DNA of 64,000 nt from Thelephora terrestris (taxonomy: Eukaryota; Basidiomycota; Agaricomycetes; Thelephorales; Thelephoraceae), in assembly GCA_015956445.1 (NCBI GenBank), contig WIUZ02000005.1:1364001-1428000 (forward strand). Direction: 5' to 3'. This document shows, in pieces, positions 1 through 64,000 of this stretch. Every line of letters starts with the position of its first letter. Positions within the stretch are counted from its first letter, which is position 1. The notes below the pieces were generated by a model that ran no database searches, was not told the DNA's origin, and worked only from the letters and a program-made list of their open reading frames with translations. The position numbers and the translations under genes were made by a program.

Positions 1-1
1 A

Positions 2-400
2 CATGATTTCCGAAAGATGTCGTGAAGTGTACGGTGAAAAAAAGGCGACCAGGCCTGAAGGTTTGGAGAACGAAAAGCGGGGAAGAGTCGCACAGCGGCT
101 GAGGAAACCCTCTCCAGGGCGACGACCCTCCGCTTATATACCCAACGCATCGTCGCAGGGTTCGGCGTCGGTCGAGCACATAGCATCGCGCATCATGATG
201 CGTGATGCGACACTCTGTCATACATCATGATCAACCTCTTACAGGTCGACCGCCGCGCACGGCTTGCACGCTGCCGCCTGTGCAGACTCGGAGGGCTTGA
301 GCGGCCGGCGGTGTGGAGTATATCAATGCTATATATACCCACGCGGCTGTAAGTCGTGTCTGCGTGTGTGCTAATCATATGTAGAGTGCAAGTACCTACC
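2..400 (-). promoter_or_regulatory. Promoter and start codon of a gene lying left of the window
   Basis: The reverse complement of bases 2-4 is an ATG. The DNA above it, up to about base 390, is a diverged copy of the promoter and 5' leader of the secreted-protein gene at 1058-1703. Shared blocks include the stretch next to the ATG, a TATA-like element (TATATAAG on the minus strand near 131-140) and a second TATA-rich block near 325-340. I infer that a tandem relative of that gene starts here and its coding part lies outside the window. The match appears to extend into sequence that, in the other copy, is the last exon of the GH47 gene (near 2085-2105), so the duplicated block may have carried that 3' end too. 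Confidence 0.6.
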
Positions 401-430
401 TTGTCACTTGTGGGTGTGGGGACTGGCACT

Positions 431-1057
431 CGGGGACCGCGTCGCCGTCGGTGGAACAGCCTGAGCCTGCCAGATCAACGATCAACGTTTCAACGTCGTC
501 GACGATAATATCGCAGTGGGGCCAGCTTGGCTGGGTGTTCGAACATTCTTTTTCGAGAGGGTCCACGCTATGTACACCGTAGAAACATAGCGGCCAGAAT
601 TAGGTCGATCTACGCCACCTTCAAGTCAGGCAGGCGCCCATTTTGCCCCACAGTACCTCTCAGCTCGGCTTGCCCGAGAAAGTGTGAGTCAAGTCGAATT
701 TTACCAAGTTAAAGGCGCAGGTATTTTCATTGCGAGGTCACGGTAGGTTCCGAGGATCTACAGTTAAGAAAATGCATGTACGTGGAAACAGCGTCACACG
801 TCCTACTAAATTCCTAGCCACTTCGCAACGTCTTTCTCGTTGGAGACAACAGAAATCGCCGACAACCCCGTTTATCCCTTGATCACTACCGCCGTAGTCA
901 CCTTGGGTCGACCACTCGATAGAAGGTCCAAGTATTTGGTGATTCGCAGCCAAAGACGATGGAAGTTCAACCCCGCTCTTGCGTCACGTTAAGGATATCT
1001 GATGCATCAACTACAATAGCCCCAAAAAACCATCGAGCACACGTTCGTAAAGGAAAA
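431..1057. other. Intergenic stretch, no gene recognised
   Basis: This lies between the left-edge promoter copy and the 3' end of the small secreted-protein gene. Only short, compositionally unremarkable reading frames occur, with no splice-joined protein and no RNA gene visible. It probably holds the 3' UTR of the gene at 1058-1703 and the far promoter of the gene off the left edge. Confidence 0.5.
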
Positions 1058-1703
1058 TCATGAACTGTGCGCCTGCTGAACCACACCACTGAGGTCAAGA
1101 GCGATGCCCAGGTTACCGAGATTAAGGGTACCGGGGCTTTCTGCCTGTCCTTCGATCGCCACGGAATCGGTATAGCCTCGTCGAACTGTTGGATTGAACG
1201 CGTTTGAGAAACCGACTTCGGCTGTGCCTAAGGATGGTAGACTAACCTGGATGAAGGTTCAACGGAGATGCCTGTGGCAATGTGATGGGAGTTGGCTGGG
1301 TGCTGGGACCATGGTTTGGAACGTCGGATGGACCAACTGTCGGAGTCGGCGTACACTGCGATGGGTAGACATACACCGTTGTAGTCACGACGGGGATGGA
1401 TGGAGACAACGAGGATGATGACAGGCTGGGGACCGGTGTGCTTGTCGGATTCAGATCGAGAGGCGGCAATGACAGGGAGACCGAAGGGACAGGCAACAAG
1501 ATCGGTTCCGGAGTAACCGTTGGGAGTGAGAGGGCGGGAGGAGTGCTAGAACTTGAGTAGTAGCCATCGTCACCTATATCCGGAGTGGCCTCCCATCAGC
1601 ACCCAGCAATCGACACCCAGAGTATGGATCGCTTACGCCTGATAGCCAAACCGTTGACAAAGGCAGTCAAGAGAAGGGAAGAGATGATAGCCCTGGAGAA
1701 CAT
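1058..1703 (-). CDS. Small secreted Ser/Pro/Thr-rich protein (3 exons, 173 aa)
   Basis: I do not recognise the family. Exons are 1703-1637, 1573-1247 and 1185-1058. Both introns (61 and 61 nt) have GT-AG ends and keep phase, and the exons sum to 522 nt including TGA. The N-terminus is a typical signal peptide: a hydrophobic run from residue 2 to about 19, then an Ala-Ile-Arg/Arg-Asp junction. The middle third is dense in Ser, Pro and Thr and includes a VTTTVYVY stretch, which suggests an O-mannosylated mucin-like linker. The C-terminal 45 residues are less biased. Secretion or wall association is inferred. The upstream DNA resembles the left-edge promoter, so this is one of at least two tandem relatives. 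It could be an effector-like or wall protein; no catalytic motif is visible. Confidence 0.6.
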
Positions 1704-2088
1704 GATTTCCGAAAGAAGTCGTGAAGTGTACAGCGGAAAAAAGGCGACCAGGCCTGAAAGTTTAGAGAACGAAAAGCGGGGGAGAGTCGCACAGCGGCTG
1801 AGGAAACATCCTCCAGGACGATTCGCCTACTCATATACCACGCATCATGGCAGAGATCGGTGTCAGTCGGAGCACACAGCACCGTTCATCGCGATCTGTG
1901 ATGCATGATGGGACAGCTTGACGGTCACAAGTACATCGTGATCAACTTCCGAAGGGTCGGCCTTGCATGCCCATTGAGTGCCGAGCGTCGACTCGGACGC
2001 TGCCTGCTTGTACAGGCTTAGGGGGTCAGCGGCCATCGTTGTGAATTAGATCAATGCTATAGATACCCGCGCTGCGTTCGTACAATAA

Positions 2089-4675
2089 TTATATGTACAG
2101 TGCATCCAACCATGTCTTCTGAAAGGTAGGGTGAAAGATCGGTAACGGGTGAGCCTGGGAGTCATCAGTTCACCTTGATCGGTTTCTTAACCCTTGATTT
2201 CGAGCGTCTTACCTCAGTGTTGAACACGTAGTCTATACAAGAAGGCAACAAACATCAGCAAAAGACGCATCAAAACTATAGTATGAGATGGTTTCACAAC
2301 ACTCACTTTCCAACGGCAAAGTGTTCGGATCTGAGAACAGCAGGTAAAAATACTTAAGGGTTTCACTCTGCTCCACGATCAGCGAAAATCCGCTCAGCAC
2401 AAAGTTCGTGCGATTTCCGCACCAAAAAGAATGTCTCCATTTCATCCAGCCTTGTTATAGGAGAGGCGTCAACGTTCAATAAGCCCGCATATCCCCCAGT
2501 CTCCACTCGACAATGAGCCTCGATTGCTTGGAAGATGTCCCATCCGTGCTTTCGGAACCTCTCGTCACCGGTCAGGCGAAACGCGATGAATAGCGATTCA
2601 ATAGCCTCAGGTCTGATATAAAACAAAACCTTCATCAATATCCACAATGATGAAAGGGAAGGGTGGTCATCACCGAAGGGCATATCGCGCATCGTAAGGC
2701 GGTGGTTCCCCAGGTCTATTTCAAGATACCGTTAGGCCACGAAGTCTATCTCTCAGGGCAGAAGAAAACCGCACGCAGCTCCCTTGATATACCAGTCATG
2801 TGGAGTCAAAGAATCGTCTATCCCGTCGCTTGCGATTCTGAAGTGTACAATCTCTGGCGGCAGGCCGCTGTGGAGTAACGTAAGCATCAGCATCGTATAA
2901 TTAGAAAGATGGCAGGGAGTTACGTCTGCGTGTCGTGCGTTTTCATGCATGTTTCAAGAAGACGCACACCCGCCAGCCAATCTTTCCGCCCGTGTTCTGA
3001 AAGTTCATGGAACCTGGGTGGAGTAGAAACGTTCGCGACCGGAGCCGTCATCGCCGCGCCAAGCATAAGCAGGCCGGGAAAGAAACAGACAAGGTGATCC
3101 TGCTTCGGCACAAGCAACCAAGTTCTGATCGCTGAATCAACCGCAGTCACCGTAGTGGGAACCAAACGGGTACGTACACGTCACCGTTAGAATGATGCTC
3201 GGGAATAAGCTCGGAAGTGTAGGTCATATTCGACTGAGTCCTTGAAACCAGGTGCGCGTGAACGCCACGCATAGCGTCATCGTACATCTAGAGGACGTCA
3301 GACCCGAACCAATGACTTGCCAAAGAAAGGAATTCTGTGCTCACATCGAGATAGACTTTTTGGGTTTTATTCTGGACGAAGCTGAATCAGAATTTTCCAT
3401 AGCAGTCCGACCGGTCCACCCACTGTCAACAAATATTGTTTCCTATGATGAGATTCAGCCAACATCGCGGAAAGGGTTGGGCCAGATGCCTTACAAGAGG
3501 TACTCGTAATATGAGTCCGCCCGAGAACCTAACCGGATGTCAGACAACCCAAATTTTCCGTCAACGGGGCTAAGTTGTGAGAAATGTGGTCAGATTTACA
3601 GGGCAAACCGACTGAGGCCAAGGGAAGGGGGGCTTACTTGATGAATATCGACGCAAGCCCGGTATGCGTCCTCGCCGCCTTGATGACCTCCATGATCTTC
3701 TCTACCGCATCCCAATACCTCCGATCACCAGTGAGATAGCTCAAGTACTTGAACTCAAGTTGCAGCGTTGAGACTTCAGCCGTGCTGACCCATCCTTTGC
3801 GTTCGGTGACTTTGAGACCTTGTCTCAGACCCAAGTTCACCAGAGTCATCGGGATTCCGTTATGGGTATCGAAAACGGGCATGATCCTCTCTGCCAGCTC
3901 TGTCGCTTTCTCCAGATACAGCGAATCACGTCCAGACAACTCGTACGCGGATAGCAGTCCACCCAAAACTCGAATAGTTGTCTGAAGGAGCGGCCGGGAG
4001 TTATCGTCAGCTCGGACGAATTATGTACTCTGCCCGCCCAACGGGGGGGGGGGGGGGGGGGGGGGGCTCACCTCGAACGTGCTGTAAACACCATCCCTGT
4101 CAAAACTGAGCTCATTCGCGACCCATTCTCTTGCCCGTTGATACTCGTCGTCCAATCCAAGGAGTATCAGCGAGTCTATCGCATCTACGACCATGTATCC
4201 AATACCACCGGCATCGGTAAGGTTCGAGCCAACCCTTGAAACCGGATGGTAGAGGTCACAGCCCATGGCGTCCCTTTCTGACCAAATAGGGTCGGTTCGA
4301 GAATCCGCCCACGCACTTGATGTAGAGACATACCATACGCTAACCATGCGTGCTGAGATACCCATCGACCTCGCTCAGTGCCATCCACAAACTCTCCTAA
4401 AATCAGAAAAGAGACTCACCCGAAACGCTTGGACCACCGCTTCCTGCTTTTCCACATCCGCTGTAATTGCGCGCAATCGCTTTGGCTTCCCGTCTAGCGG
4501 TATCACCTGCGTCTTCCGTGTTGTTTTCATCCATTGAGCGTACTAGGCCAATGTGATTGTTTGTTAATACGGCATGGAATAATGTAGCACTTGCCTGTTG
4601 GGCCGCCAGCAGACATAAAGTGAATACGCAAAGAATTCGAAAGACCAGTTTCCGAGTGCTCGTTGAGGACTTCAC
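2089..4675 (-). CDS. Alpha-1,2-mannosidase, glycoside hydrolase family 47
   Basis: GH47 enzymes trim alpha-1,2-linked mannose from N-glycans in the ER/Golgi, and secreted fungal members exist. Family blocks are clear in order: QEAVVQAFR-HAWLAYERDA, DLYHPVSR with GSNLTDAGGIGY, VVDAIDSLILLGL, LSFDRD..STFE-TIRVLGGLLSAY, GIPMTLVNL, STAEVSTLQLEFKYL, DSYYEYLL-KQYLLT, PKQDHLVCF, GLPPEIVHF, RPEAIESLF, and METFFLSETLKYFYLLFSD. The C-terminus reads NYVFNTEAHPLP before TAA at 2089. The start at 4675 gives a 27-residue hydrophobic N-terminus, either a signal peptide or a membrane anchor. About a dozen introns interrupt the gene. The first is GC-AG, and the donor of another is followed at once by a 24-nt C run. 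The exon around 3250-3480 between KQYLLT and MYDDAM is the least certain join. The usual Gly in the RGDSYYEY motif is Ala here. Confidence 0.85.
4043..4066. repeat. 24-nt poly-G/C homopolymer inside a GH47 intron
   Basis: There are 24 consecutive G on the + strand. In the minus-strand mannosidase gene this is a C run that starts right after the GTGAGC donor of the intron following the STFE codons. The exons on each side join cleanly (STFE to TIRVLGG), so the run is intronic. Its exact length may be affected by assembly or polymerase slippage. Confidence 0.95.
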
Positions 4676-7376
4676 AGCCTATGATGTTGGAGTGTGAGTG
4701 TTTGAAAGTTCATACCCAGGACGGGAAAGCGCTCCAACTTAAAGCTTGAAGGACGAACCGTTGGGGGAGCATCAGCTTGCTGGGAGGCATTGTTGGCCTT
4801 TGCTGAGCGTTTCCTCTTCCTCGGACCAGGGTTGGCCATTTATGTGCGCTCCAGCCACGACGGGGAGATAGGTGTGGGTTGATAATAAGCGATGTGTGGG
4901 TGCAGTCTGCCAAGCGGGGACGTGGAATGAATGTGCCAACCTGGTTCCGACGGTTACCACGCTAAAGCCTCGACATCGCCACAGATCGCGTGTGCGATGC
5001 GGCGCGGAGCGGGTTCGCGAGCGCCCGATATCCAGTGTGACGACGTTGCGAGATTATTGCGCCTGGGGGACTGGCGAACCCTGTGGAGATGATGAGAGGA
5101 GTGCACGGTCTGGTACGGAATCTACTCCCTGCTCTGAATTTGAGGCTGGATTCCAGCCCAGTCCTGCTCAAGTTCCGTGATTGTGATCACCGTAGCTCTC
5201 ATTCATAAGCAGGAAAGATTCAACTTGCGTTTATGTGGTACAGCGGATCGATATACACCAGTGCGTACGGACTCAATCTACATTGTCATCCGGTTGGCGG
5301 CGGGAATGGGGTAGGAAACCTGAGCGCTTCGTGCAATTATCCAACCACTGGCTGATCTTCTTCAACACCCTTTCGTTGCGAGTTCGCCCCACCGCGTCTC
5401 GGTCTATGTACTAGTACCTGCTGCAGAATGCAAATGCTTATTGAAAAGCAACACTGTGTTGCCTCCAGGTAAGGAGAGGAAACACCTTCTGCAACAAACA
5501 CCTTCTGCAACAAACACCTTCTGCAACGACGTCACCCACCTGACGTGGTCCAGGCTGTGTGAGACGTGAATCCATCAGGGCAAGGTGGACGGTCGTTATG
5601 TATATCCACTCTCTCCTTTTAAACAGGACGGGGGCGGGTATGGGTTTGGGGGAGCATTCCCCATTGGTAGTTTTCAAGCGGGACGTAGCAGAGCCCGAGG
5701 GTGCCTCGCCGTATACACACACGGATGTCACAGCAACGACGGTGGAAAGATGGCGATTCCTGGGAAGGTTGGTTTAATGGGAGAGCTGAGTAAGAACGTA
5801 CCCCATCAATCTCCACCCTAACTGTTTTCATGGTTACCAAAGTTCTCACACCTGCTCAGAACTCTACACTGCGGGAGACATTTTGTTTGGCAATGAAGCT
5901 GTCAGCACCTCAGCGATGCGCTCAGGCACGGAGGTCAACAGTTTCTCCGCGTGTGCTCTGGAATGTATACAGCGAGATTATGTGGGATCTCCAAGGTTTG
6001 ATTTCGAGGAGTGGTCCTGGCCTCGGGAAGAGGATATTGTCGATCCGGAAGCTGCTTACTGAGAAATGACGAAGACACACAGTGACAAAGATTGTGAATG
6101 GCATGGAAGCTTGGGACCAGTGCCATCGCTTTGTCATTAACCGGTCTTGTAGCGAGTGGAAGTTGCCGAGCCGATTGAACAGACGCCCGTAGGACAACCC
6201 TCAGAGAGAGTGAGTGAATAGCGGGGACGGGAAATTCCATAGAGCACAGACTGCACTGCTGGTTCTGGGTACTGGGCATTGCGTATCCAGGGTGGGTATT
6301 GTACTCGAGGACCGGGAGCACCGGTGGTGGCACTGTAGGGACGATTTTCCCTTGGTCCAGTGTTGTGAACGGGACCGGGCGGAACCGGGAGCGGGACCAA
6401 AACCAGCCGCGGAAACTATCGTCGATAGCCTCGAGTTGTGCTCCACTGTGGACCTCAAGTGGACCTACAGAATGGAGCCAGGGTACCTAGGTGGGAGATG
6501 TGTCATGCTGTGCGTGAATGTATGCCCAGCTCAACTCTCCTTTGCCTCGGGCCTTCTCCGCTGTCGATCCCGCACTGCCTCGTTCCGGATACGTTCCCGT
6601 CCGACAGTATGATGTCATGCCTACCCCGAGGCGCCCAGGGCCGAATTCCCTCTGCCCTTGGGCGTTCGAAGTTTAATCAGTGGCCATACACAGTACACGC
6701 GCCAGCCGACACAGCTGGGGGGATAGGTATGGGCGCAGGGGTTCATTCGAGCACAAAGGCGTGGGTGAACCTCACCTCGGATGCCCATGTCCCGACCCGC
6801 AGAAGCAAAGCGTACGGTATGTGATGAGGGTGGAGTACACACCGATGCGCCGTTGGCTCTCCTATCAAAATCGATCAGGCTGCGGCTCTCACGGAAAGCC
6901 GGCGAGTCGTTCTTTGTTCTTTGTTCTTTTTTTTTCTTAGCAACCCACGGTCGCGTAGTCATGCATGGCTATAGTAGTGACTCGTTGCCTATACGACATG
7001 CAGAAAATAGTCGAAGTTGCGGATTACAAGCCTAGAAGCTTCCAGTTCCATCCTGTCTTAGAGTGGGCACGGGCGAGATGGTGTAAACATTTTGGTGAGG
7101 GTTAGCCGAGATGGGATTAGGCACGGTTTGCGATGTATTTACCCCGCAAAATGGATGAGAAAGCACCTGCAGTGCCTTCGAAGCGTTGCCGGACTGTACC
7201 CGTCGCCCCGTCAAGGCTGTACCGAAAAGGAAATCGACCATCGCCATTGGCTGTGACGCCATACGTCAACGCAGGCGCTCTCCACCTTGGACAGCATTTT
7301 GCTTTGGCTTTTAGAGGGACCTTTGCGAACCGTAGAATGGCAAGTCATCCCTCCTTTCCTCAGTTGCAGCCTTCGA
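4676..7376. other. 2.7 kb gene-poor region
   Basis: The first few hundred bases are probably the mannosidase promoter. The rest has only short overlapping frames on both strands with no family resemblance and no convincing splice-joined protein. The one structured element is a three-copy 16-nt repeat at 5481-5527. A pyrimidine-rich stretch near 6910-6940 and the last few hundred bases probably belong to the promoter of the zinc-finger gene at 7377. No tRNA, transposon end or terminal repeat was found. Confidence 0.55.
5481..5527. repeat. Three tandem copies of a 16-nt unit
   Basis: The unit AAACACCTTCTGCAAC is repeated three times head to tail, with one base missing from the first copy. It sits in the gene-poor stretch and is not part of a recognisable coding frame. 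Confidence 0.9.
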
Positions 7377-8568
7377 ATGAACAACACGCCTAACATCTTC
7401 ACCTCAGACTCCAGATTCCTCCCACCACCCACCAGGACCGTCGCTCAGCCTCTCTACCCATACAGGCGCAGCGATAGTCAGCGAGCAGCTGCATTCCTCA
7501 ACCAAGATTGGACCCCAACTCCAGCCTCCGGAACCTCCTCGAACCCCTTGGCAGGAATTTCTCCCTCTCCGTGTTCCTCCGATCCACCACTACCACGCTC
7601 AGACTACTCCAACTCTGAAGATGAATCTGACTCTGACTGCAACGCCCGCTTCGGCGCAGATTCTCGCGTTAAACGCGAACGCGTCTCCCCAGAGCCACTT
7701 TTCAATCACCGACTATCTCACGTCCTCCCGGAGCACAAAGCATCGCTTTCCCTGAACGACCTTCAGTCTCTCACTGGGCGCAGGCATTCCAGCGTTGACG
7801 AATCCACCCTCGTCTCTCGCTCTCTCGGACATGACTCTCCATCCCGCGATAGAAAGGTTCGACCTGGACCTTACTCTCCCTACCACCAACAGACCAGGAG
7901 TTGGCCCGTCGCCCTCCACCCATCGTCCTCTTCGCACCCCCACCCAGCACCCTCTGGCTCTCGTCACCGCCGTAACCCTTCCGGTAACTCTTATTCTACC
8001 GGGAGCCCCCCGCAGACACCTCCTACCCCTTGCTCTCCCGCCCACTCTCCCAAGAATGAGTCAGCGCCGTCTTCTTCCACTGCCAGTCCCCCTGCGGCCA
8101 TCAACACCGATGAACACATTCAGAGGATCAGTGGTGGAAAGTCCAAGTGCATTTGGAACGACGCAAACGGGATTGAGTGCGGTTTTCAGTCGAGTTCCAG
8201 CTTGGTAAAGAGGCATGTCAGGACCGTCCACTTGAAAATTCGGTTCGTCCCCTTCTGCCTTTCTGTAATGAACCATACTGATCTGTTTATTCTTCAAGCC
8301 CTGTGGTCTGTACCGAGTGCGGTCAGAGTTTTGCGACCAAGTTCCACCTCAAAACGCATCAAAATATCCAGTACGTCCGCTCGTGCACCTCGTGTGATGA
8401 CCTATTCGCTGACGATGAATCATAAACAGCACTGGCCAAAAGCCCTACTCGTGCCCCGACTGTGCAAAAACTTTCTCCAACCCTTCCAGCAGACACCATC
8501 ACAGAGTCAGGTACCACGGCTATGTGCAGACTTGGCGGCATTATGGCGACAAGACCGAGAAGAGTTGA
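7377..8568 (+). CDS. C2H2 zinc-finger protein, putative transcription factor (358 aa)
   Basis: Exons 7377-8242, 8299-8370 and 8430-8568 sum to 1077 nt. The first 250 residues are Ser/Pro-rich and probably disordered, with an acidic Ser/Glu/Asp patch near residues 80-90. The C-terminus carries three zinc fingers. An atypical one starts CIWNDANGIECGF and ends HVRTVH. The classical ones are VCTECGQSFATKFHLKTH and SCPDCAKTFSNPSSRHHHR. The TGQKPYSC linker between the last two fingers is the standard DNA-binding type, and both introns fall within the finger region. The start is the first in-frame ATG. A nuclear DNA-binding role is inferred from the fingers; no specific orthologue is claimed. Confidence 0.8.
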
Positions 8569-9250
8569 ATTCTTTCCTTAATTTATTGGAATTGAGGCCT
8601 ATGGACCTGCTGCATTTTCCCCAGACTTTGACTCACATATTTATTTTCCCCCGGTCCTCATCCCCATGATTCATTCGAGATACCCTCGCATCGATATCCT
8701 GTTCGCACTCACCTCATGCTAAACAGCTTGTATCCTCAGCATCGCATCGCCGCCTACGCTAGCATTCATTTTTCTCCTCTTTCGACCGTGTTTTCCTATG
8801 CTTCATTTTTTGCCGACGGGTTTTATGCAGGTTCACGTGTGCTGAAGTGTGCAATCGATAGAATGGTTTTGATTTCCCCACCTTTTTTCTTCCCTAATCT
8901 TGAGTGGGCTGGTACGACCCTATAGAGAGAAGGCGGAGCATAATCTGCTGCTTCGCTCACTTGTCGTTAGCGCATTTCATGCATGATCTTACCTCACTAG
9001 AGGGACCGATCAATTCCTCGTCTTGTGTCTTTGATCCATATCCGGACTTGTCTTTGTGCCACCACGACGCGCTTCGCCCCGAAGCCTTTATCCTCGAATA
9101 AATCAGCGTATCAATCCCCCCCTTGGAGGTCTTCAAATATGATCCTCACCTTTGACAAACGTTTCACTTATCACTCCTTTCCTTCTCTTTGCCTCTCACA
9201 CCTCACGCCTCGAACATCTCGAACTCTTCCCTGCGCCTAGCACTCGAACG
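8569..9250. other. Intergenic, 0.7 kb
   Basis: This lies between the zinc-finger stop and the kinase-like gene. It is T- and pyrimidine-rich, as expected for a 3' UTR followed by a promoter. I see no gene or repeat in it. Confidence 0.5.
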
Positions 9251-12200
9251 ATGAGCTCTATCACCAGGCAACCGAACAAGGCTCCCAACGGACCTAACCG
9301 ACGGCGATCTTGCTCTGACTCTGCCATAAGGTTCGAATGCGGTCTACGCCAGTACCCACCACTGCCTGACTGGGCCTTGCCACGGTCGGACTACGACGTC
9401 GCGTCGTGCAGCTCGGACGATGACCACGAACGGGTAGAAATCGACGATCGCAAGGGGTACCGCAAAGCACGCCGGCAGAAGCTGAAAGTCCGTCGAAGGT
9501 GGGCACAGTCGATTGGACTGGACGTGTACAGGCTGCCTAGGTTCTGTGGGGAGTTGACCGAACATGTGCGATCTGTCAACGACGGCCCGCTTGACGCGGA
9601 TGGGATTAGAGAGGATGAGGGGTTCTTTTCGGCGTTGACCGCACCTTACGAACCCCCTTCACCATCGCGCAGTCCCAAGATCGATTGGCCAAGATACTGC
9701 CCACCTTCATCCCCAGCACAAAAACTAAACCACGATGACTCCGAAGCTCGCCGCGTCGGGTGCCCTCCCGGGCTTTGTACCTGCGCTGAAGAACAAGATG
9801 TCGATGGTGACCATAGCTCGGACGACGATGAAACCATTCTGGACAGCGATCACGAGGTGAACCATGACTTATATACCCCTAGCGGAAAGTGGGAGAATGT
9901 GAGGAATAGCCCCATTGACGGATGGGAAACGTTGATGCGCATCAAAGGTATCTTGGCTGGGAAGTATTCGTTGGACAGTGTGCTCAAGTTGTGATCGACA
10001 GTAACTCCACCTTTATCGGTTATGTTAAGAAAAGGTGTCATCGCAGGAAACCCTATCACTTACATCAGTCGACTGTACGTTCGGTTCGTTTCACGTACCT
10101 CACTGGTTGACAATCTAGCACAGGTGGAACACCGACAACGTTCCCCGCTGGAAAGGCTTCTTCTCGGAGGTGACATTTCTCCCTTGAACCCTCTAAAGAG
10201 GGAAATTAACGTTTAAAACAGTTGGCCCTATCCGCTTCCTCGAGACACCTCAGACCACTCCAAGGGACGGTCGTGCCTCGTATCATAAACGTGTATATCG
10301 AGCCTGGATTCGTCAATGTCGCGATGGAACCTCCCCACGAATGTTTTTGGATCGAAGCCTCACCCGATATGCCCAACATCCTGAAACACCGCTGCGTCGA
10401 AGCTTTTGAGAGGCTTCACGCTCAAGGTATCCTCCACGGCGACGCAGAACTACGTCACATGTTGATCAACGCCGACGCCAAAGTCACGATCATCGACTTC
10501 AAGGCGGCCGCCACAAGCGTATCCCTGGAGAACGTTGAGATGGAGGAGGTTGGGTTGAGGAGGGCGACAACGGAGGAAATCAGGCTGGAGATGAGGAAGG
10601 TCAAGTTCAAGCTCGACTACGATGGTGCCAGGGCGAAGGAGCGGGAAAAGTTGATGAGGAAGAAGCGAGGGGAATTGAGGAAGGAAGATGTACACGATCC
10701 GCCGGTGGACCTGCACGTCTTAATATTCCAATGGTTGGAGGGATGCGAGCGACCGCCAACTAGGTTTATCGTTCCCGGCCAGACGAAGGAGGAGGTCGAG
10801 TTGGCTGTGGAACGGTTCATGAAGAAGATCGGAGAGATGGAGGGCAAGGAGATCCCTAGGGTGCAAGGACGGAACCTGGTCAGAATGACCAAGGAGCGGG
10901 CATCAGACGTACCAGAGGTTCCAGTAGCATCCCCACGACCAAAGCTGGTGATCAAGATTCCTCCCTTGAGCACGCCCCACTCCCCCATCCGCGAGACTCT
11001 GGGTCCTGTCCCTCCCCTCGAAATATCACGGGCCATAGAGTCCACACCAAAGGCCCCCAGATCGTTCGCAGAGCTTAAACCGCTCGCGGTTGAGGAATCT
11101 TTGCTTCAGCCAGGGCCCTCGAGTGAGAGCCAGACCGAAGACAGAGCTGTCACTCATTCCGCCGAGGTTGAACTCGCGTCCCTGACCCCTGGTTTCGGAT
11201 GCTTCTCTCCCGCGGATATGATCAAAGCGCTCTCCCCGCCAGCTACTATCAAGCCTGGCAACTGCGATGGACAGCTCCCTACGCTGACAGTACCATCCTT
11301 CGATTTCCAAGTTTCCAAGTGGTCGGACCATTCTTCAGGCCCGGAGAACCACAAGGATACGAATCAGTGTACCGCTCTCCATGACACTCGGATAGCACCG
11401 CAATCTATTCAACTTTCCACATTCCCAGTCATGAGGACTTTCGCAGATGTTGCGCGCAAAGCCATTCAAGTTTTTGGCAAGATCGCCGGCCATACCCCAG
11501 TTCAATCCGAGATGGATCCCTCGCAGAAGCAGAAGGCAGTCAATTCGAGCAAGAGGAAGCGGCGCCTATCAGAGTCATCGGCGAGCGAATCGAGCGAATA
11601 CGAAGCACGACTACGGGGCAAGAGACTTCGTCGATTGATGCCTTCGAGCCTCCCTTCGGAATTAACACAACAAACGGTCACGCCTAATCCTCGGGCATGG
11701 TCGCTCATGACGCCGGATCAATTAAAGAGAACGACGAAGAGGAAGCGGGAGTCCGAGGGAACCTCCAAATTGGTCTGGAACACGGAGCAGGAGCTGAGGA
11801 GAAAGAGGCGGAAGTTGTCGGAGTTAAGTGACCTCTCTGAGGCTTCGAGCTCTGAGACAGAGGACGACACAGCGAGAGATAGGACGGCCCGACTTCGAAG
11901 AACTTTTGGGGGACCGGTCACGGATGAAGCCACTCTTCCCCTCGAAACGCTCTCGACCACACGAAGGGATAATGTCCCCCGATCTGACAAGGCACCATCT
12001 ATCATCATCCGCGACTATGCCTACATCCCTAACAAGGTACCCAAGGCACCCTACGTCCCACATCCCCCAACGGAGAACAGAATGGCTGCGGAGAGGGCCA
12101 GACACGTCTGTCTTACCAACGCCAAAGCTTGTTTGGAGGCTGGGTTATCGTATCCCATGACGGAGAATCAGCAAGGGAGGCTGGTGCCGGACCTTGCCTC

Positions 12201-12849
12201 ATCTCCCTACATGTTTTCTGCAGAGACGTTCCAGGAGAAGCAGGAAAGGAAGCGACGAGAAAGGGAGATGAGGGTCAAAGGAATTGGGAAAGCGCAGAGA
12301 TCATTCGGTAGCCTGAAGCGGAATCTGGACGCTCAGAGGACCGGAAGAAGCGCCGAATTTGAGGAGAGGATGCTTGCGAGTTGGAAGGACGTCAGCCATC
12401 GGTTGAAGAAGAAAGTGGCAAGCAAAGTTCGGTTCAGCATGGAGAACCTTCACGGAGACGGCCATGGTCCTAGCGGGGGTGCCCGTTCGGGTGTCCTGCG
12501 CAAGATGGTTCGGAGCGTCAAGGAGACAACGGGTATCCTTAAGCGGCCTCCGCCGGTGAAGGTATTCAACTACCAGGCTAGGTGGGAGGATGAAGATGAT
12601 GATGCCGTGTCGCCGAAGGTAGGACCGAAACCAGAAAGATGGGATAGATCCGGAGGGTTTGGCATGCTAGGGGTGTGGGTAACGGACACAAGGACGAAGA
12701 CTGAGGAGGCGTTTCGAGAGGAATGTGCGTTGCGAGTATACGAAAGTCAAAGGACGATAGAAAGCGTGGATGGAGAGTGGCGGGAAGAAGAGGAGAGGAT
12801 GGAGGGGGTGCGAAGGAAAGAGATCGAAAGCGATTCCCTCGCACTTTAA
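9251..12849 (+). CDS. Large protein with a divergent protein-kinase-like domain (1147 aa)
   Basis: Exons 9251-9947, 10002-10074, 10124-10169 and 10222-12849 keep phase through three introns and sum to 3444 nt. Reading the first exon alone to its TGA at 9994 would leave only 27 bases before the next usable ATG; the phase-1 splice at 9947/10002 removes that stop, so I treat this as one gene. Residues about 235-375 resemble a kinase fold: a short N-lobe-like segment, the hinge-like MEPPHECFWIEAS, a catalytic-loop equivalent LHGDAELRHMLIN near residue 344, and IIDFKAA where kinases have DFG. No P-loop or VAIK lysine is evident, so it may be a pseudokinase. The rest is charged and low-complexity, with Lys/Arg clusters that could be nuclear signals. 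Function unknown. Confidence 0.65.
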
Positions 12850-13486
12850 GTGAAGAGGGAGCCTGTGTATATATTGTATAGAGGCGATGTTTAGGTGGTT
12901 TCCTCGAGGCATTGCTATGCTGAGCAGTGCACATGACCCTCCAGGTTGTTCAAACCGGTGCAAAAGCCCGATCGATGAGGTCATACTCTCGTTACGTAAC
13001 CGGTGTAAACTCGCGGAAGGCAGTGGGCGGGCCGGGGGACCGCCTCGAGGGAGCGACTGCAACTCCGTCCCGATTTGGGATTTCCAAGAGATGTCAACGC
13101 CCTCGGTCGTCCGTCGGCTTTTGAGTGATTCCGGGTTCGAGCGTTGACTTCCCTTCCACTTGACTCGGCAAGGTATGCATTGCCAATCGCTTATGCACTT
13201 ACAACTTGACTGGGAGAATCGTAGAACACGGGCAGGGCGACACATGAGAGTGGAGAATATACATTGAGCCACACACAGCGCCTCTCAGCCTCGCAACGCC
13301 ATACTTGGGCAGAAGAAGGTTGTTGCTACTCCAAGATTACCGGAAATGGCGATGAGCCTTCTGATGCCCCCCGTGTACCGAGTGACATAAGTGAATGGTT
13401 CTCCCAGAATGCATTGGGTTCCCTTTTAAGCCTCCGAGTGGGCACCTTGGCTCTCCCTCCCCACCCTCTTCATTGCTCTTTCAGCC
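12850..13486. other. Intergenic, promoter of the permease
   Basis: Short minus-strand frames here are compositional shadows. Nothing is recognised apart from presumed UTR and promoter sequence; the last 60 bases before 13487 are pyrimidine-rich. Confidence 0.5.
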
Positions 13487-16165
13487 ATGGCCTCCCCTTC
13501 TGAAAAGCAATACAGCGACACCAAGGATACAGATGCCTCAGATGCCGCTACTGACTCGGAGAAGCTTTCTGAGCGTCCCAAGGAATCGCTCAAGAGGCAT
13601 GTTCTTGTTTGTTGTCGAGAGAAACCTCTGGCTGACGTCGGTTCACGATGCTAGGCAAATGAAGCAACGGTGAGGGTCTCCCCACCCTGACCGAACAGAC
13701 CGTTTACCCATCGTACGAACAGCCATATCGCCATGATATCCATTGGAGGTTCGTCGTTCGCAACTCAGCGCGAGTGCCCAGCTCCGAGAAACGGAGTTCT
13801 GACCGCTTGTGACTGCTTTCAGGCGTGATCGGTACAGGTGCGATTAATCTCCCTTCCAACAACCTGGAAAAGCAAACCTTCCATTCATCCGCGATTTACA
13901 AGGCCTGTTCCTCGGTACTGCCAACTCCCTAAGAAACGGGGGTACGTGTCTTGTTCTCCACCCGAAAATCTGCTACAGTTGACCTTACATCCACCTCAAC
14001 ACCCGTCATCATTTTCCACAGGACCCCTCGGGCTTCTGCTTGGTTATGGCTTTGTTGGTACTATTACATATTCCGTGATGGTGCGCTTCGACTACGTGAA
14101 AGCCATGGCCTCGGATCGCTCTGATATCTTCCATGTTCTTCAAGATCTCACTTGGTGAGATGATGGCATACCTTCCCATCGCGGGTGGTCATATCACCAT
14201 GGCGGATCGCTTCGTTTCAAAAGGCTTTGGATTTTTGCTCGGTTGGAATTATTGGTATAACTGGGTCATAGTCCTACCGGCTGAGCTGAGGTGTGTCCTT
14301 TGCTGATAATAATCCCTTGCCCTGTCTGATTTCTTGAACCGTATAGTGCCGCCGCAATTCTCGTCGGCTATTGGAACGACACAGTAAGCCCCGCGGTTTG
14401 GATCACCGTCTGCATGGTGGTTATCATCATGATCAATATGCTCGGCGCCGGTCCGTATCCTCTTTGTAATGGATTGAATCTTCTCTCGGTGCTCATCCGA
14501 GGTCGGTAGGTGCATACGGAGAAACCGAGTTCGTATTTGCGTGCGTGAACACAATCTTGAACCAATCCTGTCGGTTGACTAACCCCGATTGTATCACCGC
14601 ATTTGCATCACCAGTTCCATCAAGGTCCTGACCATCGTTGGCCTTATCATCCTCGGAATCATTATTGACCTCGGAGGTGGACCAGACCACGATAGGTAAG
14701 GTTACTTCCCTCAGGCCTGGTTTCGTTTCCTCAACCCTGGCATAAATTTTAGGATCGGCTTCCGCTACTGGAAAAATCCCGGTCCGTTTGTCCAGTACCA
14801 TAACATTCCTGGTGCCACGGGCAGATTCGTTGGCTGGTGGAGTGTCGCCTCTCAAGCCGCCTTCTCCTTCATTGGAACGGAGATTGTCGCTGTAAGTACT
14901 CCACCCGTCGTATTTTCGCGTCGCGGAGTTGAAATCAGAGGGGATCATTTAGATCGCCGCTGGAGAGGCTAAGAACCCTCGTCGTAGCATACCTAAGGCC
15001 ATTCGCGGAGTCTACATTCGTATACTTCTGTAACTGTCGTCTCACCTCCGTCGCGTGTTTCGCTCACCATCCTTACAGGTTCTATATCCTCGGTGTCACT
15101 CTTATCGGCCTCTTGGTTCCTTCCAACTCCGAGGGCCTCAACCTCACTCAGAGAACGGCTGCCGCATCTCCCTTCGTCCTTGCCATCAAGAAGGCAGGAA
15201 TCAAGGGTCTACCTTCTTTGATCAATGCCTGTCTCCTCACCTCCGGTATGCACGAGTCATGTGGCTGGAGGTGGAATTCCTAGCTCACGAATAGTGATTA
15301 CGTAGCCTGGTCTGCTGCATCGAGTGACCTATATACCTCCTCTCGGGCCCTTTGTAAGTTCATTCATCGCCCGTGAGCTAGGCAGCCAACTGATCCGTTT
15401 CTCTGCCTTCAGACGGCCTTGCGGTGAATGGCCAAGCTCCGCGAGTCTTCAGCAAGACGTCGAAGAGCGGACTTCCATGGGTTTCCGTGACATTCTGTTC
15501 GCTCTTCTCTCTCATCGCCTACATGGGTATCAGTGCCGGTCCGGGAAAAGGTCATGCCCATAGCATCTGGTGAGAATCGTGTTTGCTGACTCTGTGTTCG
15601 CAGTCTTTGGTTGGTTCCAGAATATGACCTCTATTGCCGGGCTGATGACTTGGTTCGGAATCTGCGTGGTACGTGCACATCCCGACTGTTCTAAAGCTCT
15701 GGATGCGTCGTTGATGACAAGGTTTCGCTGTGCAGACTTACCTCCGATTCCGAGCTGGTTGGAACGCTCAGGGGCTTGACCGAAACCTTCTTCCATTCAA
15801 ATCCTCCCTCCAACCCTACGCGGCGTGGTATGGCATCGTCGCGATTTCCGTAGTCCTTCTCTTCAGCGGCTTCTCTGTATTCCTTCGGGGGAACTGGGAC
15901 ACGGCGAACTTCGTAACGAATTACATACCGTTGATGTTCGCTCCGATACTGTTCGGCGTCGCGAGTTTCGTGATGAAGAGCAAGTTCGTGAAAGCTAAGG
16001 ATATGGATTTCATCACGGGGTTGGACGAAGTGATGGCGGATTCGTACGATGAGCCGCCGCCGAAGAACTTTTGGGAAAAATTCTGGCAGTGGATCGTGAG
16101 CACCGTTTGCCCCGTTCTTTTCTTCCGGAGTCGATCGGCTTATTCGTTTTCATTTACAGTTCTAG
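13487..16165 (+). CDS. Amino acid permease, YAT/APC superfamily
   Basis: This is a plasma-membrane proton-coupled amino acid importer of the fungal YAT family. More than ten exons join to give the family blocks. They are RQMKQRHIAMISIGGVIGTG near the start, NSLRNGGPLGLLLGYGFVGT, ISLGEMMAYLPIAGGHITMA, GFGFLLGWNYWYNW, FSFIGTEIVAIAAGEAKNPR, RILLFYILGVTLIGLLVPSN, SAWSAASSDLYTSSRALYGLA and MTSIAGLMTWFGICVTYLRF. Together these cover about twelve membrane segments. The tail reads FWEKFWQWIF after a last intron at 16096-16159; reading through that intron would add about 40 unlikely residues. The first exon is a 37-residue Ser/Asp/Glu/Lys-rich cytosolic leader. Substrate range cannot be read from sequence. 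Confidence 0.88.
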
Positions 16166-17200
16166 GCGGGCGCAAGCTCAATCAGCAGTGGCATATTTAT
16201 TTTGTCTTTCCCCCCATCTGTATTGATTATATAGGTGAGGTGTCGTGAGCCAGTGATCGGCATCGCTGGAAAACTTGAAGACTCGTCCGGCTCAGTGTCT
16301 ATCACAAACTCGTCAGAAACATACTTAGGAAGTGGAATAGGCTCATGTACCACACCTCGATCGCTACCTTACACTTTTCTTCGTAAACATCTTTTCTTTC
16401 CGTCCTACGTGTATCACCTGTTCTTTTCGTGTCACTTCCCATCCATCGAACGAGTTTCACTGACGCTACGAAACGTTCAAAAGTACTTGCTAGACGTCCC
16501 TAGTAACCCCCTGTTTCCTCCCAAGTTGGGGGCGCCTCCTCGTCCCTGGCGAATACGATTTTACCCGACCGTCTGAGAGCCATATCCTGCCAGTTGACGT
16601 CGAGACCATAGACCGCCACAGGTCCGTTAGCCCTTCGGGACCCGGTCTCGTGCCGACTCAAAGACCAATCAATCCATTCCTTGTGATCGAACGGAGAGGC
16701 ATGTCGGACCATATAGTACCCGCCCGGGATCAACCACTCGAATGAGGTGGAATCCCATGGGATAAGTAGGTCAGGTTTGGGGGTTGCTCAAGTCACGCTC
16801 ACCTTCCACCAACGCTGGAGAATCAGGTTTCTTGCTCCGCCCACCTTCGGGGTGTCGCGATTTCTTATGAGTGCTGGGTCACCCGCGATCCGTCGTGCTA
16901 CCGAGGCCTGGCGGTTACGGGCGTGATCGTTACCGTATTTGTGGGCTTGAATCTGGAGCTATGGTCGAGCCTCGAGCGATCCTTTGAAGGCCTCCTCGGG
17001 TTCCAGCCGCAGACAGGGGAACTGACGCCATTCCAACTCTGATAAAATCGCTTCCTTTGTTTGCAGCTTGCTCAAGGGGGAATGAGGAAGCTCATCACGA
17101 GGGGTTCGAGTACACCTCGATCTGGATACACAAGACCACACTCCAAAAGCGCCCCGACTCCCCAAATGAAATTGTCGTAAATAGGTCATCAAACAATCAT
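16166..17200 (-). pseudogene. Unassigned coding relic, probably a broken host gene
   Basis: Several minus-strand stretches look protein-coding. Residues read from about 17120-16960 include DELPHSPLSKLQTKEAI; those from 16945-16805 include AHKYGNDHARNRQASVARR; those from 16775-16505 include KEWIDWSLSRHE and VAVYGLDVNWQDM. A further one at 16353-16300 includes PLPKYVSDEFVID. All lie in the same order, and three share one frame, but stop codons interrupt them and no splice model I tried restores a full protein with consistent phase. I do not recognise the family. It may be a decayed gene, or a real gene whose introns I cannot resolve. Confidence 0.35.
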
Positions 17201-17852
17201 TATAATATTACAATCGGGTCAAAAAAAGGAAGGGGGTGAATGTTCAACATAGCTACAGTAAGTAACAGCAGTTATCGACAGTTTGGAAACGAAGAAAGGG
17301 AACGTTGGGGTTAAGTATATCGACACACAATACCACCCGGACGAAACACCTGAGAAGAATTCTATACCTATTTGCATATCTTGGATCGGCGACCCGGTGG
17401 TGGGAAGGATGGTGCGCGAGGGGGAAGGAAAGGTGGGGCTGATGAGTGAAGGGGTTCTAGGTGGGAATGGAGATAGACGGTTGTCACAGAGGGGAGGGTT
17501 GCTGGCGTAGGAAGCAAACGCAAATCCGCGTGCGATAGGCGGAGGAGAAACGAATTGTGATTGCAGATTGAACGAGATGACGCGTCAAGAAAACCCCCTT
17601 CTGTGAAGGTTGGAGTTAGCCAATCAGCTTGCCCATGAGGGGAAGGTGAGTGGTGGCGAACACTGACCAAATCGGTTCGGAGGTGGAAGCATAGTGTCTT
17701 ATCAGAGATAGAGAATGGAATGGAGACCCACTGAGGAACGACGGGCCGTACCCATGCCCTTTTCGATCAAGACATGGGACTGCTCAACGACGCCCTTCAG
17801 TAAGCCTTTTCAGTGGTTGTCCCTGTTCGGACGATCGAGAGTGTGTCGGACT

Positions 17853-19946
17853 CTATATACGATCTTTGTTCTTCAGATACGCAGCGCTAGTACTTCCAGA
17901 CCGCGAACGACCCAGATCAAGTGCGGTCAGTGTCTCGACGTTGAGAGACTCTGGCCCAGTGCTCCTTCTACCACTCGGCTTTCCCATCCTGCTTTGTCCA
18001 AGAGGGTTCAAGCTCGGGAGTTTCGATTTAGGCTTGAACTTCAACAGCTGTGAGGGTGGTAGCATCGACGGCGACGGGGTGTTTGTTGACGACGTTGATC
18101 CTACTGGACCGCGCTTTGGTTGTGGTCCTGAAATTTGCGGTGCAGGGGAAGGCCCTACGGAACGCTTGCCTCCGGTCGAATTGTACAAATGTGCAGAGGC
18201 GATCGGGAGGAAAGTAGGGGTCGAAGGACGGGAAGCAGAAGTCGGGATCGAACTGGCGGTCGAAGTGCTTGTTCTTCCATCTGACGATAGACGCGACTGA
18301 GGTCGACGAACGACGGAAGGCATGGCGCTCTGGTTGAGTCCGCTGGAGCTACGGGTGCTAGTTATGGATGTCGGAGAGGTGCTGAAAGATGAAGGAGGAG
18401 CTCGATAGCTTGCGGAGAACGGATTAGAATCTCTTCTAGACTCCCTAGATGATCTAGTTTCCCTTGCAGTATCCTTCATCGGGGAGTCTTCCATTATCAG
18501 AACCCAACCGGAATCGCCTGCAGGCTTCCTGTGTTCAGGCGATCCAGCAGACCTTCTCGTCACAACTGTGCTCTCCAGGTCTTCTGAGTAACCAGCGGAA
18601 GAGCCAGAGATGTTGGTCATTGTGTCGCTCGGTGCCATCGGAGGAGCGGTGGCCTTGCTCAAACTCCCCATTCTTAGTCTCGGCACACGAGTATGAATGC
18701 GTTGCTCCAGGTTCTTGACCTTGGCCCTCATCTCAGAAACCATTTGCACACCCTTGCTTCTTGATGTCGTAGTGGCAGCGCTTTTGGAAGAAGTTGTGCT
18801 AGCCATAGAAATATTGCGAGCGGTGATCGGGCGCGGCGTGGGGGGTTTGAGCCTCTTTGGTGTAGGTGAGAGATTTGGTATCGTGGTGGATCGCGTAAGA
18901 GCGCTAGAAAGGGCAGCAGGTGGAGTGGAAAGGTGAGAGCGGGGCGTGCGTTGTAGGAAGCTACTGTGAGTGGAGTTGAGGGAGGTAGGCCGAGGTCTTG
19001 ATGTGGGCGTCGCAGCGACTTCAGAGCTAAGTTCGGAGAGTTTGAGGCCAGGGGGAGGCGCAGTTCGTAGTAAGTCTTCATCGGAGGGGTGAGTGGAGGT
19101 AGACGGGGTCGAAGCGGGCTTGATAGATCCTTCGGCGCTAGCAACGGAGAAGCGGGAGGCCCTCTGTGACAGCTTCTCTTTGAGGATTGCTACTTCTTCG
19201 TTCGCATCTAAAGCAAGCGAGATCAGAGACAGAAGATCGAAGACCCACGCAAATGGCGTACCTCGCAATTCGTCCCGCAGGCGTTGAGACTCTGCCTCGA
19301 CATTCGCCTTATCTAGCAATTCATGTTCAAGCAAAATCTTCTCCTCCAATGCCCGTGAATACTTGGCCTCGGTGTCCTGCAGGCTTGATGATATCGCTCG
19401 TTCGTTCCGTTCCAGATCATCGTTACCCAGCTCAAGCTCTCGTAGTTGTATCTTGACCTTCTGGTGTTCCTGGCGTAATTGGTCTAGCTCACGCTGGAGA
19501 GAAGCGACAGTTGTGTTATGTTGCGTTTGAAGAGACACGAATTTAGCCTAGGCATCGGTGCCCATGTGAGCACTGTGCGGAGACCAGAGCCGGGAAAGAG
19601 AGAAGATAACGGACCTTCCATTCATCCCTCTCGCTTTCAGCCTTGGAAGCCTTCACTAAAAGGTCCTTTTGGGCCTTTTCCGTGCGTTCCAATTCTGCTT
19701 CCAACTCCTCCTCAAGCTCCTTACTGGACTGTTGGAAATCATCGAGCTCAGCTCGTGTTTCAGCCAGCATGTCGGCGACCTCCTGATACTTCGCTCTCCA
19801 TTCTGTCGCGGACGAAGGATACCTAGAAGCGGGGAGTATGAACGGAAGATTGAACAGAGAGGTTGGTGGTGATTGACGCACGGGCTAGTATCCTGCGAAA
19901 GACATTCACGACGGAAAGCATCGGAGAAAGAGAGAACAGCGGTCAT
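17853..19946 (-). CDS. nudE: NudE/Nde1-type dynein regulator (637 aa)
   Basis: NudE proteins bridge Lis1 and cytoplasmic dynein and are needed for nuclear migration and mitosis. Exons 19946-19882, 19822-19615, 19547-19262 and 19207-17853 keep phase. The first 170 residues form a long coiled coil with the family pattern: ATEWRAKYQEVADMLAETR, then ELDQLRQEHQKVKIQLRELE, NDDLERNERAISSSLQDTE, and LLEHELLDKANVEAESQRLR. The remaining two thirds are Ser/Thr/Pro-rich, with a short second coil around EMRAKVKNLEQRIHTR and a conserved GDSGWVLIMEDSP patch. The third intron (19261-19208, 54 nt) has no stop and is a multiple of three, so its retention would only insert 18 residues. Confidence 0.85.
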
Positions 19947-20135
19947 CGTCGCTGCGGAGGCGGCGAACGCTCCGGGAGGGGGGAGTGGTCGGGAGGAGTG
20001 GTCAGGGAAAAGTGAGAGGGAAGGAGACGGCGGAAGGGAGAAAGTTGGATGGAGGACACGTTTCGTTATTTCCTTTTCCAGCCATCTCTCAACTTTGGTG
20101 AAAAAAATACAGGCAGAAAATAGATAGAAATAATT

Positions 20136-20869
20136 CTACAATCCCTCTGGCTTTGCGCATTTGCGTTTCTCTATCTTGCCTGTCTTTGGACACCGCATCT
20201 CTTGCCACGAGGCAGCTTGCATTGTGTATCCTGAAAGGCGCATCTCTCAACAAAGATCGAGGAGAGATAGTCACAGGAATGGGCGACACACCTGCTTCAC
20301 TGGTGGCGAATATCACACCAAGGTCGTTCCGAGCAGTGGTGATGTAGTAGCTCTGGGCATCACCCAATGAAATCTAATCGAGTCATCAATGAAAGCCTGC
20401 AGGCAGCGTGCTTGTATGCGCACCACCACCCCTTTCACGACATCCCCGCCCCGAAAACAATCGCCCATCTTCACCCTGTCCTTATCTGTCGCACGTACAT
20501 CCTGTACTCGGATGACGCCTGTAAACTCCTCGCCAGGTAGAAGAGGGATTCCATCCACAACAGTGATAGATACTGTCGCTTGTATCGGCGACAAACGTGT
20601 CACAGTCCCGAGCACGATCGAGTTAGAAGTAGGCGGGTGTGGTCGGACGCGTCTAATAGATAGTGTCTGGTATTCCAGCAGCCGTTCAATTTTCCGAAGG
20701 ATGATCAGGTAGACTGGTGAACACGGACAGAGGCCTGATAGATGGGTATTCCAACAAGACTAGCTCTTACTTGTCCGTCACGAGAATAGACTCCATTAGA
20801 CAATTGAGGCGCAGGGCCACGAGGGATCTGTATCGGCTGGCCCGGCAGCTTGAGGTCAACATCCATCAT
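20136..20869 (-). CDS. CSL4: Exosome complex component Csl4 (EXOSC1)
   Basis: Csl4 is one of the three S1/KH cap proteins of the RNA exosome, acting in nuclear and cytoplasmic 3'-5' RNA decay. The N-terminal domain reads LKLPGQPIQIPRGPAP and NGVYSRDGQVRASLVGIP. The S1 domain follows: GTVTRLSPIQATVSITVVDG, GEEFTGVIRVQDVRATDKD and GDCFRGGDVVKGVV. Next come ISLGDAQSYYITTARNDLG and FATSEAG, and a C-terminal zinc-ribbon remnant WQEMRCPKTGKIEKRKCAKP. Four introns were placed by phase. Two adjacent ATGs (20869 and 20866) can serve as start; I give the outer one. The gene is divergent from the E2 gene, with only 130 bp between start codons. Confidence 0.9.
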
Positions 20870-20999
20870 GGAAGAGTCGGAAGGCAGAGAAGATGTTTGT
20901 CGATATTTGGCTCCCGTGGCTGGCTCCGTGCAGACCGATGTCAGCCGATCCGTCGTTGACGCAAATCATCCCTTAACTTCCTACCCGTTGGTCCCTCCC

Positions 21000-22598
21000 A
21001 TGGCCTCCCAATTCGCCCGTATTCTCTCAAGGCGTATGTCGTTCCATATGCTGGCTATTAACCTTTGCCTTACCTTCTCGCTTTAGAAATACACGGCTCG
21101 GCGCGTAGAAATGCGCTGTCCAAGTTTACCATGCCAGCGATGAGCCCTACCATGACCGAAGGTGGTATCGCTCAGTGGAAGGTCAAGGAGGGCCAAAAGT
21201 ACTCTGCTGGTGACGTCCTCCTCGAAATTGTATACACCCATTCTTTTACTCCGTGGCATGTCTCACGTTCTATACCAGGAAACGGACAAGGCTACTATCG
21301 ACGTAGAGGCGCCGGAAGATGGCATTCTCGCAAAAATTATTGTAAGTACTCCCAAGGGCACGCGAAGACATGTCTCATTCTCTCCCGAAGTCGGCCGATG
21401 GCTCTAAGGGCGTGGCTGTCGGATTCCCCATCGCTATTGTCGGTGAGGAAGGTGACGACATCTCGGGTGCTGATGCCCTTGCCTCGGAGGCCTCGAAACC
21501 TGAGCCCCAGTCAACGAAGGCTGAAGAAATCCCACCGGAACCTAAAGAGACGCCCAAAGAGGAGTCTAAACCTACCCCTACTCCCACTCCTTCCAAGGCT
21601 GAACTTCGTACCGGGGACATCATCTTTGCCACCCCTATTGCCAAGAAGATTGCTCTTGAACGCGGTATTCCTCTCGCGAAGGTCAAGGGTACCGGTCCCA
21701 ACGGCAGAATCATCCGCGAGGATGTCGAGAAGTTCAAACCCTCCACTGAGAGCGTCGGTGCATCCACTTCCCAGCCGGCCGCTGCTACTTCTGAGTTCAC
21801 CGATATCCCTCTGACCAATATGAGACGTACGATCGGGTCGCGTCTCACTGAGGCAAAACGCGATCGGCCCCATTACTACCTCACCGTCGATATCGATATG
21901 GGTAAAGTCCTCAAGCTTCGGGAGGTTTTCAACAAGTCGCTTGCTGAAAAGGACAAGGGTGTCAAACTGAGCGTGAATGACTTCATTGTCAAGGCAGTAG
22001 GTTTGGCTCTCGCTGACGTTCCTGAGGCCAACACTTCTTGGATGGGCGAGTACATCAGGCAGTGCGTGTTCCATCCGCTTTAGGAACATCCAATTTACTC
22101 GTTACATCTACAGGTGGAAGAAAGCTGACATCTCTATTGCTGTCGCAACCCCCACTGGATTGATCACCCCAATCGTCACTGACGTCGGGTCAAAAGGTCT
22201 CACCACCATCTCCGCTGATACCAAGGCTCTGGCTAAAAAGGCGAGAGACGGCAAGCTACAACCCCAGGAATACCAGGTGCGTCAATTAACACGCCACATT
22301 GATCACAACCAATCAACAACTACAACAGGGTGGATCGTTCACGGTCTCCAACTTGGGCATGTTTGGTATCAGTCACTTCACCGCCATTATCAACCCACCA
22401 CAATCATGCATCCTTGCCGTCGGCGCTACCGTACCAACCCTGGTACCCGCCCCAGAGACCGAGAAGGGCTTCAAGACCGCTCAGATAATGAAGGCCACGT
22501 TGAGCTCAGATCACAGAACGGTTGATGGTGCTGTCGGCGCCAGGTGGATGGCCGCCTTCAAGGGCTACTTAGAGAATCCGTTGACCTTTATGCTGTAA
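21000..22598 (+). CDS. LAT1: Dihydrolipoyllysine acetyltransferase, E2 of pyruvate dehydrogenase
   Basis: This is the core of the mitochondrial pyruvate dehydrogenase complex; it transfers acetyl from lipoamide to CoA. The first exon (ATG at 21000) gives a short Arg-rich targeting peptide. The lipoyl domain follows with [20 protein letters not shown] and the lipoylation motif [16 protein letters not shown] Pro/Lys/Glu linker leads to the peripheral subunit-binding domain ([35 protein letters not shown]). The catalytic domain includes [59 protein letters not shown] and the active-site block [15 protein letters not shown]. There is one lipoyl domain, as in other fungi. Introns are short and in conserved phase. 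Confidence 0.93.
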
Positions 22599-22609
22599 TT
22601 TGCTGATCG

Positions 22610-23300
22610 TTGAGGGACGGTCGCCCGTATCCCCATTAATGGAGCTAGACACTACGTTACACTATCTTGGTACTCTATTGGGACTGGTCGCTAGATGTGG
22701 CTGTAGGGGACTCTGAGTAGTTCTGAGTCCATATTCCCCCCTCCAACCCTTCCACGTTGTTCAGTAGCTGGTGACGGACAGAACCGGGTGAAGAGGCCAG
22801 AAACCTATTTTCAAAATCCGTCGATGATGCAGATTGAATCCCCGGGGCTAACGGAAATTCTCGGGACAGTCGAGAGAGATGACGAGTAAAATCATCGAGT
22901 CTGTACCTCTTTAGGACCTGTGTGATTTCACGAGGTGGGTAACTCAATCCCTGCAGTATGTTAAGCACATCCTTTGCCATGTGCTCGCCGTTTAAATCCT
23001 CTGCGTAGTAGTGTCGCTACCGTGAGGAGTTCAAACAAGAAAATGAGCATCTGAAAAATGGAGTGAGGCTGCCAATGTCGTCCCGTGCTATCTGTACTTC
23101 ACGTTTGCGGGTAAAGACCTTGATCTCGATAAAAAAGGCGCGAGTAGATGTGACTTGTCCCCCTTCGATCGAGACCTTCAACCCTACGTCAGGTTGGGCA
23201 GCTCAAGCCCGTGCTCGAACCGCCGGAACGACCAGATCTGGAAGTCGTGGAGTCGTGACCGCCCACAACACGACCGCCCACACCCCATTAGCTAAAGGAT
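22610..23300 (+). pseudogene. Decayed tandem copy of the DUF6697-like gene region, with possible TTC1 fragment
   Basis: Blocks here match the intact genes downstream in the same order. The stretch GGACGGTCGCCCGTATCCCC near 22616 pairs with one near 23408. The block AACTCAATCCCTGCAGTATG near 22950 pairs with one near 23774. Bases 23017-23066 (reading EHLKNGVRLP) pair with 23967-24010 (EYLKNEVRMP). A further 26-base block near 23228 resembles part of the TTC1 gene near 25383 (PDLEVV). Coding capacity is lost and the DUF6697-type domain itself is missing. I infer a tandem duplication whose first copy degenerated. Confidence 0.5.
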
Positions 23301-23530
23301 AAATCGATAAAGGGTCGTGCCGGCAGCATCAGGTGGTGGGCTGCCCCCAAGTGATGGTTAGAGAGTACGTTAACCTTTAGTAATGTTGTGAATGGCCGAT
23401 CGTCGACTTGGACGGTCGTCCGTATCCCCGTCGATTGTGTGGATGTGGCCGCGGGAATTCCGCGCGGAGCCAAAATTTGGCAGAGGGCTGCCAGCCCCCC
23501 TCCTAACCCCTCCACCTCCTTCAGGGTACT

Positions 23531-24950
23531 ATGGCAAGCGTTGCGGCTACGCCTGCCCGTGAGAGAACGCTCGGTCTCGAAGCTCGTGGAGGACAGGACC
23601 GGGCTACCAAACCAGACGACGAGACAGAGTGGTGGAAGACCATGTTCAAGATCGCAATCCAGACTGAAGACCGAGAGCTGAGGGACGAGTTACAGAGGGG
23701 ATTAGAGCGCAATGACGAGCAAAAGCGTCAGGTACGTGCCTTTTTGTTCCCTAGATAAAATCCACGATGCAGATAACTGAATCCCTGCAGCATGCGGCAC
23801 TGCGAGATGAGGCGAGTCCAGGAAAAATCCTTTTCCGTGTGTTTACTGATTTCAATCTCCTGCAGCATGCGGCACTGCAAGATGAGGCGAGTCCAGGAAA
23901 ACTCCTTTGTGTTTACCGATTCCAATCCCCCACGCAGCACCGTCAGTGTCTTGAGCTTGTTCGTGAGTTAGGAATAGGGCAGGAGTATCTGAAGAATGAA
24001 GTGAGGATGCCTGAGACCTCTGCGCCTGAAGTACACAATAATCATGTGCCGACGGCATTCTATTTTTTTTCGTATAGATCGCAAAAAACAAGCAGGACTT
24101 CGGGGAGTCGGCGCGCCAAATTGACAGCCTCCAACAGCTGGTTCGTGAGCTTCGCGAAACCATTGCAACTATGTCACAGAAGAGACGACAAGACCCAGAA
24201 GACGACGACGGCGACTACATCGACGATGATGGCAATGACCGTCCCTCGCACTGTAAGCGGGTTAGAGCCACCTCAACTTTAAGTGGTTTCTCGCGCGAAC
24301 GAATCAAGTACGCGCTGGGAGGGTTTGATAGAGGCTGGGGGTCAATGCAGTAAGCTTTTCTTCCACTTTTGTCCACCCCACGAGTGTTAAGAACCAAACA
24401 AAAGGTGCCGCCCACAGATGAAATACACACACTATGCCTTGCTCGATGTAAAAGCACATTTGTTCGACCTCGAACCCTCCCATGGGGAACCCATAGCTAA
24501 AGCCATATTTGGGTTTCACCTCGCCGATGAAGAGGTCATCTCTGGAGGGATTGAGTTCCCCCTCTTCGTCCGCAGCACCAGCGAGAACCGGTCACAATTT
24601 AAATACGTAGGCAACTACGTCGCCAAAAAGTTGTGTCTAATCGCCTGGGAAAGGTTGTCACGGGAGGTGCGTTATTACTCTTCTTCGCATGGGTGATTAT
24701 TCCAGCTGAGTCTTGACGACCATCTGAACAGGGACGAGAAGACGCCATAAAAACTGTTCGGTTCAGGGGTCTGTCAGATAAACACTATTTCAATAGCCTT
24801 GGGAAAGAAGCAGCCGAACAACACATCCACCGCCAGTTCGAGACGGGTGTCTACCAGGTCCCCTGCTGCAGGCTCGATTTCCGGAGTTACGACGAGGACT
24901 TGAAAACTGATATTCAATTGCAAGCTGTTCCTCTCCGAGTACGATCCTGA
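23531..24950 (+). CDS. Coiled-coil protein with a DUF6697-like C-terminal domain (up to 397 aa)
   Basis: Exons are 23531-23731, 23791-24030, 24078-24349, 24405-24666 and 24732-24950, summing to 1194 nt. The N-terminal half is a charged coiled coil (IQTEDRELRDELQRGLERND, IDSLQQLVRELRETIATM), followed by an acidic Asp-rich patch. The C-terminal part resembles the DUF6697 domain common in mushroom-forming fungi: FPLFVRSTSENRSQFKYVGN, LIAWERLSREGREDAIK and VPCCRLDFRSYDEDL. The function of that domain is unknown to me. Exon 2 contains a 75-nt tandem duplication carrying three in-frame candidate acceptors (CAG ending at 23790, 23865 and 23937), so shorter isoforms are possible. Confidence 0.6.
23791..23937 (+). 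repeat. 75-nt tandem duplication carrying splice acceptors
   Basis: Two near-identical units begin at 23791 and 23866. Each starts CATGCGGCACTGC right after a CTGCAG acceptor, and the second ends at a third acceptor (CACGCAG) before 23938. The spacing is 75 and 72 nt, both multiples of three, and the frame is open throughout. Confidence 0.85.
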
Positions 24951-25091
24951 TGTTCTTGTTTTACAATATTGTCATGGGTCCTGCTCTCTATTTTTTTATA
25001 GCTTTCTATCTCTTACAAAAACTGTCGCGTGTATTTGGTACTTCGGATTTGTAACAACCTTCAATGACCTCAGGAAAAACGAGATGACGAG

Positions 25092-26114
25092 ATGTATAGA
25101 GTTGCTCTTCCTTCGATCAAGACCATCATGTCTGCGGAAGACCCGGCTGGCTACGAGGGAAAAGGAAAGGAAATTCAAATAGCAGACCTTGAGGTAATCA
25201 GATGTGTAATTTGCATCACACGCAACTGATACTCCGCAGGAGGCAGAGCGGCTAAAGCAAGAGGGGAACAATCACTTCCGTTCCAAGGCCTGGGAAGAAG
25301 CTCTCGCGCATTATAGGAGCGCGCTTGGCTACCTCCCAAGACGTGAGCACGAGCCTCCACGAGAGCCTACCGAGCCATCGGGACAACCAGACCTGGAAGT
25401 GGTGGGTTTATCGCCGTCCGAGGCGCCATCCGCCACACCACCTCAGCCGAATATTGGAGAAACTCCCGAGATGGTGAAGATGAGGGCTGTTCTCAATGGA
25501 AACGTTGCGGCGTGTTATGTGCAGCTTGTGGGTACTCTCTTTGGTGCCGCCCATCCGTGTTCACAGGTTATCCTCGTTGCAGGGAGAACACAATAAAGTC
25601 GTCGAAGCGTGCACGGAGGGTACCACAAGTATCATCACTGATCACTTCATTAATGAGGCTGATGGGCTTCCTTGATAGCATTAGCGGATGATCCTACTTA
25701 TGTTAAAGCACTCCAACGGCGAGCTGCCTCAAACGAAGCCATCGCGTCATGGTCTGCTCTAACCAGTGCCCAAGAAGGTGCTAGGATGATCCGTAACCAC
25801 GTTGCTCACACTCACAAGATCTACAGACTATCGCACGCTACTCAAACTCTTGCCGGAGTCATCTCCACAACGGTCTGAAATAGATCGGATGCTCAGGAAC
25901 CTGGGGCCCCGGATAGAGATGAAACGGAAGGAAGAAATGGGAGATGATGGGCAAACTGAAGGAACTTGGAAACAGCTTCCTAGGTTTGCCTCCCAACGAG
26001 GGTTTTTGAGTTTAAATGTAACGAAAGTTCACAGGTAACTTTGGTCTCTCGACAGACAATTTCAAATTCGAGCCGAGCGGACAGGGAGGGTATTCCGTTA
26101 ACTTCTCGAGGTGA
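25092..26114 (+). CDS. Tetratricopeptide repeat protein, TTC1 homologue
   Basis: TTC1-type proteins are small TPR co-chaperone-like adaptors. Blocks in order: PSIKTIMSAEDPAGYEGKGK, then LKQEGNNHFRSKAWEEALAH (TPR1), a Pro-rich insertion, VLNGNVAACYVQL-GEHNKV and ALADDPTYVKALQRRAASNE (TPRs 2 and 3). The diagnostic C-terminal motif is KLKELGNSFLGNFGLSTDN, ending GGYSVNFSR before TGA at 26114. The last intron (about 25984-26036) must be spliced to reach this tail. The start is uncertain: 25092 is the first in-frame ATG, but an acceptor (CTCAG) at 25074 suggests an upstream exon. That exon could even be the last exon of the DUF6697-like gene, since a splice from 24939 to 25075 is in phase. Confidence 0.75.
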
Positions 26115-26246
26115 TTGTTGTTCTTGAGGATTTGAGCGATGTAGGGTAGTGTAGGGTCGGGACACCTCGCGCTTTGTATAGGCTCGATTTATAGAACGGA
26201 CCTCATCACAAAGCGCGGTCGGAGTTGAACTGAAAGACTGTTATTA

Positions 26247-26942
26247 TCACGGGGTATAAGAAATGGGCGTAGACGGGTTTCGGAATACCGCAGCGCTTCG
26301 CAAGGGCCAGATCTGACTTAAATATAGTTCAAAACAGGACAAAGTAGAGGTAAATTGGAGCTTCGCACCTTAGCGACAAGTCGTCCTTTCACTAGCGCCA
26401 TGGGGATGGGACCATAATCTCGAGAGTCCCGGGACCAAGCAGCGTTGTCACCACCTACCCAGAAATGACCTGCGGGTACAATGACATGCTCTGTGGAGGG
26501 AGCCTTCTCGCCCGTGGGATCCACACAGATTGTGTCGCCCGGGAGACCTAATATCCGCTTGCAAATGACCCTTTGCGGGTCTAGCGGCGAAACGAAGGTC
26601 ACAATGTCCCCTCTTTGCAAGCGTTCTGGAAATAGTCGACACACGAGTTTGTTGTCTAAAACGAGCTCGCCCTCAGCAGAGATCGTCGGGAGCATCGATG
26701 GTCCTGAAGGCTAGGAACGGCGACGGGTAAACGCGTGAATGTGTGATGGAACGCGTTCTAGCTCACGTATTCGATTGCAGCAACATATTCCGCGAAGAAG
26801 TGAATAGCGAAAGCAAAGTTGGTGAGCTGCAAATACGTCAAGTCTCAGCATCAGCTCAATTGGAATTGTGGCGAGTACTGGCCTTGAACGCGGTCACCGT
26901 GTACTTGCCAGCATGGCGGGTGAAAGCGCTCCGCCAAGTCAT
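26247..26942 (-). CDS. IMP1: Mitochondrial inner membrane protease subunit 1 (170 aa)
   Basis: Imp1 is a type I signal peptidase that removes sorting sequences of proteins inserted into the inner membrane from the intermembrane space side. Exons 26942-26898, 26826-26767, 26710-26369 and 26312-26247 sum to 513 nt. An N-terminal membrane segment (NFAFAIHFFAEYVAAIEY) is followed by the catalytic Ser motif SGPSMLPT, the Lys motif VICKRILGLPGD, and the box FWVGGDNAAWSRDSRDYGP. The tail AKIWPLRSA is typical. Length fits the family. The donor of intron 1 (GTGACC) is weak and the least certain join. It is divergent from ELP4 with a 58 bp start-to-start gap. Confidence 0.85.
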
Positions 26943-27000
26943 CTTCGGGTTTCCGGGGATGATCGATGCCGATGATCGATGATCGTTGCTGGCGACTGTG
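26943..27000. promoter_or_regulatory. 58-bp shared divergent promoter of IMP1 and ELP4
   Basis: The two start codons are separated by only 58 bases. An exact 11-nt direct repeat, GATGATCGATG, occurs at 26958-26968 and 26971-26981, and the block is rich in ATCGAT palindromes. No TATA box is seen. The promoter elements must therefore overlap the leaders or the neighbouring coding regions. Confidence 0.5.
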
Positions 27001-28451
27001 ATGTCCTCATTCAAACGCAAAGCTGGTATCAAGACTGAGGTGCCTGTCGGGTCTCGTCCCTCTCCATCCTCACCATCAACCTTTCTCACATCAACTGGCA
27101 TCCCTTCTCTCGACGATATTCTAGGTGGAGGATTGCCACTCTCATGTTCTGCCCTGATACTGGCCCCGGATTTGCATTCCGCATATGGGGATCTTGTTCG
27201 TAACTACTTCCTCGCACAGGGACTCGCCGTTGGTCACAAGCTCGTCTTGGTTGATGAGGACCCTCTTCGTGTGTTTGAAGAATGCATGTGGACACCTCCC
27301 TCCTTCGTTTTCGAGGAGGACAGAAAGGAACTCGAAGCCGACCAACAGGAAGAAAAAATCAAGATCGCGTGGAGGTATGAGACCATGAAGCAGTTTCGAA
27401 CTACGATAGATTCTAATCAGTACGTCATTTCTCAGATCTGGCCTGTCGGCTTTATCTTTCTAATGCCCGCTAACAACTAGAGCATCTGAAGATGAATATT
27501 GTCGGACATTTGATCTAACATGTCGTGTACCACGACACATTGTTGATCAAGCGTTACAATCAGGCCAACTTAACTCAGTTGATCTGGCCGACGAGTTCGG
27601 GTCGGAACGGGGTCATGTCCATTTGGTTACGAAGAAGATTGCTGCTATTTTGCAGGCGTCGCGCAGACCCACCCGAATCTGTGTTTCATCTCTAGGGTCG
27701 TCGTCATGGGGCGATTTGAGTCCACAGGTATGTCGCTGGTCACGAATTACACAGTGGGCGGATGAATACTCAGCCTGATGGTCGCGTAAGGATGTTTTGT
27801 TCCTCCTCGCTACGCTCAGGGGACTTCTGCGACAGCACCCGCTCAGCTGCGCAATTGTCTGCTTATCGCCACCTGTTGCAACAGATGCTTGGGGAGGCCC
27901 TGGTTGGACTCAGAAGTTGGGTTGGGCGGTGGACGCCTGCATCACGATGAAAGCGTTCACAGGTGCGATCGCGCTCGAGAGAAACCGAACGACTCGACTG
28001 ATGCGAGACCTATCTATCAGGGAACCCATCGCTCCTGTCGCTTTTCCCTGCGCATCATGGGCTTGTCCAGGTTTCCGCGTCACCCGCTCCTCACACCGTG
28101 TTATCTCCTAGCGACAAACTGTCGACCCTAAGGGGCCTTTTGGCGTCCCCATCGGGAGCAGGAGGGGGTGAGAACAATCTCGCGTTCAAGTGTATGCGGA
28201 AGCGAATGATATTCGAAACATTACACCTTGATCTGGAAGGCGGGGTGGGCGAGAGACGGACTACGCCGGCACCAAATACATGGGTGAACACCATCAATGA
28301 CGCTGATCAAAAGGAGGGAATCAAGGCAGATCCCATAGTTAAAATTCATTTGGAGGAAGGGGGGCCTGGGTCGGTTGCCGTTGCTTCGAGGAAAAAGAAA
28401 AAGGCGGTCGGGTTTGCGTCAGGGAGGCCAGAGATTTCATATGAATTTTGA
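27001..28451 (+). CDS. ELP4: Elongator complex protein 4 (422 aa)
   Basis: Elp4 is a RecA-fold subunit of the Elp456 hexamer in Elongator, which modifies the wobble uridine of tRNAs. Exons 27001-27419, 27481-27727, 27791-27962 and 28021-28451 sum to 1269 nt. Family blocks: STGIPSLDDILGGGLPLSCS, HKLVLVDEDPLRVFEECMW, KIKIAWRYETMKQF, FDLTCRVPRHIVDQ, RICVSSLGSSSWGDLSPQDV, PSLLSLFPAHHGLVQVSA and ENNLAFKCMRKRMIFETLHL. The Walker A lysine is absent, as usual for Elp4. The C-terminus carries a basic RKKKK patch. Confidence 0.9.
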
Positions 28452-29017
28452 TACGAATGCACCTTTTATGCGCAACAAAAGCCTGTGGGGGATTTTTACA
28501 TATAGGAGTGCATAATGGGTGCATAGGGGGTAATCCGGGCCCTCAATACACATGTCTGGTTACCGGCCCCATCATCAAAGCAGCCGTTTGCCACGCGAGC
28601 CACCACTCTTCCTCCCGTCCTTCCTCAAAGCATCCGACTCCAAGGCTGCCCGCTTCCAGCAAGGGGAGGGCTGTTCTACCTTGCGCATTCCCCAGGAGGC
28701 TACGCTAACGTGTTCTAATCAGGTGAGATTTTTCTCTTCGTCTGCGCTCCTTCCGGCCACCGCTAGCATCTCGAGTCCACATTGGCCTCGAGCGAAGTGG
28801 TTTCTTCTCAAATCTTGGCGACTGCACTCCGCTCTTTGACCTCAAATGTTTGAAGACCGTATGGAATGAATGTCTGATACCGTGAATATGACACCAGATA
28901 GTCAATATCTCGGCAGTTTACCAGTTCACTGCATCGTCACGCTTCAGGCGACAGACCCTCAATCACTCGCCCGCATCCTTCTCTTCGCCTCGAAAATCAC
29001 CTCGGTTCTCCAAGCTA
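28452..29017. other. Intergenic, 0.57 kb
   Basis: 3' UTR of ELP4 and promoter of the RhoGEF gene. No additional gene, repeat or RNA is recognised. Confidence 0.5.
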
Positions 29018-32000
29018 ATGTGGTCCCAAGATCAGCAGCAGCAACATTCGACGGTGCCGTTTCTTCAAACTCGAGACCCGATGTCACCCCCATCCGAGTA
29101 TACAACAGACTCACCCAGCTCCCCCATGCTCTCTTCTCCGTCTACTGTACACCCATCTCCTGTCTTCCCTCGGAAGCCTTCCGATAGCGATATTTCCTCG
29201 AGCACTGGAGCCGGTCAACCCTCTCTACGTCCATCCTCATCGCCCTCGATTCCACCAGACTCACCTCAATTCCACGACTCGTACGCCTATCGTAGCCTGC
29301 ATAACAACCTCGTCCCTCCCCCACTCTCTTCTACTGCCTCGTCCTCGGCCTCCACACGCTCCTCTGCATATACTAACTTCGGAGGTGGCGTGACCTCTAT
29401 CGATTGCAATAACGTGGTCGTGGCCAATGGAGAGGATGATCCATCTGTTGGTGTTGGTATCACTTCGGACGAGGTTGTTCAATTGTTGGGTCAGCACTCG
29501 TCTTCGTCTTCGTCACGCACCCCCGTGGATGTTCCCACCAGATGGTCACAATTACAAAGTGGACCCAGATCAAGGTCTTCCTCGGTTGCCGATAGTAGGA
29601 CCAACAGCCTTGCATTGAGTTCCAGCAGCAGGCCTGGGAGTGATGGAGACTGGCGCGCGTTGGGAGAAAGGGAGGAAACTGGGTTGACCAGTGAATCGGA
29701 AACTGATGATGATGCATGCCTCGATTTGGACGAAGAAGGTGGAGATGAAGAGGAGCAACCGACTACCGCTGTGATTATCGCAGAGGAAGGCCGCGGAATC
29801 ATCGTGAGAGGTGAAGGTGGCTCGGTTCACGCCATCCAAGCCCCGCAAGGTTAGTCCCACGTTTCTTGCACATGCGTACTCACCGCTCAGTCCCTTGCGT
29901 AGGTACCACGCATCTGTTGATTGCGTCCTCGTCGACACCAAATGCGGTTCCCTCGTTTCTTGCGAACATGCTTCCGCACATCTGCGAGACCCTTCTGGCG
30001 TTGGATGTCTCTGCGAATTTTCTCGGTGCCCTTTCCCCAGCGCTTTCCATGTGTTACAATCTGGAGGAACTCAACATTGCCTCCAACCCGTTGCGGGTGC
30101 TACCTTCCTTCCTGGCCAATCTCACTTCTCTTCGAGTCCTCATCGCGGATGCGACTGGGATCCAGGCCCTTCCTGAAGCACTCACCTCCCTCGATAAGCT
30201 GCACACTCTTAGCGTCCGGAGGAATAAGATGCACTCACTTCCGGGTTGGCTCTGTCTCCTATCCTCACTAGAGACATTGCTTGTAGATGGTAACCCCTTC
30301 CAGGGACCGTGGAAGGCATTGGTCGAGCCGTTGCTTACCAAGGTCATCCCGAACTCCCCATTATACCCACCATCGACCCCAATATTCCCCTCTACTGCGG
30401 GAAGCATCGCATCGGTCGATACTGACACTGACACGGAAGACTTAGAACGATCGCCAAATGTCGGTTCTAACTTTGTGTCGCCCGAGGATGAGGACCACAC
30501 CATGACCCCTGCGAGAGCACAGCTTGAAAGAGCGACCACTTCCCCTTACCCATTGGATGCTGTCGCCCGAAGCTCAGGAGGTGGATTATCGCGGAATCGG
30601 ACTACTCCTAACCGAGCCTACTACGAAAAGACCCGAAACCCCTCGAACAGTCCGAAGCCCGATGACCCACAGGTACCCGATAACCCACATCTTGTGGAAC
30701 GGGAAGTCCGGCGGATGAAGAGTGCGACGGAGTTGCGGGAAACCAAGTCCCAGGGACCTTCCCCATCTCGACCCACATACACCCATTATGCCACCTCCTT
30801 GTCCAGTTCAAACCTTCTAATGACGGTTTCCCAGCAGACGATGCCCCAGTCTCCTCCGATGGAAACCAAGGTTCCACCGAAGCGTTTTGCCAGCTTGGGT
30901 GTTACCGGCAGTCCTACTCGTATCTCTGCAAACAGGTCACGTCCTCCGCTAAGTAATACAGGTTGGGATACTGTCGTTGAGGAAGAACATTCGCCTGGCC
31001 CTTCTTCTTCCACCTCCTCCACTTTCACCGCTTCTTCCAACCCGCCCACTCCGCCCCACCGTAGATCTCTCATAAAACCGCGACCACCTTCCTCTCCGGG
31101 AGACGAGTTCGACCGGCGTCTCAAAAAGGAGGAAAAGGATAGAACGAGCCGATGGGGATTCCTCAAGAAGATGTCCATGGGCAAGATCAAACCCGATGCC
31201 CCCCCCAAACAGGAGCGACCGCAGTTGCCTTTCCCCAGCCCATCGTCCCAGCCTTTGGGGCGACCGCACACCAGCCACGGTCCACCTTCGATCAACGTGC
31301 TAATACCTTCCACCTCGATGCTTGACTCTCCCCCGAGAAACTTCGTCACTTCCCAGAACTTAGAAAAGAAGGCTCCGTCCGATGTCTTGTCGAACTTCCC
31401 TTCGGATTCGCTCAAGCGTACTCGATCCACTGACGCTTTGAAAGGTTCGCTCCAGATTCACTCAACCCCAAGTCCTCCTCCAACTACCTTGCTCGCACCT
31501 CCATCAACTGGCCCGACTCCTCGCGCGTCGAAACGCAGGAGTTTCCTCCCGATCGATCTTTCCATGCGAGAGTCGAATACTCCTCCAGCAACCAACTCCA
31601 CGTTCTCCGAAGACGATCCAGATTCAAGAGCTACTCCGAGTCCCCGACCGACAACAGCGGAGATTGCCGAGTCCTTGCAACGACGAGAAGAAGAGCGCGC
31701 TCGCGAATTCTACACTCGAGCTTTGCGGTCTGTCATGGCCTACCTCAGAGATATGCACGATTTAAGCCAGTCGCAACTCAACGTGCTGAGTGTATATGGT
31801 TCCTCTACACCGGATTTGAACAGCTCGAGGTCTAGGCGTCCAACTTTAGGCGAGTCGAGTCGGGGAGCTTCCGAACTCTCTATCACGTCTGCGGATTCCA
31901 GCAGTCAGTTGCGTACGGGCGATTCGAGTTCGAGGGGAGTGTCGAGGAACGGGGTGGATCAGTCGACCAACAGCACGATCACCATCGATGGTAGTGGGAG

Positions 32001-33636
32001 TGCTGAAGAGAAGGAGAAACAGGCCAAGGCTGATAGGTCTAAGAGATCGAGAATCGTTCGTGAGATCGTTGAGTGCGTGCCATCTTCCCTCCCTTGGGCC
32101 TGACGCTAATCTCTAACCCCAGTACCGAGAGAACGTATGTTAAAGGCCTCCAGGAGCTGGTCGACATCTACATCAAACCGGCATGCGCTCCTGTGAATGC
32201 ATTGACCGGCGCAACCAAGGAGACGGTGGTTCCCGCTATCGAACGTAAAATCGTATTCAGCGGCCTCGAGGCTCTTTTCTCCTTCCACAAGGAGAGTTTC
32301 TTGCCTGCACTTGAGAAAGCTGCGGCGCCGGTCATGCAACCACCTGAAGCTGTTGCAGAGGCGGATAAGGACGGCGCCATGTCGATGAATGTCGCTAGAA
32401 CAGTAGGAAACTGCTTTCTTTCCCATGCTGCGTTCATGAGGATGTACTCGACCTACATAAAGTGAGTGGCATATTTGGCATGCTTGGAGTAACTGACTAA
32501 TCATTGTGCGCGCACCGTTCAGCAACATGGATAACTCCGTTCAGCGTATCAAGCATTGGGTATCAGAACGAGCAGCCCCAGTACCACCTCCATCTGCGCT
32601 CTCGCCTTCATCGAGCACGGCTCAATTGGTCGGATTGTCGCTGGCCATGACCGGCCCAGCCGTCATGACTGAACCTCCCCCTCCACATGCTGCGCAGCTA
32701 ACCTCGAGCCAGAGAAAGCGCATAAAGTCATACTTGAAGAGGTGTCGGATGAATCCTCGTCACTCCCAGTTGAACCTTGAGGGGTATCTTTTGCTACCTG
32801 TGCAAAGAATTCCGCGATACCGTTTGCTGGTGAGTGATTTTCCCGCCGGTTTACGATGACAAAGATTTTGACCCCGAAGTAGCTGGAAGAGCTTGTGAAG
32901 TGTTCTCCGCAACCGTCCCAGTACATGGGAGATCCAATAGACCGGGCTCTCACCGAGATTTCTTCATTGGCTACAGGGATGAACGAGGGCAAGCGAGAGG
33001 CGGAGGGTCGAAGAAAACTCGTCCAATGGCAATCTCGAATCCGGGGCAAATTCCCAAGTCCCCTGGTGCAACCTCATCGGTATGCATACACGCGATTACC
33101 CTCTGTTTTCATCACTAATCTGGCTGCCAGGCGGTTGATCATGGATGGTGCACTAAGCCTGACGAGAGTTGTACGAAAGGCCACCGTCGCGTTTGAGGTG
33201 ATCGACTCCCATGGGGATACATCAACGGTTCAAGTAGAGTGCCTGGCCCCAGAAATGACACCTCGCGCGCTCATTGGAATTCTCTGCAATGATTTACTCG
33301 TGCTATGCCGGGATCCTTCCCAAGGCCAGGATCCTCACTCTCAGGTGGACTTGTGGGCCGTTCTGAGGATGCAGACGTTGCCGCAGCCAGCGAGTATCGT
33401 CCACGGAAATGGTCAGCGTTCCCTGATTCAAAAATGGATTCTCGATTCGATGTAATTGACACCTTGGTTTTAGCGCTACGGTTGGTGGACAACAAAGCCG
33501 TCCTATACTTCGACGCACCTACCACATCTGAAGCCCTGAACTGGTATAGGGGTAAGCAGGTCTCACAGCCCTTTTCTCCTGTACTGACCCAGGCCGTCTA
33601 GCGATTAATTTACACATACCAGCATCAAAAACCTAA
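29018..33636 (+). CDS. Leucine-rich repeat Rho guanine nucleotide exchange factor (LRR-DH-PH)
   Basis: DH-PH proteins load GTP on Rho-family GTPases at the membrane and cortex. The first 280 residues are Ser/Pro-rich. After an intron at about 29850-29902 come four to five leucine-rich repeats (LLALDVSANFLGALSPALS, LEELNIASNPLRVLPSFLA, LHTLSVRRNKMHSLPGWL, LETLLVDGNPF). A long disordered Ser/Pro/Thr segment follows. The DH domain starts at RIVREIVE-TERTYVKGLQEL and includes the conserved LNLEGYLLLPVQRIPRYRLLL. The PH-like domain runs from about LIMDGALSLTRVV through LCNDLLVLCRDP to EALNWYRA. The stop is TAA at 33634-33636 after a last short exon. About nine exons, roughly 1,350 residues. Which GTPase it serves cannot be told. 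Confidence 0.87.
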
Positions 33637-34297
33637 TCTTACAACTCACTCGTGTTTTAGCCTCTCAATTGTTCCTCACTCATGCCTGCAGTTGACTGCA
33701 TGTGGTCGCTCCTCGTCCACATCGCGGTCTTCGTTTACATACATATTTTATTTGACATATTTGTTCTCTCGTTTTCCTCCCGCTCTCTCTTTCCGTCGGA
33801 TGTCCTTTCTTCTGATTTTTTCTTTCCTTGACATCTCTTCTTTCTGGTCGCAACGCAAGAGGCGGTTTTGTGGGGTATGCCAATCTTTTGCCCTGGATTG
33901 TGCGACGAGTGTACACAGTCAAATATAATCTTTTCTGGAAGGGTCGCTGCGATGTGATGTATTCCGATGAGAAGACTCAAGTTGATTGAATCCTCAAATA
34001 GGGACGCACTCGAGCCAATAAGCTTAGGAGACCGTGACATCCTAACGTCTTGATACATGCAAATCAAATCTAGACGACTTTTTGTTCGTAGTTGAGCGGC
34101 TCTCTGATTTCCCCAACGGAACGTGTTCCTCCACTGTGGCAACGTCCAATTGGGACTGGCCGGGACTAAACGAGACTCATGCTTACGGCGGTTTCCGGAT
34201 GAGCAACCGTGAGAAAGGATGACTTAGATTCGATCGTGGTGTCACCGCGCCCCTCACTCGCCGACCCAGACCTCCTCCTTTATCTGCTTTACTTCCC
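33637..34297. other. Intergenic, 0.66 kb
   Basis: A T/C-rich stretch near 33740-33840 is followed by presumed ESS2 promoter. A long minus-strand frame is present but shows no family pattern and no neighbouring exons. Confidence 0.45.
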
Positions 34298-35931
34298 ATG
34301 GCCACCGAGTCCGGCTCCAACCCCGACGCACCTCCCCGGTCGCTGGACCGACAGACCATACTCGAAGAAGACGAGTACGCCGAGGCGCTCTCACACATAA
34401 TCGCTCGGGACTTCTTTCCTTCTCTCGTACATTTGGATGCTACAAACGATTACCTCGATGCGCTTAAAAGCCAGGACCCCACTCGGATACAGGCCACCGT
34501 ACGGAGATTGGGGGAGATAAACACGCCTTCCACGAATCGAAGAGGTGGTGCGACTGTCGGTGTCACCCCCACTCCATGCGGTGGACGTGGGTCGTACGAT
34601 ACTCCACTTAAGACACCCTACGATTCCAGCCGGTACGGAGATGTCGAGGGCGATGAACCCCTTCCGAAGAGGAGGAAGTTCGATGCGAGTATGAGCTTGG
34701 ACAGCTTCCAGGCGAAGTACACCTCGGAGGATAACGCAAGTTTTTTGGAGATTCTGAGCGACGAGAATAAGAAGAGGAAGGAAACGTTCGGGTGGGCGTA
34801 TAATGCCCAGAAGAGGGTAGAGGAGCAGAGGGAGAGGATGTTAGAGGGGAGGGAGAGGTTGCTGATTGAGCCTCCCCAAGTGACACTTACAGGTGTAAAG
34901 GAGAAATTCAGGATTGAGGCGCCGAAGCTGGCGGGACTGATAACACAGGGAGAGTGTGAGAATGCGGAGGAGGAGGAAAAGGGTAAAGAGGTGGCAGTTG
35001 TTACGGGGACAAAGGTCGAAGAGGTTCTGGACGTTATGGCTCCAAAGAAGGATACAAGGGCAGCTGGTGTTGATGGGTGGAACTTCAAGGTGGGTTTCCT
35101 CCTTGAGGTAGCCGGGTCACAAGTTTTCTAAATGAATCCTTAGGCCAGAAATGCTCTCATGTTTGCCCCGGATGCAGACTTATCACCGCACACGGGGAAG
35201 AATGCATCTGGTTTACCTCCTGACCCCAGGAGCATCAAGCACGGGAACACGAGGTTACCCGAACAAGATGAGTCAACGACCTCCAGTCATTCAGAGCCTC
35301 CCAGCCCGACTCGAAGCAGGGTCGATGCGGCAATTGCTGGGATACCATGTGCGTAACCCTATTCACTCTCGTTTTCTCTCACCCGTGACATTTACTTCCA
35401 GACAAACCGAGTTCTCCCAAGATCAACAGCTTTGGATTGGTTCCAACAATGCCTTCTCCAACTCCAGAGGAACTGGGTCCCACAGCCGTCAAACAGCTTA
35501 TGACCTGGGGCACACTAGATGCTACACCGCGAATTATTTCTTCAGACGATTCTGTGGACGTTCCTGAACCGAGCACACCATTCCGCATCGCCGACCCGTC
35601 AAAACGAGAAAAGATCTCCCACAAGCTTTCAGCGAATGCTTCAAAGAGCCTTCGGGCAAAGGCGATCCTCTTGGGTGGTCGTAAAGCACCGGGTTTCTCA
35701 CGCACTTCGTCGTTGGAGCGGACGCGGGGGGATATGGGACCACCGTCTTGGACGCCGAGGAGAGCCGATTCTGTGGGGAACCTAACGCCTGCGGCGAAAA
35801 GGCTGTTGAATAAGACGATGGCTTCGAGGAGATCGGACGCTATGGAGAAGTCGTCAAATTGGCAGGGAGGTTCGTCGGCGAACGAGAGGGATTTGAATAA
35901 AGTTCGATGGACACCGACACCAGGGAGGTAA
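34298..35931 (+). CDS. ESS2: Nuclear protein Es2 / splicing factor Ess2 (DGCR14 family, 508 aa)
   Basis: Es2 proteins associate with the catalytic spliceosome. Exons 34298-35089, 35144-35348 and 35402-35931 sum to 1527 nt. Diagnostic N-terminal block: QTILEEDEYAEALSHIIARD then FFPSLVHLDATNDYLDAL. Next come LSLDSF-like MSLDSFQAKYTSEDNASF and FGWAYNAQKRVEEQRERML, and further on VDGWNFKARNALMFAPDAD. The C-terminus has FGLVPTMPSPTPEELGPTAV, LMTWGTLDATPRII and the repeated TPFRIADPSKREKISHKLS. A tail with LTPAAKRLLNKTM completes it. All family landmarks are present. Confidence 0.92.
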
Positions 35932-36040
35932 AAGGGCACTATGCGCGATATATTACACCACATAGCACATTCATCGCATGACGATTATACATGAGGCCTT
36001 GAGGGCTGAACGCATCACTTTAGTAGCAATGACATTGATG

Positions 36041-36975
36041 TCACCCCAGTTTTTGTTTCTTTGCCGGCTGTTTGTCGTCATCCTCCTTATGCAGTGAATC
36101 CTTAGCTGGAGCAGGAGATTCGGATTTGGCACCCTTCTCTTGGGTCTTCTCCGGAACCTTTGACTTCTTCTTGACCACTACCCCCCGGAGGGACTTTTTA
36201 GTGTCTTTCTTTGCCACCGGGGGTCTGGGTTTCGGAGGGTCAACCTTGGGCTTGGGGGTATTAGAGTCAGGGGTAGAGACTGGCGGCGGTGGCGGTCCAC
36301 TCCGGGCAGCTACGGCCCTGCATATTATTTAGGTGGTCAAGTCAGCATGATTTTGGCGAAGTTTGAACGCACGCACTCCCTGAAACTTGCAAGTTCCACG
36401 CCATCTTCTTCTTTTCGTTTTCGCTCCTCCTCAACCTGGCGTTCACGGATGGAGTCGAGGAACATGACTTCATCTTCCTCCAGAGCACGAAATTGATTAC
36501 CTTAATGGAAGATCTGCGTTGAGTCATTTGCAGAAAGGAAGAGTATAGGTTAGACGAAAAGAGAAAGTACGGACCTAGTTTGTTGCGCTCTTCCCATTGT
36601 TCTTGTTTAGCTGCCTGTGGATGTAAACGTCTGGCCGCTGGAAGATGTGGGCGAGTCTCACTCTATTGGCAGCCAATTTCTACGAGTTTCGAACGCAAGT
36701 CAGATCCACCGGAGCTAGCCAGCAGGCAAGACACACCTCAGCTAAACTGCGTCCATCGAAAACTTCCTCTTGTTGTTGAGGAGGAGGGTCCTGACCGAGG
36801 CTGAAAGCGGTGCTGAGAACATAGGGCGGTATTGAATTCTAAAGACCTATTCTTACCGAGCATACGCGGCTTTCCACTGTTCCTCGCGCCGCTGCCTGGC
36901 CACGTCGATCTCAGTCTGTGAGACAAAGCGTGAGCCGACTGAGCCAGAGGAGAGGGAAGGGATATCCGCGTCCAT
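36041..36975 (-). CDS. NIP30/FAM192A (PSME3-interacting) family protein
   Basis: NIP30 family members are small nuclear proteins; the animal member interacts with the proteasome activator PA28-gamma. The protein starts MDADIPSLSSGSVGSRFVSQ, then TEIDVARQRREEQWKAAYAR, LGQDPPPQQQEEVFDGRSLA, KLAANR and AAKQEQWEERNKL. The family signature NQFRALEEDEVMFLDSIRER follows, then VEEERKRKEEDGVELASFR. The C-terminal third is Pro/Lys-rich and ends PAKKQKLG before TGA. Five short exons were joined by phase. The start at 36975 gives the expected short leader before RFVS. It is divergent from SRF1 (171 bp gap). Confidence 0.83.
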
Positions 36976-37146
36976 TCGTCAGAGGTGAACTCGATCGGGG
37001 ACAGAACCCGGTCCCCGTCCCGAGAAAAACGCTCCTGACCCCACACCGCCCGACCGCCTCGTTCGGCGACTGCTGCGTCATTTCTGCCAGTCGCCTCCAT
37101 CTCCCCCTCCTCCTCGTCCATCTGTAGAATCCTCCAAGGGTTGTGC

Positions 37147-38565
37147 ATGTCTCAAAATACGGCTGAAACCTCCGTGAGCAGCCTCTCGCACTCCCAACAA
37201 CTTCAGCGTCCGTCCCAAATCAAGACTGTTGTAACTGTCCCTCGTGCGCAGCTCTTTGAGGGACTGTAAATTTTCATTTGCTGATTTTATGCGTAGCCTG
37301 GGCAAGAGATGAACCCCCTTCCCCAACCGACCAGCACGACTTTCTTCCCGTAGCCCCGCACGAGAGCCTCCGCCGTCCTTCCAATGCAGCCTCTTATCAG
37401 TCTTCCAGCCCAAGACCGTCGCGCTGGTGGACCTTTACCCTTCCCCGTCCTCAACGGACGAACACTCTCGAGAAAGACGTGCTTGGTGGTGTCGAACGCG
37501 ACCTCAGGGGTAACCTGTTGAAGGATCGGCTGAGCTCCAGATGGTCCGGATCCGGGGACAACACTACTCTCAGAAATTCCGAGCAGAACGAAAATACCCG
37601 TGGCGGTTGGAATCTCCACATAGACCTCCCTCGGAGTCCTGGAAAACCGTTCACACTATCTCACACTCAGTCCCCCGGGTGGGATACTCCATGGTCTGCG
37701 AGGCTCCCAACATCAATCGCGCGCGCAAACGGCAACGGCAACGCATACAATGGAATGTTGTCAGAGGAGCATCAACAGGAGGAGGACCACGAACAGGACC
37801 CTTGGAAGCAACGGAAGAAGCTGCTGCGTAATTTCCTACTTACGAACGGTTACGTTCCACTAGTGAGTCCTCGCACCCCCGCTTCTTACGTGCCAAAAAC
37901 TTGACATGACCTGTGCACATAGTTATTCCGGTTTGTGAATATCACCTTTACCACGAGTGCGTTGGCCATCGCGATACGAATACGAGCATTGGAGATGAGC
38001 AATCACGTCAGAGGTGCTGTGGGAAGTTCACCGTAAGCACTGCCTCCCTCTATCCCCGAACTGGCGGACTTATCGCTCCTCACAGGGTGCTTGTGATCAT
38101 ATTTGCCCCTTTGACACTTGCGCATGTGATGATTGCGATATATGTAATTATCCGTGTCAGTCATTGTTATCGGTTGCTGATCCCGATTTACTCACACAGC
38201 TTGAATACTTTGGTCGCCCCCTGGGCTTGTGGCGTACGTCAAGAAAGCTGGCGCACACGTTACTGGAGACGCTCTTTATATGCGCATGGTCAGCCGCGCT
38301 GTCGTTATGCCTCGACAACTACTTCACCTCAGTCATCCCTTGTTCGGAAGAAGGAAAAGAATGGTACAACGAACTTCCCCCACCTCCGACGATCCCAGAT
38401 GTCGGCAGCGTCGGGCCCAGGATCTGCAGAAACCAACTCGCACTGATCTTCCTCGTCCTCATCGGGCTGATTATGTACTGCATGAGCCTGGTCATCAGCT
38501 TGTACCGGATTTTCGAAAAGGTCAAGTACATTGGGCCGACAAACTCATCCTCATGGCGTCAATAA
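37147..38565 (+). CDS. SRF1: Srf1-like membrane regulator of phospholipase D
   Basis: Srf1 family proteins are fungal membrane proteins; yeast Srf1 regulates phospholipase D. Exon 1 (37147-37243) joins exon 2 (37297 onward) in phase to give TVPPWARDEPPSPTDQHDF. A disordered Ser/Pro region leads to the conserved core RKKLLRNFLLTNGYVPLLFR, then VNITFTTSALAIAIRIRALE (membrane segment), VLVIIFAPLTLAHVMIAIY and LEYFGRPLGLWRTSRKLAH. LLETLFICAWSAALSLCLDN, FFTS-like YFTSVIPC, and a final membrane segment ALIFLVLIGLIMYCMSLVIS follow. Four to five membrane helices in all. The tail is short and ends SSSWRQ. Confidence 0.8.
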
Positions 38566-39003
38566 CGATTGCTCTCGGACACTCCACTGTACATATACAC
38601 GGCACGTCCAACTCAAGCCCTTCGTTAACTTTCCTCGCTTCCTCGGCTGTACATGGACATGACTGTAGGTGTACCTGATACCAGTAAACATTCTCAATCT
38701 CCTTCCCCTTTATCATCGCTTGACCCCCATTCTTCGTTCCCCTCGCGCGTCTCTTGCCCTCACACTTTGGGTCTTTTTACCACAGAGTTTTACCGCCGAG
38801 AAACCCCTTCTACATCATATCTTTAAACGATAACTGTATCAGTAGAATATAAACACATCTGCGAGTCTACGCTCCCCGTTCGAAGACGAAATTGTATCCT
38901 TTCATGCGGTCGATCATAACACTGCGTTTGTCCCTCCGCCTCTTCCAGCCGCCGCAAATGGCGCCCCAGACCTTCTATTAGTCCACAACCTCAACCGTCA
39001 GGG
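38566..39003. other. Intergenic, 0.44 kb
   Basis: SRF1 3' UTR and promoter of the first transporter copy; pyrimidine-rich around 38690-38770. Nothing else recognised. Confidence 0.5.
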
Positions 39004-40673
39004 ATGGACTCGCTTAGATACAGGTCCACAAACCCTCTCCGCGATGTTGTCAAGACCATGCGTGCGCTGGTAGCTGACCGGCGGGATTATCTCGTTGGGC
39101 TCATTCTGCTGCTCGTCGTCGTGTTTCTGTGGGCTTTATCGAATTTCGTCACACAGGTACGCGTAGATTCCTCCTTTAACACCCTTCGCGACTCATTACT
39201 CTGTTGAGCGGTGTAGGATATATTCCAAGGAGGATACGAGAAACCGTTCTTGTAGGTGGCTTTTCGATGGCGTCATGGACTGCATGATCCCTTCGTGGCA
39301 ATTAAGCTGATTCGCACTCTTCCCGCAGGGTTACATGGCTGAACACGAGCTCGTTTGCTTTCTATCTCATACCTGTCGGGCTCAAGAAAGTTTTGGGAAA
39401 GGAGTCACACGATGTACCAGACCATGGTGTGTGCTGGCTTCGTGGCCATGTTTGAAGTTTCTGACCCCGAAATTGTATTACAGAACGACCGAGAAGTGGT
39501 TATGAGAGGTTAGCTGTCGACTCTATCCCCCGGGATGACTCCGTAGACGTGTGTCAATTATCGCCCACAAGACCAAGACTCGTCCTGATGCCTATTGTTG
39601 AATAGGATGGTGACGATTTGACTCGCCACGAGGAACAACTCCCACCTCTGACCTCGAAGGAAACGCTTCAGCTGGCTTCCGTGTTCTGTTTCATCTGGTT
39701 TGCGGCCAACTGGACAGTAAATGCGTCTCTGGACTATACCAGCGTCGCAAGCGCGACCATCATGTCAAGCATGAGCGGTAAGCGCTTGTCGCATTCTACG
39801 TTTATGTGCCCCTTATCCGTCTTTTCAGGCTTCTTCACCCTGGGCATCGGTCGGGTGTTCAAAGTGGAGTCATTATCGGTGACAAAGGTCGTCGCTGTTG
39901 TGATAAGGTTCGGGAGTTTTCGTGGGGTGGTCGAGCCACTCAGACAAGACCCTACAGTTTCTCCGGTGTCCTTCTCGTTTCACTCTCGGACTCGTCACAA
40001 ACCGCGAATGGTGTGCTCCCTGTGATCTCGGACACGATCTCAAGGGCCAGAAGGTTGATACACGGCGAAGAGTACTCGAATCCTCCATTGGGTGACCTCC
40101 TTGCTCTCTCCTCGGCCATGTTTTACGCGTTCTACGTCACCTTACTCAAAGTCAGGATTCGACAAGAGTCAAGAATAAACATGCAGCTTTTCTTCGGATT
40201 CGTCGGGCTTTTCAACATTCTCTTCTTGTGGCCTCTTGGGCTGATTCTTCACTTCACTGGAGCGGAACCGTTCGAGTTGCCGAGTGGCGGTAAGGCTATT
40301 GGTGGGATCCTCGTGAACGTGAGTATTTCCTGCTAACCCTAAATAAAGGTACTGAACCTTAAACCTTTTTTAGATGCTTATCACACTTTCGAGCGACTTC
40401 ATCTACGTCATTGCCATGTTAAAGACAACGCCGCTCGTAGTGACAGTCGGTCTCAGTCTCACCATCCCTGTGGCCGTCGCGGGCGATTTCTTGCTTGGCA
40501 GGGCAGTCAAGTTGATGTCCCTCTTAGGAGCTTTCTTGGTGTTGGGCAGCTTCATTGTCGTTGGATTGGAAGATTCAAAGAACGAGGAGGTTCTTGCGGT
40601 AGAGGCGGAGGCCGAAGAAGACCAGGCTGGGATGCAGTTGAGGCCATCTTTAGAGGTAGAGGATAATCGATAA
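39004..40673 (+). CDS. SLC35F5/Thi74-like transporter of the DMT superfamily, copy A
   Basis: This is a multi-pass drug/metabolite-type transporter related to yeast YML018C and THI74; the substrate is not established for the family. About nine exons. Blocks: RRDYLVGLILLLVVVFLWAL, then TSSFAFYLIPVGLKKVLG, RSGYERLAVDS, SKETLQLASVFCFIWFAANW, LDYTSVASATIMSSMSG and FFTLGIGRVFKVESLSVTKV. These are followed by FSGVLLVSLSDSSQTANG, LLALSSAMFYAFYVTLLKVR, MQLFFGFVGLFNILFLWPLG, MLITLSSDFIYVIAMLKTTP and LVVTVGLSLTIPVAVAGDFL. About ten membrane segments. The C-terminus is acidic. It is the first of two head-to-tail copies. Confidence 0.83.
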
Positions 40674-41271
40674 CCGTGTGTTTGGGGTGAACGCAAATAA
40701 AGCGTAGGCCTGCCTCTAATTTTTCTCGTGCGTTTACCACGCAGCCCTGGAGAAGACGCAGCCCCAGGTCATTGGGTGTGCCTTCTCTGTAGATGAGTCC
40801 ATAGGGTTTCCAGCAGCCTACAACCTGGTCTCCGGAAGGGATGTGAATTGCAAATCACTTCTATTGATCGGGCGCTTAAGCAGTTCCTCGAAGTACGGAC
40901 TTTGCCACATGCTACTACGCCACCACATCCCACATCGGTAATCGGGGGTACATAATACGGGCAAGCGGGGTCAAGCGGGTGAGAAGACTTGGAGGTGAGG
41001 CCAGTCCCCAGGGTGCTCGCTCACCCAAGTTCATATGTTCGAATCTCTGTTGTCAAGGATCCAAACACGGGAAGTGACATACGAGTCTCATGTCGATGTC
41101 ACGCCTGGACACAAATCCTCATGTTCAAGAAACTGGACAATTACCAACCCGCCAATACACCAGACACGTGCCGTTTTGGCAACGGGCAATTGAACTGCTT
41201 CCAAACCGCAGCTCAGTACCCAGATGGTGTGCCAGGCTTCCTATCTGTCCAGAACCTAAACCGTCGACGGG

Positions 41272-42920
41272 ATGGACTCACTCAGACATAGGCCCACAAG
41301 CCCTCTCCGTGGTGCTGCCAAGGCCGCACGCATCCTAGTAAACGATCGACGAGATTATCTCGTTGGGATTCTCCTGTTGCTCTTCGTCGTGTTTCTATGG
41401 ACTCTAGCCAATTTCGCCACCCAGGTGCGTACCAATTCCTCCGACACTATTCGCGACTCACCGCCCCGGTATGTTGTGAAGGACGTTTTTCAAGCTGGCT
41501 ATGAGAAACCCTTCTTGTGCGTAGCCCCTCCGACGGAACTCGATCTCCTTGTGACAAATTAGGCTGGTTCTTCAGGGTTACGTGGTTAGACATGAGCTCG
41601 TTTGCTGTCTATCTCATACCCATCTGGTTGAAGAAGCTGTTGGGGAAGGGTTTAGACGGTGTGTGCGCTCACCTAACCATGAGTTCCTGATTCCTGATTC
41701 TGGATCCACTCCAAAGAACAACGGAGAAGTGGATACGAGAGGTTAACCGCTGACCCTACGCTTCGGAGTGATACCATCGACGTGTGTCACTTATCACCCG
41801 CGACGTCGAGTCCCATCGCTAATTCCCGTTATTCGATAGGACGGTGGTGATTTGACCAGCTGCGAGCAACACCTCCCACCTCTGACCACGAGGGAAACGT
41901 TGCAGCTGGCGTTGATCTGTTGTTTCATCTGGTTTGCGGCTCTCTGGACCGTCATCGCCTCTCTGGATTATACCAGCGTTGCAAGTTCAACCATCATGTC
42001 AAGCATGAGTGGCAAGTCCCAGTTATACCTGACTTATTCGCCTTCCTCATTGTCCTTTGTTCAGGTATCTTCACCCTGGGCATCGGTCGGGCATTCAAGG
42101 TAGAGTCGCTGTCGGTGGTAAAGGTCGTCGCTGTCGCGATAAGGTGAGAAACCTGGTCACTCCCGTGGTCGAGCTACTCAGATCACGCTTCTCCCCAGTT
42201 TCTCCGGCGTCCTCCTAGTTTCACTCTCGGACTCGACGCAAACTGTCGCCCCCGAAGGCGTCTCCTCGACTCCGGGCGCTACATCAAGGGTTGGGAGACT
42301 GGTACATGACGAGGAATACTCGAATCCTCTACTAGGGGACCTCCTCGCCCTCTCGTCGGCCGTGTTTTCTGCGTTCTACGTCATCTTACTCAAGGTCAAG
42401 GTCCGACAAGAGTCAAGGATAGACATGCAGCTTTTCTTCGGATTTGCCGGGCTCTTCAGCATCCTCTTTTTGTGGCCTCTCGGAGTTGTTCTCCACCTCA
42501 CTGGAGCAGAAACGTTCGAGTTTCCAAGTGGCCCTAGGATCATTGGCGGCCTTCTCGTGAACGTAAGCGTGGGTTGACCGATCCTGAACAACGGTGCTGA
42601 ACCTCCGGTCTTAGATGTTGATCACATGTTCAAGCAATTACATCTACCTCATCGCCATGCTAAAGACGACGCCGCTCGTGGTGACCGTCGGTCTCAGTCT
42701 CGCCATCCCTGTGGCCGCAGCAGGCGATTTTCTACTCGGCAGAACTGTAAAGTTGGTGTCCCTCCTAGGAGCCCTCTTGGTGTTGGGCAGCTTCATCGTC
42801 GTTGGGTTAGAGGATTCAAAGAACGAGGGGCTCCCTGCGGAGAATTCGGTGGCTGGAGGAGACCAGGTTGGCATAAGGTTGAGGATACCTTCAGAGGTGG
42901 AGGACTACCCGCCGCTATAA
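41272..42920 (+). CDS. SLC35F5/Thi74-like transporter of the DMT superfamily, copy B
   Basis: This is the tandem paralogue of the gene at 39004-40673, with the same exon layout and close sequence throughout: RRDYLVGILLLLFVVFLWTL, MSSFAVYLIPIWLKKLLG, LQLALICCFIWFAALWTVIA and LDYTSVASSTIMSSMSG. Also shared are FTLGIGRAFKVESLSVVKVV, LLALSSAVFSAFYVILLKVK, MQLFFGFAGLFSILFLWPLG, MLITCSSNYIYLIAMLKTTP and LVVTVGLSLAIPVAAAGDFL. The leader just before each ATG is also similar, so the duplicated unit included some promoter. Both copies look intact. Changes cluster in the N-terminus, the cytosolic loops and the acidic tail, which may mean divergence in regulation or substrate preference. Confidence 0.83.
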
Positions 42921-43106
42921 TCGTGCGCATTGCGTGAAGCAACGACTGCTCGTTCGGATTTATAGACGTAGATATTTTCTTTGTTCGGTTTGCAGGTACT
43001 TCACTGTGGTCTTATTACACGCTATTTATACAGTACGGGGGATACGGAAAGAAGCGCCAGATTCAGACTCGTTCCGGGAGGAGTCGACGAACGGCAGGGC
43101 AGGCCC

Positions 43107-45351
43107 TCACATCCTAAACACCCCAAACCCATTTCCGCTTCCATCCCAAGTGTTCGTCCTTCCGCTCAGCCGCTGTTTCTTTGCGAGGGACAATCCTAAA
43201 CCAACGACGTCCCGGGTGTCTGTGGGCCTGATGATGCCGTCATCCCACAACCTCGCAGTCGCATAAAGTGCGGTCGATTGCTCTTCAATCTCTTCTTTGA
43301 GCGATGAATGCTGGCTTGGATCCCTATGAGGAGGACGTGTCAATCTTTCGGTTAACTAGGATGACGATAAGAGACCCACTTGGACACTTGCGTCATCACT
43401 TGTGACAACTGTCCTGAACCCATGACTGAAACCTTGGCATTCTGTTCGACACCATGAGACCAGGTCGTTTGTAGATACAACTCCAAAGGATCACACGTAC
43501 CGGCCACATCCACAAGAACCGGGGCGAGTACTAGCGGTGAGTGTCAGCGTTACCTGGCTACTTCGCCCTCAGATAAAACGTTACCGCTCTGCCACACATG
43601 CCTAGCGATGTGTCAGTTGGTGGCTTGCGGGAGGGATTGTACTCGACGTACCATAATTTCCAGCACCATAACTTCCGCCAACAATGACCGTAAACTTGGG
43701 AACGTTAGCACACGCCACGGCTCGAACCATCTTCGCTCCATCCTTGGCAATTCCTCCCCGCTCAGCCTTGGATCCCACCATATAACCTGGGGCCGAGGTC
43801 AGAATCTGCCCCAGCGAGTAGCAGTATCCCAAATACCAGTAACGTTTACAAGGAACAGGAGTGGGATCTGTCGTTGCGAACACAATTCGATAAAATGCGT
43901 CGCTTTCAATGCCGATTGCGAGAATAGAATCCCATTGTTTGCCACGATACCCACCGAATGCCCGTGAATGTGGGCGAAGCCCTGCGAATCATCAGCAATG
44001 ACGACGAATCGACGGCGACGCTGGACGCACGGTAACCATCGTCGTGCCGTACTCTTTCTTAAACTCCCTGAACCGGCTTCCATCTACAACACGGGAGATG
44101 ACGTCTCGCATGTCGAACGACTGTCTTAGATCAGTGCCCACGATCCCGTGGAGCTCCTCTGCAGGGTATAGCGGGTCTTCTGGGGCAACATCCGGCTGGG
44201 AGTTCCTCTTTCAGTCTCGCAAAACAAAATACTTGGGGGAGGAGTAACTTACGGGAACTTCTGCGCTGCCACCGCCTGCCGTTCCGAGGTCGCCGATGAT
44301 ATCTCGGGCGATGGCGATGGCGTGTTCGTCATCGCGAGCGAGGTGATCCGTGACGCCACTCTCTTTTGAGTGCATCTCGCCACCCCCAAGGTGCTCCTCG
44401 TCTACGACCTCACCGGTCGCGGCCTTGACCAACGGGGGCCCCGCTAAGAATATACGGCCCTGATTTTGGACAATGATATTCTCATCTGCCATCGCAGGAA
44501 CGTATGCACCGCCAGCTACGGAGATCCCATGCACAATGGCAATTTGCGGAATATCCAGTGCGGACATTTGGGCCTTGCGATGGGTAAATACGGTGGTGAA
44601 TTCGAATATTCCGTTTGTCACGTTACCATATTGTAGAATATTCGTCCAAAATGTTCCTTGTCTGGGAAAACCTGCGCAGAAGTCAGTGCCTAGCCTTCTC
44701 ACACAAGAAATCATCGCACATTCGCTTGGTGCGGCAGGGCAGCGCCGCCAGATTCCACTGCACAACAATGAGAAACGAGGACAACCAGACACTGTGATTC
44801 CCTTACCCACATAGACGCACGGAAGGTTGTTTTCACGCGCAATCTCCTGGGCACGTAGATGCTTCTTTACGGTGAGCGGATGGTATGAACCACCCTTGAC
44901 GGTGGCATCATTAACAACGATAACACACTCACGGCCGGCAATCCTGCCAATGCCTGTGATCATTCCCGCACCTGGGATGGGTTCGGAGTATACCTCGTGT
45001 GCGGCCAGAGCAGACAATTCCAGGAAAGGCGAATGTCGGTCGAGGAGCAAAGCTAGCCTGTGGGTATGCAGTGAGGCCACATTGTATGCATGGCGTTACA
45101 GCTCGCAGTCTCCCGCACCTTTCCCTCGGCAACAGCTTCCCTTTACTCTTCATCCTTGCGACAGCCTTAGGGCCTCCCCCTTGACGAGCCGTGGCCAGTT
45201 TCGACTCGAGATCTTCGACGAGAGCACCCATGCTCCGAGCCTTCTCTTGGAACTCCGGGGAAGAACGCGAGACCAGGGATGGCAGCACGGAAGGGTGATA
45301 CATGCGCCGACCCGTTCTGCGCACTGCCTTGAGAAGAGATAAGCGCAGCAT
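43107..45351 (-). CDS. MCC2: Methylcrotonoyl-CoA carboxylase, beta subunit
   Basis: This is the carboxyltransferase subunit of the biotin enzyme in mitochondrial leucine breakdown. The start at 45351 gives an Arg-rich targeting peptide. Blocks in order: [80 protein letters not shown] and [11 protein letters not shown]. Next come [40 protein letters not shown] and [95 protein letters not shown] and [18 protein letters not shown] follow. The C-terminal block is [20 protein letters not shown]. Roughly nine introns. No alpha subunit is in the window. Confidence 0.92.
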
Positions 45352-46344
45352 TGCTGAAGACAGTAGTTGTGGGGTGCGGTAGTTTAGAAGCTGAACGTGG
45401 GGTAGTCCATATAACCGACCGGAACCCGGAGAGGCAGCTCGATCGTTTTCCCACGATTGCTTCGTCTCCCAAAGCAGAGTTAACTACCGGAAGTAATACC
45501 GCGCTCATTAACCATAAGGATACTGACTACGCCGTAAGATCCAATCGTTCTCTTGACCAGTGCGCTTTGGTGTCTCATCTATACACTACCTGTTTTTCTC
45601 GTGGGGGGAGCTTGGAGACCTTACCAACTGGCTAACCGTATGCTGGATTATATGTTATTCGCAGACCCGAGCTTCTCAGAGAACTCGGGCGCACGCAACG
45701 CCTCGTACCTCGCCTCTTTTCTCGAGCTTGCATTATTGATACCAAACGCTAGCTTGTATCTCAATCGCGCAGCACAGGTAATATATTTTATCGACGACGC
45801 CATCTGAAACGAGACGCCATCTTGAGGGCTACCTCGGGATGGTGGGTGGTCTTTGCAGCGATCTACGTTGCCCAGGGTGCGATGGGGCGCGCAGACTGAG
45901 AAATCTCTGTCTTTCCCCTCGAGTGTGACACAGCTTCTTCCGCGTCTTTAAGCTTCAAGCTGTTAGTCATCATACAACAGGGCGAGTCGTTCAAACCACA
46001 AGCTCGACCATTACCACCAACCCTGGCCACTAGACACCTGGAACGAGCACAATGTTGGCAACCAAGCTGCAGCATTATACAGGTATATAACAGCCTAGTG
46101 TACGGGGATGTGACAATACTACATCAAGTGGCATGGAGCGAAACTTAAATAGAGGCTAAAGTGAAGCGGAGAAGGGATGAGAATCGCAGGGGGTAATTAC
46201 GGCTATGATATAGTTATTTGTGCATCCGTCCAAAGTGAAACAAGAATCGTAAAGGAGAGAGGGGAACATAGATCATTCAAATTCGTATACTTGAACCTCA
46301 GTAGACCGTCTGCGGTCTTGCGGGAGCGTGAAAACATCCGTTTA
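45352..46344. other. Gap between MCC2 and the coiled-coil gene, with one coding-like fragment
   Basis: Bases 45625-45780 (+) read LANRMLDYMLFADPSFSENS then GARNASYLASFLELALLIPN, which looks like a helical coding exon ending at a possible CAG|GTAATA donor. No matching upstream start or downstream exon was found, so it may be a relic of a lost gene. The rest holds MCC2 promoter and the 3' UTR of the coiled-coil gene. Confidence 0.35.
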
Positions 46345-48774
46345 TCACTCATCCTGAGTGCCTTGACTCAAACCAGCACTCCAGATAGTGCTCCCGCTGC
46401 TCCTCCCGTCGCTCCTTCTTCCCCTCCTAGAAGACATCCTCATTTCCGTGAATCCGCTGCCACTTCCGTTAGCCAACTCCATGCTTAACGACCTTTCTCT
46501 TGCGTCGAGTTGGGCAATCTTGCCCTCCACCTCGGCTTGTTCCAGAGCCTCTTGTGTCAAATTCGGATTCGAACCTTCGAGACGCGGACTGTTCGACGAT
46601 ACCGACTTCATCGATGATTGCTCCGTGTTGTTGTTGGGGGTAATCACTGTGGAACGTCGAAAGAACGAAAATTTCTGCGGAGCGGAGGTCGTTGGGGTAG
46701 CAGCACTGGAGGATGAACTACGCTCGATGATCGGCGTGGGAGCGTCGACTGGTTTTTCAATGCCCATGAGCTTCATCGTGGCATTCAATCTCTCCCTCTC
46801 TCGCCTATCATCGTCGTCTTCCTCTGTATCGAGCTTGCGAGCAACACCGAGGACCGAACTTGCACCAGTCGTCAAAGTCAAGGGTCGGAGGTTGGAGCTC
46901 TCTGATTTCTTATCCCCACCGAACATCGAAAAGCCCTTCCAGTCAAAGGACAACGAGCGTCTCGAAGCTTTGACAGTAGCAGGAATCGGAGGAGACTTTG
47001 AAGACGCCGCTTCAGCCCTGATGCTCTCGAAGGTCGTCAACCGCTCAGTAGGAGACATCATGGGTGAAGGATAGTTGTCCGAGGAGCTGGAAACCGTTCG
47101 TCCGACCATCACAGACTGTGGACGGGGTTTCTTTGATGCTACAGGGGGAGAATTTGAACTCGATATGGCGGGTGCAGGTTCGGCTTTATCGGTGTAGTCG
47201 ACAGCAAGAACATGTTCGAAACCCTCTGTGGCAATGATACGATCCAGGATTTTCGAGGCGTATAAGGAGAGCGCCTTGTTCGCATCCTTAAGAATCTTGA
47301 CTTCGCTGCGAAGGGCATCTACTTCGGGCCGTGGTCCACTACCATTTGAGGGCTTCCTGTCCGCGGTCGAGGCCTTTCTTGATCGCCTGCCCGAGGGATC
47401 ATAAGAGTCCCTGTTCTCAGCACGACCGAGTTCTGCAGCGAGATCGAGTCCGGGTCCAGTGATGGGTAAGTCGGCCAAAGTTTCACCTCTTGTAGGAGAC
47501 TGAGAAGCAGACCCAGTATTGTTTCTGCGCGCATGGCGACCACCGGAACGATGACTCGATGACACGGAGTCATTATCTGGAGCGTCGAATCCATTGACGA
47601 GGCTGGGGTCCATGTCACCGCCTTCAGGAGTTTCGTCCACTGGGTCGAGGAGACTGCGAGAGGTGCTGCGCATGCTGCCAGCGTCATCGTCTCTGGTGCG
47701 AGCAACGGAATCACCGTCTGTGCTGTCACTGTGTGCGCCGTTAAGCCCCTTTGATAAGTCGAATTGACCAGTGAGGGTTCTTTCTCGGAGAAGGATGTTG
47801 TAACTTTCATTCTCTTCCTGTAGTTCTTGATTGACACGTTTCAAATCGACGAGCTGAGATTGAAGGAGAACGAGGGTGTTTTGTATGGATAAATATGAGG
47901 TTGATAAGGTTGACAGTTCGAGTTTCAATGCGGTGACTTCTGGGGGTTCACTATCATGGTCGTCGGCAGTCGATGAGGGGACTGGGGTAGCGGGTTCTTC
48001 TTCTTCTGGCTCGGTTTCCGAATCGTATTCATGGATTGAGGGGGATGCGAGGACCGGCTGTCTTCGTGCTTGTGAAAGTGATTGTATGCGCGACTTGAGG
48101 TGTTGTTCGTTATCGTAAAATGCCTGGCGTTCCGCCTCGAACGTAGAAGTCTGGCGAGCAGATCAGTTGCGGTTGGAGGGGAACGTATGCGGCGCAATAT
48201 ACCTGTTCATTATACCTTCGTTGTACTTCGCGCTTTTCCCTCTCTATCTCGCGGACTTGTGATCGGAGCTTCTCTATGACCTCTATGCGAGCACCAAGTT
48301 CATCTTCTGCGCGCCTTTGGTCGGCATATAGTTCAACCAGTCGACTCTCAGCCGTTTTCAAGGAGGAGGATAACTGGTCGTTGTCTTTGGTGATTTGAAG
48401 GATGCTTTGTTCCTTGTTCTCTAATCGGAGCAGCAGCTATGAATTACGAGAATGAAAAATGATTGAAATTAGATGGGCGGGGGAGATAAGGGAGGCGACC
48501 ATACCTGCTCCTTGAGCTCTGTCTCTTGCTTGAGTTGTGTTGCAAACCATTCCTTGGACTCTGTGTTGTTTGCCCCAGTTGTGGGGTTCGGAGGGGTTGC
48601 GCTCCTGAGGGAAGTACGACGGACTGGGCCCTTGACCGTAGAAGCGACCCTGGGCGGTACTGCCGACCTAGCACTCAGCGTAGGCTTGGAGAGCGTAGGC
48701 GGCGACAGGGAAGGTGACGAGGACGAGACTCGCTTCGGGTGTTGGACTGGTGTCCTCGTCGCGGTGGTGGTCAT
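46345..48774 (-). CDS. Long coiled-coil protein, function unknown
   Basis: Start at 48774; about four exons, roughly 730 residues. A Ser/Pro/Arg-rich basic leader precedes NTESKEWFATQLKQETELKE. A long coiled coil follows, running through LLRLENKEQSILQITKDNDQ, LVELYADQRRAEDELGARIE, LRSQVREIEREKREVQRRYN and LQSQLVDLKRVNQELQEENE. The second half is Ser/Asp-rich and disordered, with a short coil (VDALRSEVKILKDANKALSL) leading into YASKILDRIIATEGFEHVLA. There is a FDWKGFSMFGG motif. The pattern resembles fungal proteins annotated as M-protein-like or cytoskeletal scaffolds, but I assign no function. It is divergent from the XRCC2-like gene (155 bp gap). Confidence 0.7.
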
Positions 48775-48929
48775 GATTTACAAGAAGCGAAAGGGTATGT
48801 TGGAATCGTTCAGACAGACCGGACCTTGAGTTCAAAGATGACCCTGCCAGCAAAGAAAGGCAGTGAAACGGGGTAGAGAAATGATGTGTTGGACCACGTG
48901 CAAAGCAGTGGGAACAAAACAACTGTGTC

Positions 48930-50024
48930 ATGACCACCATCGTTGATCCGCTCACTGACGACCTCGAATCAGGTTCTCTCTTCGCTGTGCGTATCCTTCG
49001 TTCCTCCGTGGTGGCTTCCCGCTCATCTCTTCCCAGTTGTTGACTTGCGTGCGGGCAGAAAGTAACAATCGTTTCCATCGACACCCACCTCATCCTTTCG
49101 CTGATCCTGGGCACAGCCGATCCACCAGGGTCCACCGGTATTCCTGGTCTGGACGGGCATATACGGAGGACCACATTCAATGGTCGCGACGTATCTCATA
49201 CTATCAATAGCAAAGACGTTATTGAGATTCAGGGACCCTCCGTGGGCAAATCTCATCTGCTGATGCATTTCATCGTGACTTGTATCCTCCCCATCTCTCA
49301 CCACGGGTGGGATAAATCGGCAATCCTCATTGACCTCGACCACACCTTCGACGTCCACAGGTTCAAGCATCTCTTGAAAACCCATATCAGAGTGCACATA
49401 CCGAACAGTGAAGAGGACTTGGATTTGTTCGTGGACCTTTTACTCCAGAAACTTCACATCTTTCGACCGGAATCTTCGGTTCAGTTCGCGGTGACCGCTG
49501 CAAACATCCCCAACTACCACTCTTCCAACATGCCCGAAGAGGAGATTGGTTTGGTGGCTGTTGACTGCCTCAGCTCTTTTTACTGGCAGGACCGGTTCCT
49601 AGGCGAACAACCACGGGATGGCAAGCCGTCAGGGATTGAAAAGGCGCTCAACTCTTTGGAACAGATCCGCCAGTTGCATGGGTCTGTCATTGCATACACT
49701 AACTGGGGATTACCTTCTGCCCGACACAACCCTGAAAATAGTTCACCCTTTTACCCACAACATATCCCTCAGCTTCATTCGCCGTTTGCGGGAGAGCCAC
49801 AAATCTCACATTCAATCCTGCCCGTCACCTACCACATGACCATGCGGACCGTTGCTATGCCTAAAATCTCTCGCGACACTGATGTCGAACAACTTATGGC
49901 GGATCGTCGGGTGTATGATCAGGTTGTGGAGGTGTTGGTAAGGACCGCCGGGTTCAATGAGCAAGTCGGTAGTTTTATGTTTAGAATCACCTCGGACGAG
50001 GTAATTTTTTCTGGCCGTGGGTAG
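48930..50024 (+). CDS. XRCC2-like RecA/Rad51 paralogue (329 aa)
   Basis: XRCC2 is a Rad51 paralogue in homologous recombination repair. Exons 48930-48986, 49037-49061 (a 25-nt microexon) and 49117-50024 sum to 990 nt and splice in phase to SLFALLTCVRAETDPPGSTG. The Walker A is DVIEIQGPSVGKSHLLMHFI; the Walker B-like strand is EIGLVAVDCLSSFYW. Also present are AILIDLDHTFDVHRFKHLL, ALNSLEQIRQLHGSVIAYTN and the C-terminal strand FMFRITSDEVIFSGRG, which is typical of the family. Size and layout fit XRCC2 better than Rad51C/D. The microexon makes this gene easy to mis-predict. Confidence 0.8.
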
Positions 50025-50309
50025 AATGTAAATACGATACAACCCATGGACTCTTTCGATTCGTTGAAAATATCTCAAAGTTTTGGCGATTGGCTGGAGG
50101 GAAACTCGCGTGTGATCTAGATCGCGTCTGTTCCCGACGCTGTTGCTGTATGTTCTGCCCTACGCGTTTCCGGCGAAAACCCAACTGCTAGACACCATTC
50201 ACTAGTGGAGGACACGCTGGTATGTTTCACTCTTTCCCGCAGAACTCGCCGTTGGCTAAGGTAGCTTTACAGCCCGTTGTGACTGGACTATTTGCCGACC
50301 TGGCTGTCC

Positions 50310-52835
50310 ATGCTTGGGAGTTTCGCCCAGGTGCAAAGGCAGCAGTTTCAAGCCTCGATACAACGCTCCGTTCCATGCAAACATCTTTTTTCTTTCTCCG
50401 CACCGAAAAGGCAACGTCTCACCGCCCTTGCCGTCGCTGCAACGGCCACCTCGAATCCATCCCCTTCCTACAGTACCACTTCCGAACCCCAGAAAACTAT
50501 CAGAAGTGCATCGGACCAAACACCCCTACGAAATGCACCACAAAGGCGCGGTTGGAACAAGTCGGATGTTGGAGAGAAACGGAAGACCGCCGACGAAGGA
50601 GGAGACGCAGTTCTGGGGGAACTCGTGGCCATCATAGACAACCTCACGAAGCACAAAGGAGACAAAGACAATCTACTTTCGTCCATGAAGACTATTCCGA
50701 GGTTAAATTCTCTTCTCAAACCCCTCCGAGACCAGAAACGGGTCCGGGAACTGGCCGAGAAGCTGGCCGAGACTCCAGCCCCCTACCGCGCGATGCGCTT
50801 AATCGACGTCGCGAGCACATTGGGGACGAACCTAAAGCAAAACACCTACGAGTGTGTTGCTTATCGATACGCTCAGAAACAAGAGTGGTTCCTTATCCTT
50901 TCTCTTGTGGCTATGGGTCTCAGGTGGACCGGACGGACCACGACACGGTTGCTGAACTGGAGAACGCGAGCGTTGGTGGAGACTTCGAGGTTTGGGCTTT
51001 TGGATGGGGTGCTGGAACAGTTCAGAGGCGCAGACCTGAAGCCAAACGCAAGGACGTTCCAACTTCTCATCACTGGTCACATTCGCAACAAAGACCTTTC
51101 GAGGGCCCGCTCCTGTATCACCCTAATGGAAGAGTCCGGCTTCGAGGTGGAAGGGTCAACGCACGCCCTAATTGCCTCCGCGTACCGACAACTAGGTCCC
51201 GACCAAGAAGTTCAACGGACTGTATTAGAAAGTCTACCAGACCTCGACGACAAACATGCCACCGCCGCCCTCAACAGCCTCATTCAACTCTCCTTAGATG
51301 CACAAGATACTTCCACTGCCCTTCATTACCTTTCACTCTTCGACCACCCCCAAGGCATCGTCCCCGTGAGGGATCCCCATCATCAACCTCCTCGGGACGT
51401 CCCTTCACTCCCTTACTCTTTCCGCCCGGACTCCACCACCTTCACGATGCTCATCAAACATATTGCCCACGAAAACAGTCCAGATTTGCTCGAGAAGATT
51501 TCTTCCATGATCGAGAAAATGAAGGCCCTCAACGTGACCCCCGACAGCACCGCCGCAGCGGCAGTTGTACGCGCGTTGTGCACCGCGGGAGATATGCATT
51601 CAGCCCTAGGGATTGTCACGCGAGTGTGTCAACCGGCGATAAAGTTCGAGACTCTTGCCGACCAGATGCTCATTTTTGGACGTGCTCCAAAGGTTGTACA
51701 TCTTGACGAAGATCATGTAGCTTTCATCGCTCGTCGGGCGGAGCTTGACGTTCACCTCTTCAACGCGATCATCAACGGGGTCTCTGGGTGGCTCGGTATC
51801 AACGCTGTGCGAGTCATCCTTCGAGTCATGTACACGAATAAGGTTGCGCCAAACAGTGCCACCGTCGAAGCCATCGTCATGTGGTTGAGTAAGTCCGAAC
51901 GCTCGCACCCGAGGTCTCTTGTCAGGTCCCTCAAGAGACTACTCTCCCCTATACATCGTCCCAACCCTTTTCTTTGCCATGCAGTTATTACCTCATTGAT
52001 CCGCAGGGAACAGACCTGGGTAACCAATGACACCGCTTCCCCTCTCCCATCCCCACAAAACCCTCGCGCAGGCCCCTCTCCGGCTTCAGGGCCTCTACTT
52101 ATCCTTACGAATGAGGAGGTCCCCCAGAAGTTGGGCTACCGAGGCATGACGAGATTCCTTGTCCAGTCGCTCTTCGCCCATCGAGTCCAAAGTGACCGTA
52201 TCACGTTCGCGCAACGGATGAAACGGGCGGCTATGCGTGGGGACGCGCCTGCTGCGAAATCCTACCTCCGAACGATGCTCAAGCGGGGTATGCACCCTAC
52301 GGCGTATCACTATGCCGCCTTAATGGAAGCATACGTTAATGCCGGGGCGATGGGCCAAGCCGAAACCGTATTCCACTCGGCGGTGCAGACGGGGATCAAG
52401 CCGAACGTTAAACTGTTCACCATCCTGATCGCTGGGTACGGGAAACATCGTAAACCGGTCTCGGCGAGAAGGATGTTCGAGGAGATGGTCAGGAAGGGCG
52501 TAAGCCCCGACTTGGCTGCCGTCCATGCCGTCGCTAGTGCGTACTACAAGGCCGGTCTTCTAGAGCCCGCTAGAGCGTTCTTGATCGAGAAGTGGAAGTG
52601 CGTGGCCCAGGTCCCGTTTCATGGTTGGATGGAGACGCTCTCGTTCGTCGATCTCGCGAAGGAACACCGGAAGCTGCATGAGAAGGCGCCGATTTGGTTC
52701 AAGCGCAGGGCGCGAAATGGGAAGAGCAATAAGGCTCGCAGGATGGTATTTAGGTGGAAGATGAAGCGGGTGTGGGACGCCTGGAAGAGGGCGAGTGCGT
52801 CGCGAGAACAGCTACGACAACGACGACGGACGTGA
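50310..52835 (+). CDS. Pentatricopeptide repeat protein, probably mitochondrial (841 aa)
   Basis: Uninterrupted reading frame; the first in-frame ATG is at 50310. The N-terminal 50 residues are Arg/Ser/Lys/Gln-rich with few acids, fitting a mitochondrial targeting peptide. PPR-type helical repeats are visible: LKPNARTFQLLITGHIRNKD, LSRARSCITLMEESGFEVEG, TAYHYAALMEAYVNAGAMGQ, AETVFHSAVQTGIKPNVKLF and TILIAGYGKHRKPVSARRMF, followed by MVRKGVSPDLAAVHAVASAY. The C-terminus is very basic. Fungal PPR proteins act in mitochondrial RNA processing or translation; the RNA target is unknown. Having no introns is unusual for this window. It is convergent with HapX. Confidence 0.88.
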   Translation: MLGSFAQVQRQQFQASIQRSVPCKHLFSFSAPKRQRLTALAVAATATSNPSPSYSTTSEPQKTIRSASDQTPLRNAPQRRGWNKSDVGEKRKTADEGGDAVLGELVAIIDNLTKHKGDKDNLLSSMKTIPRLNSLLKPLRDQKRVRELAEKLAETPAPYRAMRLIDVASTLGTNLKQNTYECVAYRYAQKQEWFLILSLVAMGLRWTGRTTTRLLNWRTRALVETSRFGLLDGVLEQFRGADLKPNARTFQLLITGHIRNKDLSRARSCITLMEESGFEVEGSTHALIASAYRQLGPDQEVQRTVLESLPDLDDKHATAALNSLIQLSLDAQDTSTALHYLSLFDHPQGIVPVRDPHHQPPRDVPSLPYSFRPDSTTFTMLIKHIAHENSPDLLEKISSMIEKMKALNVTPDSTAAAAVVRALCTAGDMHSALGIVTRVCQPAIKFETLADQMLIFGRAPKVVHLDEDHVAFIARRAELDVHLFNAIINGVSGWLGINAVRVILRVMYTNKVAPNSATVEAIVMWLSKSERSHPRSLVRSLKRLLSPIHRPNPFLCHAVITSLIRREQTWVTNDTASPLPSPQNPRAGPSPASGPLLILTNEEVPQKLGYRGMTRFLVQSLFAHRVQSDRITFAQRMKRAAMRGDAPAAKSYLRTMLKRGMHPTAYHYAALMEAYVNAGAMGQAETVFHSAVQTGIKPNVKLFTILIAGYGKHRKPVSARRMFEEMVRKGVSPDLAAVHAVASAYYKAGLLEPARAFLIEKWKCVAQVPFHGWMETLSFVDLAKEHRKLHEKAPIWFKRRARNGKSNKARRMVFRWKMKRVWDAWKRASASREQLRQRRRT

Positions 52836-53075
52836 TTGTTTGCATGTAGACGAGAGGATGTACAGCGTGGTTATCACCTCTTTTATGGCTTCAGCGACAC
52901 TAGTAGTATACAAGTATTCTCCATCAAAACCCTGCAAAGATGGCAAACCAACTTCGGTCGTGTGATGGTGCACGTTTATGTAGTAAGGTTATTCTCTAAA
53001 CTCGCTTCCGCCTCTATCATTTCCACCCAACACCTATAACTTGAAACTTGGAGTGAATCCTCCCCAACATCTCGG

Positions 53076-54776
53076 CTAAGAGAACGACATGCTGTTTTTT
53101 GCGTCCAGCAGGTCTAGCGCAGCCTGGAGGGCATCCCTCGGAACCTGCCGTACACCAACCTGGCGGTGCACCTCTGTTCCAGCTCGCGTACCAAAGGCGT
53201 CCCTCGGGAGAGTGGACAGATGCGAAGGCCCACTGGGGTTGACACCAGGAGTAGCGACCCGTTCAGGAGTCACAGACCCCAACGGGGGAGAAATGACCAC
53301 CCTCGGACCGGTGCATTTGGATCTCCTCGCCACAACCTCCGCGAGTAAATCCAGATCGGAAAACTCGACATTCGGATGGGACTTTAGTTGTCTCCACGCG
53401 TCATCGCAGGGTACCATCGCTTGCGTTCCTGATCTGACCTCTACGGTTGATTTTGGAGCGGTGTCGTCGGATATCTCCATCGCATCTGCGATTTCGGAGG
53501 CTGCCATCGACATGTTCACCGCGTCGCAGAAGGCTTTTCCAAAGTCGTCCGATGCGCATGCGCGGCAGTTGCGAGGGTCGCCAGAGCACCCGAGCGGTAA
53601 AGTCGATGGCTGGACTATCGGGAAGATGGAGTTTCCACCGGTTGTCGACTTGCTAAGGGCCCTACGGCGAAGAGGCACGGCTGGCTGATAAGCAGGCAGG
53701 TTGTCGAGGATTGAAGATCGCGCTTGGGAGGTCGAAGAGGACGTGATACTGGGTGCTTCGACATGATCAATTTTGAGCGTCAGTTGGTTGGGCTGTCCGA
53801 TTCGATCCGCGATATGTTGCTGTAGGATCTCTCGACATACACAGAGAGTGTTTTCGTCACAGAACCCGCAATCGAAATTTCCGAAGGGAGAATCCGTATC
53901 GTCGGCCGTGGAGGTTCTCACAGCATCAAGACCCTCGGCTGGATAGTTGGGGAATAAAGAGGTCTCTGACGGCGCAACATGATACGGCACGGGATGGGTC
54001 TCGGACGTTGGGCTGGAGTATGACTCCATGGAAGAGGCCGAAGAAGGTGATGAAGGGTCAAAAACGGGGGCGGAGAGTGGAATGAAGAGGGGCTCTGCAG
54101 CTGTCCTAGCTCTTTTTTTCTGCTGGATGGGGGCAGTGTCGTCGACGCCGACAGTACGCTTCCGTGGCTGGAAAGTGATTGCGGCGACAGCCAACTTCTC
54201 TGTCTCAAGCTGTGCAACCCTTTGCAGGAGCGCCGCATTCTCCGCACGCAACCGCTCGTTTTCTTCTTTATGTTTTCTCGCGAGGTTTTGCAAGGCAACG
54301 CTCCGCTCCATCTCTCCCTGTTCATAGACTTGTATGCGAGCCTGAAGTTCGGCGAGCTGAGACTGCCTTCGTTCTCTGAAAGCTCGTTGGGCAGCCCTGT
54401 GTGCGTGGTCTCAGTTTTGTTTTGAGCGAGACAAAACATTCACATGCGGAGCAAAGGGGCCCATTCTCTGAGAATTAGCGCTTACCTATTGTTGTTCCTG
54501 CGGCCAGCTGGGTCGCCCTGGGTAAGCGCCTTCTCATTAGAATAAAGGCTGTGAAGGGGAGGAAAACAGGCAAACCTCTGTTTCTTCCTTCACAGGTTCA
54601 TTAGTGTCTTTCTTTGGCTTACGTCCGGGTTTCGGCTTTGCGGGGATTACCCACTCCTTAGAGGCTTCACAGAACGAAAAAAGAGGGTCAAAAGAGATGA
54701 GCGGCTGCCTATAGGAGTACTTACGGACAGCCCACAACTTTGAAGTGGAGGGGACCACGCCGTCTGTAGCGGCCAT
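53076..54776 (-). CDS. hapX: HapX-type bZIP iron regulator
   Basis: HapX joins the CCAAT-binding complex and represses iron-consuming pathways when iron is scarce; some orthologues also sense high iron through cysteine-rich regions. Start at 54776. Exon 1 joins by phase to the CCAAT-complex binding motif SKEWVIPAKPKPGRKPKKD. The basic region NNNRAAQRAFRERRQSQLAE and a leucine-zipper coiled coil (LQARIQVYEQGEMERSVALQ, ENERLRAENAALLQRVAQLE) follow. Two cysteine-rich clusters are visible: DCGFCDENTLCVCREIL and GCSGDPRNCRACASDDFGKA. The order Hap-binding motif, bZIP, then Cys clusters is the HapX signature. About 500 residues, four exons. Confidence 0.88.
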
Positions 54777-54826
54777 GCTGCGACCCGGAGCGAGGAAGGG
54801 GGTCGGGTAATAAGAGGGAACCAACT

Positions 54827-54851
54827 ATCAGATAAGATCACTATTATATAA
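54827..54851 (-). promoter_or_regulatory. Iron-GATA factor site (ATCWGATAA) and TATA box in the hapX promoter
   Basis: ATCAGATAA occurs at 54827-54835 (+ strand orientation), 51 bases above the hapX ATG. It matches the ATCWGATAA consensus of fungal iron-responsive GATA repressors (SreA/Fep1/Urbs1 family). A TATATAA-type TATA box (minus strand, about 54843-54851) lies just upstream. All of this lies in the 97 bases between the ESF1 stop and the hapX start. In other fungi the GATA factor represses hapX when iron is plentiful; the same is inferred here. Confidence 0.65.
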
Positions 54852-54873
54852 CCTCTGCTGGTCCGGGATATCC

Positions 54874-57225
54874 CTATTTCAGCGCTAGTTTCCTCCGCTT
54901 TCGGACGTGTTTCTCTTCAATGGCGCGACTCTTCCGCTTAACGCTCTCCACCAAACTACTGAGACTTTTTTGTCCTTCCGCCTTGGACATGGAATCTGAA
55001 ACTTCCTCTTTGCCCTGTTGCCGTTTTCTCCTTTCTTCCAATAGAGCAGACATGCTCTTCGTCTTTTTGAAGCTGTGGATCCATTAGGTGCACCGATCGG
55101 ACCAGTCGATGGGTCACGCTTACCGTGGATTGCTCGGGTCAATCGCAAAGGCGTGGTCCTCGTGGACGGCCTTGAATCGTTCGTCCGCGACGTCAATGTG
55201 GAAATCTTCTTGAGTGTCTTGGTCGTTCGGCCCGGGTTTCTCTTTCTTGCCTTTCTTCCCGGATTTCTTCTCGGCCTTGAGGACAGCAGACATGTCAAAG
55301 TGCTTCGCGCCGTTGGGATTGTCCGATGCCACAAGCAGCGCCAGCTCCTCCGCAGTGGCAGCCGTCCGTGGCTCACTTGTCTCCTTCCCCTTCTTTTCCT
55401 TCTTTCTCTTCCTCGTTTCCACCGCACCCTCCTCACTCCCACTATCTGCATCGAAGAAATCATCCAGCGGTTGTTTGGGCTTCTTCTTCTGTTGCACCTC
55501 CTTCTCCTTAGTAGCATCCCTGGCCTCCTCCTTCTTTTTCTTCCGCTTCTCCCTCAGTTTACGCTGATACTTCTCCAGCGTTGTCTCGTCCTCCCCCTTC
55601 TTGTCTGTGAGACCGGGTGTAAAAGTGATCTGCATGTCGATATCATCTTCATTGTCGGCGTGATCGTTGGAATTCCCCCAACCCTCAGGCAACTCGTCTT
55701 TGGTACCACCACTGAGGAGGGAGCGTAGACGATCTCGGGAGGCACCCTTTCCAGTTCCCTCCTGATCAGATTCGTCAGATGAACAGGCGATGTAGGCTCG
55801 GAAGTCTTCCTCGTCAATCTCTTTCTTTGTGAGAGCTCGCCGTGTCACTTTGTTCCGTTCGGGGTCGTCCTGATCCCATGTGAGCTTGACTTTTGAGTGT
55901 CTGAGAGCCTATGACAAACTTGCGTTAAACCACGCGGAAAAATTTAACCTTCAAACCTACGTCTGTAGAAAACTCGAGGTGCTTGAAGGTGGTGAGAGAA
56001 TCACCCGTTGCTTCATCCCTGACATAGCCAGGTCAACGTCGCCGTGACCAACGGTGTGTTTCCCTACCTGGGTTCCTGGTCGAACTTCATCTCGTCTGGC
56101 ACAAAACTCATATCAAACACGTTTGCGGATCGTTCGAGCTCGGTACCATCGAGCTCATTGAATATATGAGAGGCGGTGTTGGGACCGTCGCACTCTACGA
56201 TTGCATAATAGTATCTATTATACCACCAATTAACAAACCCTCTAGGTACATCGTAGCAGGGAGGGAAGTACCGTAATCGCTCGAGCTGGTATTTCCTAAG
56301 GGCCTCCTCGTCCACTTCCTCCTCTACATCTCCGGTCTCGAAGATATTCTGCTCGTTGACTTCATCTTCGTGTTCGAACTCCTTGGGTTTCTTGAATAAC
56401 TCAGCAGGTGGTCCTTCCCGCTCTTCCTTGGCCATGCGCTCACGACCAAAGTCGCTAGGGTAGATACGGACGTTGAGGACTTGACCACGAGCGACAGGCT
56501 TAGAAGCTTTTTTGTCGCACGCTGAGGGAGGGCCGGAAGCGACCAACGAAGAAAACATTTTGAACAGATGAACGGCCTTGACATTATCCCAGTCCAGGTT
56601 GACCACAGCAAGACGCCTCGTAGGCTCTATTTCCGGTCCGGCACCGCGCTCTTTGTCGGCCTTTATGAGCGCGTCTGCCTGAGCGTCTAGTTCCGCGAAA
56701 TTTGTTTCGTCAAGGTCGATTTCGAGCTCCTTGTCTGGAATGTCGATCGGCTTGAATTCAGAATGGCCGAGACGAACAAGAGTGTCATCGTCCTCAGAGT
56801 CTGCCGCCTCCTCCTCCTCGTCGGAGGACTCAAGGAGTACAGCACCCCGAGCCAGATCAGGAATAGGCGCAGGAGAGGTCTCTTCTTGGTCGTTATCCCC
56901 TAGGTCATTATTTTCGAGCTTGTAGAAGCGACGAAGGTCGTCTTGGTCCCGGTCGTCCGCGAGTTGACGACCATACTTGTCAACTCGTCCTACCCAATCA
57001 AAGTCAAGATCAGCAACGCCCCTTATGTTATTAGTAACAGTCCCCCCGTAACCAAGAGGTGGAGAAACCGAACAAACCGGAGCCTTTTGGTTTCCGTTTC
57101 TTGGATTTCCTGTCGTCCTGGAAAATAGACTTGAACCGTTCGTCTACGACGACTTTGTGGTCGTTTTTCTTGATCCTTCTGAAGCGAGGGTCTGTCTTGA
57201 ACTTTGCAAAGCGTGGATCAGACAT
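54874..57225 (-). CDS. ESF1: Esf1 pre-rRNA processing protein
   Basis: Esf1 is a nucleolar component of the small-subunit processome needed for 18S rRNA maturation. The start at 57225 gives the signature MSDPRFAKFKTDPRFRRIKK, then VDERFKSIFQD. Next come FDWVGRVDKYGRQ, an acidic stretch, RLAVVNLDWDNVKAVHLFKM, VLNVRIYPSDFGRERMAKEE, LRKYQLERLRYFPPCYDV, YNRYYYAIVECDGPNTASHI and NVFDMSFVPDEMKFDQEPRD. A basic, acidic-patched C-terminal half includes DERFKAVHEDHAFAIDPSNP and ends RKRRKLALK. About 700 residues. Its 3' end lies 97 bp from the hapX start on the same strand. Confidence 0.93.
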
Positions 57226-57356
57226 TGAAAGAAAAGGCGAAGAACAGATGATTGGCGATCAGCGATCGAGCGGAAGAGAGCAACAAACGCTTCCATTGGC
57301 AACCGTCGCAATGACCCTAACATGCGAGACCGACTGCGCCGACTACGCCGACCGTG

Positions 57357-57469
57357 TATAAGACCAGGTGAGGGTCGGTTGTCGGTTGGTCACTCTTCTT
57401 TCTCTCTCACCACTTCTCGTGAGTCTTCACCACCTCTCTCTTATGTTTTTCTGACACCTCTTGTCCCAG
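57357..57469 (+). promoter_or_regulatory. TATA box and probable 5' UTR intron of the repeat-peptide gene
   Basis: TATAAGA at 57357-57363 lies 225 bases above the ATG at 57588. A good intron (GTGAGT at 57419, branch-like CTGAC at 57451-57455, CAG ending at 57469, 51 nt) sits in the pyrimidine-rich leader between them. Both are motif-based and untested. Confidence 0.4.
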
Positions 57470-57587
57470 ATTCCTTCATTTCTTGTCCTTTGATAGGCCG
57501 CAGGCTCGACCTAATTCACATTCACCGTCTTTCCGCCCCTCCAGATCCCAGCAGTCGCCAGCCGTCTACTTTGCCCTCCTGACAACC

Positions 57588-58167
57588 ATGTTCTTCTCTC
57601 CTTCTGCCGTCCTCGCTTTCATCTTCTCCCTTTTCCTCGTTGGCCAGGTTGCCGCCTCTCCTATCCCCGTGCCCATCGTGGTACGTCCAGAGCTTGTCAC
57701 TCTCAACGTTCTGATCCACTCAGTAATCTTTCTAGGCTGCCGTCGAGGAGAGTGTTAAGCGTCAGGCTCCCGTCCCGGTCGAGGTGGCCACCAAATCCGA
57801 CGGCATCAATGTAACTCCATACAAACGCCAAGGTCCCGCCGTCCCGGTCGAGGTGGCTACCAAATCTGACGGTATCAATGTGACCCCCTACAAGCGTCAA
57901 GGCCCCTCTGTACCGGTCGAGGTGGCCACCAAATCTGACGGCATCAATGTGACCCCCTACAAACGCCAAGTTTCTCCAGTCCCGGTCGAGGTGGCCACTA
58001 AATCCGACGGCATTAACGTAACCCCTTACAAGCGTCAAGATCCCTCTGTCCCCCTCCAGGTGGCTTCCAGATCTGATGGTGGTGCCGTTATGCTGTACGA
58101 GCGCTATTCCGAGATCCCTGTGGAATTGGCAGTCAGGTCTGTCAACGGTGTGGTCGAATTATATTAA
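57588..58167 (+). CDS. Secreted precursor of tandem Kex2-cleavable peptides (174 aa)
   Basis: Exons 57588-57680 and 57736-58167 join in phase. Residues 1-23 are a signal peptide (VLAFIFSLFLVGQVAASPIP spans the core). After SVKR come four units of 22-23 residues, each with Gln, a variable 2-3 residue head (AP, GPA, GPS, VSP), the constant core VPVEVATKSDGINVTPY, and a Lys-Arg. Two degenerate units follow (QDPSVPLQVASRSDGGAVML, then SEIPVELAVRSVNGVVELY) without Lys-Arg ends. Kex2 cleavage after each Lys-Arg and Kex1 trimming would release four peptides of 20-21 residues starting with Gln (possible pyroglutamate) and ending in Tyr. This is the architecture of Kex2-processed repeat proteins such as repellent or dikaritin-type precursors. 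No UstY-like or other tailoring enzyme lies in the window, so a cyclic product is not supported here. Function unknown. Confidence 0.85.
57763..58104 (+). repeat. 66/69-bp coding tandem repeat (5 units)
   Basis: Units at 57763-57828 (66 bp), 57829-57897, 57898-57966, 57967-58035 and a diverged one at 58036-58104. The first four differ in the core only at third codon positions. For example, units 1 and 2 differ at eight silent sites and no replacement site in the shared 18 codons (VEV to KRQ). Confidence 0.95.
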
Positions 58168-58511
58168 GCGATCGAGAAGGTACTTGCCTACCGTCCGAGC
58201 TTCAATCCGATTCACTGATCAAGCGCTGAAGATTAAAGCGTTGTACCTCGGCCGCTGCGGATCCCTTCCATTCAATCATCGACCTCGTGGTTCCATTTGA
58301 GGAGTGAGGGGCGAAGACGAGATGTTATTTCCAAGTGATAAGGCCCACGGTCAAGGACAACTTCCAGTTACAACACCCCGTTTTTCGTTACTATCGATTC
58401 GTTGTCATAGTTTCATTTGTCGTATCCTGGAATATGGCTGGTCTGAGAAGTTAACATTGGTGGGACACATAAAGTTGAAGTGGGCACGAGTGTATGAAGT
58501 CGGAAATCTGG
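58168..58511. other. Convergent 3' gap
   Basis: 3' UTRs of the peptide precursor gene (+) and the EED-like gene (-). No other feature recognised. Confidence 0.5.
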
Positions 58512-60420
58512 TCAGCGCGTCCAGATCGATATGCTGTGTGGTCCAACGGTAACCAGCCTCCTAGCCCCAACCATTAACGCCGACGCGCCAACGGTATGCG
58601 TCGTGTATATCGTCCACCTCGGCACCTCTTCGATATTTCTCACTTCCCTCATCGGTGGCTCAGGCGCCCTCTCTGGATAATCATCAATGGTCAACCCCTT
58701 ATTCCTAGCTTTCTTCGAATTTAGTTCAAATTCCCTCTGCCTTGCATCCGCCCGCTTCTTGTGGAGGTCATCAAGATCTTTAATGAAAAACGGTTGGGGG
58801 ATACGAGGTTTGAAATGTGTGACGTTCATGATCCTCGTCGTGGTGTCGGTGGATAAGAGCACCAACGGATCCTGGCCGTGTCCATGTGAGATCCTGACCT
58901 CAGAGGTTTCCATCGGAATTCGGTATTCGGAGATCAGCTTGAAGGACGCTTGACACAGAAACGAATGTTAAGACTGGGTCAATCGAGGCCAAGTTTTACC
59001 CAAGCTTACAGCTTTCTTGATAATCCTAGAGTCCAGGTCTAGTCAGCGCCGAGACGCGATGGAATTTTCAAAGCTGACCGCTGCGCAACCCCTAGAATTT
59101 TCCTGGATTTCCTTCCCCTCAGGAAAAAACCTACGCAACCCCAACCATTTCCAGAGTGTGAGAGTCCCAGGAAATTCTCGAAACTCCGGTCTGCGTGTAT
59201 CGTCGTTCACATGCCCCAACCACGACGCACAGTGTGTGATCAACACATCGTCGCTCACCCTGGCGGTCATTGAGTCGAACGTCGGGAGTGCAAGCGAGGA
59301 AGGGAGTTTTTTTACCATGTAACAGAGAGCACACGGGCTTGATGGATGTGCGAACTCGCAAACACGGGTTTATCGAGTCGGTCGGAGGGGTTGTTTGCTG
59401 TAGGCATCTCCTTGTGTAATGGAAGTTTCCATATCTTGACGAACCTATCCATCTGAACCAGATATAAGCCTCAAACTGAGATCTCCAGGATTGCGAAAGA
59501 CCGACACCGCCGGTGGCTATCAAAGGTAAGGTAGGATGAAAAGCCTTTAGATTGGCGAGTAAGCGGTCAGAGATCAACCCACAAATTCGGACGACGCACA
59601 GCACACATCACAGCAGCCTGGTGCCCTCCAGATCGTCCTCCGGCCAAAATGATCGTACACAGTCCAGGCCCATTACCCTCTGGTGAAGAAGCATGAATCC
59701 CTGCAGCTGCTCTGCCCCATGAAATAATGTAACGTGAGATTTGCACAAGGCACATGACACCTGGGCTTCACATACCCTGCCTTTGGTGCAGATTTGCGGG
59801 GTGGCCATATTGGATTGTGCGGACGTTGTCTAGCTCTTTGCGTAAGATCGTATATCCGTGTCGTAAAATCCCTCGCTGTCGTACAAAAAAGGTGAGGCAG
59901 CCTCGGGTGGACGACGATAGATGTTATGTGCTGCCAAGCGTTTTGTCAGTGCACGGACCGGGTTGCTAAGGTGAAGACCATACGCCGCCATGACCTGCTA
60001 AGGAACCAACAAAGTTCCTCAATACAGGATCAAGAATGTGTAGCACGCTTCCATCATTGAACAGAAGTAGCGCCTGGGAAGGGTTCATCAGGGCCCACGC
60101 ACACGAGAAGTCGTTCGGCCTGTAAGTCTAACCAATTGTCAGTCGCTGAGGAACGGAGTCGAGGTCGGGGTAACCTTTTGTTCGGGAAGGTCGACTGAGT
60201 ACTTGTACTTGTGCGTCTTAACATGTAACTTGTGATTGCCAACTGCGGCGATTGTCCCGTAGAGATCACCAACAACAGATTCCCACTGCGTCCACTCGTC
60301 CGCTTGCTTGTTGGCGTACTCTCCATCCCAGAGCGTATCCAGGGAATTCGAGGTCCACGGGAACAGAGCAACGTTAGAAAAGTCGTAGCTCTCGTCAAAC
60401 TTTTCCGTGAAGCGACCCAT
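58512..60420 (-). CDS. EED-like WD40 protein, Polycomb PRC2 subunit
   Basis: EED binds the histone methyltransferase and trimethylated H3K27 in PRC2. About eight exons, roughly 500 residues. The WD40 blocks match EED: SVVGDLYGTIAAVGNHKLHV and NDFSCAWALMNPSQALLLFN, then ITSIVVHPRLPHLFCTTARD. The strongly diagnostic TTRIYDLTQRARQRPHNPIW is next, with GNGPGLCTIILAGGRSGGHQ, AAVMCAVRRPN, FHPTLPLIATGGMDRFVKIW, VFASSHIHQARVLSVTWVSD and PGTLTLWKWLGLRRFFPEGK. It ends in a last propeller strand VTVGPHSISIWTR. The MDRFVKIW join uses donor GTCGGT. In yeasts that lost PRC2 this gene is absent, so its presence suggests H3K27 methylation in this fungus. Confidence 0.78.
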
Positions 60421-60777
60421 AGATTAGATCGATATTATCTTCAAAGGTTGGCAAGCGAAGATCCAGACCTGCAATTGAAGTTGAAGCTTGAAAGGCTGAG
60501 CATCTTGCGAGTTCCTGTACCAAGGCAAGTTCTCCGCGTCCATCTTAGCGTTCAGATACGACCAAACGCGTCATCCGTAAGTGGGAAGTCAGACCACCAC
60601 CTATTGCGCCGGAGCTGAGAGGACGTACGACTCCTACCTGAAAAGGCAATCCCTCATCCGTCCGATCGCACCTTCCCTCCAGGCTCCCCCGACGGAATTA
60701 CGGATTTCTACAGAGACCAGCTGAAGCCAGCACACACGCTCTCTCTCCCTCGACCTCACCAAAACGCAATACGGACA

Positions 60778-61426
60778 ATGTCAGACTCGCCGCACAACTC
60801 ACTTGCTTCGACGGAAACATTCCAACCGAGAGCTACCCTCCGCTACACATCAGCCGTAGGAATCCAAGCAGCCGGAGTCGGGGCTGTCGTGAGCGCGGTC
60901 CAAAACGCTCTCAGCTCGCATAACCACGGTGCTTTCGGAGTTTTCACCCGGACAGGTGGAACAATTGGGTTCTTTGGTACGTCCAAATTCGCGTACGCCT
61001 GTAGGCTTGGGCTAAATTGGAATCACCCTATTGGTTGGCCTCTCGGAACGCCCTTGAACTTCTGGGTATACAGGCGCAATGGGTGCTACGTTCGCCTTGA
61101 CGGAATCGGTGGTCGCTAATACAAGGGAGAAGGATGACGCACTGAACGGTGCTGCTGGTGGGTGTGCCGCTGGTTTCTTAGCGGGAATCCGAGGTTCGTG
61201 ACAACCCACCCGCCCTTCACAGAAACTTAGCCATCTTTCAGCACGGTCTCTTCCCGTTGCTATCATCAGCTGCACAGTGCTTGGTGCCGCGATGGGCACC
61301 TTCGACTACGGTGGAAAGAACATCGCGGGTGGGGGCTCGCTGTCACAAGAGGAGAAACGCGACAACTTCTTCAAACCAACTTCACTTCGGCCGGATTTCT
61401 TTTCTAAACAAGAAAGAAGTTCTTAA
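60778..61426 (+). CDS. NADH dehydrogenase (complex I) subunit NDUFA11/B14.7 (167 aa)
   Basis: This is an accessory membrane subunit of mitochondrial complex I in the Tim17/22/23 fold family. Exons 60778-60976, 61074-61193 and 61242-61426 sum to 504 nt. Membrane segments with the family's Gly pattern: VGIQAAGVGAVVSAVQNALS, GAFGVFTRTGGTIGFFGAMG, ATFALTESVVANTREKDDAL, NGAAGGCAAGFLAGIRARSL and ISCTVLGAAMGTFDYGG. The tail is hydrophilic. It could be confused with Tim22-type translocases, but size and the TREKDD-NG-GGC pattern fit NDUFA11. It is divergent from the EED-like gene. Confidence 0.85.
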
Positions 61427-61607
61427 ATATTTCAAGAACGTGGTTCCTCGTACTAGCTAAAGTACTCTGTACAATGGTGGTTTATCTAACTTCCCTTGCG
61501 CAACCAATACATTAGTAGATGATTACAAGTCAAGGAAGCAATGCAAAGTGATTGGCTGAGAGCGGGGGTTCAGAAGGTTGATGTGGATGGTGAGAACCGG
61601 ATTGCCC

Positions 61608-64000
61608 TCACGTCCGGGCAGGTTGGCTTGAAAAGAAGTGTTCGAACCGGGACCAGTGCTTTTCGCAGAATGCCTCCCATGACGAGGCAGTGGCACTGGG
61701 CCGCTAGGAATGTGTATTAGTTCCCGCGAAGACCCGAAGTAAATAAAGCCGGTAAATGTACCATAATTTCCATCCTCTTCCAAAGCGCCGCATCGCTCTC
61801 CTCGTTGGGCTTCCAGCTGGACAGCACATCGGTTGCGAAGGCAAAATCTAATTGGTCCTCGTCCAGAGGCTCCGCCTTCACCAGCACTGGTCCCGATTCG
61901 GCAACCTTTTTGTATTGCAGTGGCGGCGGCTGACTTCTATGCGGAGAGATAGCTTTTTGGGCAATGACTGGTTGGGTTGTTGGTTGCTGAGCGAGGGTTG
62001 GTTGCGGGGGTTCTTGTTTGGGGATGGCTGGCTGCGGAGTTACACGTTGAGAGATGGGTTGTTGAGGAATGGTCAGCTGAGGGATGGAATTTCGAGGGAT
62101 GGTCGGTTTAGCGATGGGTTGTTGAACGATGGCCGGTTGAGGGGTAGCCTGTTGGGAACTTTTTGGTTGGGAGATGGGCTGTTGAGAGATGTTTTGTTCG
62201 GGGCCGGAATGTCGAGGGTCGGCCTGCTGAGAGGTGGATTCTGGGGCAATGGGCAAGGCTGTTCCGGCCGCTTCGGTTCCGGTTGCGTCGGCCATGACGG
62301 TATCCTCGGGAATAGCCCTCTTCTCAGCATTGCTGATGGCTCTGTTACGAAGATCCTCTATCGCGTCCTCATAGTGAAGGCAGTACTTCTTCCACGAGTT
62401 GATCGTGTGGTTCGACATCTAGGGAAAAGGGGGGCAAAACCCCCAAGTTGGCAATGCGCAATGTTCAACTCGAAGCGACGCACCTTGTTGTGCAAGTGGA
62501 TAGCAAGAGCATCATACGTGAGCTCTGCGTTCTTCTTAAACATGGCTCCGATATACTGCAACGACTTGACGTGCTCCGCCTCCTTATAGAACCGCAACCA
62601 CTTCGGTGCTTCCCCCGAAGGAGTGGACGGCGGGGCTACGAAGCTTGCACCTCCTCTCCCTCTCCCTCTCCTCTTCCTGCCACCTGTTGCAGGCCGCCAC
62701 TTAGCTCTTTTCGGCCCGTCTTTTCTTGGCTTCTCCGGTCCTCTTGTCGGATAATCGTTGGGATCCATAAGTAACCCCTTCTCGTATGAGTCGATCACGA
62801 ACGCGGGGGTAACGATAGGTTTGTTACTGTCTTGAGCACTATACCACATTTCATCGAAGTAGTGCTCTTCCCACTGGCCAAGGACGACGTAATCGGCGTC
62901 CTCCACGTCATCCGTGAACCCGCCCCCTGTAGCCTACAAATTGTAATTCTTCTGAGGCCGCGAAACGGTTGTTGAAGGTTAGAAGCTCACCCTGAATATC
63001 TCCGCAATCTTTCCTCGGTTCTTAAGGATGATTGGAACGCAAAACATCATTGATTTCCCGACATCGAACTCAAACAACTTGGGATGTATACGTGATGGGG
63101 TGGACACAGTAAGTTGCCCTGCGGTATTATCAGGTGGTGGATAGGGTGGAGTAGGATCTGGTCGGACGAGGGAATGAGTTAGCAAGGCTTCAGACGATGG
63201 TCCTCCCGAGAAATCACCCGGGTCGTTGGAGGACGTTGAATCTTGTCGTGACACCATCACAGTAACTGCGGCCCCTGACACCCTGGGAGCCTCTAGCTGG
63301 GTATTGACGGTGTTCGATGGATTTTGGGCTGGCGGAGGTGGAGGGGGGTGGAAAGTAGGGTTTGGCTGAGTAGGGGTGGGCGGTGGTGGGAATTGTTGGT
63401 GCATGGGTGGTCTCTGAAACCACATCATCATCATGATTTCATACGCGCGTCGGACGTCTTCCATTGTCGGCGGTTGAACCATACCGTACGGCCCTGGATG
63501 GAATGGAGACCAAGCTGGTTGCTGACCGTACGTCATCGCACCTATGTCTGTGGGTTGTGACATGGGGAAGGGAAACATGCTGGGTTGTTGCGTTGGTTGG
63601 GAACTGTAGGGTACCACTTGGCTCGCCGGAGGTAGCTGTGGAGTTTGCTGCTGTAGCATCATAGACTCGAGCGACCATTGGGACGGCGTGGGGGTATATG
63701 GCGGCTGTGACGAAGGCGGTGCCATGCCAGCTGAACTTTGTGAGGACCTGGACGGCGTGGAAAAGCTGTAGGGATGATCCTCTGGCGTGGGACGAGGGGT
63801 TTGGAGTTGTGGGTTTGAAGACGGAGGGGGTGGAACATACCCAAAGTCTTGGCTGATGTTTTCGGGCGTTACCCTACAATCTCCCCAGTTGCTTGTTTCC
63901 AGGAGCGGCCCTCCGGCGTTCAGCGACTTGTTGACCCATGAGTAATGGAGGACCACTTTGCTGGCGGCCTCGCACAGCAGGTCGGAAGCGCCAGGTAGTT
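61608..64000 (-). CDS. BRCT-like and Myb/SANT-like protein, 5' end beyond the window
   Basis: The frame enters from the right edge with AASKVVLHYSWVNKSLNAGG and LLETSNWGDCRV, probably the end of a BRCT fold. A long Pro/Gln/Ser region follows. A second BRCT-like segment is next (HPKLFEFDVGKSMMFCVPII, LKNRGKIAEIFR, EDADYVVLGQWEEHYFDEMW, PIVTPAFVIDSYEKGLLMDP). After a basic linker (GGRKRRGRGRGG) comes a helical Myb/SANT-like unit (EAEHVKSLQYIGAMFKKNAE, KMSNHTINSWKKYCLHYEDA). A Pro/Gln repeat tract precedes a last helical tail, where an intron after RMEIM joins RPSATASSWEAFCEKHWSRF and a TGA at 61608. BRCT plus Myb recalls Rap1-type telomere proteins, but this is only a suggestion. Confidence 0.65.
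61960..62220 (-). repeat. Imperfect Pro/Gln/Ile coding minisatellite
   Basis: Within the BRCT/Myb-like gene, short units such as QQPISQ, PQPAIVQQPIAKPTIP and PQLTIPQQPISQ recur about every 8 to 10 codons. They form a low-complexity Gln/Pro-rich linker of roughly 85 residues. Copy number is likely to vary between strains. Confidence 0.75.

Follow-up and report, generated by a model that had tools for sequence, protein, structure and literature searches.

KEX2-processed repeat proteins of fungi

KEX2-processed repeat proteins (KEPs) are defined by a secretion signal, by at least three similar fragments of at least eight residues placed between dibasic sites, and by repeats that cover at least 15% of the protein, as set out in passages of Le Marquer 2019 (PMC6339444) and Umemura 2020 (PMC7329392). 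The closest described system is KEP 497993 of Coprinopsis cinerea, which yields pyro-QIPAELPTKSINGNIEPY, a peptide detected by mass spectrometry primarily in premature fruiting body caps, according to the passages that Vogt et al. 2022 (PMC9769878) devote to it. Its products there are pyro-Q peptides with PY or PYK as their C-terminal residues, which are gone in the kep 497993 knockout, and a form in PYKV in Pichia expression; a second product of this KEP, pyro-QVPVDEPA, is also given. The same passages report at least 13 homologs, with Lentinula edodes, Pleurotus ostreatus, P. eryngii, Hypsizygus marmoreus and Panaeolus cyanescens among the species that carry them, and the authors singled out KEP 497993 for its conservation among agaricomycetes (PMC9769878). 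Among the matches listed from the open-access literature, none is, by title and abstract, a further functional study of this family, and the C. cinerea peptide occurs only in PMC9769878.

Type G-1/P-2 (#7) of Umemura 2020 gathers 64 KEPs from 49 genera, none of them with DUF3328 nearby, and the part of the paper that describes it gives a genus list that includes Coprinopsis, Pleurotus, Hypsizygus and Panaeolus and a Tyr-rich profile (PMC7329392).

Gene model and layout of the precursor

The stretch of DNA analysed here (the window, 64,000 nucleotides from Thelephora terrestris) carries on its forward strand a gene at 57588-58167, in which the ATG at 57588 and the stop codon at 58165-58167 were read directly from the window. 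Joining 57588-57680 to 57736-58167 gives a precursor of 174 residues. The intron of 55 nt (57681-57735, GTACGT...TTTCTAG) has canonical splice sites and keeps the frame open; it was picked by eye among many open splice pairs because it combines a GTACGT donor with an acceptor of the pyrimidine-TAG type, and the gene model is a prediction from the sequence. Intron ends were tried up to 57789 in the splice-pair listing, and units 2-6 of the array described below are unaltered in every listed variant.

The N-terminus of the precursor is signal-like, with a hydropathy peak of 3.06 over 11 residues from residue 8. The predicted signal peptide, MFFSPSAVLAFIFSLFLVGQVAA (residues 1-23, 57588-57656), would be cut after VAA, a site read by eye with the -3/-1 rule, in which V takes the -3 place and A the -1 place. 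It is followed by a propeptide, SPIPVPIVAAVEESVKR (residues 24-40, 57657-57762), which is split by the intron. Five Lys-Arg (KR) sites, at residues 39, 61, 84, 107 and 130, bound four units, which are, each with its KR, unit 1 (QAPVPVEVATKSDGINVTPY, 57763-57828), unit 2 (QGPAVPVEVATKSDGINVTPY, 57829-57897), unit 3 (QGPSVPVEVATKSDGINVTPY, 57898-57966) and unit 4 (QVSPVPVEVATKSDGINVTPY, 57967-58035). All four have 20-21 residues between KR sites, start with Gln, end with Tyr and carry the identical 17-residue core VPVEVATKSDGINVTPY, which begins at residues 44, 67, 90 and 113, while the heads after Gln vary (AP, GPA, GPS and VSP). The calculated monoisotopic masses of the four pyro-Q peptides are 2067.05, 2124.07, 2140.07 and 2182.12, and for the peptide of unit 6, described next, the calculation gives 2235.18.

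Two diverged units close the array. Unit 5, QDPSVPLQVASRSDGGAVMLYER (residues 132-154, 58036-58104), was placed by translation and unit alignment, and unit 6, YSEIPVELAVRSVNGVVELY (residues 155-174, 58105-58164), by translation and by the scan with the C. cinerea peptide described below. They are in register with units 1-4 (58036-58164 together), and the array has six units in total. An earlier description made from the letters alone, the sequence-only reading, had the limits of the gene and the five KR sites exactly as found here; its four units with an invariant core stand as well, but it missed the two diverged C-terminal ones.

The units are spaced by 69 nt. Tandem Repeats Finder (TRF) returned five rows for the whole window, two of which are the array, with scores of 388 and 430, and the other three score from 50 to 96. 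An exact threefold tandem repeat of 16 nt, AAACACCTTCTGCAAC, lies at 5480-5527. By the KEP definition, four similar fragments of 20-21 residues lie each between KR sites, and the repeats cover about 46% of the protein (four times 20 of 174 residues).

The precursor contains neither Cys nor Trp and matches no family in the Pfam scan. An NVT sequon for N-glycosylation lies in each identical core (precursor residues 56, 79, 102 and 125) and the next residue is Pro, which after a sequon usually disfavours N-glycosylation. A PDB match of the precursor to ThreeFoil, a designed protein (3pg0, E 2.6e-6), was judged a repeat effect, because the match obtained with one unit as query (E 5.2e-5 overall) consists of three stretches of 7.1 bits (i-Evalue 82) against the three identical repeats of ThreeFoil.

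In a whole-genome search the precursor finds both exons of its own gene and one match with an E-value of 3.15 on contig C11, and at the sensitivity of this search the gene is single copy. A degenerate DNA pattern of the core hits four places, all within the array itself. An ESF1-like gene for pre-rRNA processing (RRM_ESF1 and NUC153, about 55120-57225, minus strand) is divergent from the peptide gene and is a possible synteny marker for orthologs. The KDZ transposase family has 125 matches in the genome on many contigs, and several pairs of equal score on different contigs may be recent copies; KDZ transposases fit a basidiomycete. Hydrophobin has no match in the genome, in a search whose empty result is no proof of absence, and DUF6534 has three weak ones; of two fragments of the peroxidase family, the one compared resembles ascorbate or cytochrome c peroxidase.

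Conservation of the core

Among the 17 codons of the core in units 1-4, ten sites are variable, and all of them are third positions and silent. The four cores differ by at least 11 changes, all silent; that no replacement occurs had been observed by the sequence-only reading. Its count of eight silent and no replacement changes for the pair of units 1 and 2 holds over 19 codons that include the KR, but the 17-residue core gives six. The comparison of dN and dS between units that it had proposed as a check was made by the Nei-Gojobori method and gives, in all six pairs of units 1-4, a pS of 0.23-0.60 and a pN of 0.00. Under a simple neutral model, in which 28% of random changes are expected to be silent, the chance that 11 of 11 are silent is 8e-7; this figure assumes independent changes, and gene conversion between units would weaken that independence but would not create silence. 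The codon pattern supports selection acting on the peptide sequence.

The gene carries in this way its own internal alignment, in which four cores are fixed as protein while their silent sites drift, beside two diverged units. Pro, Ser and Tyr are present in each of seven aligned sequences, units 1-6 together with the C. cinerea peptide, and Glu is absent from unit 5 alone. The alignment narrows down the residues that are important and favours Tyr as the genuine C-terminal residue.

Likeness to the peptide of Coprinopsis cinerea

The C. cinerea peptide was scanned, by its 17-residue core and without gaps, over the six frames of the window and of 30 further genomic loci, in all 327,682 positions, a part of them counted twice where kept loci overlap; loci L001-L006, which hold the same array, were dropped. 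The top five positions are unit 6, with a score of 49, and units 1-4, with 44 each; the next best position scores 30 and unit 5 scores 24. Nine of the 17 residues are identical in unit 6 and eight in units 1-4, in ungapped alignment. Of 20,000 shuffles of the C. cinerea core, none attained 49 or more at any place in the precursor and one attained 44 or more. Shuffling of the units gave the real score in 0-2 of 20,000 cases for units 1-4, in none for unit 6 and in 146 for unit 5. Background 21-mers of the window, sampled every seven residues after those containing unit stretches were removed, reach the score of units 1-4 and of unit 6 in 0 of 10,270 cases and that of unit 5 in 84. Unit 5 on its own likens only weakly to the C. 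cinerea peptide and does not stand out.

The likeness of the core is far beyond chance, so the peptide family is one already known and the gene would be a member of it. The remark of the sequence-only reading that the product matched nothing it knew is not supported, in view of the peptide given in the passages of PMC9769878. The best reading, with a probability of about 0.87, is a gene for a KEX2-processed repeat protein that yields peptides homologous to those of KEP 497993, a relation seen through one published peptide and not through whole precursors. From its predicted product, the gene is a new, repeat-expanded member of the KEP 497993 family, with an amplification and a head extension of its own.

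Other searches add little. The 20-residue C. cinerea peptide gave no candidates in a genome-wide search that missed even the known units and is hence uninformative. In a collection of viral contigs, a search with units 1-6 aligned to the C. cinerea peptide gave five pattern stretches, none confirmed, and in a collection of genome contigs an 89-residue stretch of the precursor gave 167, none confirmed; fungi are not expected in either collection. Fragments of the core found in the open-access literature only an unrelated study of a Mycoplasma adhesin, through the shortest fragment.

Diverged units—Unit 5 ends with a single Arg (ER) in place of KR and differs from each of units 1-4 with a pN of 0.28, and the pN between unit 6 and units 1-4 is 0.44-0.45. 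Unit 6 starts with Tyr after the ER, and its terminal Tyr is the last residue before the stop codon, in agreement with Tyr as the natural C-terminus of this peptide family. Because unit 6 is the nearest to the C. cinerea peptide, it suggests, without proof, that this unit, rather than the amplified ones, keeps the older form of the peptide.

Candidate processing enzymes in the genome

The genome profile search takes one exon at a time, and every count that it gives is a minimum. It finds a P-domain that adjoins a subtilisin domain on contig C1 near 999 kb, and this subtilisin fragment is closest in the PDB to yeast Kexin (E 2.4e-70). It is the only P-domain match in the genome, where introns may hide others; C. 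cinerea and other agaricomycetes have three kex2 genes, according to passages of PMC9769878. Of the matches to the peptidase families, one of eight subtilisin, three of 29 S10 and one of nine M28 matches were compared with the PDB. The S10 fragment on contig C4 near 550 kb has KEX1 as its best match (E 1.6e-9), and the other two compared are closest to carboxypeptidase Y and to lysosomal protective protein. The M28 fragment, on C1 near 4,413 kb, is closest to a glutaminyl-peptide cyclotransferase (E 2.5e-22), and a putative glutaminyl cyclase is also reported from C. cinerea in PMC9769878, in the passage on processing. Three of the eight subtilisin (S8) matches are on C45, the contig of the array, at 1349380, 1441344 and 1444444 (L015-L017), no more than about 75 kb away from the peptide gene, and none of the eight falls inside the window.

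The layout of the precursor, its hydropathy and the kexin fragment support the earlier view of a secreted precursor of Kex2-released repeats, with the cutting itself as a prediction. In C. cinerea the kex knockout strains examined, the kex2a/c double knockout among them, retain the peptides, according to the passage of PMC9769878 that treats them, and therefore no single Kex2 is shown as needed.

Proposed maturation and function

The signal peptide would take the precursor into the secretory pathway, where Kex2 would cut after each Lys-Arg and a KEX1-type carboxypeptidase would trim Lys and Arg, leaving a C-terminal Tyr. The N-terminal Gln exposed by the cut would be turned into pyroglutamate, probably via a glutaminyl cyclase, which fits both the related C. 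cinerea peptide and the glutaminyl-cyclase-like fragment. The predicted output is four linear peptides of 20-21 residues, with a common core and unit-specific heads, to which units 5 and 6 would add one or two diverged peptides. A cut after the ER of unit 5 may release unit 6, since products of C. cinerea KEPs expressed in Pichia suggest cuts after single Arg, as described in part of PMC9769878. For these peptides we infer expression, cutting, pyroglutamate formation and secretion from the sequence of the gene.

The role of the peptides has its main guide in C. cinerea, where the kep 497993 knockout has no phenotype in the passages on it and the synthetic peptides tested, which are unnamed there, have no antibacterial activity; Vogt et al. 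favour a role in biotic interactions (PMC9769878). The antimicrobial role, one of those put forward by the sequence-only reading, is made less likely in its antibacterial form by these results. We infer tentatively that the peptides act as an extracellular signal or agent, either toward organisms around the fungus or in fruiting tissue at an early stage, rather than as a building block or as an antibacterial. The fixed conserved core with differing heads, beside a C-terminal peptide of older type, might even make up a multi-ligand signal in which the heads tune stability or receptor choice, an idea that we regard as improbable. Should the core be a hormone conserved among mushrooms, at which the detection in C. 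cinerea caps may hint, the species may have amplified it into such a signal.

Alternative readings of the array

A structural or surface role similar to that of Rep1 of Ustilago maydis, with peptides that form amyloid-like fibrils, is the alternative that survives best and is still very unlikely. The precursors are of the same kind, and the fibrils of Rep1 peptides are mentioned in a passage of PMC9769878; however, the unit peptides are rich in the polar residues Lys, Asp, Glu, Ser, Thr and Asn in a precursor that has no Cys or Trp, and the related C. cinerea peptide was found as a linear peptide in extracts of tissue, as the relevant passages of the same paper describe.

A precursor of dikaritin type, a ribosomally made and modified peptide (RiPP) whose Kex2-cut cores are cyclised by UstYa (DUF3328) enzymes, has an even smaller probability. 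Its layout would be alike, every unit has a Tyr, and two UstYa matches elsewhere in the genome pass the cut-off, at C1:3765846-3766100 (L009) and C12:2608517-2608786 (L010), a lower bound that a split UstYa gene could escape. But the array is on C45, away from both, and the ten proteins scanned with Pfam, which are the precursor and nine pieces of open reading frames from 44.2-62.9 kb of the window, include neither UstYa nor any biosynthetic enzyme of the type of RiPP clusters. The C. cinerea peptides are, in addition, described as linear and minimally modified in passages of PMC9769878. As neither UstYa match is on the contig of the array, a linear pyroglutamyl peptide, not a dikaritin, would be expected from this gene. 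A precursor of dikaritin type may sit near one of the two UstYa matches on C1 and C12.

Kex2 repeats within a secreted fungal precursor are also found in alpha-type pheromone precursors, and for such a pheromone the present gene is a very poor candidate. Trp is expected in the core of ascomycete alpha-pheromones, and there is no Trp anywhere in this precursor. A WXW motif is named for alpha-pheromones in a passage of PMC7329392. The heads after KR are QA, QG, QG, QV and QD, with X-Ala in one of five and X-Pro in none, so they form no STE13 ladder. Finally, a recent slippage repeat without a selected product, which the tandem units and their strict spacing would suit, has next to no probability, because the likeness of the core to a peptide of another species, C. 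cinerea, largely refutes it, and against it stand also the signal-like N-terminus, the exact KR phase and the silent-only variation of the four cores, which with the shared motif bear out the preference for selection over fresh slippage in the sequence-only reading.

Comparison with known systems

Among the described precursors, dikaritins (ustiloxin, phomopsin and asperipin) have in common with this gene a signal peptide, here a predicted one, and repeats separated by Kex2 sites, and differ in that the contig of the array is without a UstYa match. Rep1 of U. maydis is, like this gene, a KEP of a basidiomycete, and the two are compared here by the kind of precursor. The genera listed and the Tyr-rich profile make type G-1/P-2 probably the same family as this gene, although Lentinula, for which Vogt et al. 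2022 name a homolog, is missing from the list as given in the part of Umemura 2020 that describes the type.

The gene is closest to KEP 497993. In both systems the product, here a predicted one, begins with Gln, which is pyroglutamate in C. cinerea, and can end in ...PY, the cores align without gaps, and Pro, Glu, Ser and Tyr are at matching places of the core in the C. cinerea peptide, in units 1-4 and in unit 6. Unlike the C. cinerea peptide, units 1-4 insert a variable head of 2-3 residues between Gln and the core, and they have SDGIN where the C. cinerea peptide has SINGN. The gene studied here has four identical tandem cores and two diverged ones, an arrangement that is set beside KEP 497993 at the level of the peptide only. 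With the masses predicted from these units, the KEP 497993 family gains targets for peptidomics in another species.
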